Made by a program: the position numbers and the translations under genes. Source: Phytoseiulus persimilis (lineage: Eukaryota > Arthropoda > Arachnida > Mesostigmata > Phytoseiidae). Taken from it: a DNA stretch of 64,000 bases. The DNA lies in assembly GCA_037576195.1 (NCBI GenBank), contig CM075101.1:33728001-33792000 (forward strand). Reading direction: 5' to 3'. Positions 1 through 64,000 of the stretch are shown here, piece by piece; the first letter of the stretch is position 1, and each line of letters begins with the position of its first letter. The notes beneath the pieces were generated by a model. It was not told the DNA's origin and searched no databases. It worked only from the letters and a program-made list of their open reading frames with translations.

Positions 1-3000
1 GAGAGTTCCGGATCGGCCAACGAACCTCCGAACAGCGAACGATTCCGAGAGATTTACACATCCGGAATGATTTCCGCCCGGAGAAATAGGATTGCGTTGT
101 CCGCGATTATGGTATCAACAGCGCACTGCCGCAGTGATTGCCGCCAGCCGGCTACTCGGGATGCCGTGTCCGCCCGCGCTTCCCTCGCATCGGAGACTTC
201 CGAGAGGATCGGTGAGCCGCCTCCACAACATCCAGTGAAACTCTTCAAATTCCATTCCAGGCGGCGCAAAGCAAGCGTCTCATGCGTGCAGGACATCTCT
301 GCTCGAGTGGACGACGCGCAAATCGCATTAAATATTCATTCATCCACTCGGTCTTCGCCCCGTCACCAGCGTAATATCTTAATTGGCCCGTGACGCTCTG
401 AATGTTTTGAGCGTGCTTCGATCCTTCAACCAACTCGTCAGTCAGTCAGTCAGCCAGCCGACGGCAGCGTCTGGCTCGGCAATACGCACTCGGCGGCCGC
501 TTGCCGGAGCCTTGGCTTGGAGGAAGGAGCCGGGAAGACTTTAACATCTCTCGAACATATTCAGGTTTCCGAATTCCATGAGCGGAGAAAGATGAGACGA
601 GGGATGTCTCGAGTCGGACTACATCGGCTAAGTCGGTGAAGAGGACGGGGAACATGTCCATATTTTACGTGGAGGGCAATTTTCACTAGAGCTCCCGGAT
701 GGAGGAGTGAAAGATTGACAAGGAAGGCGTCGAGACGGTGAGTAGGGTGAGGGAGATCTCGACACAGCAGTCTGGTGGACCGAGATCTGAGTTTGAACCC
801 ACTGGCGGACATACGACACAATATTTGTGCGGCTGAAAAGTGTTGAGATCGTTTCCCTCTCTCATATTCGACTTTACCTCAATACAGGCTGGATATCAAG
901 AGGTTCAAACAGAGGGCTGATTGGGAGCTCTGTGATTTCATACAGGAACCACACGAAAGTGGGGAAACACCGCTATGAAGCGCAGTGCATGCAGGGAATA
1001 TGATATGCAAAGTGTACAGCTGGCACTGACACATGCAGGTACGAGCCGAAATATTGGGAAAGGACAGAATTTTCGGGATACGAACTGAAAGATGGAGATA
1101 TGCTCAAATGCATAATGTAGTCCATGAAGTCTCGGGCTCCACCAATGAAGCAAAAGTGACTGAATATGGATGACGGTTAAGAAGTTGAGCTTGGAACGAG
1201 CCTAAGAAGCAGACTGGGCGAGCCGCCAGGGCATCTGATTTCCGGACGGATCGGAATACTCTTGAGGGTAAATTAGCGAGATCTGCGTACCGTCCACGTA
1301 TGTACTTCAAGTTTTAACATCAGCGAGCCAAATCGTAAAACATTTGAATATCCAGGGGCTGGACAGTCCATGAACGTTGTGGGAAGCGGCAACGGCGACC
1401 GACGTTTCTTCGAGACTACACACTTTTTCAAGTCCATGCGAAGCCCGGAAAAACGCCGGTCTCCATTTGCTGCAGCACGTCTTCCTGTGGGTGGTACTGC
1501 ACGAACGTGAGGAACATAGAGAACGGGGAAGCGTAGCGAATATTTTTGACAGATTCTACAACGAACATTCCGACGCGGTAACGAAGCTCGAAACACATGC
1601 TCTCAATACCCATCATGCATGAGTGAAATACTGAGTCCGGAATTCCAAGGCCACACTTCAGGCAATGGATGAAATCGAAGAAGGAGAAGAACTACACGAT
1701 GGAATTTGAGGCCAACATTCGTTTCGTTGTAATAGGCTCAAAAACCTTCAAGGCTCGCTTCTCAAACTCGTCGGGGTACCTTTGAAGAGAATTCGATTCG
1801 ATACTACGCGTGGAGTCCTGGGCGCTTGAGAGCTTTTAGACTAATTGGACGCGAAAGACCGGAAATCGGACAAACGCAGCGCGGAGCGGCGGTCCACGGA
1901 GAGAGGCGGGAAGTCGGCGCGGCGACTCGGCAGGAGTAGCTCCGACTGAGCTCGAGTCCAGTGAGCTCTAGAACAACGTTGCTGACAAATTCGTTTGGAG
2001 TTTCCGGTTTGCCCCGAAAATCGAAATCAGATCATGACCCTCCGCTGAGGTCCGGTAGTTGGGTCGGATATTCAAGACTCCTGAAGGCCGAACAGTCGGG
2101 AAAACGAGCGTTGGGCACGTGAAGCCTCATTCTAGCCAGATACACATGGTAGGAAGTTGCCATGCAATGGTTACTGCTTCTCCGATTTCGGTGAATAACA
2201 TCTGCTGCTCGCACGCTAGCGCTTCATTTACTCAGTGATACCAATATTGTTGTACGTGGACGACTTGGGGGAGGGAGCGCTCCAGCGAAGCCGATGGAGG
2301 CTTCCAGTCTCACATCGAAAAACTGCACGGATATCTGAGCTATCTCCGTCTACTATCAATATTCTCTCTTGGTTCTTCCTGATGATGGCATGTTGATCAC
2401 CGACACGAGGCGAGGCGTATTTTCGAAACGTTTCCGAGCTTCGGCACCTCGCCGACGTCACTCCGGGCACGTTCCGAAAGACCCGGTCGCCAAGGTTTCC
2501 CGGTCTCGTGTCTTTCACGCTTCACGTTCTAGTAGGCGTTGTTTCAGTTATTGGAATCTTCAGAAGTTTGCTCGGATGTCAAAGTTTACCCGACAAGCCG
2601 GCGGGCTGACCAACGACTGGCCCACACGCTGCCGCAGCAGCTACGGCTACAGCATCCGCCGGCGGAAACGAGCCCGTGTTCTGGAAACGACGCATATCTG
2701 GTAAGGAGAGCCCACGGTCCGCTGAGATCGGCGATCTGCATAACAAAGACCTTAATTCTTCCCGTCGTTGATCCCTTTCTCGAAGCGGGCTACATGGCTC
2801 GCTTGTCGTGTGACGCCTGTTCCCAGCCCGATTGCTTCGAAGCAGCTCTCCCTCCGCAACTCATGTCCGCGCCCTTGGGCTCGTTTGCTCCAACTCATCC
2901 TGCGGCAGATGGTCGCAGCTGTTGGATTCTCAGAAGGTTTGGGTCCAAAAAAGATTTAATCAGCTCGAGCTCATGAGAACTGTCGAGCCCACCAACAAGC

Positions 3001-4831
3001 GAATGATTGACGTTGACGGTTGGAGTTGCTCACAACGAGCTGTGGAGGATTTGTGAACACGATGGTGATAGCGATCGCAGAGGTGAGCAGCGAGAGTCGT
3101 ATTTTGATAGCGAACCGACAGCAACTATCAACCTGGAGTCGAGCTTGAGGGCGAGTACGCGAGCGGGCGTTGTTCGTTGGTACACGGCCACAAGCAACGA
3201 CCGGCGAGGTTGGTGGACACGTCGCCGTTGTCCGCCGCCGCCATAAAATGGAAGTGGCGGGCTTTGCTCAAGCACGCAACTCACGCCCAAGCGTCTGGAT
3301 TCAACTGTGCAGCGTCGACTTTGTTTGCTCTTTGTTTGCACGATCTTCGCACATATATCTGCGTTAGTCGAGCATTTTTTCCTCACTTTATATGAATCAC
3401 GCTCGGGAACGTTCGCCGCCGCCTGGTCTCGGCCATGCTGTCCGGACTCCTTCCGACAACTACCATATCCCATTCGACATTGTGTTCCGGAAGATGTCGG
3501 TCTCGTTCTGCTCTGGTGGGAGGCTCGTTGTCTGCCTGAGCTGGGCTGAACACGATAACAGGGAGGAAACGGCGGACAGACGAGGAGCGAAAATATACGC
3601 TTCGTGACAGATTGAAGGAGAATTAGGCCAATTATTATTGCCGAACCCGGGCGTCTTTCGGCGGAGGATTTCTCCTTGGATCCTCTCGTGGTGGGAACGA
3701 AGATGGGCCCCATATTTTAACGTTAATACAACTAGCTGCTCTTTCGACAGGCCAGAGCACGCTGAAGCAGAGCAGACGCGCTCGTTCCCGTGCGAGTCGG
3801 AGCCCGGGCCCGCCGGGCACACATCATCACCGACCAACATGGACTAGAGCGCCGTTAATCGGCTTATGAACCGACCATCCACATAGCCAGCTCGTACTCT
3901 GGGACAAACTCAGCGATGGAACAGCGAGCTAGCGAACGACCAGCGGTCGTAAGTGTGCGGCGGTCAACCGGGTTCTCGACGCCTCAGTTGTTCGTCGACT
4001 TCGATCTCCGATTTCACCATCGCCGCTCCCGCTCTCGCTTTCGGTGGCGTTCCGGCGATGGAGAGGGGGACTACTAGTTGTAAGCTAATATGAATAAGAA
4101 AAGAACAAATGCTTGCACTTGCTGCCACTGAGCTGAAAGTCAACGGCGCGTGCTCGAGTTCCGCTTTGTGTTCCCCGCAGCGAATAAAGCAACCGCAGCA
4201 GTTAGACGGAGGGAGCACAGATGGCCCTTGTTTGAAGCCACTTCGTCTTCTTGCTTCTCTCCCCTGTCCACTTTTTTCGTGTTCTTTTATTCACTCGTCT
4301 TGTCTCGGTACGCGTTCCCAGACGAACGTAAGACCGAGTGGATGCCGGAATGAGATTGGATTCTCCGAATTTGGAGCTATCTCGGGGCGCGCAGCGAGAG
4401 CGGCGGGGAGTGGCTGCTAGCTTCCGACCGTGAGCAGTGTGTTTCGCTTGAGGCTGGTCTCCCCGACCACCGGAATCCTCCATTTGACTCGGACTCAAAG
4501 TCCACTGGCGCTCTCAAAACACTAGTATGTGAGGATGGTGTCAGCATTGAAGCGACCAGACCGACGGGTCCCTTAGGAAGTCCGTAAATTGGGGGTTATG
4601 TTCCGGCGCCCCGCTGAGTGCGGTTTTCCCGGGATTCTTCGTTTACCCTGGATGCCCGGAATACTCCCGGAATCGCCGGAATTCCCAGGATCCCGAGCCC
4701 CGGACTCGTCAGCCAGAATCTGGGTTAACACAACTGTCGGTCCCGGGAAATCCGGCAGACCGACTTTGGTGCGCTGCTGGTCCAAATTGGAATGTTCCGT
4801 CACCGTTGTTGTCGGATATTCGTGTTCGCCA

Positions 4832-4858
4832 GAAAAGGCCTCCGGTTGAGGCCTTTTC
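4832..4858. repeat. Perfect 11-bp inverted repeat (hairpin)
   Basis: GAAAAGGCCTC at 4832-4842 is matched exactly by GAGGCCTTTTC at 4848-4858, separated by five bases. In RNA or single-stranded DNA this would form an uninterrupted 11-bp stem. The flanks (4590-4900 and 5100-5300) are rich in short repeated CCGGAAT and CCCGG words. No gene is next to it and I cannot assign a function. Confidence 0.6.
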
Positions 4859-6649
4859 ATACTGTTACACTTTCAAGTATCATTCCGTCTGTATCAAGAA
4901 TGGAAATGTATTAAAGATTGCGGTTCTTCTTCAGTGTTCCGATGAGAAGCTGTTAGCACAGACGTCGCCAGGTAGTATCTCGCCGCGTGCGTCATCTGGA
5001 TCTCACAGGGAGCAGCGTCTTGCCGAGAGAGCACAGCAGCAGCTTTGGTGTATATCCTCTACAACAAAGCGCCCTCGAGGTCTCAACTGGTCAGCCTCGA
5101 GCCGGGGAACTTAAGAACCTCGGTTCCTGGACCGAGCTCATCAGCCACAACTGGTTATCGGAGTCGGGAAATCTCGAACATCCCGGTCGTCGGAACCGGG
5201 GTTGTGAGAAGAATCTGGGAAGAGTCGAATCCATCCCGCCCTCCCTTTTTTGAGGGTGCCGGGAATTTCCCCGCCGCTATGTTGCCCCCTCCATGTTGTC
5301 GTACAGATATGTTGATCATGGAAGTTGACCACCGGCGAGAATTCCTGGAATTCGCGGTTTTCGTATTTTCCTTGTTTCGAATTTAGAAGCCCCACTGCAG
5401 CCTGGACCTCCAGTTCGGCTTCATCGGCGGGTTCTCATCAAGCGAAGCTCATTCCACGGTCTCTTTAGCGTATCGCCATTGGTCGGCGTCTTGTTGTGTC
5501 CCTGAGAACACCGTTGACCACTTCGATCATTCGGTCAATCGAGGTCGGCGGAGCTGGTGTTTCAGTCAAAGCCGGCCCATCGGCGATCCAGCCGTCGGCA
5601 TCCCGATTTCGCAATATTGAGTGGAAATCATGGAGAAAACCTGTATGCCGCTCGACGATTCCGCAACAGGTGGATTCCACGCGCTCAAATAACAACTGAG
5701 TCGACTGACAACCTGTCGCGCCGGTGCGAAGCTCACACGAGGCGCTCAACCTCATTGGAAATCGGAAGCGAAGCAAATATGTGCTTCCTCGGCGGAAGCT
5801 CGATTCGGTTCCCGATCGAGATCGTGGAGATCGAAAGCCTAACCGGACGCTTTGTTGGAACGAGAGAGATTTGTGTCCCGCGGACGACCAGGATGCTTCG
5901 GTGCGCGGTTAGAGACACACGTCGTCAGTCTGTGGAAAACCAGAGAAACAACATCAACGAGGAAGTCGACGAGTACAATGTTGGCCACAGATATTAACAG
6001 CTGCCGTTAATAGCCCGGACACGTCCCGTGGATTCGTTACAGCATCCGGATGTGGCGTCTTGGTGAACAACTGCCAACGACAGTGCCATTGATGACTATG
6101 AAGAAGAGGATCCATCCGAAATACTGTCAGAACAGCGCCGATGCAGCTGCTGCCGCTGTTGTTATTGTCCTGCTCCACGGAAGTTGTTAAAACACACGAG
6201 CCCCGCGAGATTTATGTGTATTTGTTCGTACAGCGTTTTCTCGTTCTGTCGCTCGCGGAGCGTACGGGCCGCTGGTTGCCGATCGGCGGATCTGTTTGCG
6301 GTGATTACATTGTTCTGTTATTGGAGGGCTTGTCGAGCGAGCATCATCATACCACGTATCACTGCCGACAAAGCGTCTCGCGAGGTCTGCGGTGAGTTCC
6401 ATTCATCAACTTCCTAAGCGCTCGAGTTGTTTTTACAGGTTCGCTTTATATCCGTCGCTCTTCGCCCCATATTGTCCCACTCGGTGTCAATGCCGCTGCA
6501 GTTTCTCTCCTCCACGAATATACCAGAATCGAGAGGAAAAAATCGGATCCCTGTCAAGCTCCGTTCTGTGGTTCGGCCGAGCTCTGTAGACCGTTGTTCT
6601 CCAGCAAGGCAGCCAATCATCCTCTGACGGCTGCGGGTGGATCTCTGTC

Positions 6650-7105
6650 TCAGTTATATGTGCAAACTACGCCGCCTCGAACGAACTTATCGTTGGACGC
6701 CGGCCCGTGAAACACTGACAGCATTTCTTCGCGAATTTTCTCTACCTCTTCAGATCTTTCAAGTCGGGAAAGCTCATCCGTTGCTGGCTCTATTGAACTC
6801 ATTCGGCTGCAGCCGGAGAACCGGTGATCCATCAAGGGCAAAATCCGAGAGACAGGTGTAACATCGCTGTTGAGCTTGAAGACTGTCATTGAGTGACCCC
6901 GCCAGCGATTCCTAATGTCGTAGAAGCTCATCCCCTGGGACCTCAATGTAGGGCTACTCCGGAAGATTGATTCTTGAGCTTGTTCAGCGTTTGGTTGCAG
7001 GAACAAGTCGACAATCAGCCCCAGGTGCAGTTGAGCTACCGTTTTGGTCAAGCAGATGAGCTCGCGATTCATGTTTGTGTTTGACTCAGGAGTTCGCATA
7101 CACAC
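6650..7105 (-). CDS. Unassigned coding-like ORF inside the RasGRF intron
   Basis: This is an open frame of 151 codons beginning with ATG. Unlike most ORFs nearby it has a balanced protein-like composition, varied third positions and a charged, probably helical C-terminal part (around residues 115-130, with ERSEEVEKIREEM). There is no signal peptide, no membrane segment and no motif I recognise. It lies on the same strand as the RasGRF-like gene, so it could be a nested gene, a lineage-specific exon or a chance frame. I saw no poly(A) signal or splice sites that would decide this. Confidence 0.25.
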   Translation of the reverse strand: MCMRTPESNTNMNRELICLTKTVAQLHLGLIVDLFLQPNAEQAQESIFRSSPTLRSQGMSFYDIRNRWRGHSMTVFKLNSDVTPVSRILPLMDHRFSGCSRMSSIEPATDELSRLERSEEVEKIREEMLSVFHGPASNDKFVRGGVVCTYN

Positions 7106-10100
7106 TTTTTTCTGCTCTACTCGTTTACTTGGGGATTCAGATATGCTCTGCAGGCGGGACAGCGCCTGCTGGGCTTATTTTCTCAGCGAAAACATCCAAT
7201 CATCACAAGGGCGAAAACGGGCACGTGGTCAACTAGCTGTCGTTTCGGTCGCGAAATCGTGTCTGTCGTTTCCCCTATCTCAAATCCGAAGCTTACGTCA
7301 GATGCTTCTTTCGTCGTCGTCTAAGGCTGGGTCTCTGTGGGGAATGAATTCAAGCCGTTGGGGGCTCGAGGGACGAGACCATGCGAAACCGATCGAAATT
7401 ATGGCTGAAATCCGATCCTAGAGAATATGGAGTCTCTGGAGACTGCGTCCGGGAAGACTCCGACGCTCCATTGAGGGTTGCAGCGAATCGCCGCTCGAAC
7501 GATCGACTCGATGTCCGCGCAGTCCGTCGTTACAGCTTGTATTCCCGACGCGCTCGAACGATGGCGACCATTTCGGATTTCTTGGCATATTCATGATAAT
7601 TAATTTGCATGCACTCACGCCAAGCATGGCAATCGAGCGGCCGCCGCTGAGCTCTGACCAGGAGGGGTTGTCTCGTTAACCCGCCGCTGAACATGTTCTC
7701 TATTTAGCACGATGCACGATTGCTGATGCCGAGCTCATGCGACATAGCAAAGATGACAGATAAGTGGTGGGTGCTTGTCTTCACGACGATCTGATAGCCG
7801 TTCGTCAAATCAACGAGGGGTACATACGCGCACTCTGGGAGGGCTTGAGGAGAAGCAGCCGACGGGTCAAAGACAGATGCGAGTCGCAACCGAGGAAACG
7901 GCCCAGCGAAACAGAGAGAGGCACTGCATCTGAAGGCAGAATCCTCATCGCGACGGCAGCGACCGCACCGACATTGACAACGAGCGTACACATCCGGTGG
8001 TCACCCACACACCAGCCCCGCGAGATGGTCAGTTTTGCTTTCCTCACCGACCCTTTGTCTGTCTGCACGCCACTTTTACCCGGGCTGATCTCTTCTGTGT
8101 TCATCCGTATGTGCAGATGACGTGCAAAAGAACCGTTGTCCGCCGCTTTCTTCCTTTCTTTATTTGTTTCTTTCTTCCCCGTGCGGAGAAGAAGCCCAGC
8201 AACTATCCTCCTTTCCCGCCAGTGCGGTGAAAGCACCTTCGCGGGAAAGCCCAGTCTGGGCCCCGAGGAACCAGCGGCACCAACGATAACAACAACGGGA
8301 ACGAATATGAGCTTCCGCTTGGGCTCGGGAACGTCTTGTGGAGCGAAAATGGAGAGAGCGGCGGGCATCGCGTACGTTTTCAAATGGAGAGCGGAGAAAT
8401 TTTCATGCGGAAGGACCTTCGAAAGTTCGAAAGCCCTCCTCCCTCTTGCCCGCGAGCCCGCTCACAGCGCTCGCTTGTGATGAGCGGGGAATGGAGGACT
8501 TCGGCAACTCGAGCATGAGTTCCCATATCTCCGAGGCGGGGCTGAACCGTAGGCGCCGTGGTCAATTTCACAGAGTTCTCGGCGAACTCTCATTCCACTC
8601 CTGAATTGTTGCTCTCTGTCGTACGGCCCCGTCCGCTCCGAGGTTGCCCCTCGTTTGCTTGTTCCGAGGGATGAGAAATCTCCAACGAAGCCGAAGTGGT
8701 CGTTGGGGCCCCGGGGGCTCGACCTTGTGGTGATTCATGCGAGATTTTCCCCGCCGGGTCCCACGCTCTGGACCTCGTCCTAGCGGGACTTCTCCTAGCG
8801 TCTTCTCAAAACGACAGGAAGTCGTTCAGAGGACCAACTTTCGTCGCTTTTTCCAAGGAGACAGTGTAACCCAGGAAGGAGTCGGAACACCGAGGCATGG
8901 GCCGGTGGATCGAACTCTGGGACGCTTGCGGAGCGCGTCATGGATTGCAAGTAAGGGAGAACCCGGATACCGACACCTCACCTCGAGTTTGAGGTGGCCG
9001 TCCGTAGCCACGCCGGCGAGTGTTCAGCGACAACTTTTCCATTAGGAGTTCAATATTTCACTGGTGAGTTCCTCTCTCTCTCCGTGCCTCCTGCGGATCC
9101 TACTTGTGGGTGGTCGCCGTTTCCTTCGTGTTCCGTCGACTTCCCTATTCGGGCCGGTCCGCTCGCTCATTCCCGGTCGGCCAACAAGCCGTTCGGAAAT
9201 GCTTGCTCTCACGTCCAGCCGAGGAGAAGTTGCCAGCGGCCCTTCTACTTCTTCCAAAGTCCCCAAAACAAAGCCGGGAGGAGGGGTCGGCCTTTCCGCC
9301 TAGGCGGTCGCGGCGGCGTTGGCGACAAGACGGATGACCGTTGCCTTGCCGGTGTTCTGCCACCCGGCGCGGTCTCAATGATCTGTTCGTCGCAAGCGGA
9401 AAAAAGGTCCTCGAGAAGCTCAGCAGTCCAAAAACGATTTCCTTTTTTATCCTCAACACCTCCTGACGGTGAAACGGAACCATAGACGAATGAGTGACTT
9501 AGCCCTGCTTGACCATGTGTCACTGATAAATGGCTTAGTTGGAACAGAACGACTTCCTTAATGAATGGTGAGCACCCCTGTCAGTCCAACTCTGAGGATA
9601 GGTGGGAATGAAATCGCTTACTCGCTCCGTTTCGCGTGTGATCGGGTACGCAGCTCTCATCGTTGAACCCATCGATGATGGAGCGCGCGAGCCCGTCTCT
9701 CCTGATCGTGGACGAAAATATCAGAGCCCTGCTGACAGAGGGTGTTTTCATCGAGCCCTGAGAAAACAACGCACGCATCTCCAAAGCAAGGTTCCGCTAG
9801 GTGTTGAAGATTGCGTCGAAATTTACAGTTTGCAACAAGGACAGCGGCGGCTGTGGGGATCGGAGTGAGGATATCGGCCTGTGCTGCGGCTCCTCGACTC
9901 GTTGCTTTGAATTCTTCCATAAAGAAGTCATATCCGGAGCAGGCATTGACGCAGAATGTTCCACCACAACACGCCTCACCGACCACAGCGGCAGTAGCAC
10001 TAACAGCTCTGGATGCAGACGTCGTAGAAATCTTTTCACATGTCGCGGCAGGCGACGTCCTCCGGCTTCCTTTCGGCACGGATACGCAACGCCAGCTGGC

Positions 10101-11906
10101 ATCTGAACCAAGACACGTCAATGCAATAGTTACAGGAACACGATTTCTTCCTCCTCTCCCGGAGTCCTGCGAACTCCGCAGAGCATCATTCAGGGATCGA
10201 CGAGGCGGATAGTCGGACCGAGGAACTCCAGCCATCTAACTATCTAAAACCAGGCCTCGGTTCAGCTATCGCAATCGGCTCCGTTCTCCTCGGAGTGAGG
10301 ATGTCGAGGAGAGAATACTCTGCTACTTTCGCAAGAAGCGGGCTCGACAATGGTATTTGTGGAGGCTCTCTCGAGCAGGGGTAATCCGAGTTTTTTCCTC
10401 CGATGTACCCTTCTCTGCGTTCCACGCCGTCGTCGCTACCATTTTTGTCCTCCTAGCTGCCTGGGTCGCCTCTATCCACGCTGTGAATCCCTCCATGTTC
10501 CAGCTCTGTGGACGTAATATAGAGCAAAAGCGAATACAATGTTGAGCAATCCCGGGGAGCCGATATCGATTATCGTTGAGACACCGAGTGGATACATTAC
10601 ATTCGAATGTCAACAGGCTTCCTCGATCGAGATAAACTGTGCGAATCACCATAACATCAATCGGAGGCTGAAATCTCCGTCAACAGCTCGACTGGCCGAG
10701 TTTCGCCGAGCAGGTAGTCTTCGCAGCTGTCGGAGGCCGACTAACGCCCCTCGGAATCAGACCGGTGTGATTGAACGTCGATCGAAGCCCTGAACCGTGG
10801 GTTTCAGACAGAACTGTCCAACACGGCGGATGAAACCGTATCGCGAGCGACCGTGCCGGGAGAATCGCAATTGAGAGAATACACCGTTTCCGTAGTCGAA
10901 GTATTCGCCGGGGTCTAGATGCGGCCCGACTCCGCTGGGTCAATCGAGCCAGCTGAACAGTCAACTTAATCTTATCGATAATGAGCAGAAGCAGAGCAGC
11001 ATAATTCAGCGCAAATATCAATCATGCTAATCGAGCTCTAATCTGATATGTGATTTACGTTGGGATAAGGGAGAGATTTATCACCGAACCAAGTGAGCTC
11101 TTGAAACGCTCGCTGAACCAGCAGCTTAGAAAGAGAGTTTGATCTTCAACAAAGGCCATCAACCATGACGCCTCAAGTGAATCCTGCAGAAATGCCCAGC
11201 CCGTCGGCCTGGCCGAGTCCCGGCCTTGCCTGAATCAGTTAGGTGGTGCATCTTGAAGAGCTCTTTCCGAAACGGAAACGGTTCTCTTAAAGTGAAATGC
11301 TTCGCAGACCCTCCTGAGATCTTCAGAGCCGATAATTCGAGGACTCATGAGCAGCGAAGTGGCAGGAGAGTCGAGAGTTTTGCAACCGGAACGTGTCGTT
11401 GAGGAGTTCGGGTTCGATCCCCGGGACCTTTGACATCCAAGATCTTCGACTGGACCCTGACTATGCGACTGCGAAACCAAGTGTCCGTGCAATCAGTTGT
11501 CGGCCTATCCAGTAACGATGACGAGAGGATATCGTAGTGAGCGACCGCTGGGTGTCCGAGGCCAGGAATGCGAGAGGACAAACGTAAGGCCAAACGAACG
11601 AACATGGTAAGACGACGATACAAGTTGTCGAGCCGGAGGTGACGGCGCAGGCCTCACTGAAGGAGCTGGTCCTGCCGCTCCTTCCGCGGTGATGCTCCTG
11701 GTCGGGAGGGCAGTCGTGGCGACGGTGTTGTATGACGACGAGTCGCGCCTAGGATGAAGCAGAGCAGAAAAAGATCTCGATCCAATTAGGGCGCATTAGG
11801 AAGTTTCTTCGCGGGAGACGCTTCTATCTCTTCTCGTCCCTCCTTATCGTTATCATCGTCTTGTGTGTGTGCGGGCGCACGACTCTGCTGTGCTGTGAGA
11901 CGTTGG

Positions 11907-11938
11907 ATGGGGGTTGATGGGGGGTGGGGGGGGGGGTT
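11907..11938. repeat. G-rich tract
   Basis: This is a run of G-rich sequence with an 11-base uninterrupted G homopolymer at 11926-11936. It is simple low-complexity DNA and could form a G-quadruplex on the plus strand. No gene is attached. Confidence 0.6.
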
Positions 11939-14900
11939 GACCTGAAGAAGTTGTCTGCCTCTCGGCTCGCTCTCCCACTTTCTCCGTGGTCGGCGCGGAT
12001 GAAATAGCCGCCATCACCGTAAGAGAGAGGCCGCCACCACCACTCGAAAAGACAGCGGAGCCGGCAAGATCTCCGAGCTCGCGTCGGAGTGCGCGGGCTT
12101 TCTCATATCCTCGGGAGAATGACAGAAATGAAGTGATCGAACGTGCGGTACACGAACTCGAACGACTTGGAACACGGTGGCGCGAAGTTTGCACTTCCCG
12201 CACGGTGAAATCTCAAGTACAGAAGCTTGCGTGGGTTCCAGCCCTGAGCACAACGGAGATTCTTCGCACGCATCGCACGCTACGTCGAATGTGAGTCCGA
12301 CACGACTAGCGGGTTTGTGTTCAGTACGTCGCTTGATAATGTCTCGACGGTAGGGGGAGAGTCCATGTGCTCCTGAAGAACTCGACCTCTCTTTGGGACC
12401 GGTGGGGATCCCCGGTCGGGATCGGTTTTACCATAGAAAAGTTGTGCTGGGATAGTTCGCACAGATGAAGCAGTCTAGTTGAGGACTCAATGCCTCAACG
12501 GTCGTTCCCCCCATCTTGGCGGTGTTCTGCGCGGCTTCCAGCCGCGAACGCTCCAGGATTGAGATGCGGTCGTCAGCCAGCCGTCAGTGGCAGTAGTATT
12601 CTTCCGACGCACCAGAGTGCTGTTTCTCCCTACCAATCTCGATGATTCATTCATCGATTCTACCGCGTGCTAGTTCTCTTGATGTAGAAGCGAATGGTCT
12701 TCTGGACGACCTCAGACTCTGCTCGGTCCGTGTGTCGATTCGACTCCGAGAGCTTCGATGCTGTTTGCTGGGCTTGATGGAAAGTTCGTTCGAGCTGATC
12801 TCGCTGACGCTCCCTGCTGTTTCTATGTAAATATCCTTCTGGGTATGCAACAAGCGTCGACTGTTGCAAGCTGTGCTGACAGTAGCAGCGCAAGTTTTGA
12901 GCGAGTCAGTCGAGTGGTCGGCTCCGCGGACGGCCACGAGAGTGTCCCAGCGACCCGCTCACCTGGTTCGTCGAGTCCAATCGGTACGCGACCTGTCTTT
13001 GTCCCCTCCAACCTTCGGATTCCTGAACTTTCGAAGGAGTTCAACAGGAGGAAACAGAAGCCACGGCTCACGCCTGTCTGACCATCAAGGAACGAAAGCC
13101 GGAAACTCGCCACTAGAAATATTCCATTGCAAAGTTAGAGAGCAGAATTTTAATGAACTGAGTTGGCTTATTCGTGCATAAAGTCCAGCAGAAATATTCG
13201 CGACCAGCAAGCAACCAACTGGGTATCTCTGTGTGATGAGAACTCTCAGCTGCATTTCAACATGCCAGTTTTGGGGACTCAGCACCGCACTGGGTTGTCC
13301 TTTCTCTTTCGATTCGGAGGCTGAGGTACTCAAATGATCCTGAGTCGGAATTTGAGGGGGAAAAACCGACATGAAACGAGAGTCGTATGAAATTCAATAT
13401 TAGCCGACTCGAGCGAGTTTGTGTCAATCGCTCGATAGCATCTCTTTGTTTGTCTTCCCTTCCTCTCACTCGTGCATGCGCATCAAACTCGCTCTGAGTA
13501 AATGAGCATCCGATTCAAAAAGCCGTTGCTCTCCACCATTCCTCCGTGCAGCGGGGATCTCGACTCGGAACACAGGCCGGGGAACCGCTGTGGAGTGCGG
13601 AAAGCGTTCGGAGACCCTCGGAACTCGATTAAACTCGGCTGGCAGGTCGACCCTAGTGCGAGGGTCGCAGCCAATTCCTGAACACTTTTCCACTATTGGA
13701 ACCGGAGGAAGAACCGAAGCGGCCATCATTTTGTCGCTTCTCCTCGGCGAGGAACAACAGCGCGAATGAGCAAACGAGCAGCCCACTGTCGGCGCTTCCT
13801 CTACCGACAAGCCGGTGCTGAGAGTCAAACTCATGTCGACGAACTGAGACGTTGAGTGGAACACCTATATAGGAATGGAGACGAGAGAATCAGGAGAAGA
13901 CGCGGCTGGGAGCAGCAGGAACGACAACAACAGGCGGAATTGTGCTGACCCTGCTTTGTCTTGAGACAACGCGTCGGTTGGAGCGAACGAGGTGCGCACC
14001 TTGTCGTCTGTCCGCCCTGTTGGAGGAGGAGCGGATAGAGGCCGAGACGCTAGGGGGGACGAGCGGCCGCAGGCGAGCTCCGCGGGAACAAGGAGGCAAA
14101 CAGAAGTAACGTCCGTCAGCTTGTTTCCTCGCCCACCCTCGCGTTCTCTTCCTCCGCTCAGGTGCTGGCTGCCTGTTCAAGTCTTAACTCCGAACAAATG
14201 AAGCATTCAACTGTTGTCAGACTCCGATTCTTTCACTGCTTCGGCTTATTCCGTCAGAATCCAGCAAAGCCGCTCCAGAGGGCTACATCGATTCGGTCAC
14301 GTGTCCGCTCTTATTCCTGTCCTTGAAAACCCTCTATTTTTCTCCGGTTCTTCGATTGGGAACGGAGGCGTTCGCGGACTCCCGCGGTCGCAAAGCTTCA
14401 ACAATGTTCTCGAGTGGGCTGCGGAGCAACAACAAGCGCGGCTACTTTTTTTTCATTGAAACGGGAATAGTCAAGGTTGAGCACGCCGTCCGGGCGGCCA
14501 AGCATGGTCCACGGGTAGAGTTGGCTCCCTAGCTGGCCAGGGAGGCAAGACTTCTCCCAGCAAATTACTCGGGCACTAATTGCTTGAAGCCCGCCACCTT
14601 CTGCAGCCAACCAAACCGCTAAGGACCTCCAGCGGTTCGTAATGAAAGTATGCATGGCCTGAGGCTGGTGATCCTCAGAGGAATCCTCGGGCTGGGTTGG
14701 GTTGGCGTTATTCCCGCCTGCTTCGTCGGCCCGGTTCTCGTTCCGTTCGAGTCCGACCTCGTGCATGTTTTACTCTTGGCCTGCCTTCCATTGCGACTGG
14801 AGCGCTCGATGCTTGTGCGGTGCATCCGAAGCAACCATCGAGCATGAGGGATAGAGATTCTACGACTGGGATGTCCAGGTATCGGGATGCTCGTGCGCAG

Positions 14901-17900
14901 CCTGAAACGGAAGGACTTCTGGACGTTCGGAGCTTCTTCTCCCGAGCTGCCCCCGGCAGAATGGGATAAGACCTCGTGGTGTACAACTCATTTGGCTATC
15001 GAACCAAAGGTTTCAATGCAATTGTACGTGAGTCGAAGCGACTTGAAACCAAAGAGATTAGACAGTCAGGTCTAATCGGCCGCGGAGCTCCCCAGTGCTT
15101 CGAGCCAGGAATACTCAAGTCCCCGTACTTCCCCGACAGGAATAGAAGAACTCAGGAGCACGAGGAACAAAACGAGGCCCTTAGGTGATCAACGTCCTCT
15201 GTGTCGAGGGGCCTTTCCGTGTACGCGCTGACGCCGGTTCCGCAGTTTCCTCAAAACGACACGGGACAAGAGACGAGATTCGTGTTCGGTTCTCGAGCGG
15301 AGTATACTTTTTCATGCAGCGTTAGAAAGTCTCTTTTCGTATGAGAGGAGCACTCGTGATCTGAATCGATTGGCTCTTGGTGGCTCGGTTCGCTCCAGTT
15401 GCCCACGCGTGTGCTATGGATTCGCGCAACTTCCACTCCAGGCTTGGGCTCAACGTGAAGTCGGCGTCACAAGCGTGCAAGAGAAAGCAAGTGAGCCAAA
15501 GGAAAAGAAGTAGCCGGGCGGCTTCTCCCAAAATATCCCATTAGAGAAGAAGCCGGTCCGCCGGCCAACGATGACAACTAGAAAATAAGGAGCACTTCGA
15601 CATCACAGGAGTGCTTTCGTTTGAGTTAGTCAAGCCTCTTTGAGAAGTACAACGGAGCCTATTTCGTTGTCTCTGTTACTTCCTGGAGAGATTGTGCATC
15701 GATCACTTCCTGCACGGGATTGGAGTTTACTCTTGAATCGATTCCTCAGCCGATTTTGGGTGAGTTCCATTTCGTTCCTTGCTCCATCCTCGCAGCTTAT
15801 TTAGCCCGTCTCCTCCGTTCTCTTCGAGACAAGCGAGCGAGCGAGCGACATACCGCACTCCTTGCGTCGGGACTCGGACGTTGCTTCGGGTTCAATAGGC
15901 TCTGACATGCTGGTTATCAACGTGGCGTGCAAAGTGCTCGGCAGCGGGAGGGAACGCGTCTGAAATTCATCTCACAATGGCGGCCCGCTGCGCGGCTGAG
16001 GAAGACGTGTCAACCGACATCCGATGGCGTGGGCCGGGATGGTTGTTTGATCCGTGACCGGCAAATTTATTCAATAAGAAACTCCGTTGCCGGTGTTCGA
16101 TGGTCAGCTATCGGAGCTGGCATCAAACGCAGGTTGGGCCCGAGCTGTGGAGCGAACAGTGTCGAGAACAAAGGAAGGGAAAAACGGACGTTTAAAGCTT
16201 CACACGAGAACCGCAACCGGCGCCGCCGAAATCACCAGATCGAGCAGCATGAGCTCTGACGCGGGTCCTGTTCCAGACGGATGGAACAGGGATGTTTTTT
16301 CCTCCTTACGTTTTGTTCACCTCGCTGCGTTTCATGAGCGAATGCTGCTTGTTGGTCGCGAAAACGGGACCGCGACATAAGACGTGTGGCTGCCGAGTAG
16401 CTCTGCCCTGATTCAGAGTGTTGCGCGAATACAGTCTCGCTAACGTTTCGCGTTCCAGCCAAAGTCTCATAGCGTGCTGTCACGGTCGAACGAACCGAGC
16501 CGATTGCATGACACGGCTAAGGTCGACATATCTCGTGCGGTCATCTCGTGCAGATCCTCAAGTAGGAGGTCACAACGGCCCCATCAACTCGCTCCGGGTT
16601 CACAAGGGACGCAGTGGAAATAGCGAACCAGCGGACGATAAACTCACGTTGCATCACACAGCGGGGTCAACATGGACCTGAACAACGACACTTCTCATGA
16701 TATTGCCTCACGCTGTTGAGGCGTCCGTCCACCCTTTGACAACAAAAGCAGTCGCGACATCATCCGTACGCAGCCATTCCTCGAGCAAAGTGCAAAGTTC
16801 GACGGAGTTCCCCCGGTCGCTGGAGTATCACAAGCTTCTTCACCACAAGCAACGGCGGTCGCGGGATCGACTTTTGATGGCTGGGATAACAAGAGAACAA
16901 CGGGACGGCGGCGGCGATCGTCGCCAAACTAACCCGTGAGGCTTTGCGGTTTATTCCATCGCCCTCGAACTTCACTGTGATGATAGCATGTGAAGGGTCG
17001 AGGGAAATTATAAAACGCTGACCGGCTCAGTGGGAAGAATGTGGTCGCGGTTGGAGCAGCGATGTCCACAACCACTCACCCAGTGCAGATAGCTTTGGCA
17101 TCGCGGAATTTGGGCAACTGCTGGAGCTTTCACGAGGCATAGTTCTGCGGCTTTCTGCGGCGTCCTCAGGTTGCACGCGCACGGTACCGCTTTGTACCGC
17201 CGGCCCAAGTCGGAGAGACTCGGGGAAGACTGTCCCTGCTGTCGTTGCCGAAAGTGCCGCCGTCGTCGTCGTCATTGCCACGTCACTCCATACAGAATTA
17301 TCGTGGCCTAATGTAGCGTATCGGAGCGTTGAGGCCAAGTGACAAAAGCGGAGAGGCGGAGAGAAAGAGGAAGATAGAGAGGAGGGAATGAACGCCAAAG
17401 GGAACTAACTCCGTTCAGAAAAACGATCGTCTCCCCTGTCGTTCGGCAGTGGAGTCGATCCGCCCGGTTCGGAGCAGACCCTGCTCGGATCGTTCACCTC
17501 GTCTCCCTTACTCAAAGAGATGGAGGAAGCTCGTTCTCGGGAACAGACTTTCATGTCACGATTATGCATTCCTCGCATTTTCCCAAACGAACGTCTCGCT
17601 TTCTGGTGGAGCTTGTCTCGAGTAATCCCAGCGTACCACAACGTCTCTGAATGAATAACATCCGCAACGGTCCTGGATGTTCTTGATTGGAGCGTTTCCA
17701 AAATCACCACAGACCCGTGCGCAGAAGCACTTCATCGGGAACTTCCCAGGTCGTTGATTAACTCATCAATCTCTCTTCGCTCTAAACCGTGTCCGCTCTG
17801 GCTATGGTAGAATCTATCCGACAATCTATCCATCTCGGAATTGACGCCGTGAGCATCGGGTGCTCATTGTGCCGCTCCTGGGCCAGTTCTCCTTCATCCA

Positions 17901-20900
17901 TTCTTCTTGGCAGCGGGGGCGAAGCTGACCGGGAGAGAATGGACTTATAGAATCTTGGTCCAATTAGGTTTCCATTCCTCGACCGCACAATGGGCAAGAC
18001 AAGGGCGTCGTGCGAAGCAGGTAGGAGTCGGTAGATGTTGCTCGAAATGGGCTTCTCATTGAGTGCGTGGTGCCTGCTTCAGTCCATACATCGCGGCCGC
18101 AAGATACGTAGCGGTGGCTATTGTAGTGGTTTGCTCTTCTACGTGCATGTAAGTCGAGTGAAGAACGCGCTGGCTTCTTTTTGTTTTGTCACGAGTCTCT
18201 CGTCGCCCTGAGTCCCGAGCGTGCATGATTGTCGGCGTGAGGGTCATTCATGACCTTGAGCGAATGCCGCATTGTTCTGAGGTAATCCGTAGCGTAAACA
18301 CGCCGTTGTCGAGACCAAACGAAAGAGGGAAGACGATGCTCATGCAGCCGCTCTCGATGAGTGAAGCCGACGAATCATTCAGCGGAACTTATGAAACATC
18401 TTCCTAGGGAAACACGCCATCGTAGCAACCCGATCAAACAATGAGAGAACGGCGACACGGGTTCAATACACTGAGTGACGGTCCTCGACGAACGGCTCAA
18501 AACACGGAATGTATTATACAACAACAACGCGAACCAGCGAGCGAAAGAAAATCAGTCAGAGCTTTACCAACTCTGTGGGTGCCTCCGATGGCCGGCTCCG
18601 AACGAGGCAATTTGAGATACGGCTCCTACCCAACAGATTGAGATGTTATCGGGCTCAGGTTACAAGCTGCACGGCAGATGCCCGCCAGCAGAGGGACGTG
18701 CGCTCCGATTCGTAGCTGGCCACAACCTCGATGGTTTGCCCTGCTGTCCGTAAACACAGTATGTTCGGATGTAGAGGTAAACCGCGATCTGATTCCTGGA
18801 TAGAAACTGAAGAAATGATTGGCCGGGCTTGATCGTTGACCGCGCTCGCTCAACAGACGTGACCGAGATCTGTTGCACTCGGAGGAATGCGATGATCCAG
18901 CGGAATTATGGATGGTCGGCCAACGAAGCTGCTGGGAGTAGGTTTGTGGAGATCCCGTTCACTCCGAGCAGGCCAGCGATCAATAGAAGCAAGTCATGGA
19001 AAAGAATTCACGGGGTCCCACATTGGTGAGCCAAGGTCGACTGGCTTTTCCAGGGAGCACGACCCGCAGTCGCGTCACCAGTTTCTCGACTCTTGCAGCT
19101 CGCTGTCCACGCTCGAAGACTTCGTACGCGTCAAGTACTGATCGCATGGGATTCGAGGGAAGTCTTCATCCACGAGATAAACTCCAATCAGGAGGTTTGT
19201 TTTCCATCGCTGCTCCTCTCGTCACCGGTTTCGTTCAGGCTCGCGAAAAGGACCATGAGATGTTGGGAAAGCTCTCCGTTTTCCGCATCGTGTCATGCTC
19301 GACAGCAATCTTATCCGAGTTCGCTCCGACCGCCGACGCTCATATCTAATGCGCTCCTTTCGGAAGTCGCTATCAGAGGTGCGCTCTGCTATGTTCTTGT
19401 TCACTTGCAGGAAAGAAAGGTCGGCCACTGAGAACGAGTCTCTGTCTAGCTGCCATGGAGCCGCATTCTAATTATTGCTCCACCTATCCACTGGGATGGT
19501 CAGCAGCGCGCTGGCGAAACAAGCAGCCGGAGGGATGGCAAGCAGAGCAGCCGGACAAGCAGTAGGTGGCGCGAATGAAATTGTCGGCCACCAACAGGCA
19601 TTGTTCGAAGACCCACGTGAAGAACAACGAGATGGAGAGAGAAGGGCTATTCACATCGCGTGACCCACACACATACACGAACGGCACGCAAGACGTGCTG
19701 GGGACGTGTTGCGTCCGTCCACAAGAGAGATACGACCAACCAAAGCCGATAGCATGTCCCGTTTGTGGAAACCAGTGGCCAGCCCTATTAGAGGCACCTG
19801 GGAAGAGAGGACCGACCGCTCCGTTGAGCTTGCCGTTGGCGTTCCTCCGCGGGTTTAGTAGTCGACATTGAGCGGAGAACAACCGAACAGTTTTATCCCG
19901 AGCACAGAGCAAGTCTTTACAGGTTCCTAAACTCGAGTGATTTCGAAAGGTCTCTGGATGTTTCCACCGCTCACGCGGATGCGTTTCACGAGAACTCATT
20001 GGAAGACCATTTGTAGGGAAGTTTGGAATATGAGTGTGGGCTTCCACCGATTCCGGTCGCTCTCGTGCCGCGTGCATAGTTTACTATCCCGTCCAATCAG
20101 ACTTTTACGTCAGATGCCGTTCCACCACAGGTTTACCCTCTTCCTCAACTCCCAGGAAAACGGGGTTGATTACTGTCGGTTAGTTTATTAGCTTCATATA
20201 AGGTAGTTCTCCCCCCTTCAGATTCATGGCTTGCGTTCCCCCTCTGGGAGAAGAGCTTTGGCCATCCCATCGTCCGTGGATCATGTTTTGCCGCTCTGAA
20301 ACATCTTCTCCTGCACCCCATCCTCCTGTGTCCCGCGCCTTCCCCAGACGCAGTTCCCAATCCAGTTCCCAATTGAAGATTTTCACCGCAGGAGATGCGC
20401 GAACGATCAACCCAGTGATTGCTTGGGAAAGCCGCAAGCAAGCAGTTGGAGAGGATTTCGCAGAGCTCCTGAATTCCCTTACTCGCGATTCGTGAATAGT
20501 TTCCGAAGGGGAGGATTCGCGGCAGTCGGACAAACACGTAAGCGACATATTCAGAAGGACTCGCTGAGATTCCGACCACAATGCAAACGAATCTTGGTAA
20601 TGGCAGCGCCAAACGATGTTTCGGATCGCAATTAGCATACAACGGAGATGTTGGGAGGAGGACGCTACGCGCTCGCAGTGACACCTAACCCGAAATCCAA
20701 TCAACCTAATGCTCTTGGCTCGACCCTCCAACGTGAACGTCCGACTTCAAACCCCGCCAAAGCTGGCCAGGGAAGCGGTAGTTCGGCCTGTGCGGTCAGT
20801 CGTCGAGGAAATTAAAAACTCCGTGCTCTCTCAGTTCGTCCGACCAGGGGATGGAGGAGATTCCCGTCGCTGAGTATCGTCCGGTCACTCGCCTGCCCAG

Positions 20901-23068
20901 CCGCTCATCCGCTCGGTGACCCCCACGCGTGCACCTAAGCCCGCATACGGAAGAATCGGATTCCCGCGACGGGAAACTTCTTCGGAACCACGAGACGCTC
21001 AGATTTATCTCGTTGCGCTCAAGCTCGAGTCAGCGCCAGAATATCGATGGACGATGGGTTTGAATCCTCATCCCCAACCATCCGGCGGCTCGCTTGTTCC
21101 GCATCTGCCCTCGTCGCATCAGGCTGAAAGGTGAGAGGGCTCGAGAAAATCGTGGCAAAAAAAGCTGAAGACTGGCGAAAGAAAACCGGTATTATCAGGC
21201 GGACACTGGTGGAAGCGTTCCCGGGGAGGAACCGCGGGAATTCGTCTTCGTGTCCGACTGGCCGACCCACGAGGATCAGGAACGGATCCTTTCTCGAGGC
21301 CTGGTACGGCCGTCAGCAGCAACCCCAACTTGCACCTCTCGTTCATCGATTACACCTCATCTGTGCATCGGGTCATTCACTCCATCAATTCGAGAATCCA
21401 TCACTCCACTCCATCCTGTGAATCACTGAATGATTCATCAATCTCGTCAGGGATCGATCAGTTCGACGAATGATGGATTCCTTCTCGCCTCTCCGTCGGC
21501 AACAGCGACACAGGGAAACTGCGTCTTCGACCGCGTGTCGAGGTTGAGGCTCCACCTCGGTCCTCGACCACTAAGAGGAGGTCAAAAGCGCAAGCATTCG
21601 GATCATTCGGAGCGGGCCATACGGTAAGCTTATCAATGCGCATTGTTCGGGGACGAACCGCCTCTGATCAGACGTCTATTCTCACATTTGGATTCAACAA
21701 ACTGGCGACTGATTCACACGCTATCTGGCGTGAGGTCGGGAGCACGGCGCACGCCGGTTATAGGGGAAGCTCGCTGACAAAAAGGGAGTGTTCATTGATT
21801 ATGAACAAGCCGCCGGTGCCCCACAATCGTTATCAGCAGCCTCGAATGATTATTCAATATTCTCTGATCCTCTCAGAATGGATTCCGACAAGCGTTGTGC
21901 GATCGGTGTTCGATTTGCTAACTGGGTACCTCTTGACAAATGAACGGCGCAGCGCGACGTCACGGAGGGAAATATTTAGGGTTAATCGGATGATCACGGT
22001 TTTGCGAGCCGAGAACCCCGGCTGAAGTGGCTGCTCTCCCGCTTTCCTTGCGGAGCCTTCTCAACAGCGTATCAGCGTACACGTCGAAAGGAAAAACTCT
22101 CCCGAGCCTTGGCTTCATCCTCACTCCTCCCCTCGCTCCTCTCTGGCTGGTCAGCCAACCACACCGTACGCTAAAGGGCTGTCCGAGTCGCGGGTCGAGC
22201 AAGCGGAGGGACAAAAAAAACGGGCGTCCGACGAACGTGGATCATCTGATGCCTCGAGGCTTATCTAAAAATAAAATGCCCGGGGCTCGACGAGTGCGCT
22301 GCCTGTGGCTTGTTGTTGGCTGGGTTTGTGGTGCTGGAGAGAACCCAGTATTCAAGTCCTGATGCGGTCAGGTCGTCCGTTCGTCGCCCTGTTTCCGATT
22401 CCCGACGCGCGATCGAAACTCGCCATCGAGCTCGCGGCTCGACGCCGGTATCTCGACGCTCGACGCACTCCATAGCAAATCATTTTGTTCACAGCTGCTC
22501 AGAAAGCGTTGAGCTGGGAACGATCCAGAGGATGGAAGAACTCGGAGCGGCGCAAAATGATGAACGGGCCTTACGTGACGTCGTGCGAGAAACAAAAGCT
22601 GCTACCCGGAATCAAGACATCATTCGTAGCAAAGCTCGCAGCTGAACTCGTACGCCCCGACCGACATAGTCGACGCTCCCGATAGGGCTGCGATGTCGAA
22701 CGGGGAACGCTCGGGCCTTGAGGGTCCCGGGGACGGGGATTTCTCGATTGCTGATTCGTTCCGCCGCTCGGTACCCGAACTAGCTGAAGACTTGTTCGGC
22801 CGCGCGGGGAAGTGCTCGAGAAAAGCAGAGGTGACGGGAGCGAGGACGAGAATGTTTGTCCGTTTCGGACTGAAACGCTCGGATTGGGAGCGGTTTTACA
22901 ATACCCGCTTCCAAGCTACGCCGCATAGGCCGCATCCCCTCAGGGTTTGTGGAAAAGGACTTGAACGATTCAGGGGACACCGTCTGCTCTCCTGGGGAAG
23001 GTTGCGCGTCCTTTGAGGGGGAGAGTCCTGGGAACAGACACATCATTCTCAGAGGGTGCTTGGTTCGA

Positions 23069-23083
23069 TCTCTCTCTCTCTCT
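23069..23083. repeat. Short TC microsatellite
   Basis: This is a plain (TC)n dinucleotide run of about 15 bases. No splice site or gene could be tied to it. Confidence 0.7.
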
Positions 23084-26000
23084 TGTTGGATCGGATTCCT
23101 AATGCGAGTGCCGCCTCGAGAACTGTGGTAAGGTCGACTCGAGAAATCGGTGTAGACAGCCAGGATCGGATTAGTCGGCCAGGAGGGTCGTCATATGGGA
23201 GGAAAGCGGGCCGTCGAAAGCCGACAAGGAGAACGAAAATCGCCAGCATCGTCGCCGCAGGGGTCAGAGAGGCTTTGCGGAGCAGAGACAGAGGAGGGAA
23301 TGGGAAAAGAGGCGGACGGGAGCCGAACGGAGTTATCATCTTTTATAAATAGAAAAAAAAGAAGGAGCTCCGGCGAACAGCAAAGCTCTCAGAGGTTCGG
23401 AGAAAAATATTGAAGCGCCGAGAGAGTGTTCACCTGCTGGGAAAGGAAACGAGCTTTCGGAGAAAAACATTAGATTCAGGAAGGTGACGGACGCATGAGA
23501 CTTTCCGGGCGACTCTTCTTCTCCCTCTCCCCCCTGCCGCGAGTCTGTCCCATCGATCTGTGTCATCATCGAGCGAGTCTGTCGGCGGCGAAGACGACAA
23601 TTTTCAAAAGACGACAAGACCGACCGACTGACGTCCGTTGAACTGCTCGCACCTCGAGCGACTCCTCGTCCGAGTTCGCTGGGGCCTCAAGCTCCTCTGA
23701 TTTTGTGATTTTTTCCCCCTCTAGAAGCGTACGCTGTCCTTGGGTTTCAGCGTGAATTTCAATACCACCACAATCACAACCACCGATCTCAGCTTCCGTG
23801 CTCGCTGACAGGATGACGGACAAACCGAGGAAACGAGATTTTTCGGAGCATTCATCCATCCAACCGTCGTTCCTCCTCCACCTGCTGCGATGCTTTCACT
23901 TGAGCGTGCTCCAGGAACCTGCCACGTCAGCGCTCACAAAACCGGACCTTCGCTCGCCGACCGCGCGGAGAATCTGGAGCGCGAGCGACCGACTCGCCGA
24001 CCACCCAATTGGACGACCCGCAGGAGCAACACGTCGACAAGCTCTTGGAGGGCGCAGGCCGAGGCGGGCTCGCAGCCGGGCGCAGCGAGCTCTTAAATTG
24101 AAAATTGAGTGAGCATGGTGACCCTACTGATCATGGGTGTCAGAGCCTCAGTCGTGAGTGCTTAGATAGATTCGGGCAGACACCGAAATGAATCTCGACC
24201 CCCGGTGATTTTCAAGCACTCTAGTTCCCTCTCCAAGTTTCCGAAAGAGCTGCACGCTAAGGTCGCGCACGACTAGATACGCGGCAGGCCGTTGCGCTCT
24301 CTCCAGTCGCGGACACCTTTCAACTGCCGACCTTCCTCTGATAAACGGGCATCCTACGAGGGGGAGCATGATAGCAACGGGAATACCATGAGAGTAGATG
24401 GTAAACCGTCATACTCAAATTGACGATAATCCCTCGATTGTTCTTCTCATAGTTGGGCACGCCCTCCGATTCGGAGGAAAAATGTAGTTTGGAAACGTAC
24501 AGCGAGACTCTCCCGTCCAGGTCGCGGTTGTCTTGCAAACGAGGGGGGGAGGGGGGCTGCCGAGTCAAGGCGAGCTTCATCGCGGGACGAAGAGCTCGTT
24601 TCCAGTGGGAGGGGACGGGAAACATTCGAAACATTGCGTAATTCGAGGATTCGCATCGAGCCCATGTCGCAACCCTGGGCTCCCAGGATTCATACAGCGC
24701 CTCTTAATGAAGCGTTCCGAAATTCAGTTATTGATCCATCGATTTATTGGAGTGGAACAAGAAGGGAAACAGTCTGGAGGACTTGAAGATCATTGCGCCT
24801 CAGATCCCAACAACAGGGAATCGGCTCGTTCCTGTTCTAGATGGTCGTGTAATCTCTTTTGGGGGCTTGCATCCACGGGAGCGATCTACCAAGCTTTCGC
24901 GCCTGCCCGCGAAACTTTGGTTTTCCGGCGACGTGCAATTACTCGGCTTCTCCCTGATGGTGTCGGCTCAAAGAGAATAAGAATCTCGCCGCAAACAACG
25001 AAACTCGGATCATGGGCGCGTCCCTTCTCGTACAGTCAGATTTCCCCCACCAGAAACCGCCGCTTTCTCGGCGTTCGGTTCGATTCCAAGCATTCGACTC
25101 GCGTTCAAGAGGGAGGATCGTTTGTGGTGGCTCCTCGTGAGGAAACTTGGAATCACTAATCGTTGCGGTGAGTTAGCGGGGGCGGGGCTGGACGACCGGA
25201 ATAAAAACTCGGAGCTCGCGAAACTCGAAACCAGCAAACCGTTCTTCGCTTCGCCGCTCCTAAAACTCCTTGAAAAGCTCCCCAGCCGCTGGCATGGAGG
25301 TATGGGACGACGAAAGAGATGAAAACAGAATGTTGAGGTGAAACAGAGCAGAGCTCGTCCTTCTAAGAGTTCTGATTTCACGGAGAGCTCGCGAACTCTC
25401 GCCTTTTCAGAGAGAATTTACGCTCAATGCGTCCGGCATGTCCTTGTTTTGTTTATTCACGTGCGAATGAAAATCTGCTCTTGCTCGTTTGCTTGGTCGC
25501 TAGTGCGCGTCCTCGCGTTGGCGAGAACAAACGCGGACGGCGGGCGAAGAAAAATGGTTCACGAGTTTGCATGAGTGGAGCGGAAGATCCGTTTCGAATT
25601 CAGGACCGAAGGAAACAAAGGAGTGGATGTGGAAGGGGGAGACTGAATACGGTTCGATGGGTGAGCCCAACCCTCGAGAACGATCCGTCGACCCACAAAC
25701 CAGCCTGTCCGTTGAGGAACCGAGCAAAACGAGCGCAAATCCAAACTGACGCGCATCCCAACTCCTCGCAGTAGCGGAGCTCTACCCCGTCGACTGGGAG
25801 AGACGAACAGGAACGGTAGCATCACGAGAAGAGGGATTCCATCCAAAAACGATTCTTCTTCATAAGCAGACGCATCGACAAAAAAAAAGAGAGAACGACC
25901 CTTCCGCCCTACGCCCCGCCGGAGGGAGAGACGAAAATGCATCTTCACTTTCCCCACTCCTGGGCCGCGTTTCCCGTCCCAAAGCGCCAGGTTCTCCTCC

Positions 26001-26646
26001 TTACCATCTCCTCCTTCTTCGACCTGCACTCGTTTCAGGTCGAAACGGATGAGCGCCTTAAGCATTTCACGAGCTTTCCGCACGCTCTGAGCTGTGACGT
26101 TTGTTATCCTCACTGGGAAGCTACGCCCCCGGTCAAGGAACGGGGAGCCAACCCTACGCGAAGCAACCGGACCACCAGTCAGTCGAGGAATGCTCCGCTG
26201 CGGGACGAATGCGTTCCACTCGGATGCGTGTTACGTCCATGAATTGCTGGCGGCAACAGAAGGACTTCGCCCGAAACTGGAATCGAAGCACAGTGGAGCA
26301 GAATCGCTGTTCGCTGCTCCCGTGGTTCCCGACTCCTTCTGCGTCCTGCCGCATCTGCCATTGTTTTTAGGGGCTGTTCGAAACTTATCCAACTCGGCTT
26401 CCGTTTCCATGCTCGCACAAAGCTTCTCTCCGCCTTGAGGATTCGCTTTGGAACGTAAATCGGGAGCTTATCGCCGAATCGTCCGACGGTTTGTGGAGAA
26501 ACTCTATCCCGATGTTTGACGGTTTTCACTTCTTTGCTCTCGATGGCTTCCGATGTTCGCATGAATGGTACTCGGGCCGTTCCTCCAGGCCTTTGCCCAC
26601 ATTCGTGCTGAAGCATTGCCTTCCTTTCGGTTGTTCTCAGCCCCGA

Positions 26647-26661
26647 CCCCCCCCCCCCCCC
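26647..26661. repeat. Poly-C homopolymer of 15 bases
   Basis: Fifteen consecutive C residues are present on the plus strand. The exact length in the real genome may differ because such runs are error-prone in sequencing. No gene is associated. Confidence 0.8.
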
Positions 26662-29357
26662 ACAAGGTAACTAACAACAAGCCACCGAGTTTCGCAGTTT
26701 GCTCAATAGTTCCAACAAAACCCCATTGGAGCTGCCGGAATTGCGTTGGGATGGCTGGACGGTTTCCCACAAAGGGAGTTCCCTCCAAACTCTCAAGGGA
26801 GAACAGAAACTCGGGAGAAGAAGCCGCCGCCCTCTAAACGTCGACTACGATGGCATCGGAGGAAAAAAAAAAAAGAAGCTCGTCCAAAGTTCGTGTTCGG
26901 AGTGGTCTCTGTTCTCCCCGTTTCGCTGTCTTGGACCCCGCCGTGATCGGTCATCACGTGGGAGTCAAGAGAACCCTCACGCCCTCAAGCAACCTTATAT
27001 GCTCGAGTATTCTTCTGAGCCAGCAGCAGCAGCCGCAACTGGAAAAACACGCTCTCATGCTCATTTTGCAGTCGCGAGCCGAACAGGCGTAAAAGAAAGC
27101 CTTTTAGCTGCGCACAAACGTCTTCATCCAGAACAATTCCGTGTTGCGTTTGTTTATTCTCGAGCTCTGTTCCTTGCGAGGCTCCACTCGAAACAGATTC
27201 GACTCAAGGCTCACCCGTATGGTAATTAGGCAACGGCATCGCATCTTTTGAAACCTCATGTAAGCTGCAAAACGGTGCGAGATTCCCCTTTCCTCGGAAT
27301 CAACAGATTCGCAATGAGAGGAAATCCGTTCTCGGCGGTGGACGCGTGGTTCGCCGTTTGTCCAGAGAGCGTTCTGCGTAGATGAAGCGGCGTTCCGTCG
27401 CAGAGAACTGGGCCATATGCCCCAGAGGGCTCCGGCTCGCCCATGCGTTGGCCTTGGTGCCCTCCCTCACCGACAGGAGTCCTCTCCCAAGCTCGCGACT
27501 TTTGCCACCATGGCCGCTTTCGATGCAACAAGTGGAACTTGTTCAGCTTCCTGGGCTCTGCAAATCCAAACCGCCTGCTTCCGAGCTAACGAGCAATCGA
27601 GCGAGCTGGCGAGTTCGCTCAGCTCGTTATTCGAGGTCTTGCCGTCCTATTGAGCGTGCCGAATGCATTTTCAACTGGTTTGAGTGACCACGGCTGACAC
27701 GATCGCACATGCAGAGTTTCTGAGAAAAAGCTAGCTGACAATCGTGGTCCATGCCGATCAGGAGAATCTCCCGAAATTTCCGAGCCAGCTCGACAGAGAG
27801 TCCTCGCAGAGCGAAACCTCCCGCGACTATTTGCGGCTCGGGGGACGAACATAGCTCCGGCTGTTCTCAACACAGGCTGCGTCGGCCGGACTTTGTCACG
27901 GAGAGTCCTCTCGAAAATCGCCTTCATTGTTGTTTCCAAGGACAACATGTGCAATATTCTGCTCACATGCTGCCGGAGCTCTTGGAACGCTGAATCCCGA
28001 TACTGCTTCAACAGTAATGACGGATGAACAACCGTGCTGCTTTTCTCATCACCAGAAAGTTCCATGAGCTCTGCTCGAAATCGATGGGAACCAGTTCTTC
28101 GCTTGAGATTGTGACCAGAGGAGAGTGCTTGACTGAGCGAAACCTCGATCAAGCTCCAATGAGCCCTGCGCTCAGAGTCGGGAGCTTGAGATGGAAGCCG
28201 CGGCCGATGGTGGAAAGAGCAGGCAGTCGTACAACGTCTTGAAGAGTCGTCCATATGGTGCTGCTCCCGACGGCTCATTCAGTCGCCCCGGTGGGAGGAG
28301 CGTGGAAAGGAAACGGCAGCGACAGAAACGAGGGCATCTCAGCTTGGAAAGAAAAGCACGACGGCAGCTGCAGCAGCTGTCAGAGCAGACGAAGGCGAAG
28401 CTCCTCACCTGCCTTATGAGGTAGCATTGGTATATAAGTTGGGAAAACTACGCCCATCGCTGATAATATTGGCGTAATTGCAGCCGCAGCTGGAAGAGCA
28501 GGGCCAGGGTTTTGCGAATCGTCATACACTCTGAAAAAACGCTACCGCTCGCTCGGCAAGGATGCATGAATCCAGTCAGTCAGCCCAAACAGAGGAGCGG
28601 GGTGGGGAGTATCCTGAATCTGGGGAAAGCGAATCCCTTGGCTTCCGAGCCCCGGGCCATCGCGAGCAGGATTTCGGCTCCGCCTTCGATTCACCCCTCA
28701 TCTACCGGAAACCAACGGGCTCGCCTACGATTTCTGTCAAGGGAAACTAGCGAGGTGAGTTGTGTTGGTTGGAAAATTTACGCAGTGGAGAGTAAGTCGT
28801 TTTCGTCGTTGACGCAGACAGTTCACCCGCTTTCATCATCAGCGCTACGAGCGCAACGTAAAAAGAAACCATTAAAGATTTGAAAGCTTCTTATCTCCAG
28901 CTGGAGCCGTCGCCGCCGCCGCAGCAGATGAGCCGACGACGAGATACAGTCGAGTTCGGCTTTCTACTCAATCACTCAGTAAGTCTGGCGCGCTGCAGCG
29001 GCGGCTCTCCGTGTCTCTTCAAGTGAAGTGGGCAAACGAGTTACTTGCGTGAGATCGTAGTCTGGGAATGCTCGGCCGGATGAATACTTCAGTGTAGCTT
29101 CAAAGGGAGCTCACCGAATACGAGAGAACTCGCAGTTTTGCGGAACGCGTCATAAATGAGACACACACGAGCCAATCTAGCTGAAGTAGCCGTAAGCTTC
29201 GGGGAAAGCGCAGTTCGACCCATCCTTTCCCTACGATCACGTATCCTATTCGAACACCTGAGGTGGGACACTTTATTCCTGGGACTGGGATGCAATATTG
29301 GTCGGCTCCATTCGCAGCGATGATTTTTTTCCTTGCATACAGAGCTACATATAATAC

Positions 29358-29390
29358 GCTCCCTCTCTCTACTTCTCTCTCTCTCCCCCT
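29358..29390. repeat. Pyrimidine-rich CT tract
   Basis: An imperfect CT repeat lies about 0.3 kb inside the first intron of the RasGRF-like gene. It is written here on the plus strand, so the intron transcript carries the purine-rich complement. Confidence 0.65.
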
Positions 29391-29674
29391 AGGGCAGCTG
29401 GGGAATTTCCCAAGCAACAAACCGACCCGTCCCCATACTCGAAGCCTGCGCCGCAATGGAACAGCTATTCGACCAGACTGAAAACAATTTTCTCATCCTC
29501 TCCATGGAATGAGGACGACGTCCCGTTTAAGCAGTTTCCGATAGGACCTCCTGCAAAGGCTCCCGAACGGGACGACACCCTCGCGCCACGATTCTTATGC
29601 GCAACATGCGAACTCGTTCTCCTATGAGTCCTGGAAATTTGAGGTTCTGAAACAAAGTCAAAAAGCCTACTCAC

Positions 29675-29947
29675 GCTCGTATTGCCGGTCGCTGTTTTGT
29701 TGCCAGTCGAGGGTGTGAAAAGACGCTCGCAGTAACTGCCCTCGAGAAAGATGAGGCCTGAAGGCCGCGCGCACTGATCGTTGTCGTAGTAGAAGAGCAA
29801 GTTCTGGTATAGCACAAACCATCGTAGCTGCCAGCGGTTTGAATCACTCGTTCGCTTCTGAAGGTAGCCTCGAAGACAGTTGTCACGCATGGCCTTTTCG
29901 GCCAGGCACAGCAACTGGCTGTCGTTCATGCGCACCGCCCGCTGCAT
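29675..29947 (-). CDS. Ras-specific guanine nucleotide-releasing factor (RasGRF-like), first coding exon
   Basis: The exon encodes the first 91 residues of a protein closely resembling the N-terminus of vertebrate RASGRF1/2, Ras activators built from PH, IQ, DH, PH, REM and CDC25 domains. Family hallmarks are the start MQRAVRMND (family: MQKGIRLND), then a PH domain with GYLQKR near residue 27, W39 and W43 in a 'RWQLRWF' stretch, QNLLFYY near 48 and RPSGLIFLEG near 61. The ATG at 29947 is chosen because it matches the family start. The frame ends exactly at a codon boundary at a GTGAGTAGG donor, so the intron is phase 0 and splits the PH domain after its first half. Reading on past the donor gives a tail unlike the family and then a stop, which supports splicing there. 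A possible acceptor CAG seven bases before the ATG hints at a 5' untranslated exon upstream. The remaining exons are not visible in the window. Confidence 0.85.
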
Positions 29948-30744
29948 TTCGGTGCTGATAACGGAAGTTCCGACGGATCAGAACAACGAGGATCACCTGA
30001 TAGCTTAAACTGTTGCGGTCGCTGCTGACGACTCTTTGTGGCACGCAAGCTCAGGGCTAGATCGGCGCAACCTAATGATCTTCGTTTGATGACCTCCGTC
30101 TAAGACCGTTTCCGTTAGAAGTCTCTCCTATTCCTCCGCTATCCTTGCCGTCCCATGCCTGTCCTAGGAACTCTGTGATAGGACGTTCTTATCTCTCAAC
30201 CTTCTTCTGGCTCCGACTCCTGTCCGTAGCTTTCTGGTCGAAGCCGAGGTCTAGAAGCGTTAGCGTATCCTAAGCGGGCGGACCCTACTACGCTGCGATC
30301 TGCCGAAGGTCGAGGATCGGCTCGTGCCTTGCCAGCTCCGTTCGGACCAACAGGTGTCTGCGATCAGGAAACTGCTGCTTGCTCTCTGTTGGGTCTGTAG
30401 GCGCAGCTGGACTATATCGTACGACTTTGCGCTTGCTGGCTTGATGACTGGCTGGATGGCTCGCTGGCTTGCGGCTGCTGACTCCAGACGACGAGAGTCC
30501 CTGCTTGAACTTGCTGTGGGACTCGCGCATTCTAGAGCGAGACGTCGGCGTCTTTCTGCGTTAGAGAACTAACGCGGCGGTGGCGGTGGCCATACGATGA
30601 CCTGCGCAAAGCAGCAAACGCCCATGGAGCACGAGCCTCGATGAATCGAGGTGGTGCATCTAGCAGCTCAAACGGTTCGGAACGCTGACGAAAGCCTTCC
30701 GCGAGATGAAACTGTTCACGTGTTCGTAACGCTGACCCCGCTGC

Positions 30745-30849
30745 TCATGGCGATGATGACGTTGCGGCTGCTCCTGATGATAACGATGACATAGATGATG
30801 TTGCTGATGAGCATTCATCAAGCTGCTCTGACATTGATAATGAAGCGAG
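30745..30849 (+). repeat. GAT-rich tract that could encode an Asp-rich segment
   Basis: Repeated GATGAT and GATGAC words give, in one plus-strand frame, an acidic stretch containing DDD, DDNDDIDD and SSSCSDIDNE, closed by a stop soon after the tract. Such acidic N-termini occur in some piggyBac-type transposases and in nuclear proteins, but an in-frame stop just upstream and the absence of any following domain make a simple trinucleotide expansion the likelier explanation. Confidence 0.3.
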
Positions 30850-33035
30850 CCGCACTGGTGTGGCATGATCTCGTTTGATCGGAATGAACGACTGTGTACA
30901 AAGCACATGACACTCTTAGCAACGCTCAGGACGTGTTGCAGTCCGATTTTGATGAAGTCTCAGGGTTCTCCGCAGCGTTCCGCGAGTTCTGTCTGCCGCA
31001 GTTCGCCTGAGTGGCTGGCTCGGCTCGTTCTCACGATTGCGAAGTCTCAGGCATCAAACACCTCGATAGGTCAATCCGGCGATCGATCGGCCTGACTTTT
31101 CGACGTGGCGGGGAACGCCCCCAGTTATGATTTGACAATGGAGAAAGGAACAGTCAACTTCTCTCTTGACTTACTCGCTTCAGGTCCTGACCAACGATGA
31201 TTCGCCCGCAGGAGGCTTCCCGCTCAGCAGATGGGTGGCAGATGGACACAGACGGACACGGGTGCAGACGGGCGAGCGAGCAGACAAACGGGTGGGCGGG
31301 CAAACAGGCAGTCGCACGAACTCAAAGAAACCGGCGCTGCATGGAAGAGCTCAATGTTCTGGCATCGGTCGGTTGACTGGTGACGACCGCCGACCGTTTT
31401 CGGTCAGCCAACGAGTCCAAGGAACTCCTTGGCAGGAACGCGCGCGAACTGGGAGATCTTCGTCGGGCTCTGTCGTCCTTGCTTCAGTTGCCGTCGTCGT
31501 CACCGAGTATGTTCAGTTTTTCCTCGAAGGATAGCTGGTAGCGGAGTTCTTGATTGCTCAGCTGATGGGTTCGATTCTGAGTGGGTTAAATTACTGATAT
31601 GTTGCGTGATGAGTGAACCTGTTGAGGAGCGTCAGTCGTTCGTACAGTAACTGTTCCCTTCCGACTCCGCCGCTCCTAATTGGTGAGAATGCTGCTGCCG
31701 CTCCTGTTGATGATTGATGGCTCAGATGGTCGGTCGGCGGATGGATCGATGCTGCTCGCTGATCTGAAGACTAAGGTCGGTCGGTTTCCTGGCTGGTTCC
31801 ACTTGGGTGTTCGAGTGGTCGTTGGCTCCTGCTGAATTTGTTCCTCTTCCGGTGAAATGCTCTGACAGCAGCAAACAGTCGAACAGTCTGCGTAACTCTA
31901 CTACTTCGTCGTTAGGCGTATGCCGCTCGGAATTCACACTTCGAAAAATGAATTCCGAGTCGAGAACTAGTCTTGAGGAGCAGAGCGTGCGCGCTCCATT
32001 GCGAAGTGAGGCCGAGTGCGGAAAACGCAAGGCTCGATTCAACGTCGCGCGCGCTCCGATGGCGAGGGAAGCTCCCTTCCTCTCTCGAGGCCCCTTCGGC
32101 GGCCTGCCCACACTGCCCCTCTTACCCCCACTCCAGGCCCTCCTCGAGCCCCGCAAAGTTCTCCGGCTCCCCAGGAGGAGCTCCCTTCCCCCCGCCCCTC
32201 GCATTCGCCCCCCACCTGAATAGGGAGGCGCACGCATGCGCGAGATTGCGGCCACCTGTTAAACCCGCCAGCTAGCCGGGTTGCTTGTGCGCCCTGCGAA
32301 GGAATGCTGCTCGGCAGCTGATGCCGTCACCGCCGCTGTAGCCGCAGAAACAGCAACGGCTGGAGCAGCACCAGCTCCAGCGGCTGCAGCGGATCACGTC
32401 GAGGCATCGCCAAGTATATGTTCGCTTATGATATTTTCTGCTTGCAATGACAACCGATACCAACGAAGCGCAGAAAAGACTCCAAACCGAGGCAAACGAA
32501 CCAAACTCGGACGAATCGATAGCAAAGCCTCGATGTGGTTGCAGAGGAGATTAGCAGGAGATCGACATCGTTAGGAATGTTGAAACTTCAGGTGGGCGGG
32601 AAACCGAGACAACGCTCGCGATGGGAACTGTCAGTTAGTAACGTCGATAAATAGATACGCGGTCATGGATATGTTCACGGCCTACTTTGGAGACTTGCAG
32701 CCAGCTCGATGCTTTGCTCGAATCATTGCGATGATTTCGCTCGAAGCCACTCATTCCAATGGCATTCATAATCAGGCCATATTCTGGAGGGCTTTCATCT
32801 GTCGCGAATGAAGACAACTCCGACTCAAGCGCTGCTGTTTCGCAGAAGCTTCTGGACCAAGAGCTCGTCGGCGAAGGTTACACTCGAGTTGAAGTTAGTT
32901 TCAGTTATCCTCCGGAGCGATCTCCGCAGCTTGTTGCAGAGTTGGAGAAGGAGAGCGGAGGGAAGGCGCAAAGGTAAGCTGAGCCCTGTTCTCCTGGCTG
33001 AGGCTGACTGCCAGCCTGCTTACCTGCCTGTTCAC

Positions 33036-33102
33036 TGGTTGGTTGGCTGGTTGGTTGGTTGGTCGGTCGGTCTGGCTGGCTGGCTGGCTGGCTGGCTGGC
33101 TC
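33036..33102. repeat. Tetranucleotide microsatellite (TGGT/TGGC)n
   Basis: About 67 bases of tandem TGGT, TGGC and CGGT units, purest as TGGC at its right end. It is a straightforward microsatellite and likely polymorphic in length. Open frames across it on both strands are artefacts of the repeat. Confidence 0.85.
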
Positions 33103-33331
33103 GTTCGTTTGCCACGTAGGGCTTTCAAGAACTCGATGTTCTGACCTTGCTCGGCTCAAGACAAGGTGAAACGAGTCAGGAACACGAGGCGGAGCATGAC
33201 AAGTCTCACCCGATTCGTTCAATCCATGCGTGCCCTCGAGACCAGAAGAGAGCGGAGCTCCAAATTGAAGAATGCGATGTCTTCTCTCAGTCGAGCCGCG
33301 GCAAAAATGTTGCGTGCGTTTTGTAACGGTC

Positions 33332-33373
33332 GATCTCTCTCTCTCCCTCCGATCTCTCTCTCGCTTTCTCTCT
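33332..33373. repeat. TC-rich microsatellite
   Basis: An interrupted (TC)n tract with CCTCC and GCTT interruptions, about 230 bases right of the TGGC repeat. No gene is associated. Confidence 0.75.
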
Positions 33374-34519
33374 AGTCTTCCGTCGTTGCTCCCTGACACC
33401 GACCCTCGAAATGTTCTCTGGCTCGTCCGGGGAGTACCATCATCGGGGAGCCCTCTATCCTTATTCGCTATCTCCACGCCGCCGGTTCGCAACCCGCTTC
33501 GTGCTTCCTCCTCTTTCAGCTCACGAGGCAGACGGCGAGGCGGGAGACTCGGATGGACAGTTGTATTCGATAAGAAATCTGGCGAATCCGTCTAACGAGA
33601 TAAGTCTTCCGCGATGTTCATCCTGCCATCTCTAACTCTCGTTTTTCCTTCCTTGCCTGTTCCCTAATCCAAGCAAAGCGAGCTACCGGCAGGCGGAAGG
33701 CGGGCCGCCAGGCTAGCTGGCTGACGGGCGGGCGGGCGGACGCCGAGGAAGGGCAGAATGGGAGAAGACGAAAAGAACGAAGGAGGCAGCTCATCCATGG
33801 AGAGGGAATCTCAGCAACAAGTGGCCTCAACATGTGGTCGCATTTCGTGGAGTGCTTCAGGGATGACCTAAAAATCCAGCGGCGTTGCCATCGATTTTGG
33901 ATAGATACGGCATTGATACAACAGGAGCAGATTTTTCGAGCCAGCCACCACGGATGCTGATTTTCAGGAGATAGTTTTTTAGAGACATCGTCGATCGAGC
34001 CAGCGTCGTATTTTGGATCCGAACATTCGAAGACAGTCCAAGTGTTCAAAGGATGAGCTCGGAAGTCCAACGAGATGACAATGAATGCCAGGCGAGCAAC
34101 GCTCGACTTTCGCGCACCTGTACACTCCTCTCGCCATTCGGGACCTTTTGTCTGTGGGATATTATCACTGTTTTTCCACGCAATGCTCGGTTCTCCATTC
34201 TCCGGCAACGTAGTTTACGGTCAGTATCCTTGAGCATGGACTTTGAAGGTGAAATGCCGGTGAGATATTTGCGACGAGAGAGAGTCAGGGATCGGATCAC
34301 AGGTCAGTACGGATGACTAGCTGGTACGAAGAAAATACAAACACACGTGCTCCAAGGATCTTATGCATTCTTCCGAAATTCTCTTCTCAATCGTTCTCTG
34401 CTTCTTCTGTGACCTCCTCCGACGTCGTGTGCATCGTTTCTTATTCCACGAAGCACCACCTCTGCCTTAATAAGATCCTTCCGCCCACCTCACACGTATC
34501 CATAGTGGATTGTGATAGT

Positions 34520-34600
34520 CTTGCTGTTGCTGCTGATGGCGCTGCTGGTCGTGGCCGCGGTGGAAGTGGCGGCTGCGGTGGTGTGGCGGCGGCACAGAGA
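34520..34600. repeat. GC-rich triplet-repeat-like tract
   Basis: Imperfect runs of GCT, GGC and GGT triplets produce Gly/Ala-rich or Arg-rich translations depending on the frame. There is no start, domain or splice context, so I treat it as low-complexity DNA. Confidence 0.4.
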
Positions 34601-37600
34601 GAGACTCTGAGTGAATACAAATTGCGCGCATTCCCCTTCTTCACAGTCCTCTTCCCCGTTGCCCGCACTGAGCGCTTCCACCTTCCCTCCGATTACGGCG
34701 GTAGCCTGATATCTTTTTCTTTGCGGTTTACTGAGCAGCACCAGCAGCAGTGACGACGACGATGACAACGAGTAAAGACCTTTCAAACCGTAACACGCAA
34801 CAGCGAAATGCTTATACAAACACGCACCCGAGCTCTTCTAATCATGTATTACACATTCATGCGGTTCTGCAACACTTGCACCTTGTCATACAGCTATCCG
34901 CGCTGGAGTGTGATTATCACCGGCTGCTTGCGGCTTGTCGCTCCGTGTGCAGAGGGAACCGACCCGGTTATACCGCGGAGAGACAGAATAGGTCCAGTCT
35001 CAGGAGTGTGACACGTTCTCGACGGCTAACACCGAGCTCAACGAGAGAAAAAGCATCGCGGATGCTCGAGAAGTTTCAGCGATGAGTTGTACGGTTGCGG
35101 GGCGTCTTGCGAGAGCTTGTGGTGCATGAAGGTACCACTGGATCGACTAGTCGCTGTATTTCCACTAATGTCAGGAACATTTTGTTAGAGCGGCGACGAC
35201 GACGACCGAGACAGCAGCGGCGGTTGACGCGCGCTTCCTTATGAGACACATCGCATGATTAACGGAAAAAGTGCGCGCGGCTTTCGCAGCAGCGCCGCAG
35301 GCCTGCTCGTTTGCTATACCGCGTCCTCAACCGCAGCTGACTATGCTGCAGTTTCATTACTGGACAGTTCTTATTCCGTCTTCATTCTCCATTCTATGAA
35401 TCAGGGGATGAAGAGACGGCGAAGCCCAGAAGCTGCAGGAACTCAACTTGAGTTTGAGAGAACCACTTGCAAGCGATAAGGGCTCGTGAGAACGGCGGGA
35501 GGCTATTAAGGCGGAAGTGAAAGAAGAAGAGCCGCCGACAGAAAGCCAGCGCGAGAAACCCCCGTTCCACATCGGAAGAAGAGCTTCTCTACACTGACGA
35601 AAACGTTGAGAATATGCTATGTATGATGCACCGTCCGGTTCGAGGAGAAAAGATCCCGATAGTCTCTCGTCTTGAACAAGTCAACGCAGTACTGTCCGAA
35701 CATCTTGAGGTTCCCGAGCAGCATCAACTTCCTCGGTCTCCCGCCTCCTTCGGTTCCCGTAGCCTGCTGTGGGTGCCAGGTATTGAAGATAGGTTCGTGA
35801 GGACTTGGGAGACATACTCAGCCATTCGCCCGAAAAGTTTGGCAACCTGGGGAACCCCCCTCGGAATCGAATTTCAAAAAGCAAGTGTAGATCCGGGCAG
35901 TCTCTTTCCTGATGAACTCATGTAATAATAAAAAATATGACCAACATAGAGTCTCATGGGAAAATCCCTGAGCCGACGAGGATTCGCTCTCAGATCTCTC
36001 GAGCTCTCATTTCCTCTGGCCCACAGCTGCAATAGAATGGTCCGAAGTTCCAACTAGACCACTTCTGAAGCACGAATCTGTAAGGGTAGAGCACGTCGGT
36101 AGTGAACTCGTTGCAGAAAGGAAGTTGTCTCAGCACTTAGTAAAGATCGATTGGCGACGCCTTAGCAACGCTCCGTCGGGTGATCTGGATTATCTTCGTT
36201 CCCGTGAGAGAATCGATGGAAAGCTCAGCGAAGTTTTTGAGTGTGGATGGTGGATCGACGGCTTTCTCGACCGGAAAATCCCGTCTTAGAAGAAGTTCAG
36301 AAATTCATGAATCACGTTGTCCTCGAACGAGCGTTTATACGCGGAGACCCGGGCGGCCGCTGTAGACAGGAGCAGTAGCGCAGCGAGACGGGGGGCGGCG
36401 GAGCGGTCCGCCCCGGGCATCGGGTCGCTAGGGGCATCAGAATGCCCCTCCATGTCTGTAACATTGGGGAACTTGAGCTCTTCCTGGCAGATTTTTTTCG
36501 GAATCCTCAGAGTGGGGGCGAAGTCCGATCGTTGCATCTGGTTTCAAACCTCTCTGTCCTATCTATCGAGATGTCCATCACGGATGATTTCAACTTCGAG
36601 CAGTCAGTGGAAGATTTGAAGCTCCAGAGGCGAGGCAAATAACCCTCCAAGAATGGGCAATCCAGTTGCGCATATACTATTCTGGCTGCCCACATTCGGG
36701 TCAGCTCACGCAAGTTGTCTCCATTTCTATGAAGATATCAATTTCAGACGATCATATTTCATATTTGAGGTTGTCCAAAAATACAATCAGTGCGCATCAA
36801 ACGCATTCATCTTCTGAAACGCAGAAAAAAGAGGAAGGAGGGAGGGGATCGAATCCGCCCCAGGCACCACGAAGGCTCGCTACACCACTGGACAGGAGCG
36901 ATCACTGTCAGGCTACTTGGGACCATTACGCTAGTACTGATGTGGACAAAGCAAAGATAGAAGACTCCCACGCGCTTCTCTGCAGGATGTCTCTTTCCTG
37001 CGAGTCTGGGGAGAGTATCGCAGAAAATTGCTCGTTCGCGTCCATCGAAGACGTTGCCTCGTAACTGTAGAGAGCTCGAGACGCCGCCCGCTGGGCTCAA
37101 TCTCCAACTGATATCTAGATATGTGCAGATGATATCAATCTTAAAATTGTATCCTGCTACAAGTGAGCATTCAGCTTTGTGCCGATTAAAAATGGAGCCG
37201 CTCCGGAATTTCTCCACCAATCTAGTCCGATATTCGCGTAGCTTAGTCAGAGATACTCCGAATCTCGTTGGCTTATCGGAACAGAGCATCACGGGAGAGA
37301 AACGCTCTCACGAGCGTCGGTGGCGAGCTGACTGGAATCGTATGCATCGATTACCAGTCTACCACGAGTTCCGATTCCGTGACCTGTGGGATCCACATAA
37401 GGACATATTTCTGCTGTCCCTACGTCGATTCGGAGCCGCAGGATCGAGGGCGGACTGGTGGGTATCACTCGCCACCAAGGCTTCACAGACTTCTTTGTTC
37501 GTGTGAACACTGGTATTGCACCCGTATCCGCGGTGAGCTCAAGGCCTTGGAAGCTGCATCAATGTCATCCAGGCCTCGATAGAGATATATCCTGAAGCCT

Positions 37601-40011
37601 CTTCCGAAGTTCCGAACTTCATAGATAGCAACCACGAGTATTACGCAAAGGCGTTTTGGAATAGCTGGTCGAATCGCTCATGGATGGAGCCAGGAAGCTC
37701 AGGTTTTTGGGAATATCCCATTGATCGTCCCAGAACGTTGTATTCCAGTTGGGGGGAAATTTCGAAAGAACACCTGACATTGCTGGCTCTACTCATGAGA
37801 GCTCGGTAGTCATCGCTGCTGGGTTCGATCTCAATCGACCTTGACAGGCCACCCATGAGACACTGTCGCAAGAAAGAACTGGGATGCGCGCACATCTCCA
37901 GTGGTTACAGCCATCGCAGTTTCCTTTCTAGTTCCTCGCTCGACAGAGCTCAGTAGGTGGAGCACGAGCAAACATCACAGCCGAACTGAAACGAGTTAAG
38001 CCCGTCAAAATTTTGCAAAGTTCAAGGTGTCCTCCAGTTAGGAACTTCAGCGCTTCCGGAGGTTTCAAAATCAACTCTGACGGAAGTGGAATGTCCCAGA
38101 TCTGAACCTTCCATTGTTTTTTTCCCGGTGATTTATCGCAGTCGATATGACCGACGAGTCGCCGCCGTTAGGTAGAGATTTGGAGTGCGGATGGAGGGAA
38201 CTATCTGAAAGAAAACAAACTGCTTTCCGGAATATCGCTGAATCGAGATCTAGCAAAGGGCGCCAATCACAACAGATTTCTGCTCTGCCTATTCTCTTGG
38301 CTAGTATTGACGTAATCGCGAGAAAATCTTATTATTCCTGTGTCAGATGGAGGAATTCGAACGACCTCAATACCGCTGGCGCGGAGACGAGGATCCCCTA
38401 CCTAGACGACTCATCCAGGAAATCACTCATCGAGATACGCTCCCGAGGACAAAATCAGAACCGATCGCATCGTACCGAAGGCTCCCGAACGCCCACAATT
38501 CTATGCGCTTGATGTCTGGGAATGGTTTGATGGCTCCGTTAAGCTTCTCCACGCCTGAAAACCTCCAGGACTTCCAGATACTGCAAAGTTCCGTCGAAAA
38601 CCTTTCATTATCCGTGAACTCGCCACAGCCAAGATTTAAGGGTTGAGCAGGCATCGAGCAAGCTGTGGCGGAGCAGGGAGCGAAAACGTGATCCAACACA
38701 CCTACAAAGGGAGGTCGTAGTTCAGCGAGAGCAAATCCAATACACGAGTAATTCTGTTGAGAGCGTTCCCGGGAGTTGCTCAAAGCTCCCTATGCGCAGA
38801 GTCAAAGCCTCATTGTGCGCGAAAAATCGATATATTTAACAGAACCAGGAGCGCAGCGCCGCTCGCTTGGAGCGTCAAAACGCAAGCGGCACGGCCGACG
38901 GGCACTTTCTCAAATCGCGAGTCTGCGCACAGAGGTCAGGTCTGTATGAAATGAGTGAGCTATGGGATTTCCAAGTTCCATGTTCCCCCGACTTCAACTA
39001 CGGGAACTTCAACTATGGTATTTTTGTGGCATCTCGGACCCGCGGTGGTTTGTATTGTCACACCCTAGCGCCTAACTGTTCAAGAATACGAGTCGTGAGC
39101 TGGGAACTGGGACACCCTTCAGGTGTTTGCCTCGGAAATTCCGTCGCGATCGAATCATCGAGGACAAGTGTTTCCAGTACAATGGAGTTGTCTCCATGAG
39201 ATGCGAGTATCTGCGCGGCCCGACTTTATGTGTATCGAAGAATCGTATCACTACCTCATCTAGCAAACGCATCCTCTACTTCAAACGATATTCCTTGTTC
39301 AGAAATTATCGAATAGGCTCACATCAGAGGATACCACTCATTGGACATGGGATCGACTATGTAGGATCGGGACTCCCATGGTAGAAGACTCAGAAAAGTA
39401 TTTCATTCGAACAAAAATGCGCGTCGTGATTCCGGGAAAGGAGTTTCCCGGAATCTCTTCAAAATCGGCAGAGTGAGAGTCATTTGAAGCCAGCGGGAAA
39501 CAAATCATTCCAATGAGCGCTTCTCCTGAGCATCATTGCAAAACTCCAGCATTATGCCCTCAGCCAGAATGGGAAAGTTTTTTCTTGATTTTTTGAGGAA
39601 CATTTGAAGAAAAATCAGGTAGGTGGGTACGTCGGTATTCAAAAACGTCAGCGGAAGGTTCAGGCTGTGAGAAAAGCAACACTGTGTACAACTTTTCACC
39701 CTCTCCGGGGAGAAACATCAAACATGCCATCAGCTCCAGATTCAATTCTCTCTCGCATAGAGGAGCCTCCGCTTCCTGCCGTCTCGAAGCTCTAGACGGT
39801 CTCAGAAACTCGATTGCTCCTTCTCGCCATCGTTCGCGTTTTCCGACTCGTTGGCGCTTCAAGTTTCTCACGTGCCCCATCCCCCTTTCAGAAATATTCT
39901 CGTGGTAGAGGAGCCCGTGGACGAGTAAAGAAGATCTGTTAATAATAATATCTTCTGCTATCGTAAATTAAGTCCGCACTCGGATGGTTCGGGTGAAATA
40001 AGACCCGTGAA

Positions 40012-40263
40012 TTGAAGCAGAAGCAATTGGAGAGAAAGAATGCCAATGTTATCACCACAAAGCTGGCAGGCAACACGGCAACACAGAATCAACCGACAGC
40101 GAATACCGTCATCGCGCTTATCATCCTTGACCTGGACCCTGAGGGGCTCGGCGCCGCTGTAGACCGTATGCAGCGGTCGGTGCTTTGGAAAGTCGTTCAG
40201 AAATACCCGAGAAGTAGATTCGCTCCAAAACTTCGTTACCTGAATGCTACTAGCTGCTTGTAA
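40012..40263 (+). mobile_element. Probable relic of a non-LTR retrotransposon reverse transcriptase
   Basis: The plus-strand frame is open for about 84 codons. Its second half reads ...AAVDRMQRSVLWKVVQKYP..., which resembles the reverse-transcriptase block of LINE elements where 'AFD.V.R..LWKVL.K.G.P' follows the first catalytic aspartate. Hydrophobic ALIILDLD before it fits the preceding strand. The frame closes soon after and no YxDD block or endonuclease is visible, so this would be a short broken copy. The similarity is judged by eye and could be chance. Confidence 0.35.
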
Positions 40264-40444
40264 GAAGAATGAGAACACTGGTCGGTCGCCGAATCGGTCG
40301 CCGATGTAATAACCCCGACGGTCGCCAATGTGTACGCAACAGATGAATCATCGAAATGTTATGTCTTCGAGTGTGTTTGATCAACAAACACAAAGGAAAG
40401 CAAAATGAAGACAGATGGCTTTTGCTTCGTCGGCGTCACGGCTG

Positions 40445-40495
40445 GTCATCTACGTGGGGCCTGTGAGCTCACAGGCCAAGTTTTACCTAGATGAC
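40445..40495. repeat. Fold-back palindrome with nested arms
   Basis: A perfect 20-bp palindrome (GGCCTGTGAG at 40458-40467 followed directly by its reverse complement to 40477) is enclosed by a second pair of arms, GTCATCTA at 40445-40452 and TAGATGAC at 40488-40495. Together they could extrude as a cruciform or fold as a hairpin with an internal loop. It lies about 180 bp downstream of the reverse-transcriptase relic, so it may belong to a decayed mobile element. I see no matching copy elsewhere in the window. Confidence 0.65.
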
Positions 40496-43400
40496 GGTAT
40501 CAGTTTTCAGGCCGGTCCTCTTGACAGGGGGCCGTAACCGTACTTCGGCCGTGAGTTCGGGCGTTATGGAGCACCGATGACAAGTCGGTTTCGCCTCCCT
40601 GGTGCTGTCTCGTGTCCTCTCGGACTCTCCTGTCAGCGTAGGTTGGATGCATTTCAACCCGCGTGATTGGAAGAGGGACATAACTAGCGACCATCAGTGC
40701 TAACCTTGTAATCAAGCTCCAACTGCGGTGCGGAACCCGACGACTACCATGGTGCAGGCTATGCGATGTTTGCCCGATAATAAGTGCGCATCACCACGCC
40801 GTGCAAGCGGTAATATCACCGCACCCTGTATAGGTGCTCATCGATTGCAGCTCGATGATCGTCGATCGGGCGCGAGATTGAACAGTATTATTTTTCCTTA
40901 AAACTGTGACCGGTGTGCGCAGACCTCGCTAGCCCCTGATGCGAAAGAGTAATCTACGAACGAGAACAAACTGAAACGGTCGCGGCGATCCGGGAGCCGC
41001 TTCCTGGGCGTTTTCCTGGCAGCCTCCCGAAGTTCCGCACGGATATCCTGGAAGAATTGGAGATTTCGCGTTCGAAGCGACCAATCTCGCTCAACAGTGG
41101 CGCCAAGATGAGCAATGTCAATTCTAAGCATCCTACCGTATTTCGAGGGAAGCGAGAGAAAAGTGGAGTTTCTGGAACAACAGTTTGGGTTTGAGAGTTA
41201 CTGAGATGCTCCCAGCAGCAGGATTGCTGCACAGCTTTCATTCATAGTGCATGCATGGGGTTGGGTTGATGGTCACGGACTCGGGTTGTTCCGGTTCTGG
41301 ATATATCAGCCATGGTCGGCATGAAAATGCTGAAATGGCGTCGTCCGACGGCCAGATCGCGGCGAACTCTCACATTCGGACGAGAATTCGCAAGCGATGT
41401 CTCTCCCGCTCCTTCCCTTCCAAGAGTCACATTTAGAGAAACGATTTGCTGATTCACAAATCTCTCTCGCAACTTGGCAGAAATCTAATGTACGAAGTTA
41501 TCGCCGCTGGTGCGCTCGCTCATGCGCTCGCCGGCTGGTGACAGTCGTCGGGACCTCCTATTGGACCGCCGGAAAAGCGGAGGTGAAAGGAGCTGTGGCA
41601 CTTGCAGCAGTGGCAGCGCCCGCAGTAGCATCATTTGGCGGGGAAGAGCAGCCGAACGCCTCCTCGACTGCCGACCAGGCTGGCTGCAAGTAGCACGTTT
41701 TGCCACCCCAGTGGCAAGAGTTACGACTCGAGCATGGGGAGCAGTTCCCATTCATTGAGTTCATTGCTTTCGTTTTCCACCTGGCTGCGGCCTTCCCGCG
41801 TACTAGCAAGCCGCCAGCCCAGCAGTCCGCCCAAGCGACCAGGCAACCGAGCAGAAGGAGCACGCAAAGCGAGCCAGGGCACAAATGTAGTATATGCGAT
41901 TCGATGTGCAACCGAGAGACCTATCGATGGACCGACAGAACGAGGAATCAGAGCTGAATCGAGAGTTCGAACCGAAACGCAATAATTGCTCCCGCAGCCT
42001 GCCGGCGACTTTCATTCGGCAAGCCACCGGCTTCGCGGATGACTTGCCTTACCTCCAGAACGCGGTTACACCGTGTGTCCCACAATACGTGTGTTCGTAT
42101 CGGAAACTAATCTGCGGGCGGCGCAATCCGTGCAGCGAGAGTTTCTGCGGTCAGACCGCAAAATTTCATCAAGAGCGTCTGTCTCCATGCTCCGAACAGA
42201 GTCGCGATTGTCTGCGCATCTTCGCTTCCAGCTTGATAGCTGAATGCGACAAGCGACATCACGGCTCCGAAACCGGGGTCCCTCTCTGCGCCGGGTCACA
42301 GGGTGAATGGCTGACGCAGCAGCCAGTCGTAGACGGCAAACAGAGGGACAGCCGTCGTCGGCGAGATCGAGAGCGCGAATGTAAATCTCCCCCAGATGGA
42401 TAGGAAGCCCTTTTATGGAGAGCGGGCCAACGGAGAGAACACTTGTTGCGTCTGGGATACAGAAGCTCCCATATTAGGGCATTCCAGCCCGAGCCGAGAC
42501 GGAACAGAACATGTTTACGGCTTGTGAGGCCCTCATACGAGCGAATTGCTCCGCCGGCATCGATGCTCTCATCACCCCCTCCAAATAAGCAACGCGAGCA
42601 ACTCCAGCGGATGATTACGTTTAGGATCCAGAGCGTCTCGTAATATCTATGCATTCTGTTCGCTGTTCACCGCTCGGCCGAGTGGTACTCAAAACCGAGA
42701 TTTGTGAGTCGATGAGCTAGACGAATTCTGATTCGTTTGGGAGTCTTAGCCAGCGATTCCAAATCCGCGTTTCAGAGACGCAATCGGAATTCCCGTCGAA
42801 GACAACGGAGAGCTCATTCCACTCCGCCCGAACGGAATTCAATACCGAGCCCTCAAGTTGGGAAATCGTTTCGGCAAAACGAACGGAATCCAACGAGGAT
42901 AGAAACAGGTGAGAGCGCTTGAACCGCGGGGAGCGGTTGTCTCCGTCGAACTGATCAACATTGTCTTCATTTCCCGAACGATACCGACTTTGGCTCAGAT
43001 GTTCTCAGAGATGGGCGATCGCTCCACTCTAACTCCTTAATAGCGGTTTCGTTGCGCGTTTCCTGAGGCTAGATCGAAATTTAACGAACGCGACAAACGG
43101 AAACGACAACTGATAGTTTACAGTTTCGCCGTCGTCTCTGCCGCGGGCCGCAGCCATTGTCGGCAACTTCGTCGTCCTTGGCGCTGCTTTCTGCCAGCTC
43201 CTTCATGATGAGGTCACTGGTACACGTTAGGGAGAAAGATTCGTAGCATTCTGAGAGAAAAAAAAAGCTGAGGAGGGAATAACACAGACGTCTGGACATT
43301 TGCCAAGCTCTAACTAATTCGCTCGAATTGTTTTGGCTTGGAGCCATTCCTTTCCTCGAAACGTTTCAGAACCTGCTTGGTTCACGGCAGAAAAACGACG

Positions 43401-44071
43401 TCCGCCGACAACGACAATTCTGAAGTCTGTCTTCCTTTGTCAACGTGGAACAGTCGCGATAAAGGACGCCGGCATCGGCCTCCTCACAGTTCCTGCGATG
43501 GGAGACCCATCAATAAACGATGCGGCTTCGCGATAAGCTCCACAATTGAGATGAGTTTTCGAACCGGAACCTTAAGCTTAGCACTAATGAGAGATGGATC
43601 GTAAGATTTTTTTCGATTCAAGCGGTCGAATCGAGAACTATCATCCACCCGGGCGTCATGCAATGCTCTCGCTTTCTCCAAGACACGAGATAAGTCACCT
43701 CGCAAGATCGTGTTGACGCTCCCCTAATCATGATCTTCTTCAGAGTCATTGAATCCGATGTCTGCGGGGCAGCTTGCGGTTGATGAAAGTCAGGAATGGA
43801 GGAATTCCGGCTTTGATAATCAAAATATGTATTCGCTAGGAAGAAGAATTCCCGTTCTGCGAGGTTCGATCAATCTGCCAGGAGTCGACTCCGAGTGGAA
43901 CTGTAGGCCCGGAAACGTTTGAAGCGAACCCTGTATCGAATTCCACGTTTCTCCGGAGATAACTGAAATTGTTGTCGGCGTACGACGCGACTTTCGTCCT
44001 GCGGCTGCTGGAGCCAATGCATTGCGATAGCACGGCGGGGAGCCCTGGCGAATCGTGCGACTAATAATATT

Positions 44072-44347
44072 GTGACGACGCGTGCCACGCGCGGCGAGAT
44101 CATCAATCGAGAAGGAAGTCTCGATGAAATTGCGTCAACCTCTTCTCGAGCTCCCGACCACCCGAGCGCTCAGATCCAAACTCACAGGATCGTGCTTGCA
44201 GTCACTCTTCCGCTAATGATCGAACACGGCGGCACGGCGGAGCCGAAAACTTTGATACCAACTATCCTCAGGGCTCGAAAATATCTAGAGGAAGCTCAAC
44301 TCCAACATCAAGCTGATTTGTGTCGAGCCAACAACGCGGCGTCTTGA
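44072..44347 (+). CDS. Unassigned coding-like frame, possible terminal exon
   Basis: About 90 codons remain open to a TGA at 44345-44347, with balanced composition and a charged helical C-terminal part (RARKYLEEAQLQHQ). There is no ATG near the 5' end, so if real it is an internal or terminal exon. I could not fix a splice acceptor and recognise no family. It ends 11 bases from the stop of a similar frame on the opposite strand. Confidence 0.15.
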   Translation: MTTRATRGEIINREGSLDEIASTSSRAPDHPSAQIQTHRIVLAVTLPLMIEHGGTAEPKTLIPTILRARKYLEEAQLQHQADLCRANNAAS

Positions 44348-44358
44348 ATCAACTCAAT

Positions 44359-44697
44359 TCATTCCTGCGAGGGAGGATCCGCCAGATATTCGCGGAAGTG
44401 GTTAGTAAGCTTCATTAAAGCGCGCATTCGAGGGGAGCCGGTGCCAATATGGATGCCAAGGACTGGGCCCTCAGCATTGGGAGGAATATTCAACCGAATA
44501 CAGTTTGCCTGAAAATTCCGCGATGAAGAATGCAATTCTCTGATGCGAGCATCTTGAAACAATCCGCGGCTCGATTCCACACTAAACGCCCTCGCCTGCT
44601 GCTCAAGATGACAAAGATTTGTATTCCCCACTCTCGAACAACCTGGGATCTTGTCTAACGAGCTTGCCGCTTTGGTTGCACAGATTGCACGATTCAT
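44359..44697 (-). CDS. Unassigned coding-like frame, possible terminal exon
   Basis: The most protein-like part runs from about 44605 down to the TGA at 44359 and contains segments such as RIRELHSSSRNFQAN and MRALMKLTNHFREYL, with varied codon use. A possible acceptor (TTGAGCAG) precedes it on the minus strand near 44604. I do not recognise the family. Upstream minus-strand frames at 44713-45095 and 45080-45361 might be further exons, but no splice chain could be established. Confidence 0.2.
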   Translation of the reverse strand: MNRAICATKAASSLDKIPGCSRVGNTNLCHLEQQARAFSVESSRGLFQDARIRELHSSSRNFQANCIRLNIPPNAEGPVLGIHIGTGSPRMRALMKLTNHFREYLADPPSQE

Positions 44698-46163
44698 TTT
44701 GTTCCTCCGACATCATGGTCGTCGTCGTCGATCACGGCTCGTTTCGAGCATCGCTGCAATCTCAAGACGCCGGAGTAATGATGTAACCCAACCCTCTGCG
44801 CGGCTTTGGATAGGAAAAAAGAGAGCGGACCATGGAACCCCTGTGAACGCTCGAGGATTCTTGGAAACTTCGTCTGCTCTTCCGCGTCGCTGGAGTCTGC
44901 TGAGGAATGGCGCGAGAACATGTGTGGAAGGAAAAAACTGTTCGAGAAAATCAATGGCGTGATGAAGAGTTGATTGACGAGTTCGCAACGCGGGAACGCC
45001 GTTCTTCCGCGTGAAAACAACTCGCTCCATCTTCTATGTTGAAGCGAGTACATTTGTTCCGGTGTCAAACTATCAAACGTCAGAATATCACGCATTTGGA
45101 GCTAAATTTGAAACCATCGCCGACTGCGAACGCTGCGAGCCGACGTTCGCACCAGGAATGAATGGAAGCCCTCTTCGGGAGTCGTGTATACCAACTTCGA
45201 CTCTTCAACGATAATGGAATACCTGATTGCTCGTTCAGGACGCCTTCTATGCACCGCGATCGCGGCGCAAGATCCCGAATGAAAGAATCTGCGTTGTGTG
45301 TCGTTAACTCCGCTCCGAGAGCGGTCTTAAATGTGAACAGGATGTCTTTCTCTGCGATCACATCTGTTCAAGGGATCGAGCTTCGTTGCTCGATTCTGAC
45401 TGACTTCGACTTCTTATCAGCAAGTCGGGAATGAAATCAGCACCAATGAAGTCAACGGCGCGGGATTCTGCGTCCGGAGTATTATCAAACGTTGAATAAC
45501 ACAGTCGATGAGGCACTCGAACAGGGAGAGATACGTGTGAATGGTGACCTTCACCAGCCCGGAAAGTCGGCTGCGATTTATCAGCGACAGTACGTGAGCA
45601 CCCGTGGGCTCCAGTATGTTCGTTCCCTGAGCGAGGCTCGGCAGTCGAAGAACTCTACTCACCGGACGTGTACTTTACAAAATCTCCGAGCGATTACGTA
45701 TCCGCGGCAAAGGGTTTGATGACACCGATCGAAATCGCTCCGTGAAAAGCAAACGAAACTATTGAAGGACATCGTACTGCGAGGAAATCGGATTCAAGAC
45801 CTCGCCTGCAGTTGGCAGACTTGAGCTATCGTAGCAAAAAATCGAATGGAACTCGAGATTCAGAAAGCGGGTGCGTGGCGAAAAGCCAGAGAGAAGAGTG
45901 GGCTGTCCACAGATTTGTTGACGAGTCTCCTGGTTGCGAAGCTCGTCAGAACGTTGCTGAGCACCGGTGATACACACAAAATACGAGCACAAGCGACAGA
46001 TTCCGGTAACAGCGCAAGAACACCTCGCTCAGAAGACTACTTCACATTACCGACGTCCGCGATGTGAATTTTCGGAATTCTGGCAAACAAAGAAGCCTTG
46101 GCCGAAGTCTTCATTTTTTCTTCAAGTCCAAAAGACGAAAACACAGAACTTCTTCGCTCACTA

Positions 46164-46580
46164 TCAGGCGAATTGCCCCGCCAAATCACTGTGAACTGTC
46201 GGTTGCAAGCGCAGAGCCATTCTCGGCAGAATCAAGTAAGGGCTGTTCATTGACGGACGCGGAAGTTTATCATCAGGGATCCGGAATATGTTTTCTTGGG
46301 GATGTGTCTCCTCCCGAGCTCCATGGAGCCTGATCGGTGGAATTCTTCCCCACTTGGAGGACTGGCCGTCTCGACGATTGACGAGAACTGTGGTGTTTCT
46401 CATGGGATCCAGATCCATAACGAATTGCGTTGATTCTCCGCTCACTTCCCCGCTTGCTCGTGTGCTGGCAGAACCTCTCCCGTTCGCTTGATATACAACT
46501 CCGAATTTACGCAGCATGTTCCTCGGAAGGCTCACAGCGATCCGGGGCCAGCATACGATAAGGTTCCTTCTCGTTCGCAT
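46164..46580 (-). CDS. Unassigned coding-like ORF
   Basis: An open frame of 138 codons whose best start may be the internal ATG at residue 22 (MLRKFGVVYQ). The following sequence is hydrophilic, with few repeats and a plausible composition (for example FVMDLDPMRNTTVLVNRRDG), but has no domain I recognise. No promoter, intron or poly(A) signal could be tied to it. Confidence 0.2.
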   Translation of the reverse strand: MRTRRNLIVCWPRIAVSLPRNMLRKFGVVYQANGRGSASTRASGEVSGESTQFVMDLDPMRNTTVLVNRRDGQSSKWGRIPPIRLHGAREETHPQENIFRIPDDKLPRPSMNSPYLILPRMALRLQPTVHSDLAGQFA

Positions 46581-47473
46581 CAGCAGCTGATTGACGGGCA
46601 GAAGTGGAGGGTAGCCTGTTTCTCTTCCTCAGCCTTCGCATCGCTTCTGTTGTCGGAGCCAGCCGACATCCACTTCGGTCACTTCTGGCGCCACAACGCT
46701 CAACAGCACTTCAGGTGAGGATCTGTATGTCTGTTCCAGCGCTCGCGACACTGATCTCTAGCTGGCAATAGACAAACAAACCACGCCGACAACCACTTGT
46801 TCCTACATTCGACACAAGTCGAGTCGTTCGCGAGTCGTGCTCCGTTCCGTGCGTCACGTTCTGCACTGTTAGCTCGATCGCTCGAGACGTTACCGATGTC
46901 AAGTTCCCGAGAATGAAACAACGATGTAGGGAGAAATCACAGTTTCGAGTGACTTCGACTACGTCATGTCAACGACCACATGAAAAATCATCCTGCTCAG
47001 GGGAAGGAGGCATTAAATATTCATTCTTCTCGCTTTTCCCCGGCCCTTGATGGTCTTGAGTGGAGCACTTTTCCTCACAATCCTCAGACCGTAGACGCGT
47101 TATCTACCGGTCGTGAACCATTGGGATAGTACTCGATGTGTGATCGGGCTTCGGGTCACCGGTGCATTATCTCAACACTTCCGAGAGCGGCTGTTGCAAC
47201 CCCTTGCTCTAACGCCGATGCCCCTGCGAAGTTGAATAACGTCATGAGTTGCTATCAGCCGCTTGATGGATACGGTTGGAGTTTCGGCAGTGTTCTCTTA
47301 GGCGGGTGTCAGATTATTAGTTTCAAGGGCTGGACTTCGACAACTTCATCGGGCCGGTGATCCGTGCCTGATCCAACTTCTTGCGGAAAGGGAACAGCAA
47401 GCTCCGGTGTTACGAAAACAGCGAGTTTTGTGGGGATCAGCGGTTGTTCAAATTTTTCCGAATTTTCTTCAGC

Positions 47474-48744
47474 ATGCTCTTCAAATTCGCTGCGGTCTGC
47501 TCTCTAGCAGCTGTTGCCCTGGCCTACCCCAGCGGAGCACCTGAAGGAACTTGCGCCACTTTGACTCCTAAGCATCAGGTCGGCGCTCAGAACTCGAAAT
47601 CCAGCCACGTTATCTACGTATCTCCGAACGCTGTCCGCGGTGGAACTCCCACGTCAGGTGAATCTGCCTAGAGCTTTGCTCGTCCTGGACAGCCTTGGGA
47701 AGTGCAACTGTTTTATTACCTTGGAACCTTTTACGAGATGTGCTCAGCTCACTCGCAGGGCCCGCACCTTATTCGTTCGAATATTTTTAGAAGTCTAGCA
47801 GTGGGGCGGAGGAGAACCGTAAGCTATCTCTGGCCTGATGACAGGTGGGGATGTTATCATGCTGTGTGCTCGCGGGGTAGATCTTCTGAAATCTCTTCAA
47901 AGTTCGAAACTTGTCGGACTGAGAGAATGATGTCTCTCATAGGTGTTATGCATTAATTTGAACGCATGAGTGCATGCTCTCTCACCTCTTCCGTTGCAAC
48001 ATTGACGACAAGCTGGAGTCGTCTACTATTCAGAGTCAAGAGTCCAGCTGGCGTGAATCTGCTCTACTTGTTGTTCACTGATCCCTTCTTCTTCTTCCGC
48101 TGCCGTCTTCTCGACAGTGCTTGCTCGTGGTTACCTTGTTCTCCCGTTCGCAACAGAGCAAAGCCCCGTTGTCGATGCTGTCTAGAGCGAGATCAGCTCG
48201 TGACAGGTTACAAATCCTCGCCTTCTACAATCCCCGGGAAGCGAGTGACTGTCTAACGCCGAAGTCAGTTTTGCCTGTCCTTTCTTAGAGCTCGATTCCC
48301 CCCTGCATACCAGTTGCGCATCGGCTACTTCGTTCATTCGTTCTGTTCGTTCGATAAAGCTCTCTAATGGACTAGGTTCAAGGGTCATTCTGTGCGTGTG
48401 AGCAACTTTGGTCGGTCGGCGTTTGACGTATGCTCGCTTCTCCACTAATGAGAATTGATTCCTCAGTGACTCTTCAGGGATCTACTTTCCGCGGATTCCT
48501 TATCGTCGCTCGTGACGCCAATACTGAGCAGCCAATCCAAGGAACGTGGGCTTCTCTTGATGGAAGTTCCAAGGCCTTGAGCTGCGGTATCACGCACAAC
48601 TCCAAGGATCCTAAATCCCAGGTCAGCGTTCAGTTCACTCCCTCTCGCACCTTCAGAGGCCAAATCGTATTCCGCGCTGCCGTTGTCCAAGACATTGACA
48701 CTTTCTGGAACAACGTGGCCTCCGAAGTCGTCAGTGTCTCTTGA
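47474..48744 (+). CDS. Secreted Reeler-domain defence protein (Hdd11/noduler-like), two exons
   Basis: Exons 47474-47657 and 48467-48744 join across an 809-bp GT-AG intron (donor TCAG|GTGAAT, acceptor CCTCAG|TG, phase 1) to give a 153-residue protein, close to the family's usual size. Residues 1-17 form a signal peptide (MLFKFAAVCSLAAVALA) and the mature chain starts YPSGAP, as in insect Hdd11-type proteins. The Reeler domain fills the rest: EGTCATLTP.H near 23, then in exon 2 VTLQGSTFRGFLIVARD, a central Cys in LSCGITHN, SQVSVQFTP and a FWNNV C-terminal strand. Such proteins are secreted into haemolymph and are linked to immune or nodulation responses in insects; the role here is inferred. 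TTTTCTTCAG just before the ATG may be the acceptor of a 5' UTR intron. Without splicing, each half reads into unrelated sequence, which supports the model. Confidence 0.9.
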
Positions 48745-48784
48745 AGCTTTGCAAGTGTGTATACTCATGTAAATCGAATCACCG

Positions 48785-48790
48785 AATAAA
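48785..48790 (+). promoter_or_regulatory. Polyadenylation signal of the Reeler-protein gene
   Basis: A canonical AATAAA begins 41 bases after the TGA stop at 48742-48744, giving a short 3' untranslated region. Confidence 0.75.
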
Positions 48791-51700
48791 GATAGTCGAC
48801 AAATATCAGCGATCGTTAATCGTCCGCTGCCTCTTCTCTCGAATCATCGAAGCTTGAGCTTCGATTGACTTCCTTCTCAACAGAGAAATATTGTGCTATC
48901 AGCTTGAATCCTATGGTCAGAGAGAACACAATCAGCCTCACGGTGGAACTCGTACCTGTGTTGTTATGTTTATTAAATCTGCTCAACTAAACAGTGTTGA
49001 GGCTCGGTCAAGAGTCGGAAAGTTGGTAAGAGAGTCCCGCCGCGCGGTTCCTTCTTGAGCCCGTCTCGGTGTAATGCGCTGCGGATGTTTGTGCTCTGGA
49101 GCTTGACCCCGCAACCCTCTCGCTGGAAGGAGGGAGATCGGACCGAGCTACATCCACTCATAAGGGATCGCATAGGAAGGAAGAGTGTGCTCCGATTAAC
49201 TAGACCGAGAATGCTCTCGGATCGTCGCACCCTCACATGATCAAGTTTCAGCGGAGAGTCAGGGCTTCGACGCAGCGGTAATATCCGTATAGTCTTGGCC
49301 TCACTCATGAACTACGATCATCTCGAATATTGTGCTCTCGCCGAACTCTCCAGATGTATCAAAGAAGGAATATGCTGACTTACGGAACCGTACATCGAAA
49401 AGGCGTCGAGAAAGGAACAATTTTCATCAAGGATCCTTTTGTTCATGAGGGTGTTCAAAGAGCTGATGAAGTGCTTGCTGTTCCTTCGATGGCACGCGAA
49501 CCGGTGTCTCGGCTGGCCGCAGCCGTTGGAGGCGGCAGCCCACTCAGGGAGCATGGTTGTAGCTCGCGATGCACTTCATGCGACCACTGCTCGCGGTTGG
49601 TAGTTATTCCTCCCTCTTGTGTCGTTGTTTCACTCGTTCTCGTCGCCTTTCATGCCAGCCACATCGCACGATGAAAAACAGCCCCGTGCCGTGTGCGTCC
49701 CACGGTATCATCAAGCCGTTCCCGGCACTGCATTCGATGTAACAGCACACGTCATTGCTCCAATTTAGAGGGCTTCGATCAGTGTACAAGCATGATCATT
49801 GAGAGTATGCTCTGATAGCAGTTTTTTTATGCGTGGAATGGTGCTAATATTCCCGTGCGCCAAGTCTATTCGGTGTCGATGTTGCTTACGGCTGATGCTT
49901 GTCGAACGAATCTCTTTTCTGTACTGAACCCCGAGAAAGATTCTCTCCGGCAGCATCTCCGAGGGCCGTTATGCCCGTCGTAGCCTCTTCTACGAGAGAG
50001 ATACGAGTCAACCGTGGATCCTAGAGGAACGAGATTGCTTCCATGGAATGCTAAACCCTCCGTACTTCCACAGCGATTTGCAACTTTTGTGCCCGCATCA
50101 GAGACAAGATCTCAAGAAAGCCCATGCGTAGTTCAGAAAGTCTGTTCAATGTGTGAATACGAGAGCGCCGGTTTCCGCTCCCTCCGGGGTTCGGAGCGCG
50201 GGGCGAAGTCGGAGAAGTGATTTCTTGTAAAGCTTTGGAGGGGAGCGATACATCCTCGTATATCAAAGTAACTCATTGGTGTGGCGTGCAGCCGTTCTTC
50301 CTCAGAGAAATGATGGCGAAAAGGGTGCTTTGCTGAGAGCACGATACGATGGTAGCGTTCTAATAATTTTCCCAATGTTTTATGAACGGTTCTCGTGAGT
50401 CACGATTCGCCCTAATTACTACCTCGATTCATGAAAGCGCCGAGGAATCGTTCTCGTAAACTGGAAAATTATCCCCATCAGGTATATCGCGGGCTTCCCT
50501 ACAGCAGAGCCATCGAGGGAGAAATAGACCAGCGAGATGATGAGAAATATCTTCGTCGTTGCAGAGTCGAGAGAAGTCATGTATCTTCTGCGATCAATCG
50601 CAAACTTCGAATGGGCAGCGACCTCTCCTTCCAAAGGATATTTTTCGCACCTCACATAACAGCGTAATGATCTGTTCATACTTGGAGAAAAAAAAACCGG
50701 CCCCTTCCTGAAAAAAGCCTAAAAACTCTGATCCGACCCCAGCCTCCCCAGCGACCACCCCCGGATCCTACCTTGCTCAGAGACCTGGGAGTGTGGGTCG
50801 CACCTGACTCCGAGCTCTCGGGATGCGTCAGGTGTGGCGAAGGCTGCTCGCTTCTGCGCTCATGGATATCGAGCTCCTCCATTGTGAGATAACAATGGAG
50901 GCATCTTGGACTCTGTGGCTCTCATGTCACGTCCAGCGACACGGAGAGCAGCGGCTGTACGGTTGTGCCATCTGAAACTATGCTCCGGAACTGCCCGCTA
51001 CCCCAGAGTTCTTCATCGAAGTCGACGTGTTTTTTGTCACGGGGTCAAACTCAGGCATGCTCCCGTACGTGGCACCGTAATCGAATGCAGCGGGGATCAA
51101 TCGCGATGAAATGGAGCCTTGGCGGTGACTGTATTTCGAAACCATTCTAAGATACTACCAGATTGAAACGCGATACCACTGATATTTGACGTCAAACTTC
51201 GGGTTTTCCTTCGCTACATGCCTCCCTAGTCGAATTTCATGGACAAAGGAGCCCCGTGGATCTGGGTCGTGCAAACGTGCCCAGCTTATCTAGACCCGTG
51301 GCGAACGTCTTCAGCCTCGAGGCGAGTTTGCGCCGCATCGTTGTAGCGAGATGTTCGAAAAAACGCACGTTTGTTTTGAAGCCTCCATGTTTGTGCAGTG
51401 TGCAGAAGATAAGGCGGGAAGAGCCGAAACAGGGATGAACGGCGATATATATCAACAAAGAAAAAGAGCGATGGAGGAACATTCTCGAGGAAGGGAAAGT
51501 TTCCAAACGAGTAAAGAAGCGCCGGGTCGATCTGATTTAGCATGCGGGCTTCGGCTCGGCATCTATGTTATACTATGCGAGGCTTGTCGAACAAACTCAC
51601 TGATCGTAGACGATCGGCGAACTGAGTGAGTGAGAGAGCGTCCAAGAAGCGCTACAGCAACATTATGTACACGATAATCGAGGCAGTAATGTTTAAGGAA

Positions 51701-53045
51701 ACTGCTCCCCCTGACAGATGCGGCCACAGCAGACACGCAACGCAGCATCCGGGCGGCAACAGCTTACTACGAGCCGCCGCAGCCCTCAATTTAAATCTCG
51801 TACGAACGAGCATATGTACTTTTCCCTTATTTATGTTTCCCGTGCGTATGATCGCATTGCTCATGCAACGGCAGTCGGTTTTTGCTGCGAGCTCCTGTCT
51901 CCCACAAGTCCTGGCGAAGAAGCGACAGGAATAGAAATGCGAATGGATCGATCGCTTTCGTCGTTCGTCGCAGGCCTGAGGCTTCCTCTCCGCTCGACTT
52001 CTCGCCGGAAATGACTTCAAGCTTTTCGCGGTCTTCACTCCCTCATGAAGGATGCTTTCGTGCCCTCCTCGATTAGACAGTACATTCCGTTCTCGTTTTG
52101 GGTATCTCGATACTCCGTGTGTTTCCTCGGAACCTTCACCAGTCCTGATAGCGGAAGCTCGTCTTTTTCGGTAGTCGCTGTGAGCCACCGACGAACGCGT
52201 GTCCGTGGGACATGCATATGAACCTCTGATCCTTTCAAAATCTTGGTTATCCCTTTCCTCCTACGCTGTCGGAGGAAAGTAAGGAACTGGATTCGAGTTC
52301 GTCCTGTCGAACTGCGCGCGGCCCAGCTGGAAGCTTCTTAGGAGGATTAACGACATGGAGGGCGATGGACGTTGAATAATTTCGCTCGGAGTCTAACCGG
52401 CACCGCCTACCGCCAGGCTAGCGTTTGATTTCTCGGTTCAGTCTCCCCCGCCGGATTCCTCTTTTGCGTCAGTCTTGTGGCTCGTCGCAAGCGGAGATAC
52501 ACCCTGGTCCGACTGCATGGGGACGAGCTTTCATGCGGTCACTCGTTGATATCGCTTCCGCGGAGAACATGAGCGAAACTCGAGATCCCGACCCTGTCGC
52601 TTTGGCGGTGGGCTCAAGAAGCGGTTTTGTTGCAGGGTTCGATGCAAAGTATCGTTATTATCGAAACTTTGAGCAGAGAGCGCGGCCGGAACTCCGCGAG
52701 TCGGGACTCTCAAAGCCATACAGGGAAATTATGTAAAGCGAGCGACTGCGTTCTCGACATATATCGTCAAAAATTTGAAACTCTGAACGATGACGTTGAA
52801 CGGATGCAGGGTGTGTGGTTTGTTGAAATTCAATCATGCGGTGACCGTGGTCTGATGGGGTTTGTGGTCACGAGGCGCTATTGGAAGATGTCTTCGTTGT
52901 TGTTGCTGCCGACATCGGAAGCAGTTCTCTTTGGGGTGGGGGCTTCGATGATCAGCCGATCCGGCGTGTGCGGAAAAATAGTAGAGTAGAGATGGGTCGT
53001 AAATAGATTGATGTTTGTTTACCATAGCGCTAGAACATACAGACG
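48791..53045. other. Gene-poor stretch
   Basis: I see no conserved domain, repeat array or RNA gene here. Short frames occur on both strands. The least random are 49330-49674 (plus) and 52425-52736 (plus), but neither has a recognisable motif or splice context. A few A-rich runs (for example around 50690) are present. Confidence 0.4.
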
Positions 53046-53400
53046 ATGTGCGCTGAACTTGTTTACCGAACCGATAGATTTGCTACGAAGCGAGGAACAG
53101 CGTGCGCAACACTCACAGGAGCGTTCCAGCCGTCAGAAATGGGTTCCGCTCTCAGATTCATGCGAGAGTCTGCCCGACTGGAAGCGAATGTCCGACTTAC
53201 GCCCCATGTTTCCAGGGAAGGACGGAGAATACTGTCTCTCGTGCTCGAACGATGCCTGCGACGACGAGGGTGAATCGAAATTTTGTCTCTGACGAGTTTG
53301 AGTCCTGTTCCCCTGTGTCAGGAATCACCCGGTCTCTTTGGTCACTGCAGGTGCTCACTGAGAGGACATCCCTGCGACAAGGAAACAATAACAAAAACAA

Positions 53401-54290
53401 CAACCTTCTCTGTCAGGTGATTTTCTACGAAGACCTCCATTCGACGCCGTACGATTTACGGCCACTCGCCGTTCTCTCGATGAAGGCAATGGAGAGACTC
53501 AGAAGTTTGAGAACCCAGTATGACTTTGAAGATCTCAGCCTGACCAGAAATACGCAAAACAAACCAATGTGGGATATGTTCCGCAAAGAACTCAAAACGA
53601 GAGTGCGGGATAAGTTGGACTCCATATGGAGACGGAACATGCAATACAGATCCACATTGACTGTTCATCGACAGTTCGAAAAGACTCGAGGTCTCGAGAG
53701 GGAAGTATACGATAACTCGCGGGGCAGTCGGTTATTGGCGCTAGCCAGAGCAGGAATGCTCAACACCAAGAGCCGACAAAACTACCGAGACCCTTCCATA
53801 GACATGAAATGCGCTCGATGTGGAGCCCCGGAAACCGACAAATATGTTGTTACCCACTAGTAAGCTCCCTCTTGGGACTGGGTAGATTTGAGGAAACAAT
53901 GAAGAGATCTCCGTAGTAGACTTCTAGCTTCGTTTTTTTGGCGGTTCCACACTTACTGACGTGTGTCTTGCGCTCGTTGAGAGGGGCCACCAGAACGAGA
54001 GAGACTTTATTGACATACGAAACCCCGGCCGCCGATCGCCTCCAATCGGCAGCACAAGTGTTCGGTAACACATGTCATTCTGGAATGCGAGGAAGGAAAA
54101 TACTCCCAGACGGAATTCGCGCACCGACTAGGACTTCACCCTGATTCAGCAGCGAGGAACCTGAGAAGGACGATGGATATCATAAGGCGATGGAAGAACA
54201 ACGAACTATGATCTGTGAACGCAATACAATTCACCCCTGAAATGAAAGGGAACATATGTGCATATGTAAGGTCCAATAAAATCAAATCAG
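53401..54290 (+). mobile_element. Non-LTR (LINE) retrotransposon, ORF2 C-terminal end, interrupted
   Basis: The plus-strand frame up to 53857 encodes the region after the reverse transcriptase: a helical, Arg/Lys-rich stretch, then the motif EVYDNSRGSRLLALARAG and the start of a zinc knuckle, CARCGAPET. The knuckle is broken there. Its second half (HVILECEEG) resumes near 54071 and runs in the same frame to a TGA at 54209-54211, followed by AATAAA (54275-54280) and an A-rich end. About 228 bp therefore sits inside the knuckle. The motifs recall LINE elements abundant in tick and mite genomes (from memory, not searched). No reverse-transcriptase core or endonuclease is visible upstream, as expected for a 5'-truncated copy. 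The upstream part of the open frame (53102-53400) does not look like the same protein. Confidence 0.65.
53841..54068. other. Insertion of about 228 bp within the LINE zinc-knuckle codons
   Basis: Family spacing C-x2-C-x7-H-x4-C predicts that the codons for ETD and HVILEC should be nearly adjacent, but they are separated by about 228 bp, a multiple of three. The insert contains in-frame stops on the plus strand but one open frame on the minus strand across almost its whole length (53850-54071, 73 codons). Its ends carry weakly matching inverted words (GTTGTTACC and GGTAACAC). A GTAAGC near the left side resembles a splice donor, but neither nearby acceptor gives an open frame. No clear target-site duplication is seen. 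It could be a small non-autonomous element or a duplicated fragment. Confidence 0.4.
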
Positions 54291-55040
54291 TCGAATCAAG
54301 TCTTCTCGTAATTTGTGGATCCCGCGCCGATGCTCATTATCGGAGCGGAGTGCCCCCCATGAGTGTTGAGTAGCGAGCGGCGGCCTGGTGCTACTGCGTT
54401 ACTCTCGAGGCATCTCCAAAAGCCCGGAGAACTTGGAAGCGATTCCATAAAAATGGTTGGCCCCCTTCATGAGAATCTCCGAAGAGGGGCCTCGTTAGGA
54501 GTATGCCGTACTAGCGAAGGATTCTGGGCATAATTTCGTGAAGGTTTATGAACACAGCGAGTGCGTACTGCACATACACTCCGCGGGAAGTTGGAACGAG
54601 TGAATGAGGATAGGCAAATGTTGAGACAGCTTGCAGAAATTCTTCGTCACACTCCAGTCTCGTACATCCCTTCAAATCGGGCCATCCGCAGAGCGCGAAA
54701 TTCAAACTCGGAAGTTCGAGTCTGACGACTGGGGCTGGGAACCCTATTGAATGCATATTCTCATTAATGTATGCATATTCCACTGTCTTGACATCTGCAC
54801 GCCTGTTGCGCCGATGCTGTTCTTTTAACGCCGTTGCGATGATTTAAAACTCGTTCCGAGGGTATAATCCAGCATCTAAAAACTCCTTGGTGCAACTCGG
54901 AATGCTGGCATTCCTAGCTCGTCGATCGATCCTGAAGCGAGTTCCTATGATATAATGTGTGCACGTCTTGAGCATCGCGACCGCACATCGCGCTGGATCG
55001 AGGACTGCGGCGTTCAGTGGGCTTCCAGCGAGCGATCTAT
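54291..55040. other. Stretch without recognisable features
   Basis: Only short chance frames are present. It separates the retrotransposon end from the zinc-finger remnant, and I see no repeat, RNA gene or signal in it. Confidence 0.4.
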
Positions 55041-55127
55041 TGACGTGTATTGCGATTAAAAGCGGAAGTTGAGGAACAATCGAAACAATTGTGGTTCAGA
55101 GCTTTCCGTAAAATCAGAAGATGGCTA

Positions 55128-55966
55128 CGAACAAACCCTCGAATGTCGACCTCTTGTTTGCATGTGGAGCAAATGCGTTCACCTCAGAAAACGACGTTTA
55201 ATTCCGCAAGTTGTGCTCGAAGGCATTCCAGCAACCCACCAAGCTCAAGATCCATCAGCATGTAAGCACGAAAACCTACAAACACGCTCTCCGGAGACTT
55301 GAAGATAGCAAAGGACCAACGATGCATGACCAGCGCTTGGCCTCCATCGCTATTATGAGGCCAACGGATCATTTCAATATGGATTCGTGCAATGCATCCG
55401 TGGCGGCTGACATTCCATTGCACAGAATCGCCAATCCTGTTCCGAGATGTTCGATGAAAATTCCTGAATGCGCGTTGCTTCGACGGAGCTACGAGCCATT
55501 TTTGTATGACTCCATGATCTGAAAAGTTTGAGCAGTGATCGGACCATCAACGGAGCGGATCACGCTCTCAGAAGGCTGTCGGAGACGTTTCCCTTTGGTT
55601 GATCGGCTGTCTGCAAGCTGAGGGATTGTGCTCCTGAAGGCGGCGTCCCGTATCGCACTGTTCCGTGAAAAAGTCGAGGTGCCCCTGCACCGAAGCCCAT
55701 TGTCAAACGCCGGGCGACTTGGTTGAAGACTGTGGAGTATTATGCACGGAATTTCTGACCTCTCAGGAGCTTCGTTTCCGGCGAGCTTGGAAGGATCGAA
55801 GCGACATTTTTTGGCGAAGCACAAACTCTACTCGAGGGTACGGCGGTCCAGGCTGGCCGGCGTCCCACTTTCCCGACATGCTCACCAAGAACGGGGCTTG
55901 GCCCTGGAAGACTCCGCCAAGCTCATTGAGAAAGTGAGAGAGAAAACGAGGTATTCTCGATGAGCT
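55128..55966 (+). pseudogene. Possible decayed C2H2 zinc-finger gene
   Basis: Two pieces resemble zinc-finger units. At about 55211-55290 the frame reads LCSKAFQQPTKLKIHQHV..KTYKH, a typical finger shape, but a stop codon (TAA) lies just upstream in the same frame and the first cysteine of the finger is missing. At about 55735-55965 CGVLCTEF in one frame and ASFPASLEGSKRHFLAKHKLYS in another look like parts of a further finger split by a frameshift. No full C-x2-4-C-x12-H-x3-5-H unit survives. Small introns could explain some frame changes, but the internal stop favours decay. Confidence 0.3.
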
Positions 55967-55971
55967 GCAAC

Positions 55972-56358
55972 CTACCCCCGGAAAGATACAGGACTTGACG
56001 AATGGTGATGCCGGCCTCGTTCAGGTATGATCACGTCCGGGGTCTCTTGCGTGGAGAAGAAAGTATTGGAGCTCCACATATGCCGATGGACGATCTCATG
56101 CTTTTGGAATATGCCCCAATTTTGTCTTAATCGGAGAGGTCTCGCTGAATCGGCATACTCCCGATGTGAGTGATCTGCTTTCGGGTTGACTTCGAGTAGA
56201 CTGATTTTTGTACTTTTAGACGTCCGTGTCAATAATCGCTGCTGCGATTCGTCTTCGGGACGATGTTTCTTACTGTCGAGCTGCATCGCCATCGGTTGCT
56301 GTGATTTATGCTGATTCCTATCAGAAGGAGTGACATGGAAACGGGAGCTTTTCACCAC
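55972..56358 (-). CDS. Unassigned hydrophilic ORF downstream of the dehydrogenase genes
   Basis: This is a 128-codon open frame on the same strand as the dehydrogenase pair, 79 bases past the poly(A) signal of the downstream copy. It is rich in Lys, Ser, His and Arg, has no signal peptide or membrane segment, and shows no motif I recognise. It might be a separate small gene or a chance frame. Confidence 0.15.
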   Translation of the reverse strand: MVKSSRFHVTPSDRNQHKSQQPMAMQLDSKKHRPEDESQQRLLTRTSKSTKISLLEVNPKADHSHREYADSARPLRLRQNWGIFQKHEIVHRHMWSSNTFFSTQETPDVIIPERGRHHHSSSPVSFRG

Positions 56359-56436
56359 TTCCTATTCCAAATCCGTAAGTCCACCATATAGGATCCCATC
56401 ATACGAGCCATAGATCAAACCAGTCCTTCGATTGCT

Positions 56437-56442
56437 TTTATT
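56437..56442 (-). promoter_or_regulatory. Polyadenylation signal of the downstream dehydrogenase gene
   Basis: On the minus strand AATAAA occurs 63 bases after the stop codon of the downstream (divergent) dehydrogenase copy. Its presence supports the view that this copy is still a transcribed gene. Confidence 0.65.
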
Positions 56443-56505
56443 GTGTCCAGAGATGACCCCGAGTGCCTGGACCTCAGAGTGCCCATATTCTGGAGCAATC
56501 TTTGA

Positions 56506-58101
56506 TCAACTCCAATCTCGGGCTCGATACAGCAATCTCCTTGTCTCCAGAACGAGTTGGTCGGAAGCTTCACGATCGACATCGTTCAGCGGTAGCTGGT
56601 GCAAGCAGTTAGAGAAGAAACTTCCACTTTTGATCTGCCCCACGGGATCAGTGCAAAGATATAGGAGATTGTAATCCCCCACTGTCGCATTCTGGAAGAT
56701 CAGGAATCGTTGTATTCCGCGGAGTGTATCTGAGCAGTACCATGCCGCGGGAGAGGACTGACAGCCCATTGGTCGTCCCCCGAAACTGTCTTTCGTCCCA
56801 GTTCTGAGCCCATCTCAACAGAATGCTGACCACAGCCTTGGATTTCTGATACATCCATTGTCCGTATTCAAGCTAGAACCCTCATCGGAACTGTCGGATC
56901 TTCGGAACGCCTCGCGATTAGAATCCCTCGAGGGCTTTCCGTTTTCAGCAGATATCAATGATCCGAGTGTGTCGATACCCTGTTCTAGGCAATAGTAAGG
57001 CAGCGCAGTAACTTCTGCCATGGAGTCGCGCTCAATGGGAAAAATCGACGCAGAGCATGTCGCACTCACAGATCCACAAAACAGCTCGACCCATCTTGAT
57101 GACCAATGTCCAACGACGCTTTTGCAGGACTCACGCAGGGAATAAGCCAGTCCGGGGTGGGAGAGGTTTATGGTCACACCTGGAGTATGGAGATCGAGAA
57201 TTTCGATTGCATGATCTCTTTCACAGAATGATGAAACTGTAACACAGTCGGGTGTGTGGATGCGTGCACGTCACCTGAATTCCTCAACTCCTTTGACAAG
57301 CTTCTGCTCCACATAACGAGTGCTAGAGTTGCATCGCAAACTACATTGCTCGATCCCGTACACAATCCTTTCACTTGATTCTCGTAATTCGCAACGTCCA
57401 TTGAACCGAACCCATGGTTGAAGAATCCTACATTAATGATCCGAGACGGCACCGATTTTCTCATCAACGGAAGTAGCGTATCGGTGAGCAAGAACGGTCC
57501 CAGGGAAATGGATTGATGAATTTCGTCGAATCCATCGATGGTTATGCATGATGGTCCCCCAGCTCTTCCGAAATTATTTATCAGTATGTCAAGCCTCGTT
57601 TGTTCCTCGAGAATTCTTCTGGCAAATGACCGAACTGAGTCTAGATCATAAAGATCCAGCTCTCGGACATCGACTCTCGTGTTGCCCTTGAGAATTCTCG
57701 CGAATTCCGTGACTCGTGGCGTACCGAGAATAACCGTCGCGCCTAATGTTGATAAATCCTGGGCTGCTCTTACACCGATCCCTATAAAAAGTATTCTTTG
57801 GGAATCGAGCGCATATGCCAAACATCACAGAAGTTCTATCGAAGCTCTTCTCATTATTCACCCCTCATCGAACGAGGCAATGGGTCTGGAACTCACCCGA
57901 ACCTTCGACATTTATGACAACAACCCGGCCGGTTAGATCCTGGGTTGACTTCCACCTCTGGGTAGCGAAGTACAAGTATAGTCGCGTGAAAACGGGAATC
58001 GCCACCAGCATCCTCAAAATGGTAAACGATATTCGGACAGCGATCGTCAGGACTAGGAGAAAAGAGAACTCTCTTGATTGAACCCCCATCTGGAAGATCA
58101 T
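56506..58101 (-). CDS. Catalytically degenerate short-chain dehydrogenase, retinol dehydrogenase 11-14 type (copy A)
   Basis: Four exons, 58101-57897, 57781-57275, 57179-57070 and 56691-56506, join through GT-AG introns of 115, 95 and 378 bp into an intact 335-residue protein. Residues about 11-45 are a hydrophobic membrane anchor, as in RDH11-14. The Rossmann fold follows: VVVINVEGSGIG (family: VTGxxxGIG), LDILINNFGRAGG, SRIINVGFF, HPGLA and a C-terminal KSGSFFSNC. Key residues are altered. In ungapped alignment with copy B the catalytic Ser, Tyr and Lys are Phe, Val and Thr; NNAG is NNFG; the TG of the cofactor motif is NV. Dehydrogenase activity is therefore unlikely, while the frame, splice sites, HPG motif and poly(A) signal are kept. 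This suggests a non-catalytic role. A start at the fifth codon (MGVQ) is an alternative. It lies 1.26 kb downstream of copy B on the same strand and arose by tandem duplication. Confidence 0.9.
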
Positions 58102-59150
58102 TGGGTGGCAATGATCGGAAGTTCTTCAGAGAAGGCAATCGTAGAATCGCTAGTTATTGCAGTTATGATCAGCAGTGGGTCACGACTGGAGAAGTCCGGG
58201 CTGTTGCTCGATTCCAGGAGGGTCGCCCATGGGTTTGAGAAAATACTCCGCAGAAACCAGTTCTGAAGATTCGGATCCCTGTGAGTGCTCGCCTCGAGAT
58301 TCTACATTAGATGACTCGTTCGCAGAATCAACTGACCAGTTTCCGACGTAATGGCAGGCATCATGCAGTCAAACCGTGGTGGGCGAGTTTATGGATCTTG
58401 CATATTGAGCCTAATTTCCAGTCTCCTTCTCTCAATGACAAGAAGGTGAAATCGTCGAGCCTCAACGATGATTTGCACGATACGACTGACTTGAGACAGG
58501 TCATTGTCCAACGATCTCCCTCTCTCCGTGTGAATCTCGAGTGAGATGCACGTGCTGTGCTGGTTTGGTGAATAGTTGGCTCCGACCGCAGACCTCCGTG
58601 TTGATTCCAATAGCAGACCTTCATGTAAGGCGTCCAATCTCCTGGTCATCTGAAAGTCACCAGGACTAGAACCTTAACCTCAATATCCTGACCCTACGCA
58701 GCCGAGCTGGCCGGAGAGGCGACTTCAGCTTGAGAATGAGCTGCTGCGCTCCCTATCATGCCCCTTACCTGTCGACCAATCTTGACTGTGGCCTTTCGTC
58801 TCGAGGAGGAAGCGTTCCTGACCCATGATCGCCCTTGTGATAATCTTGAGACCGGATCGTGCGACTCATAACATTTTTTGAACAGAAGAGGAGCTGGTAC
58901 ATTCTGAGGGAGTGGAATCAGAGTCTGGTGTTGGGAACCAAGTGTAACACGCGAGTGGGCGAACTTCTTGAATTCAGATTCTTCGAGGGAATCAACCTCG
59001 CACTCTGAGCCTGATCCACAGATACGAGGTCCGTCGGAACTTCATCTGTAGCATTTGATCGACCGCCTCTTTCATTGGTCTCCGAGATGTTTGATGTCGC
59101 CGAAATGACCAGACCATAATGGAAAAGAGCACTCCTGAACTTCTCTTGCC
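58102..59150. other. Spacer between the two dehydrogenase genes
   Basis: About 1.05 kb between the start of copy A and the poly(A) signal of copy B. It should contain the promoter of copy A. I see no TATA box I would defend, no extra dehydrogenase exon and no repeat. Confidence 0.45.
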
Positions 59151-59156
59151 TTTATT
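59151..59156 (-). promoter_or_regulatory. Polyadenylation signal of the upstream dehydrogenase gene
   Basis: AATAAA on the minus strand, about 206 bases beyond the stop codon of copy B, is the first such hexamer I see downstream. Confidence 0.55.
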
Positions 59157-59362
59157 CACTCACTCCACTGGTCTCCCAGGAGCGTTCGCTCGCTGTCCAA
59201 GGCTGAGAGAGGGAAAGAGCAGCATACTCGAGACCAAGCCCATGATTGTGCATGACTCGAAACGATCAATCCGAGTTCTCAGCAGAAATGTGGGGCGGAA
59301 TTTCGCGCTTCCGTTGATCCTGGCACCGGATAGAGAACGCTTGGCCCGACCAACTTCACAGC

Positions 59363-61148
59363 TCATTGTCTCTTCTTGTCCCGCAGCGCTCTACGGCTCA
59401 CTTCAAGAATTGTTCTGTTTTCCCCCTCGTCGTTGCCTTTCCACGTGGATTGCTTGGCACATTCTGCCCAATATTGTCCATTCTCTTCGCCTCCGGAGGG
59501 GTCCAAGCACAAGTGCAAGATCGTTTGTGCTCCTTCCTTGGCGCTCTGGAAAAAATCTTCGGTCGGAAGACGACCTCACAGAAGACACACTTGAAGTATC
59601 ACATTCTTCCGATGAATAATTGGAACAACATCATCTACTTACACGCCCGAAAACGAATAGAGACAGCCTCAAGAACATGTTCCAAAATGTGACCATACTG
59701 CTGGCGAAACTCGTCGAAACAGCCCCTGGGTGCAGCACGTTTATTGTTACGCCTGTGCCAAGAATAGATTGTATCAGTTACTTCGAACGAATGTCTGCCG
59801 GCTTTGAGCACTATCGGAATCAAGAGAAATCAGGTGGATGAGCATTGACCGGGAGACTTACCTGAGTTCCTCAGCTCTGCACCCATCGCCCTCGTCCACA
59901 TCAGCATGGCCAACTTCGTGTCGCTGTATCGTTGGACCGATGCTCTGAAGTTGCTCCTCAGCTCGGCTTCGAATGTTGACGGATTTATTTTTCCACCGAA
60001 GTAGGCTATAGATCCTGTGTTAACTATTCTCGAGGGCGCTGAGCTCTTCAGGAGCGGCAAAAGGAGGTCCGTCAGAAGAACAGGCCCCAGAAAATTGGAC
60101 TGGTAAATTTCTTCGAAACCATCGGCGGTGACTCTGAAGATGTCGCCGCTTGTGCCGGCATTGTTGATCAATATGTCGATTTTCTCCTCTTCTTTGAGAA
60201 TTTCGTTCGCAAAGGAGCGAACAGACGAAAGTTGACACATATCAAGCAGTTTGACGCTGACCTTCGCCGCAGGGTTCTCGTTTTTGAATTCATTGGCAAC
60301 CTCAATCGCTCTCGTGACGTTCCGACAAGCCAGTATCACCCTTGCTCCTCGTTTTAAGAGTTCTCGGCTGGCTTCTTTCCCGATGCCTGGGGATGGAAGT
60401 TGGTGGTTGACGAGGATCAGAATGAATCCCCAAAGTTCAAAATATTCGTGACGAATTTCGAGTCAACTTCTGTTCCCGACGGCGTTGTCCACTGTTCTTG
60501 TGAATCCGAACAAATGGCATGGAGCTTAGAAAAATTGCTCACATCTGTCGAACATTCGGTATTATAGAGCTCGTCCCGATGAGATTCCAACAGGAAAACC
60601 ATTGCTACAAAGGTTGTTAGGCACTGAATCATTTGTGCTGCGGGGACTGATCACAAAATGATGCTCGCAAGGTGGAATGCTCTCTATCCAGAATGTTTCC
60701 ACAACTGACTCTTGCAAGACATCCCGTTAGTGATAGCGCGAAATGTGTAATCCGGGAGAATCCACGACTGACGTGCGCAGCGGAAGGGGACTTTTGTACA
60801 ACATTCGGTTAACGATACTCGTAACAACGACTCTCACAGCGATGGAATTCAAAATCAGAAGTAATCAAAGTCAACATTCGCCAGTTTAGACTTGATAACA
60901 ACGGATTCAGGGATGATGAAGGAGGCTGCAAATGCCGGATCATCCGTTCGGAAGGTGCGGCTTTCGACGATTTCGCTGATCGCCGATAGCTTACCAGAGT
61001 TAGCCCCAGTCACGATCACGACTTTCCCGTCAAGGCGGTTCTTTGACTTGCATTTCCCAATCGTTAGAGCGACGTAAAGTTTCACCACCAGGATCAGCAC
61101 CACGGAGACTTTCAATGCACTCAGCACCAAATCATAGGCGCAATCCAT
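59363..61148 (-). CDS. Short-chain dehydrogenase/reductase, retinol dehydrogenase 11-14 type (copy B)
   Basis: Four exons, 61148-60995, 60386-59862, 59752-59643 and 59545-59363, join through GT-AG introns of 608, 109 and 97 bp into a 323-residue protein, a normal length for the family. The family reduces or oxidises retinoids and other lipophilic carbonyls with NADP(H) at the endoplasmic reticulum or mitochondrion. Residues about 7-31 form the membrane anchor. The active-site set is complete: VTGANSGIG (46-54), LACRN typical of NADP preference, DILINNAG, NTGS carrying the catalytic Ser, YSDTK with Tyr and Lys, HPGAV, and a C-terminal EGAQT..L...L.P segment. The start is the ATG at 61148, because the earlier in-frame codon is TTG. 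Introns are phase 1, 1 and 0 at the same places as in copy A, and exon 3 is 110 bp in both. The natural substrate cannot be told from sequence. Confidence 0.92.
60417..60632 (-). CDS. Small ORF with signal-peptide-like start inside intron 1 of copy B
   Basis: A 71-codon frame starts with ATG and a hydrophobic stretch (MIQCLTTFVAMVFLLES), then becomes polar with three further spread-out residues typical of secreted peptides (Cys27, Cys41 among them), and ends 31 bases before the intron's acceptor. It lies on the same strand as the host gene. It could be a nested secreted peptide, an alternative first exon, or chance. No splice donor or poly(A) signal of its own could be fixed. Confidence 0.2.
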   Translation of the reverse strand: MIQCLTTFVAMVFLLESHRDELYNTECSTDVSNFSKLHAICSDSQEQWTTPSGTEVDSKFVTNILNFGDSF

Positions 61149-64000
61149 GTTTCGCAAGTCGACTGGAATATCGGAAAATTATGGACCGTGATTTCATTGG
61201 AGGCGAGAATTCTCATGTCAAGCAGGGTTCAATCGAGTTATGAGATTTGAAGGCTGTCGAAGAGGTCTTGTGTCCCCTTCGATCCATGAACTCGAATCAT
61301 CGCTCTCAAGTCGCTGCTTCCTGTGCTCTCGTTGAAAGAGAGAGGAAACCCACTCAAGGGCTGAGCAGGAGTGAACACAGTGTTCCCATGGATTCGCTCA
61401 TTCGGTTCGAGCCGAACTGACATCGAATGTTGGTACTCACTTTCTGACCGTTGTCAAATGCACTCTTGCTCCTTGAGAGTGCTTGCAGGATGGGATTCCG
61501 TTACACTCAGCGATTGGAATGGGAAAACAATACGAAGCACGTGTTGTGGAACGGGCCGACGTCAACAGCGCCGACAGTAAGGGCCAATATTTCCGCAAAG
61601 CGTAGCTGATGTCGTGTCAGCTTCTCTCGTGTCATCAGCAGAGGAGAGAGAAACCATCGGAGGTGATGGGCGTCATCGGCTAATCTGCATTCTGAGGGTC
61701 AGGTGAAGAAGGAGCAGGTAGAGAATCATCGATTGCCTCGAGTCAAGAGAAACCTCCTAGTAGGAGCTCGATTTCTCACCGCGTCGCCATAAGCTTGGCC
61801 ATCTGATATTGGAGCTTCAGTGACGAAATAGCGTCGAGACGACAATAGGCGTGAGGACTCTCTGGGGACAAAGTTTAAAGACGGCGAACCACGAAGCTCG
61901 ACGAGGTGCCGGTCAATGTTCTGAAGAAAGCGAGCGCGGAACGGTGTGTCTTTTCGAGACTCTCTACGCACGTCGTGCTCTGTTTTGAGAACACTATCAG
62001 CGACTGCGATTGCGTTGGGGTTCTGGCTGAGAGCATAGATTCAGGCCTGCTAATGAATCATCTTGCTTTACGTAGAATGGAATTAGTTGATGACATCCGA
62101 GCGTGTCCCACTCGATAAATCGCTACGAGAAACCGAGTGAACATAACCAGACTAAGCGGCGGTTTTTTGAGCGTGAATGATTCTCTAGTCGAGCCAAGAA
62201 ATCGCAAGCGTTCGCGAGAAACCGCGGTTTTCGTCACAGCGAACGTCTGTCCCTCTCTCGACGTACCGTGAGTTAGATTCGAGCGAAACGTCTCGATTCT
62301 TCAAGCTGGGATTCTTCTTCTTCTGAATGCCGCAGTATTTTTAGTCGACACTCAAGTAATGCGGGTCTCAGGGTTCTGAGGGCCTGATCATTCAGACACA
62401 GCGAGGGAGAGATATCTCCGATATTTCCGACAGAACTTCGAGCGTGGAAGTATAAAAATTCCATAGTTTTCCGTTCTTCGTTCTGCGTTGAGCAGAAACA
62501 GGGTATCGTTCCTCATAAACGCTCGAATAACCGACAACTGCGGTTTCCGCGCACTGCCTCTACTCACGTAGTCTGGAGGAAACGCCGCGAAGAACGCGGA
62601 CTTGAATTCCGTTCGCGTTTTTGTGCCGAGCCTCTAAAGCTCATCAGAGCGTTCATTGTCACGCAATCAGTGATATCAGATAACTCTTGTCATGCAGATA
62701 CCTTATCAATCCGTTAGCTCGAGGTTCTGCACCGCTCTTCGATCGTTCACGTCGGTTTCCGCAACGATGAGTTCGAGTGATTTTGCTGGAGTCACCGAGT
62801 CATGCATGTTGGTTGATTTCGCGCTTCAGCTTGCAAGCTCTCACCCCATCGTTTCGGAATTCCATCATTTTTCTGGAGCCGGCTGTGGCGATCCTCCTGC
62901 TAGAGAGTTGGGAGTTTGTCCTGCCCTTCATCGAGAATGATTCATGGCTTCCCTTTCCGTGCGCTCCGAATACTTTTCGATACGACTCAGGGTTGGCGGG
63001 TGATGGTAGGGGATTGGAAAATGTCAGGGAGAGGCGAGCAGACCGTCCAACCATCAGCAAATTCATGCGTAGATGGAACGAGAGTTTTTGCCGCATAGTT
63101 TTACGCCGGCCAGGGCACCTATTGCCGAGCGTGTCTATCGCGCGGGTGACAGAGCGATTTTCCGAGCTCAAGTCATATATCTACCAAGTCTTCCACGATT
63201 CTGTTGCGTTCAAGTTTTATGGAAAAAAAATCGTGAAATCCTTTCCCAGACCGGTGACAGGAACCTTCCTCAGAGTAGGATCTTGAGTTCTATGACTCCT
63301 ACTCAAACGAATAGACGACACCATCGGATGGTGTTTCGGATGCCGAGAGGTGGTTCCTTTCCGGTTATCCCGGAAATACTCGCGGGGAATAGTCTCCACG
63401 TAGCGAACAAGGAAGCCCGACTAGAGAATGGGCTGAAGGGTTCCATCTCCAATCCTCTGCACTCACTGGGCGATCGAGAGAATGAAGAATTCGGGTCGGG
63501 ATATGAAACTAGTTCAGTTGCAGTCGCGTCCCTGATACAATGACGATACACTGAATCGTGAAGGTTAGCGTGACAAGCTGGCAGAGGCTCTAGGGAGCAA
63601 CCCAAAGACGAAACCCCCAAATTGTTGCCTTCTCGTCAACTTTGATGAGGCAGGGTTCGTGACCACATCTTCCGCACCGACCTTGAGAAGAGCTACAGGA
63701 GACTTCTTGAGAGAAATCATAGTGATCCTGGAAGCTGGATGTTTGTTCAGTATATATCGTTGCTCCGATGGCTCCCTCGAATCGCGGAATGATTTGATTC
63801 ATCGCTCTCCGCCCAGATCACGGTTTTGAGCTACGATCTTTGACGGTTCAGCCTCTCATGGGAGAACCAGGCAGGATGTCAAGGAGGAAGAGCAATTGAC
63901 CAGCTCATCATATCTCTGCAAGTTCTCGCCCACCTGATAGCGCTCGAGCTCTTTACTCGAGATAGGTGTGGAGAATCTCGCTCCGACAGATGACCGCCTC
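61149..64000. other. Stretch upstream of the dehydrogenase pair, no gene recognised
   Basis: This should include the promoter of copy B. Short coding-like frames occur on the minus strand at 61238-61423 and 63590-63802 (the latter with a Cys cluster reading CSSSQGRCGRCGHEPC) and on the plus strand at 62777-63286, but none has a domain I recognise or a supportable splice chain. I see no third dehydrogenase copy. Confidence 0.4.

Follow-up and report, generated by a model that had tools for sequence, protein, structure and literature searches.

Copy A, one of two neighbouring short-chain dehydrogenase/reductase (SDR) genes of Phytoseiulus persimilis, probably codes for a retained SDR-fold pseudoenzyme, likely anchored in a membrane, that no longer acts as an oxidoreductase. 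The gene model is intact, the catalytic tetrad and 4 of the 12 other motif residues that were listed are gone, and the reading frame was kept in the meantime. We infer that the gene yields a protein which still adopts its fold. The window studied is the whole stretch of 64,000 nucleotides that was analysed (C1:33728001-33792000), which lies within a 181-Mb genome of 127 contigs, four of which are large at 54.7, 52.0, 38.9 and 28.1 Mb, and copy A was compared in it and beyond it with the relatives B to F.

Gene model and replaced residues of copy A

Copy A occupies positions 58101-56506 of the window on the minus strand and was modelled as a four-exon SDR gene of 335 amino acids plus the stop. 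The features of copy A and of its neighbour copy B, whose residue numbering is used throughout, are as follows.

57897..58101, minus strand: exon 1 of copy A, with the hydrophobic N-terminal stretch and the first beta strand; INVEGSG against VTGANSG
57275..57781, minus strand: exon 2 of copy A, with Arg73Pro, Ala128Phe, Asn149Ile, Ser177Phe, Tyr205Val and Lys209Thr (B numbering)
57070..57179, minus strand: exon 3 of copy A, with the segment GVTINLSHPG, in which the PG motif is retained
56506..56691, minus strand: exon 4 of copy A, with the C-terminal part and the stop; GDYN where B to F have GAQT
56437..56442, minus strand: AATAAA of copy A, starting 64 bases past the stop
59363..61148, minus strand: copy B, exons 61148-60995, 60386-59862, 59752-59643 and 59545-59363; 323 amino acids, catalytic and cofactor motifs present

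When joined, the exons of copy A give a single open frame of 1008 bases, and the introns (115, 95 and 378 bases) have GT...AG at all six splice sites. The four open exons, six GT-AG sites and poly(A) signal described in the first-pass annotation are therefore all present. The best 19-residue mean hydropathy in exon 1 is 2.13, and this N-terminal stretch, which is common to A, B, C and D, is a probable membrane anchor. The frame 57174-57824, which contains exon 2, matches Pfam adh_short with 46.7 bits (cut-off 26.6), while among the best 25 NCBIfam matches of each copy no model reached its own cut-off for A or B. The PDB sequence search returned various SDRs and reductases (33 matches for A and the best 60 of 210 for B), with 3rd5 as the top match of both copies; RDH11-14 are not named among the 33 matches of A nor among the best 60 of 210 for B. 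Judging by motifs and anchor, the gene group of A, B, C and D is putatively similar to the RDH11-14 (SDR7C) retinol dehydrogenases.

The alignment of copy A with copy B places Phe at Ser177, Val at Tyr205 and Thr at Lys209; in both copies the Ser position is separated from the Tyr position by 27 residues. The loss of the catalytic triad that had been claimed is thus seen directly. The fourth residue of the N-S-Y-K tetrad is also gone, Asn149 being replaced by Ile. The claimed changes in the cofactor motifs were found as well: NV stands for TG, giving NVxxxGIG against the classical TGxxxGxG, and NNFG stands for NNAG. In addition, Arg73 of the ACRN motif has become Pro; the residues replaced outside the tetrad are mostly on the cofactor side. 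The tetrad, the Gly-rich loop, the Asp after beta3, NNxG and PG are motifs with established roles in SDRs. What remains in copy A is GSGIG, which includes the final two Gly of the Gly-rich loop, as well as the LDL Asp, HPG and, within NNxG, the two Asn and the Gly. The new residues in the pocket are Phe for Ser, Phe for Ala and a Cys beside the Tyr position. When counted over 16 functional columns, which were chosen from known SDR motifs after the alignment had been viewed, copy A retains 8 of 16, against 15 of 15 in each of B, C, D and E and 15 of 16 in F, with the relatives scored by leave-one-out.

Relatives of copy A

Copy B lies upstream of copy A on the same strand, with the same four-exon plan and intron phases; all three of its introns are GT-AG, an AATAAA is found 207 bases past its stop, and it scores 90.3 bits with Pfam adh_short. 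C and D are two more four-exon relatives at C1:35.77-35.78 Mb (loci L023 and L022), and the exon borders and intron phases of A agree with those of B, C and D. These three genes share the exon plan and the clade of A but, unlike A, have Asn, Ser, Tyr, Lys, TGxxxGIG and NNAG all in place. C and D make up a second close pair within the four-exon group, with both active sites complete. The relatives E (L024, C2:16.32 Mb) and F (L026, C4:18.15 Mb) each consist of one open frame instead of four exons, 335 codons long in E and 345 in F.

Over the whole protein, copy A is 35.6% identical to B, 33.9% to C and 35.7% to D, and over exon 2 the values are 44%, 37% and 42%. Trees of eight proteins grouped A with B, C and D (support 100/99 and 99); within this clade the position of A was open in one tree analysis, and in the other it fell outside B+C+D with a support of 95. 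The branch leading to A has a length of 2.25 against 0.40 to 0.51 for the paralogues B, C and D, or 1.47 against 0.35 to 0.45, which is 3 to 6 times theirs. With nearly the same identity to all three paralogues, A is no recent duplicate of the adjacent copy B.

A special link of A to copy B, as the first-pass annotation had proposed, found no support: identity to the three paralogues is similar, sisterhood with B is not resolved by the trees, and the residues exclusive to A and one paralogue number 15 with B, 13 with D and 5 with C. In helices D and E (segment names of A, B, C and D follow general SDR topology rather than a structure), A matches B at 29 of 45 positions and C and D at 21 of 45 each, and B matches C at 27 of 45. 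This match, together with the location, may hint at a tie of A to B in particular and is suggestive only.

A pattern search for relatives of A gave 17 matches in viral contigs and 93 in genome contigs, none of which encodes a relative. A TTAGG pattern of 20 bases was found at 7 scattered places, against 12 for its control, and a COX1 search gave no match. A piece of 96 bases on C4 (L033:1510-1605) is 95.8% identical to window positions 60145-60240, part of exon 2 of copy B; it is the sole match of the window to that locus, lies on another chromosome-size contig and is a fragment copy. Between positions 3033 and 59616 of the window, 20 of the 59 stop-to-stop frames of at least 130 amino acids were compared with Pfam, none of them matching at E 0.01, a survey in which spliced genes may have been missed.

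Decay, selection and other explanations

A local example of decay is provided by a third SDR copy:

L018:767-1764 (C1:33792303-33793300, some 300 bases beyond the end of the window), plus strand: decayed third SDR copy with in-frame stops and gaps

Despite its broken frame, this copy keeps Asn, Ser, Tyr and Lys (YGDSK). Of 46 family-invariant columns it retains 30, including these four, whereas A retains 28 without them. The third copy shows what decay looks like at this locus, and it is the opposite of A, with the frame broken and the catalytic residues retained.

Neutral evolution was simulated with substitutions only, in 5000 runs from each of the four active genes B, C, D and E. The loss of all eight residues with a frame free of stops was observed in none of the 20,000 runs, and the loss of the four catalytic residues with such a frame in 5 (B 2, C 1, D 2, E 0). 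Starting from B, the frame lasted for a median of 0.018 substitutions per site, or 0.0069 when indels were added at one tenth of substitutions, while the eight residues were gone at a median of 1.19, or 1.33 with indels; the state of A was reached in 0 of 1000 runs in each setting. Only 5% of the simulated runs still had an intact frame at 0.085 substitutions per site when indels were left out, or at 0.032 when they were included. A codon model of 271 columns and five genes rejects neutrality of the whole A branch on three topologies (2 delta lnL of 12.86, 12.99 and 12.31); in this model synonymous sites are saturated and some branch lengths are at their bound, and because of the saturation only the rejection of neutrality is used from the branch dN/dS of A. 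Agreement between A and B is 0.338 at third codon positions, against 0.514 at first and 0.549 at second positions. Because the neutral runs never reached the state of A with an open frame, the frame of A was kept by selection while the active site went, and the claim that A is not a case of simple decay is upheld by the simulations and by the codon model alike. This argument covers the past of A; a death of the gene within roughly the last 0.08 substitutions per site stays compatible with it.

The loss in copy A is broad. It affects 34 of the 85 columns that are invariant in B to E, with 8 of 16 functional columns lost against 26 of 69 others (p = 0.41). Similar results were obtained with B, C and D as the reference (8 of 16 against 50 of 121, p = 0.59) and with B to F (8 of 15 against 16 of 44, p = 0.36). 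A loss targeted at the active site was therefore set aside, the losses not being clearly concentrated there. With a broader selection of pocket columns, made later, the result was p = 0.08, or 0.039 in the core only, and the chance of finding the whole tetrad among 34 lost of 85 columns is 0.023 (0.061 for the triad); these values are not relied on.

From beta3 to beta5, A kept 32 of 43 columns against 47 of 94 elsewhere (p = 0.009), and 21 of 29 against 30 of 56 when E was added (p = 0.11); the same split in the controls B, C and D gave p = 1.0, 0.71 and 0.14. The apparent sparing of this region is lost once the choice of region is allowed for, since as good a run anywhere was found in 74 and 76 of 300 permutations. 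In beta3 and helix D, the mean identity of A to B, C and D is as high as the identity that these three have to one another; the ratio of the two is 0.79 to 0.91 in beta4, helix E and beta5 and 0.24 to 0.60 in helix F and the cofactor half, made up of beta1, beta2 and helix C. B to F share 85 hydrophobic columns, and A is hydrophobic at 70 of them (background in A 0.43). Measured alike for all genes, the hydrophobic core is kept to 0.81 in A against B to E and to 0.88 to 1.0 in B, C, D and E by leave-one-out. The AlphaFold models of exon 2 had a mean pLDDT of 49.6 for A and 51.6 for the control B, both too poor to use.

It is very improbable that a wrong gene model or a misassembly makes an active gene look dead. 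The junctions of A are predicted from sequence, which leaves room for such an error, but the exon borders agree with those of B, C and D, and a genome search with copy A found one identical place, with the next best at 44%. The single open exon 2 holds the positions of Arg, Ala, Asn, Ser, Tyr and Lys, which make up six of the eight that are replaced, so splicing cannot restore these six; those of Thr and Gly are in exon 1. At least 11 base changes are required in the eight replaced codons, so sequencing error is unlikely as the cause. The first-pass annotation had allowed for another exon choice that restores Ser, Tyr and Lys; this was checked and is excluded by the open exon 2 and by a tblastn search with the A and B proteins on the 64-kb window (to E 10), which gave weak matches only and no further SDR exon. 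Compensating frameshifts near the Ser-Tyr stretch were also considered, and reading the three frames of the strand gave no restoration in register; a Tyr-Val-Glu-Gln-Lys in another frame of A is out of register and was taken as chance.

A harder case to dismiss, though still an unlikely one, is that A was for long a divergent or non-catalytic SDR whose function was lost very recently, so that it is an early pseudogene with the frame still unbroken. The very long A branch and the broad loss of conserved columns fit such a history, as do the decayed copy just past the window end and the third-position GC of A, which is 0.521, lower than in any of the other five genes in the comparison and near the window GC of 0.525. 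Nonetheless, the frame, the six splice sites and the poly(A) signal are intact, and the neutral phase must be short for the reason given by the simulated frame lifetimes. Neofunctionalisation, with A as a ligand binder or with the pocket now used for a different enzymatic reaction, is rather improbable: the new pocket residues, with the hydrophobic core largely kept, speak for it, but no new constellation of catalytic residues was recognised. The retained pseudoenzyme, which we prefer to these alternatives, has points against it as well: the losses are broad, the core is kept less well than in B to E, and the long A branch fits relaxed constraint too.

Possible function and comparison with known SDRs

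HSDL1 is an SDR of a different family in which the Tyr is replaced. It was reportedly described by Meier et al. in 2009, in human and zebrafish, as an enzymatically inactive SDR conserved among species. HSDL1 and A would both be SDRs of the inactive type, and for HSDL1 the conservation is reported to extend from human to zebrafish.

The nearest documented mechanism for A may be that of DHRS3 and RDH10. DHRS3 is a membrane-associated SDR that activates RDH10 in a hetero-oligomer, the retinoid oxidoreductase complex, and its inactive mutant Y188A still binds and activates RDH10 (PMC7022914). Wild-type DHRS3 is catalytic and uses NADPH when bound, whereas the tetrad of A is gone. Other SDR members, MAT2B, HSCARG/NMRAL1 and NmrA, act or are thought to act by protein contacts, and they are described as NAD(P) sensors with a Rossmann fold, MAT2B having kept its catalytic triad (PMC3793261). 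They differ from A, which lacks the tetrad and 4 of 12 other motif residues. Inactive SDRs and NAD(P)-sensing regulators with the SDR fold are therefore already known, and A is most likely a further SDR pseudoenzyme. No SDR pseudoenzyme with the make-up of A is named in the titles and abstract openings searched, a search that mostly left subscription papers outside.

The first-pass annotation had proposed a retained pseudoenzyme, for example a partner of copy B. The loss of the catalytic residues with the frame kept stands behind the first part of this proposal, while the partnership with B is a guess, as A resembles C and D about as much as B. If the rest of the explanation is accepted, A would act on an active SDR that it adjoins in the membrane, as DHRS3 does with RDH10, a mechanism that is conceivable but less likely than not; the partner could be B, C, D or another SDR. 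The holding of a ligand would be the next most likely mechanism. A more specific version, for which we see a small chance, is that A serves as a cofactor-free SDR-fold subunit that would regulate a catalytic SDR in the membrane, either B or a relative, by way of the retained surface of helices D and E. If true, this would be an SDR regulator with no need of catalysis or cofactor, unlike the NAD(P)-sensing ones.

Pseudoenzymes make up 8% of the genes for enzyme-like proteins in Drosophila according to a 2025 survey (PMC12869072). They are common in many gene families, and one more is no surprise. If the reading of A as a retained pseudoenzyme holds, it would be an example from nature of an intact gene whose SDR product has given up its entire catalytic tetrad and some of its cofactor site and that stands beside paralogues of the active type and a true relic, and it would make possible a direct test of what such an SDR fold is kept for.
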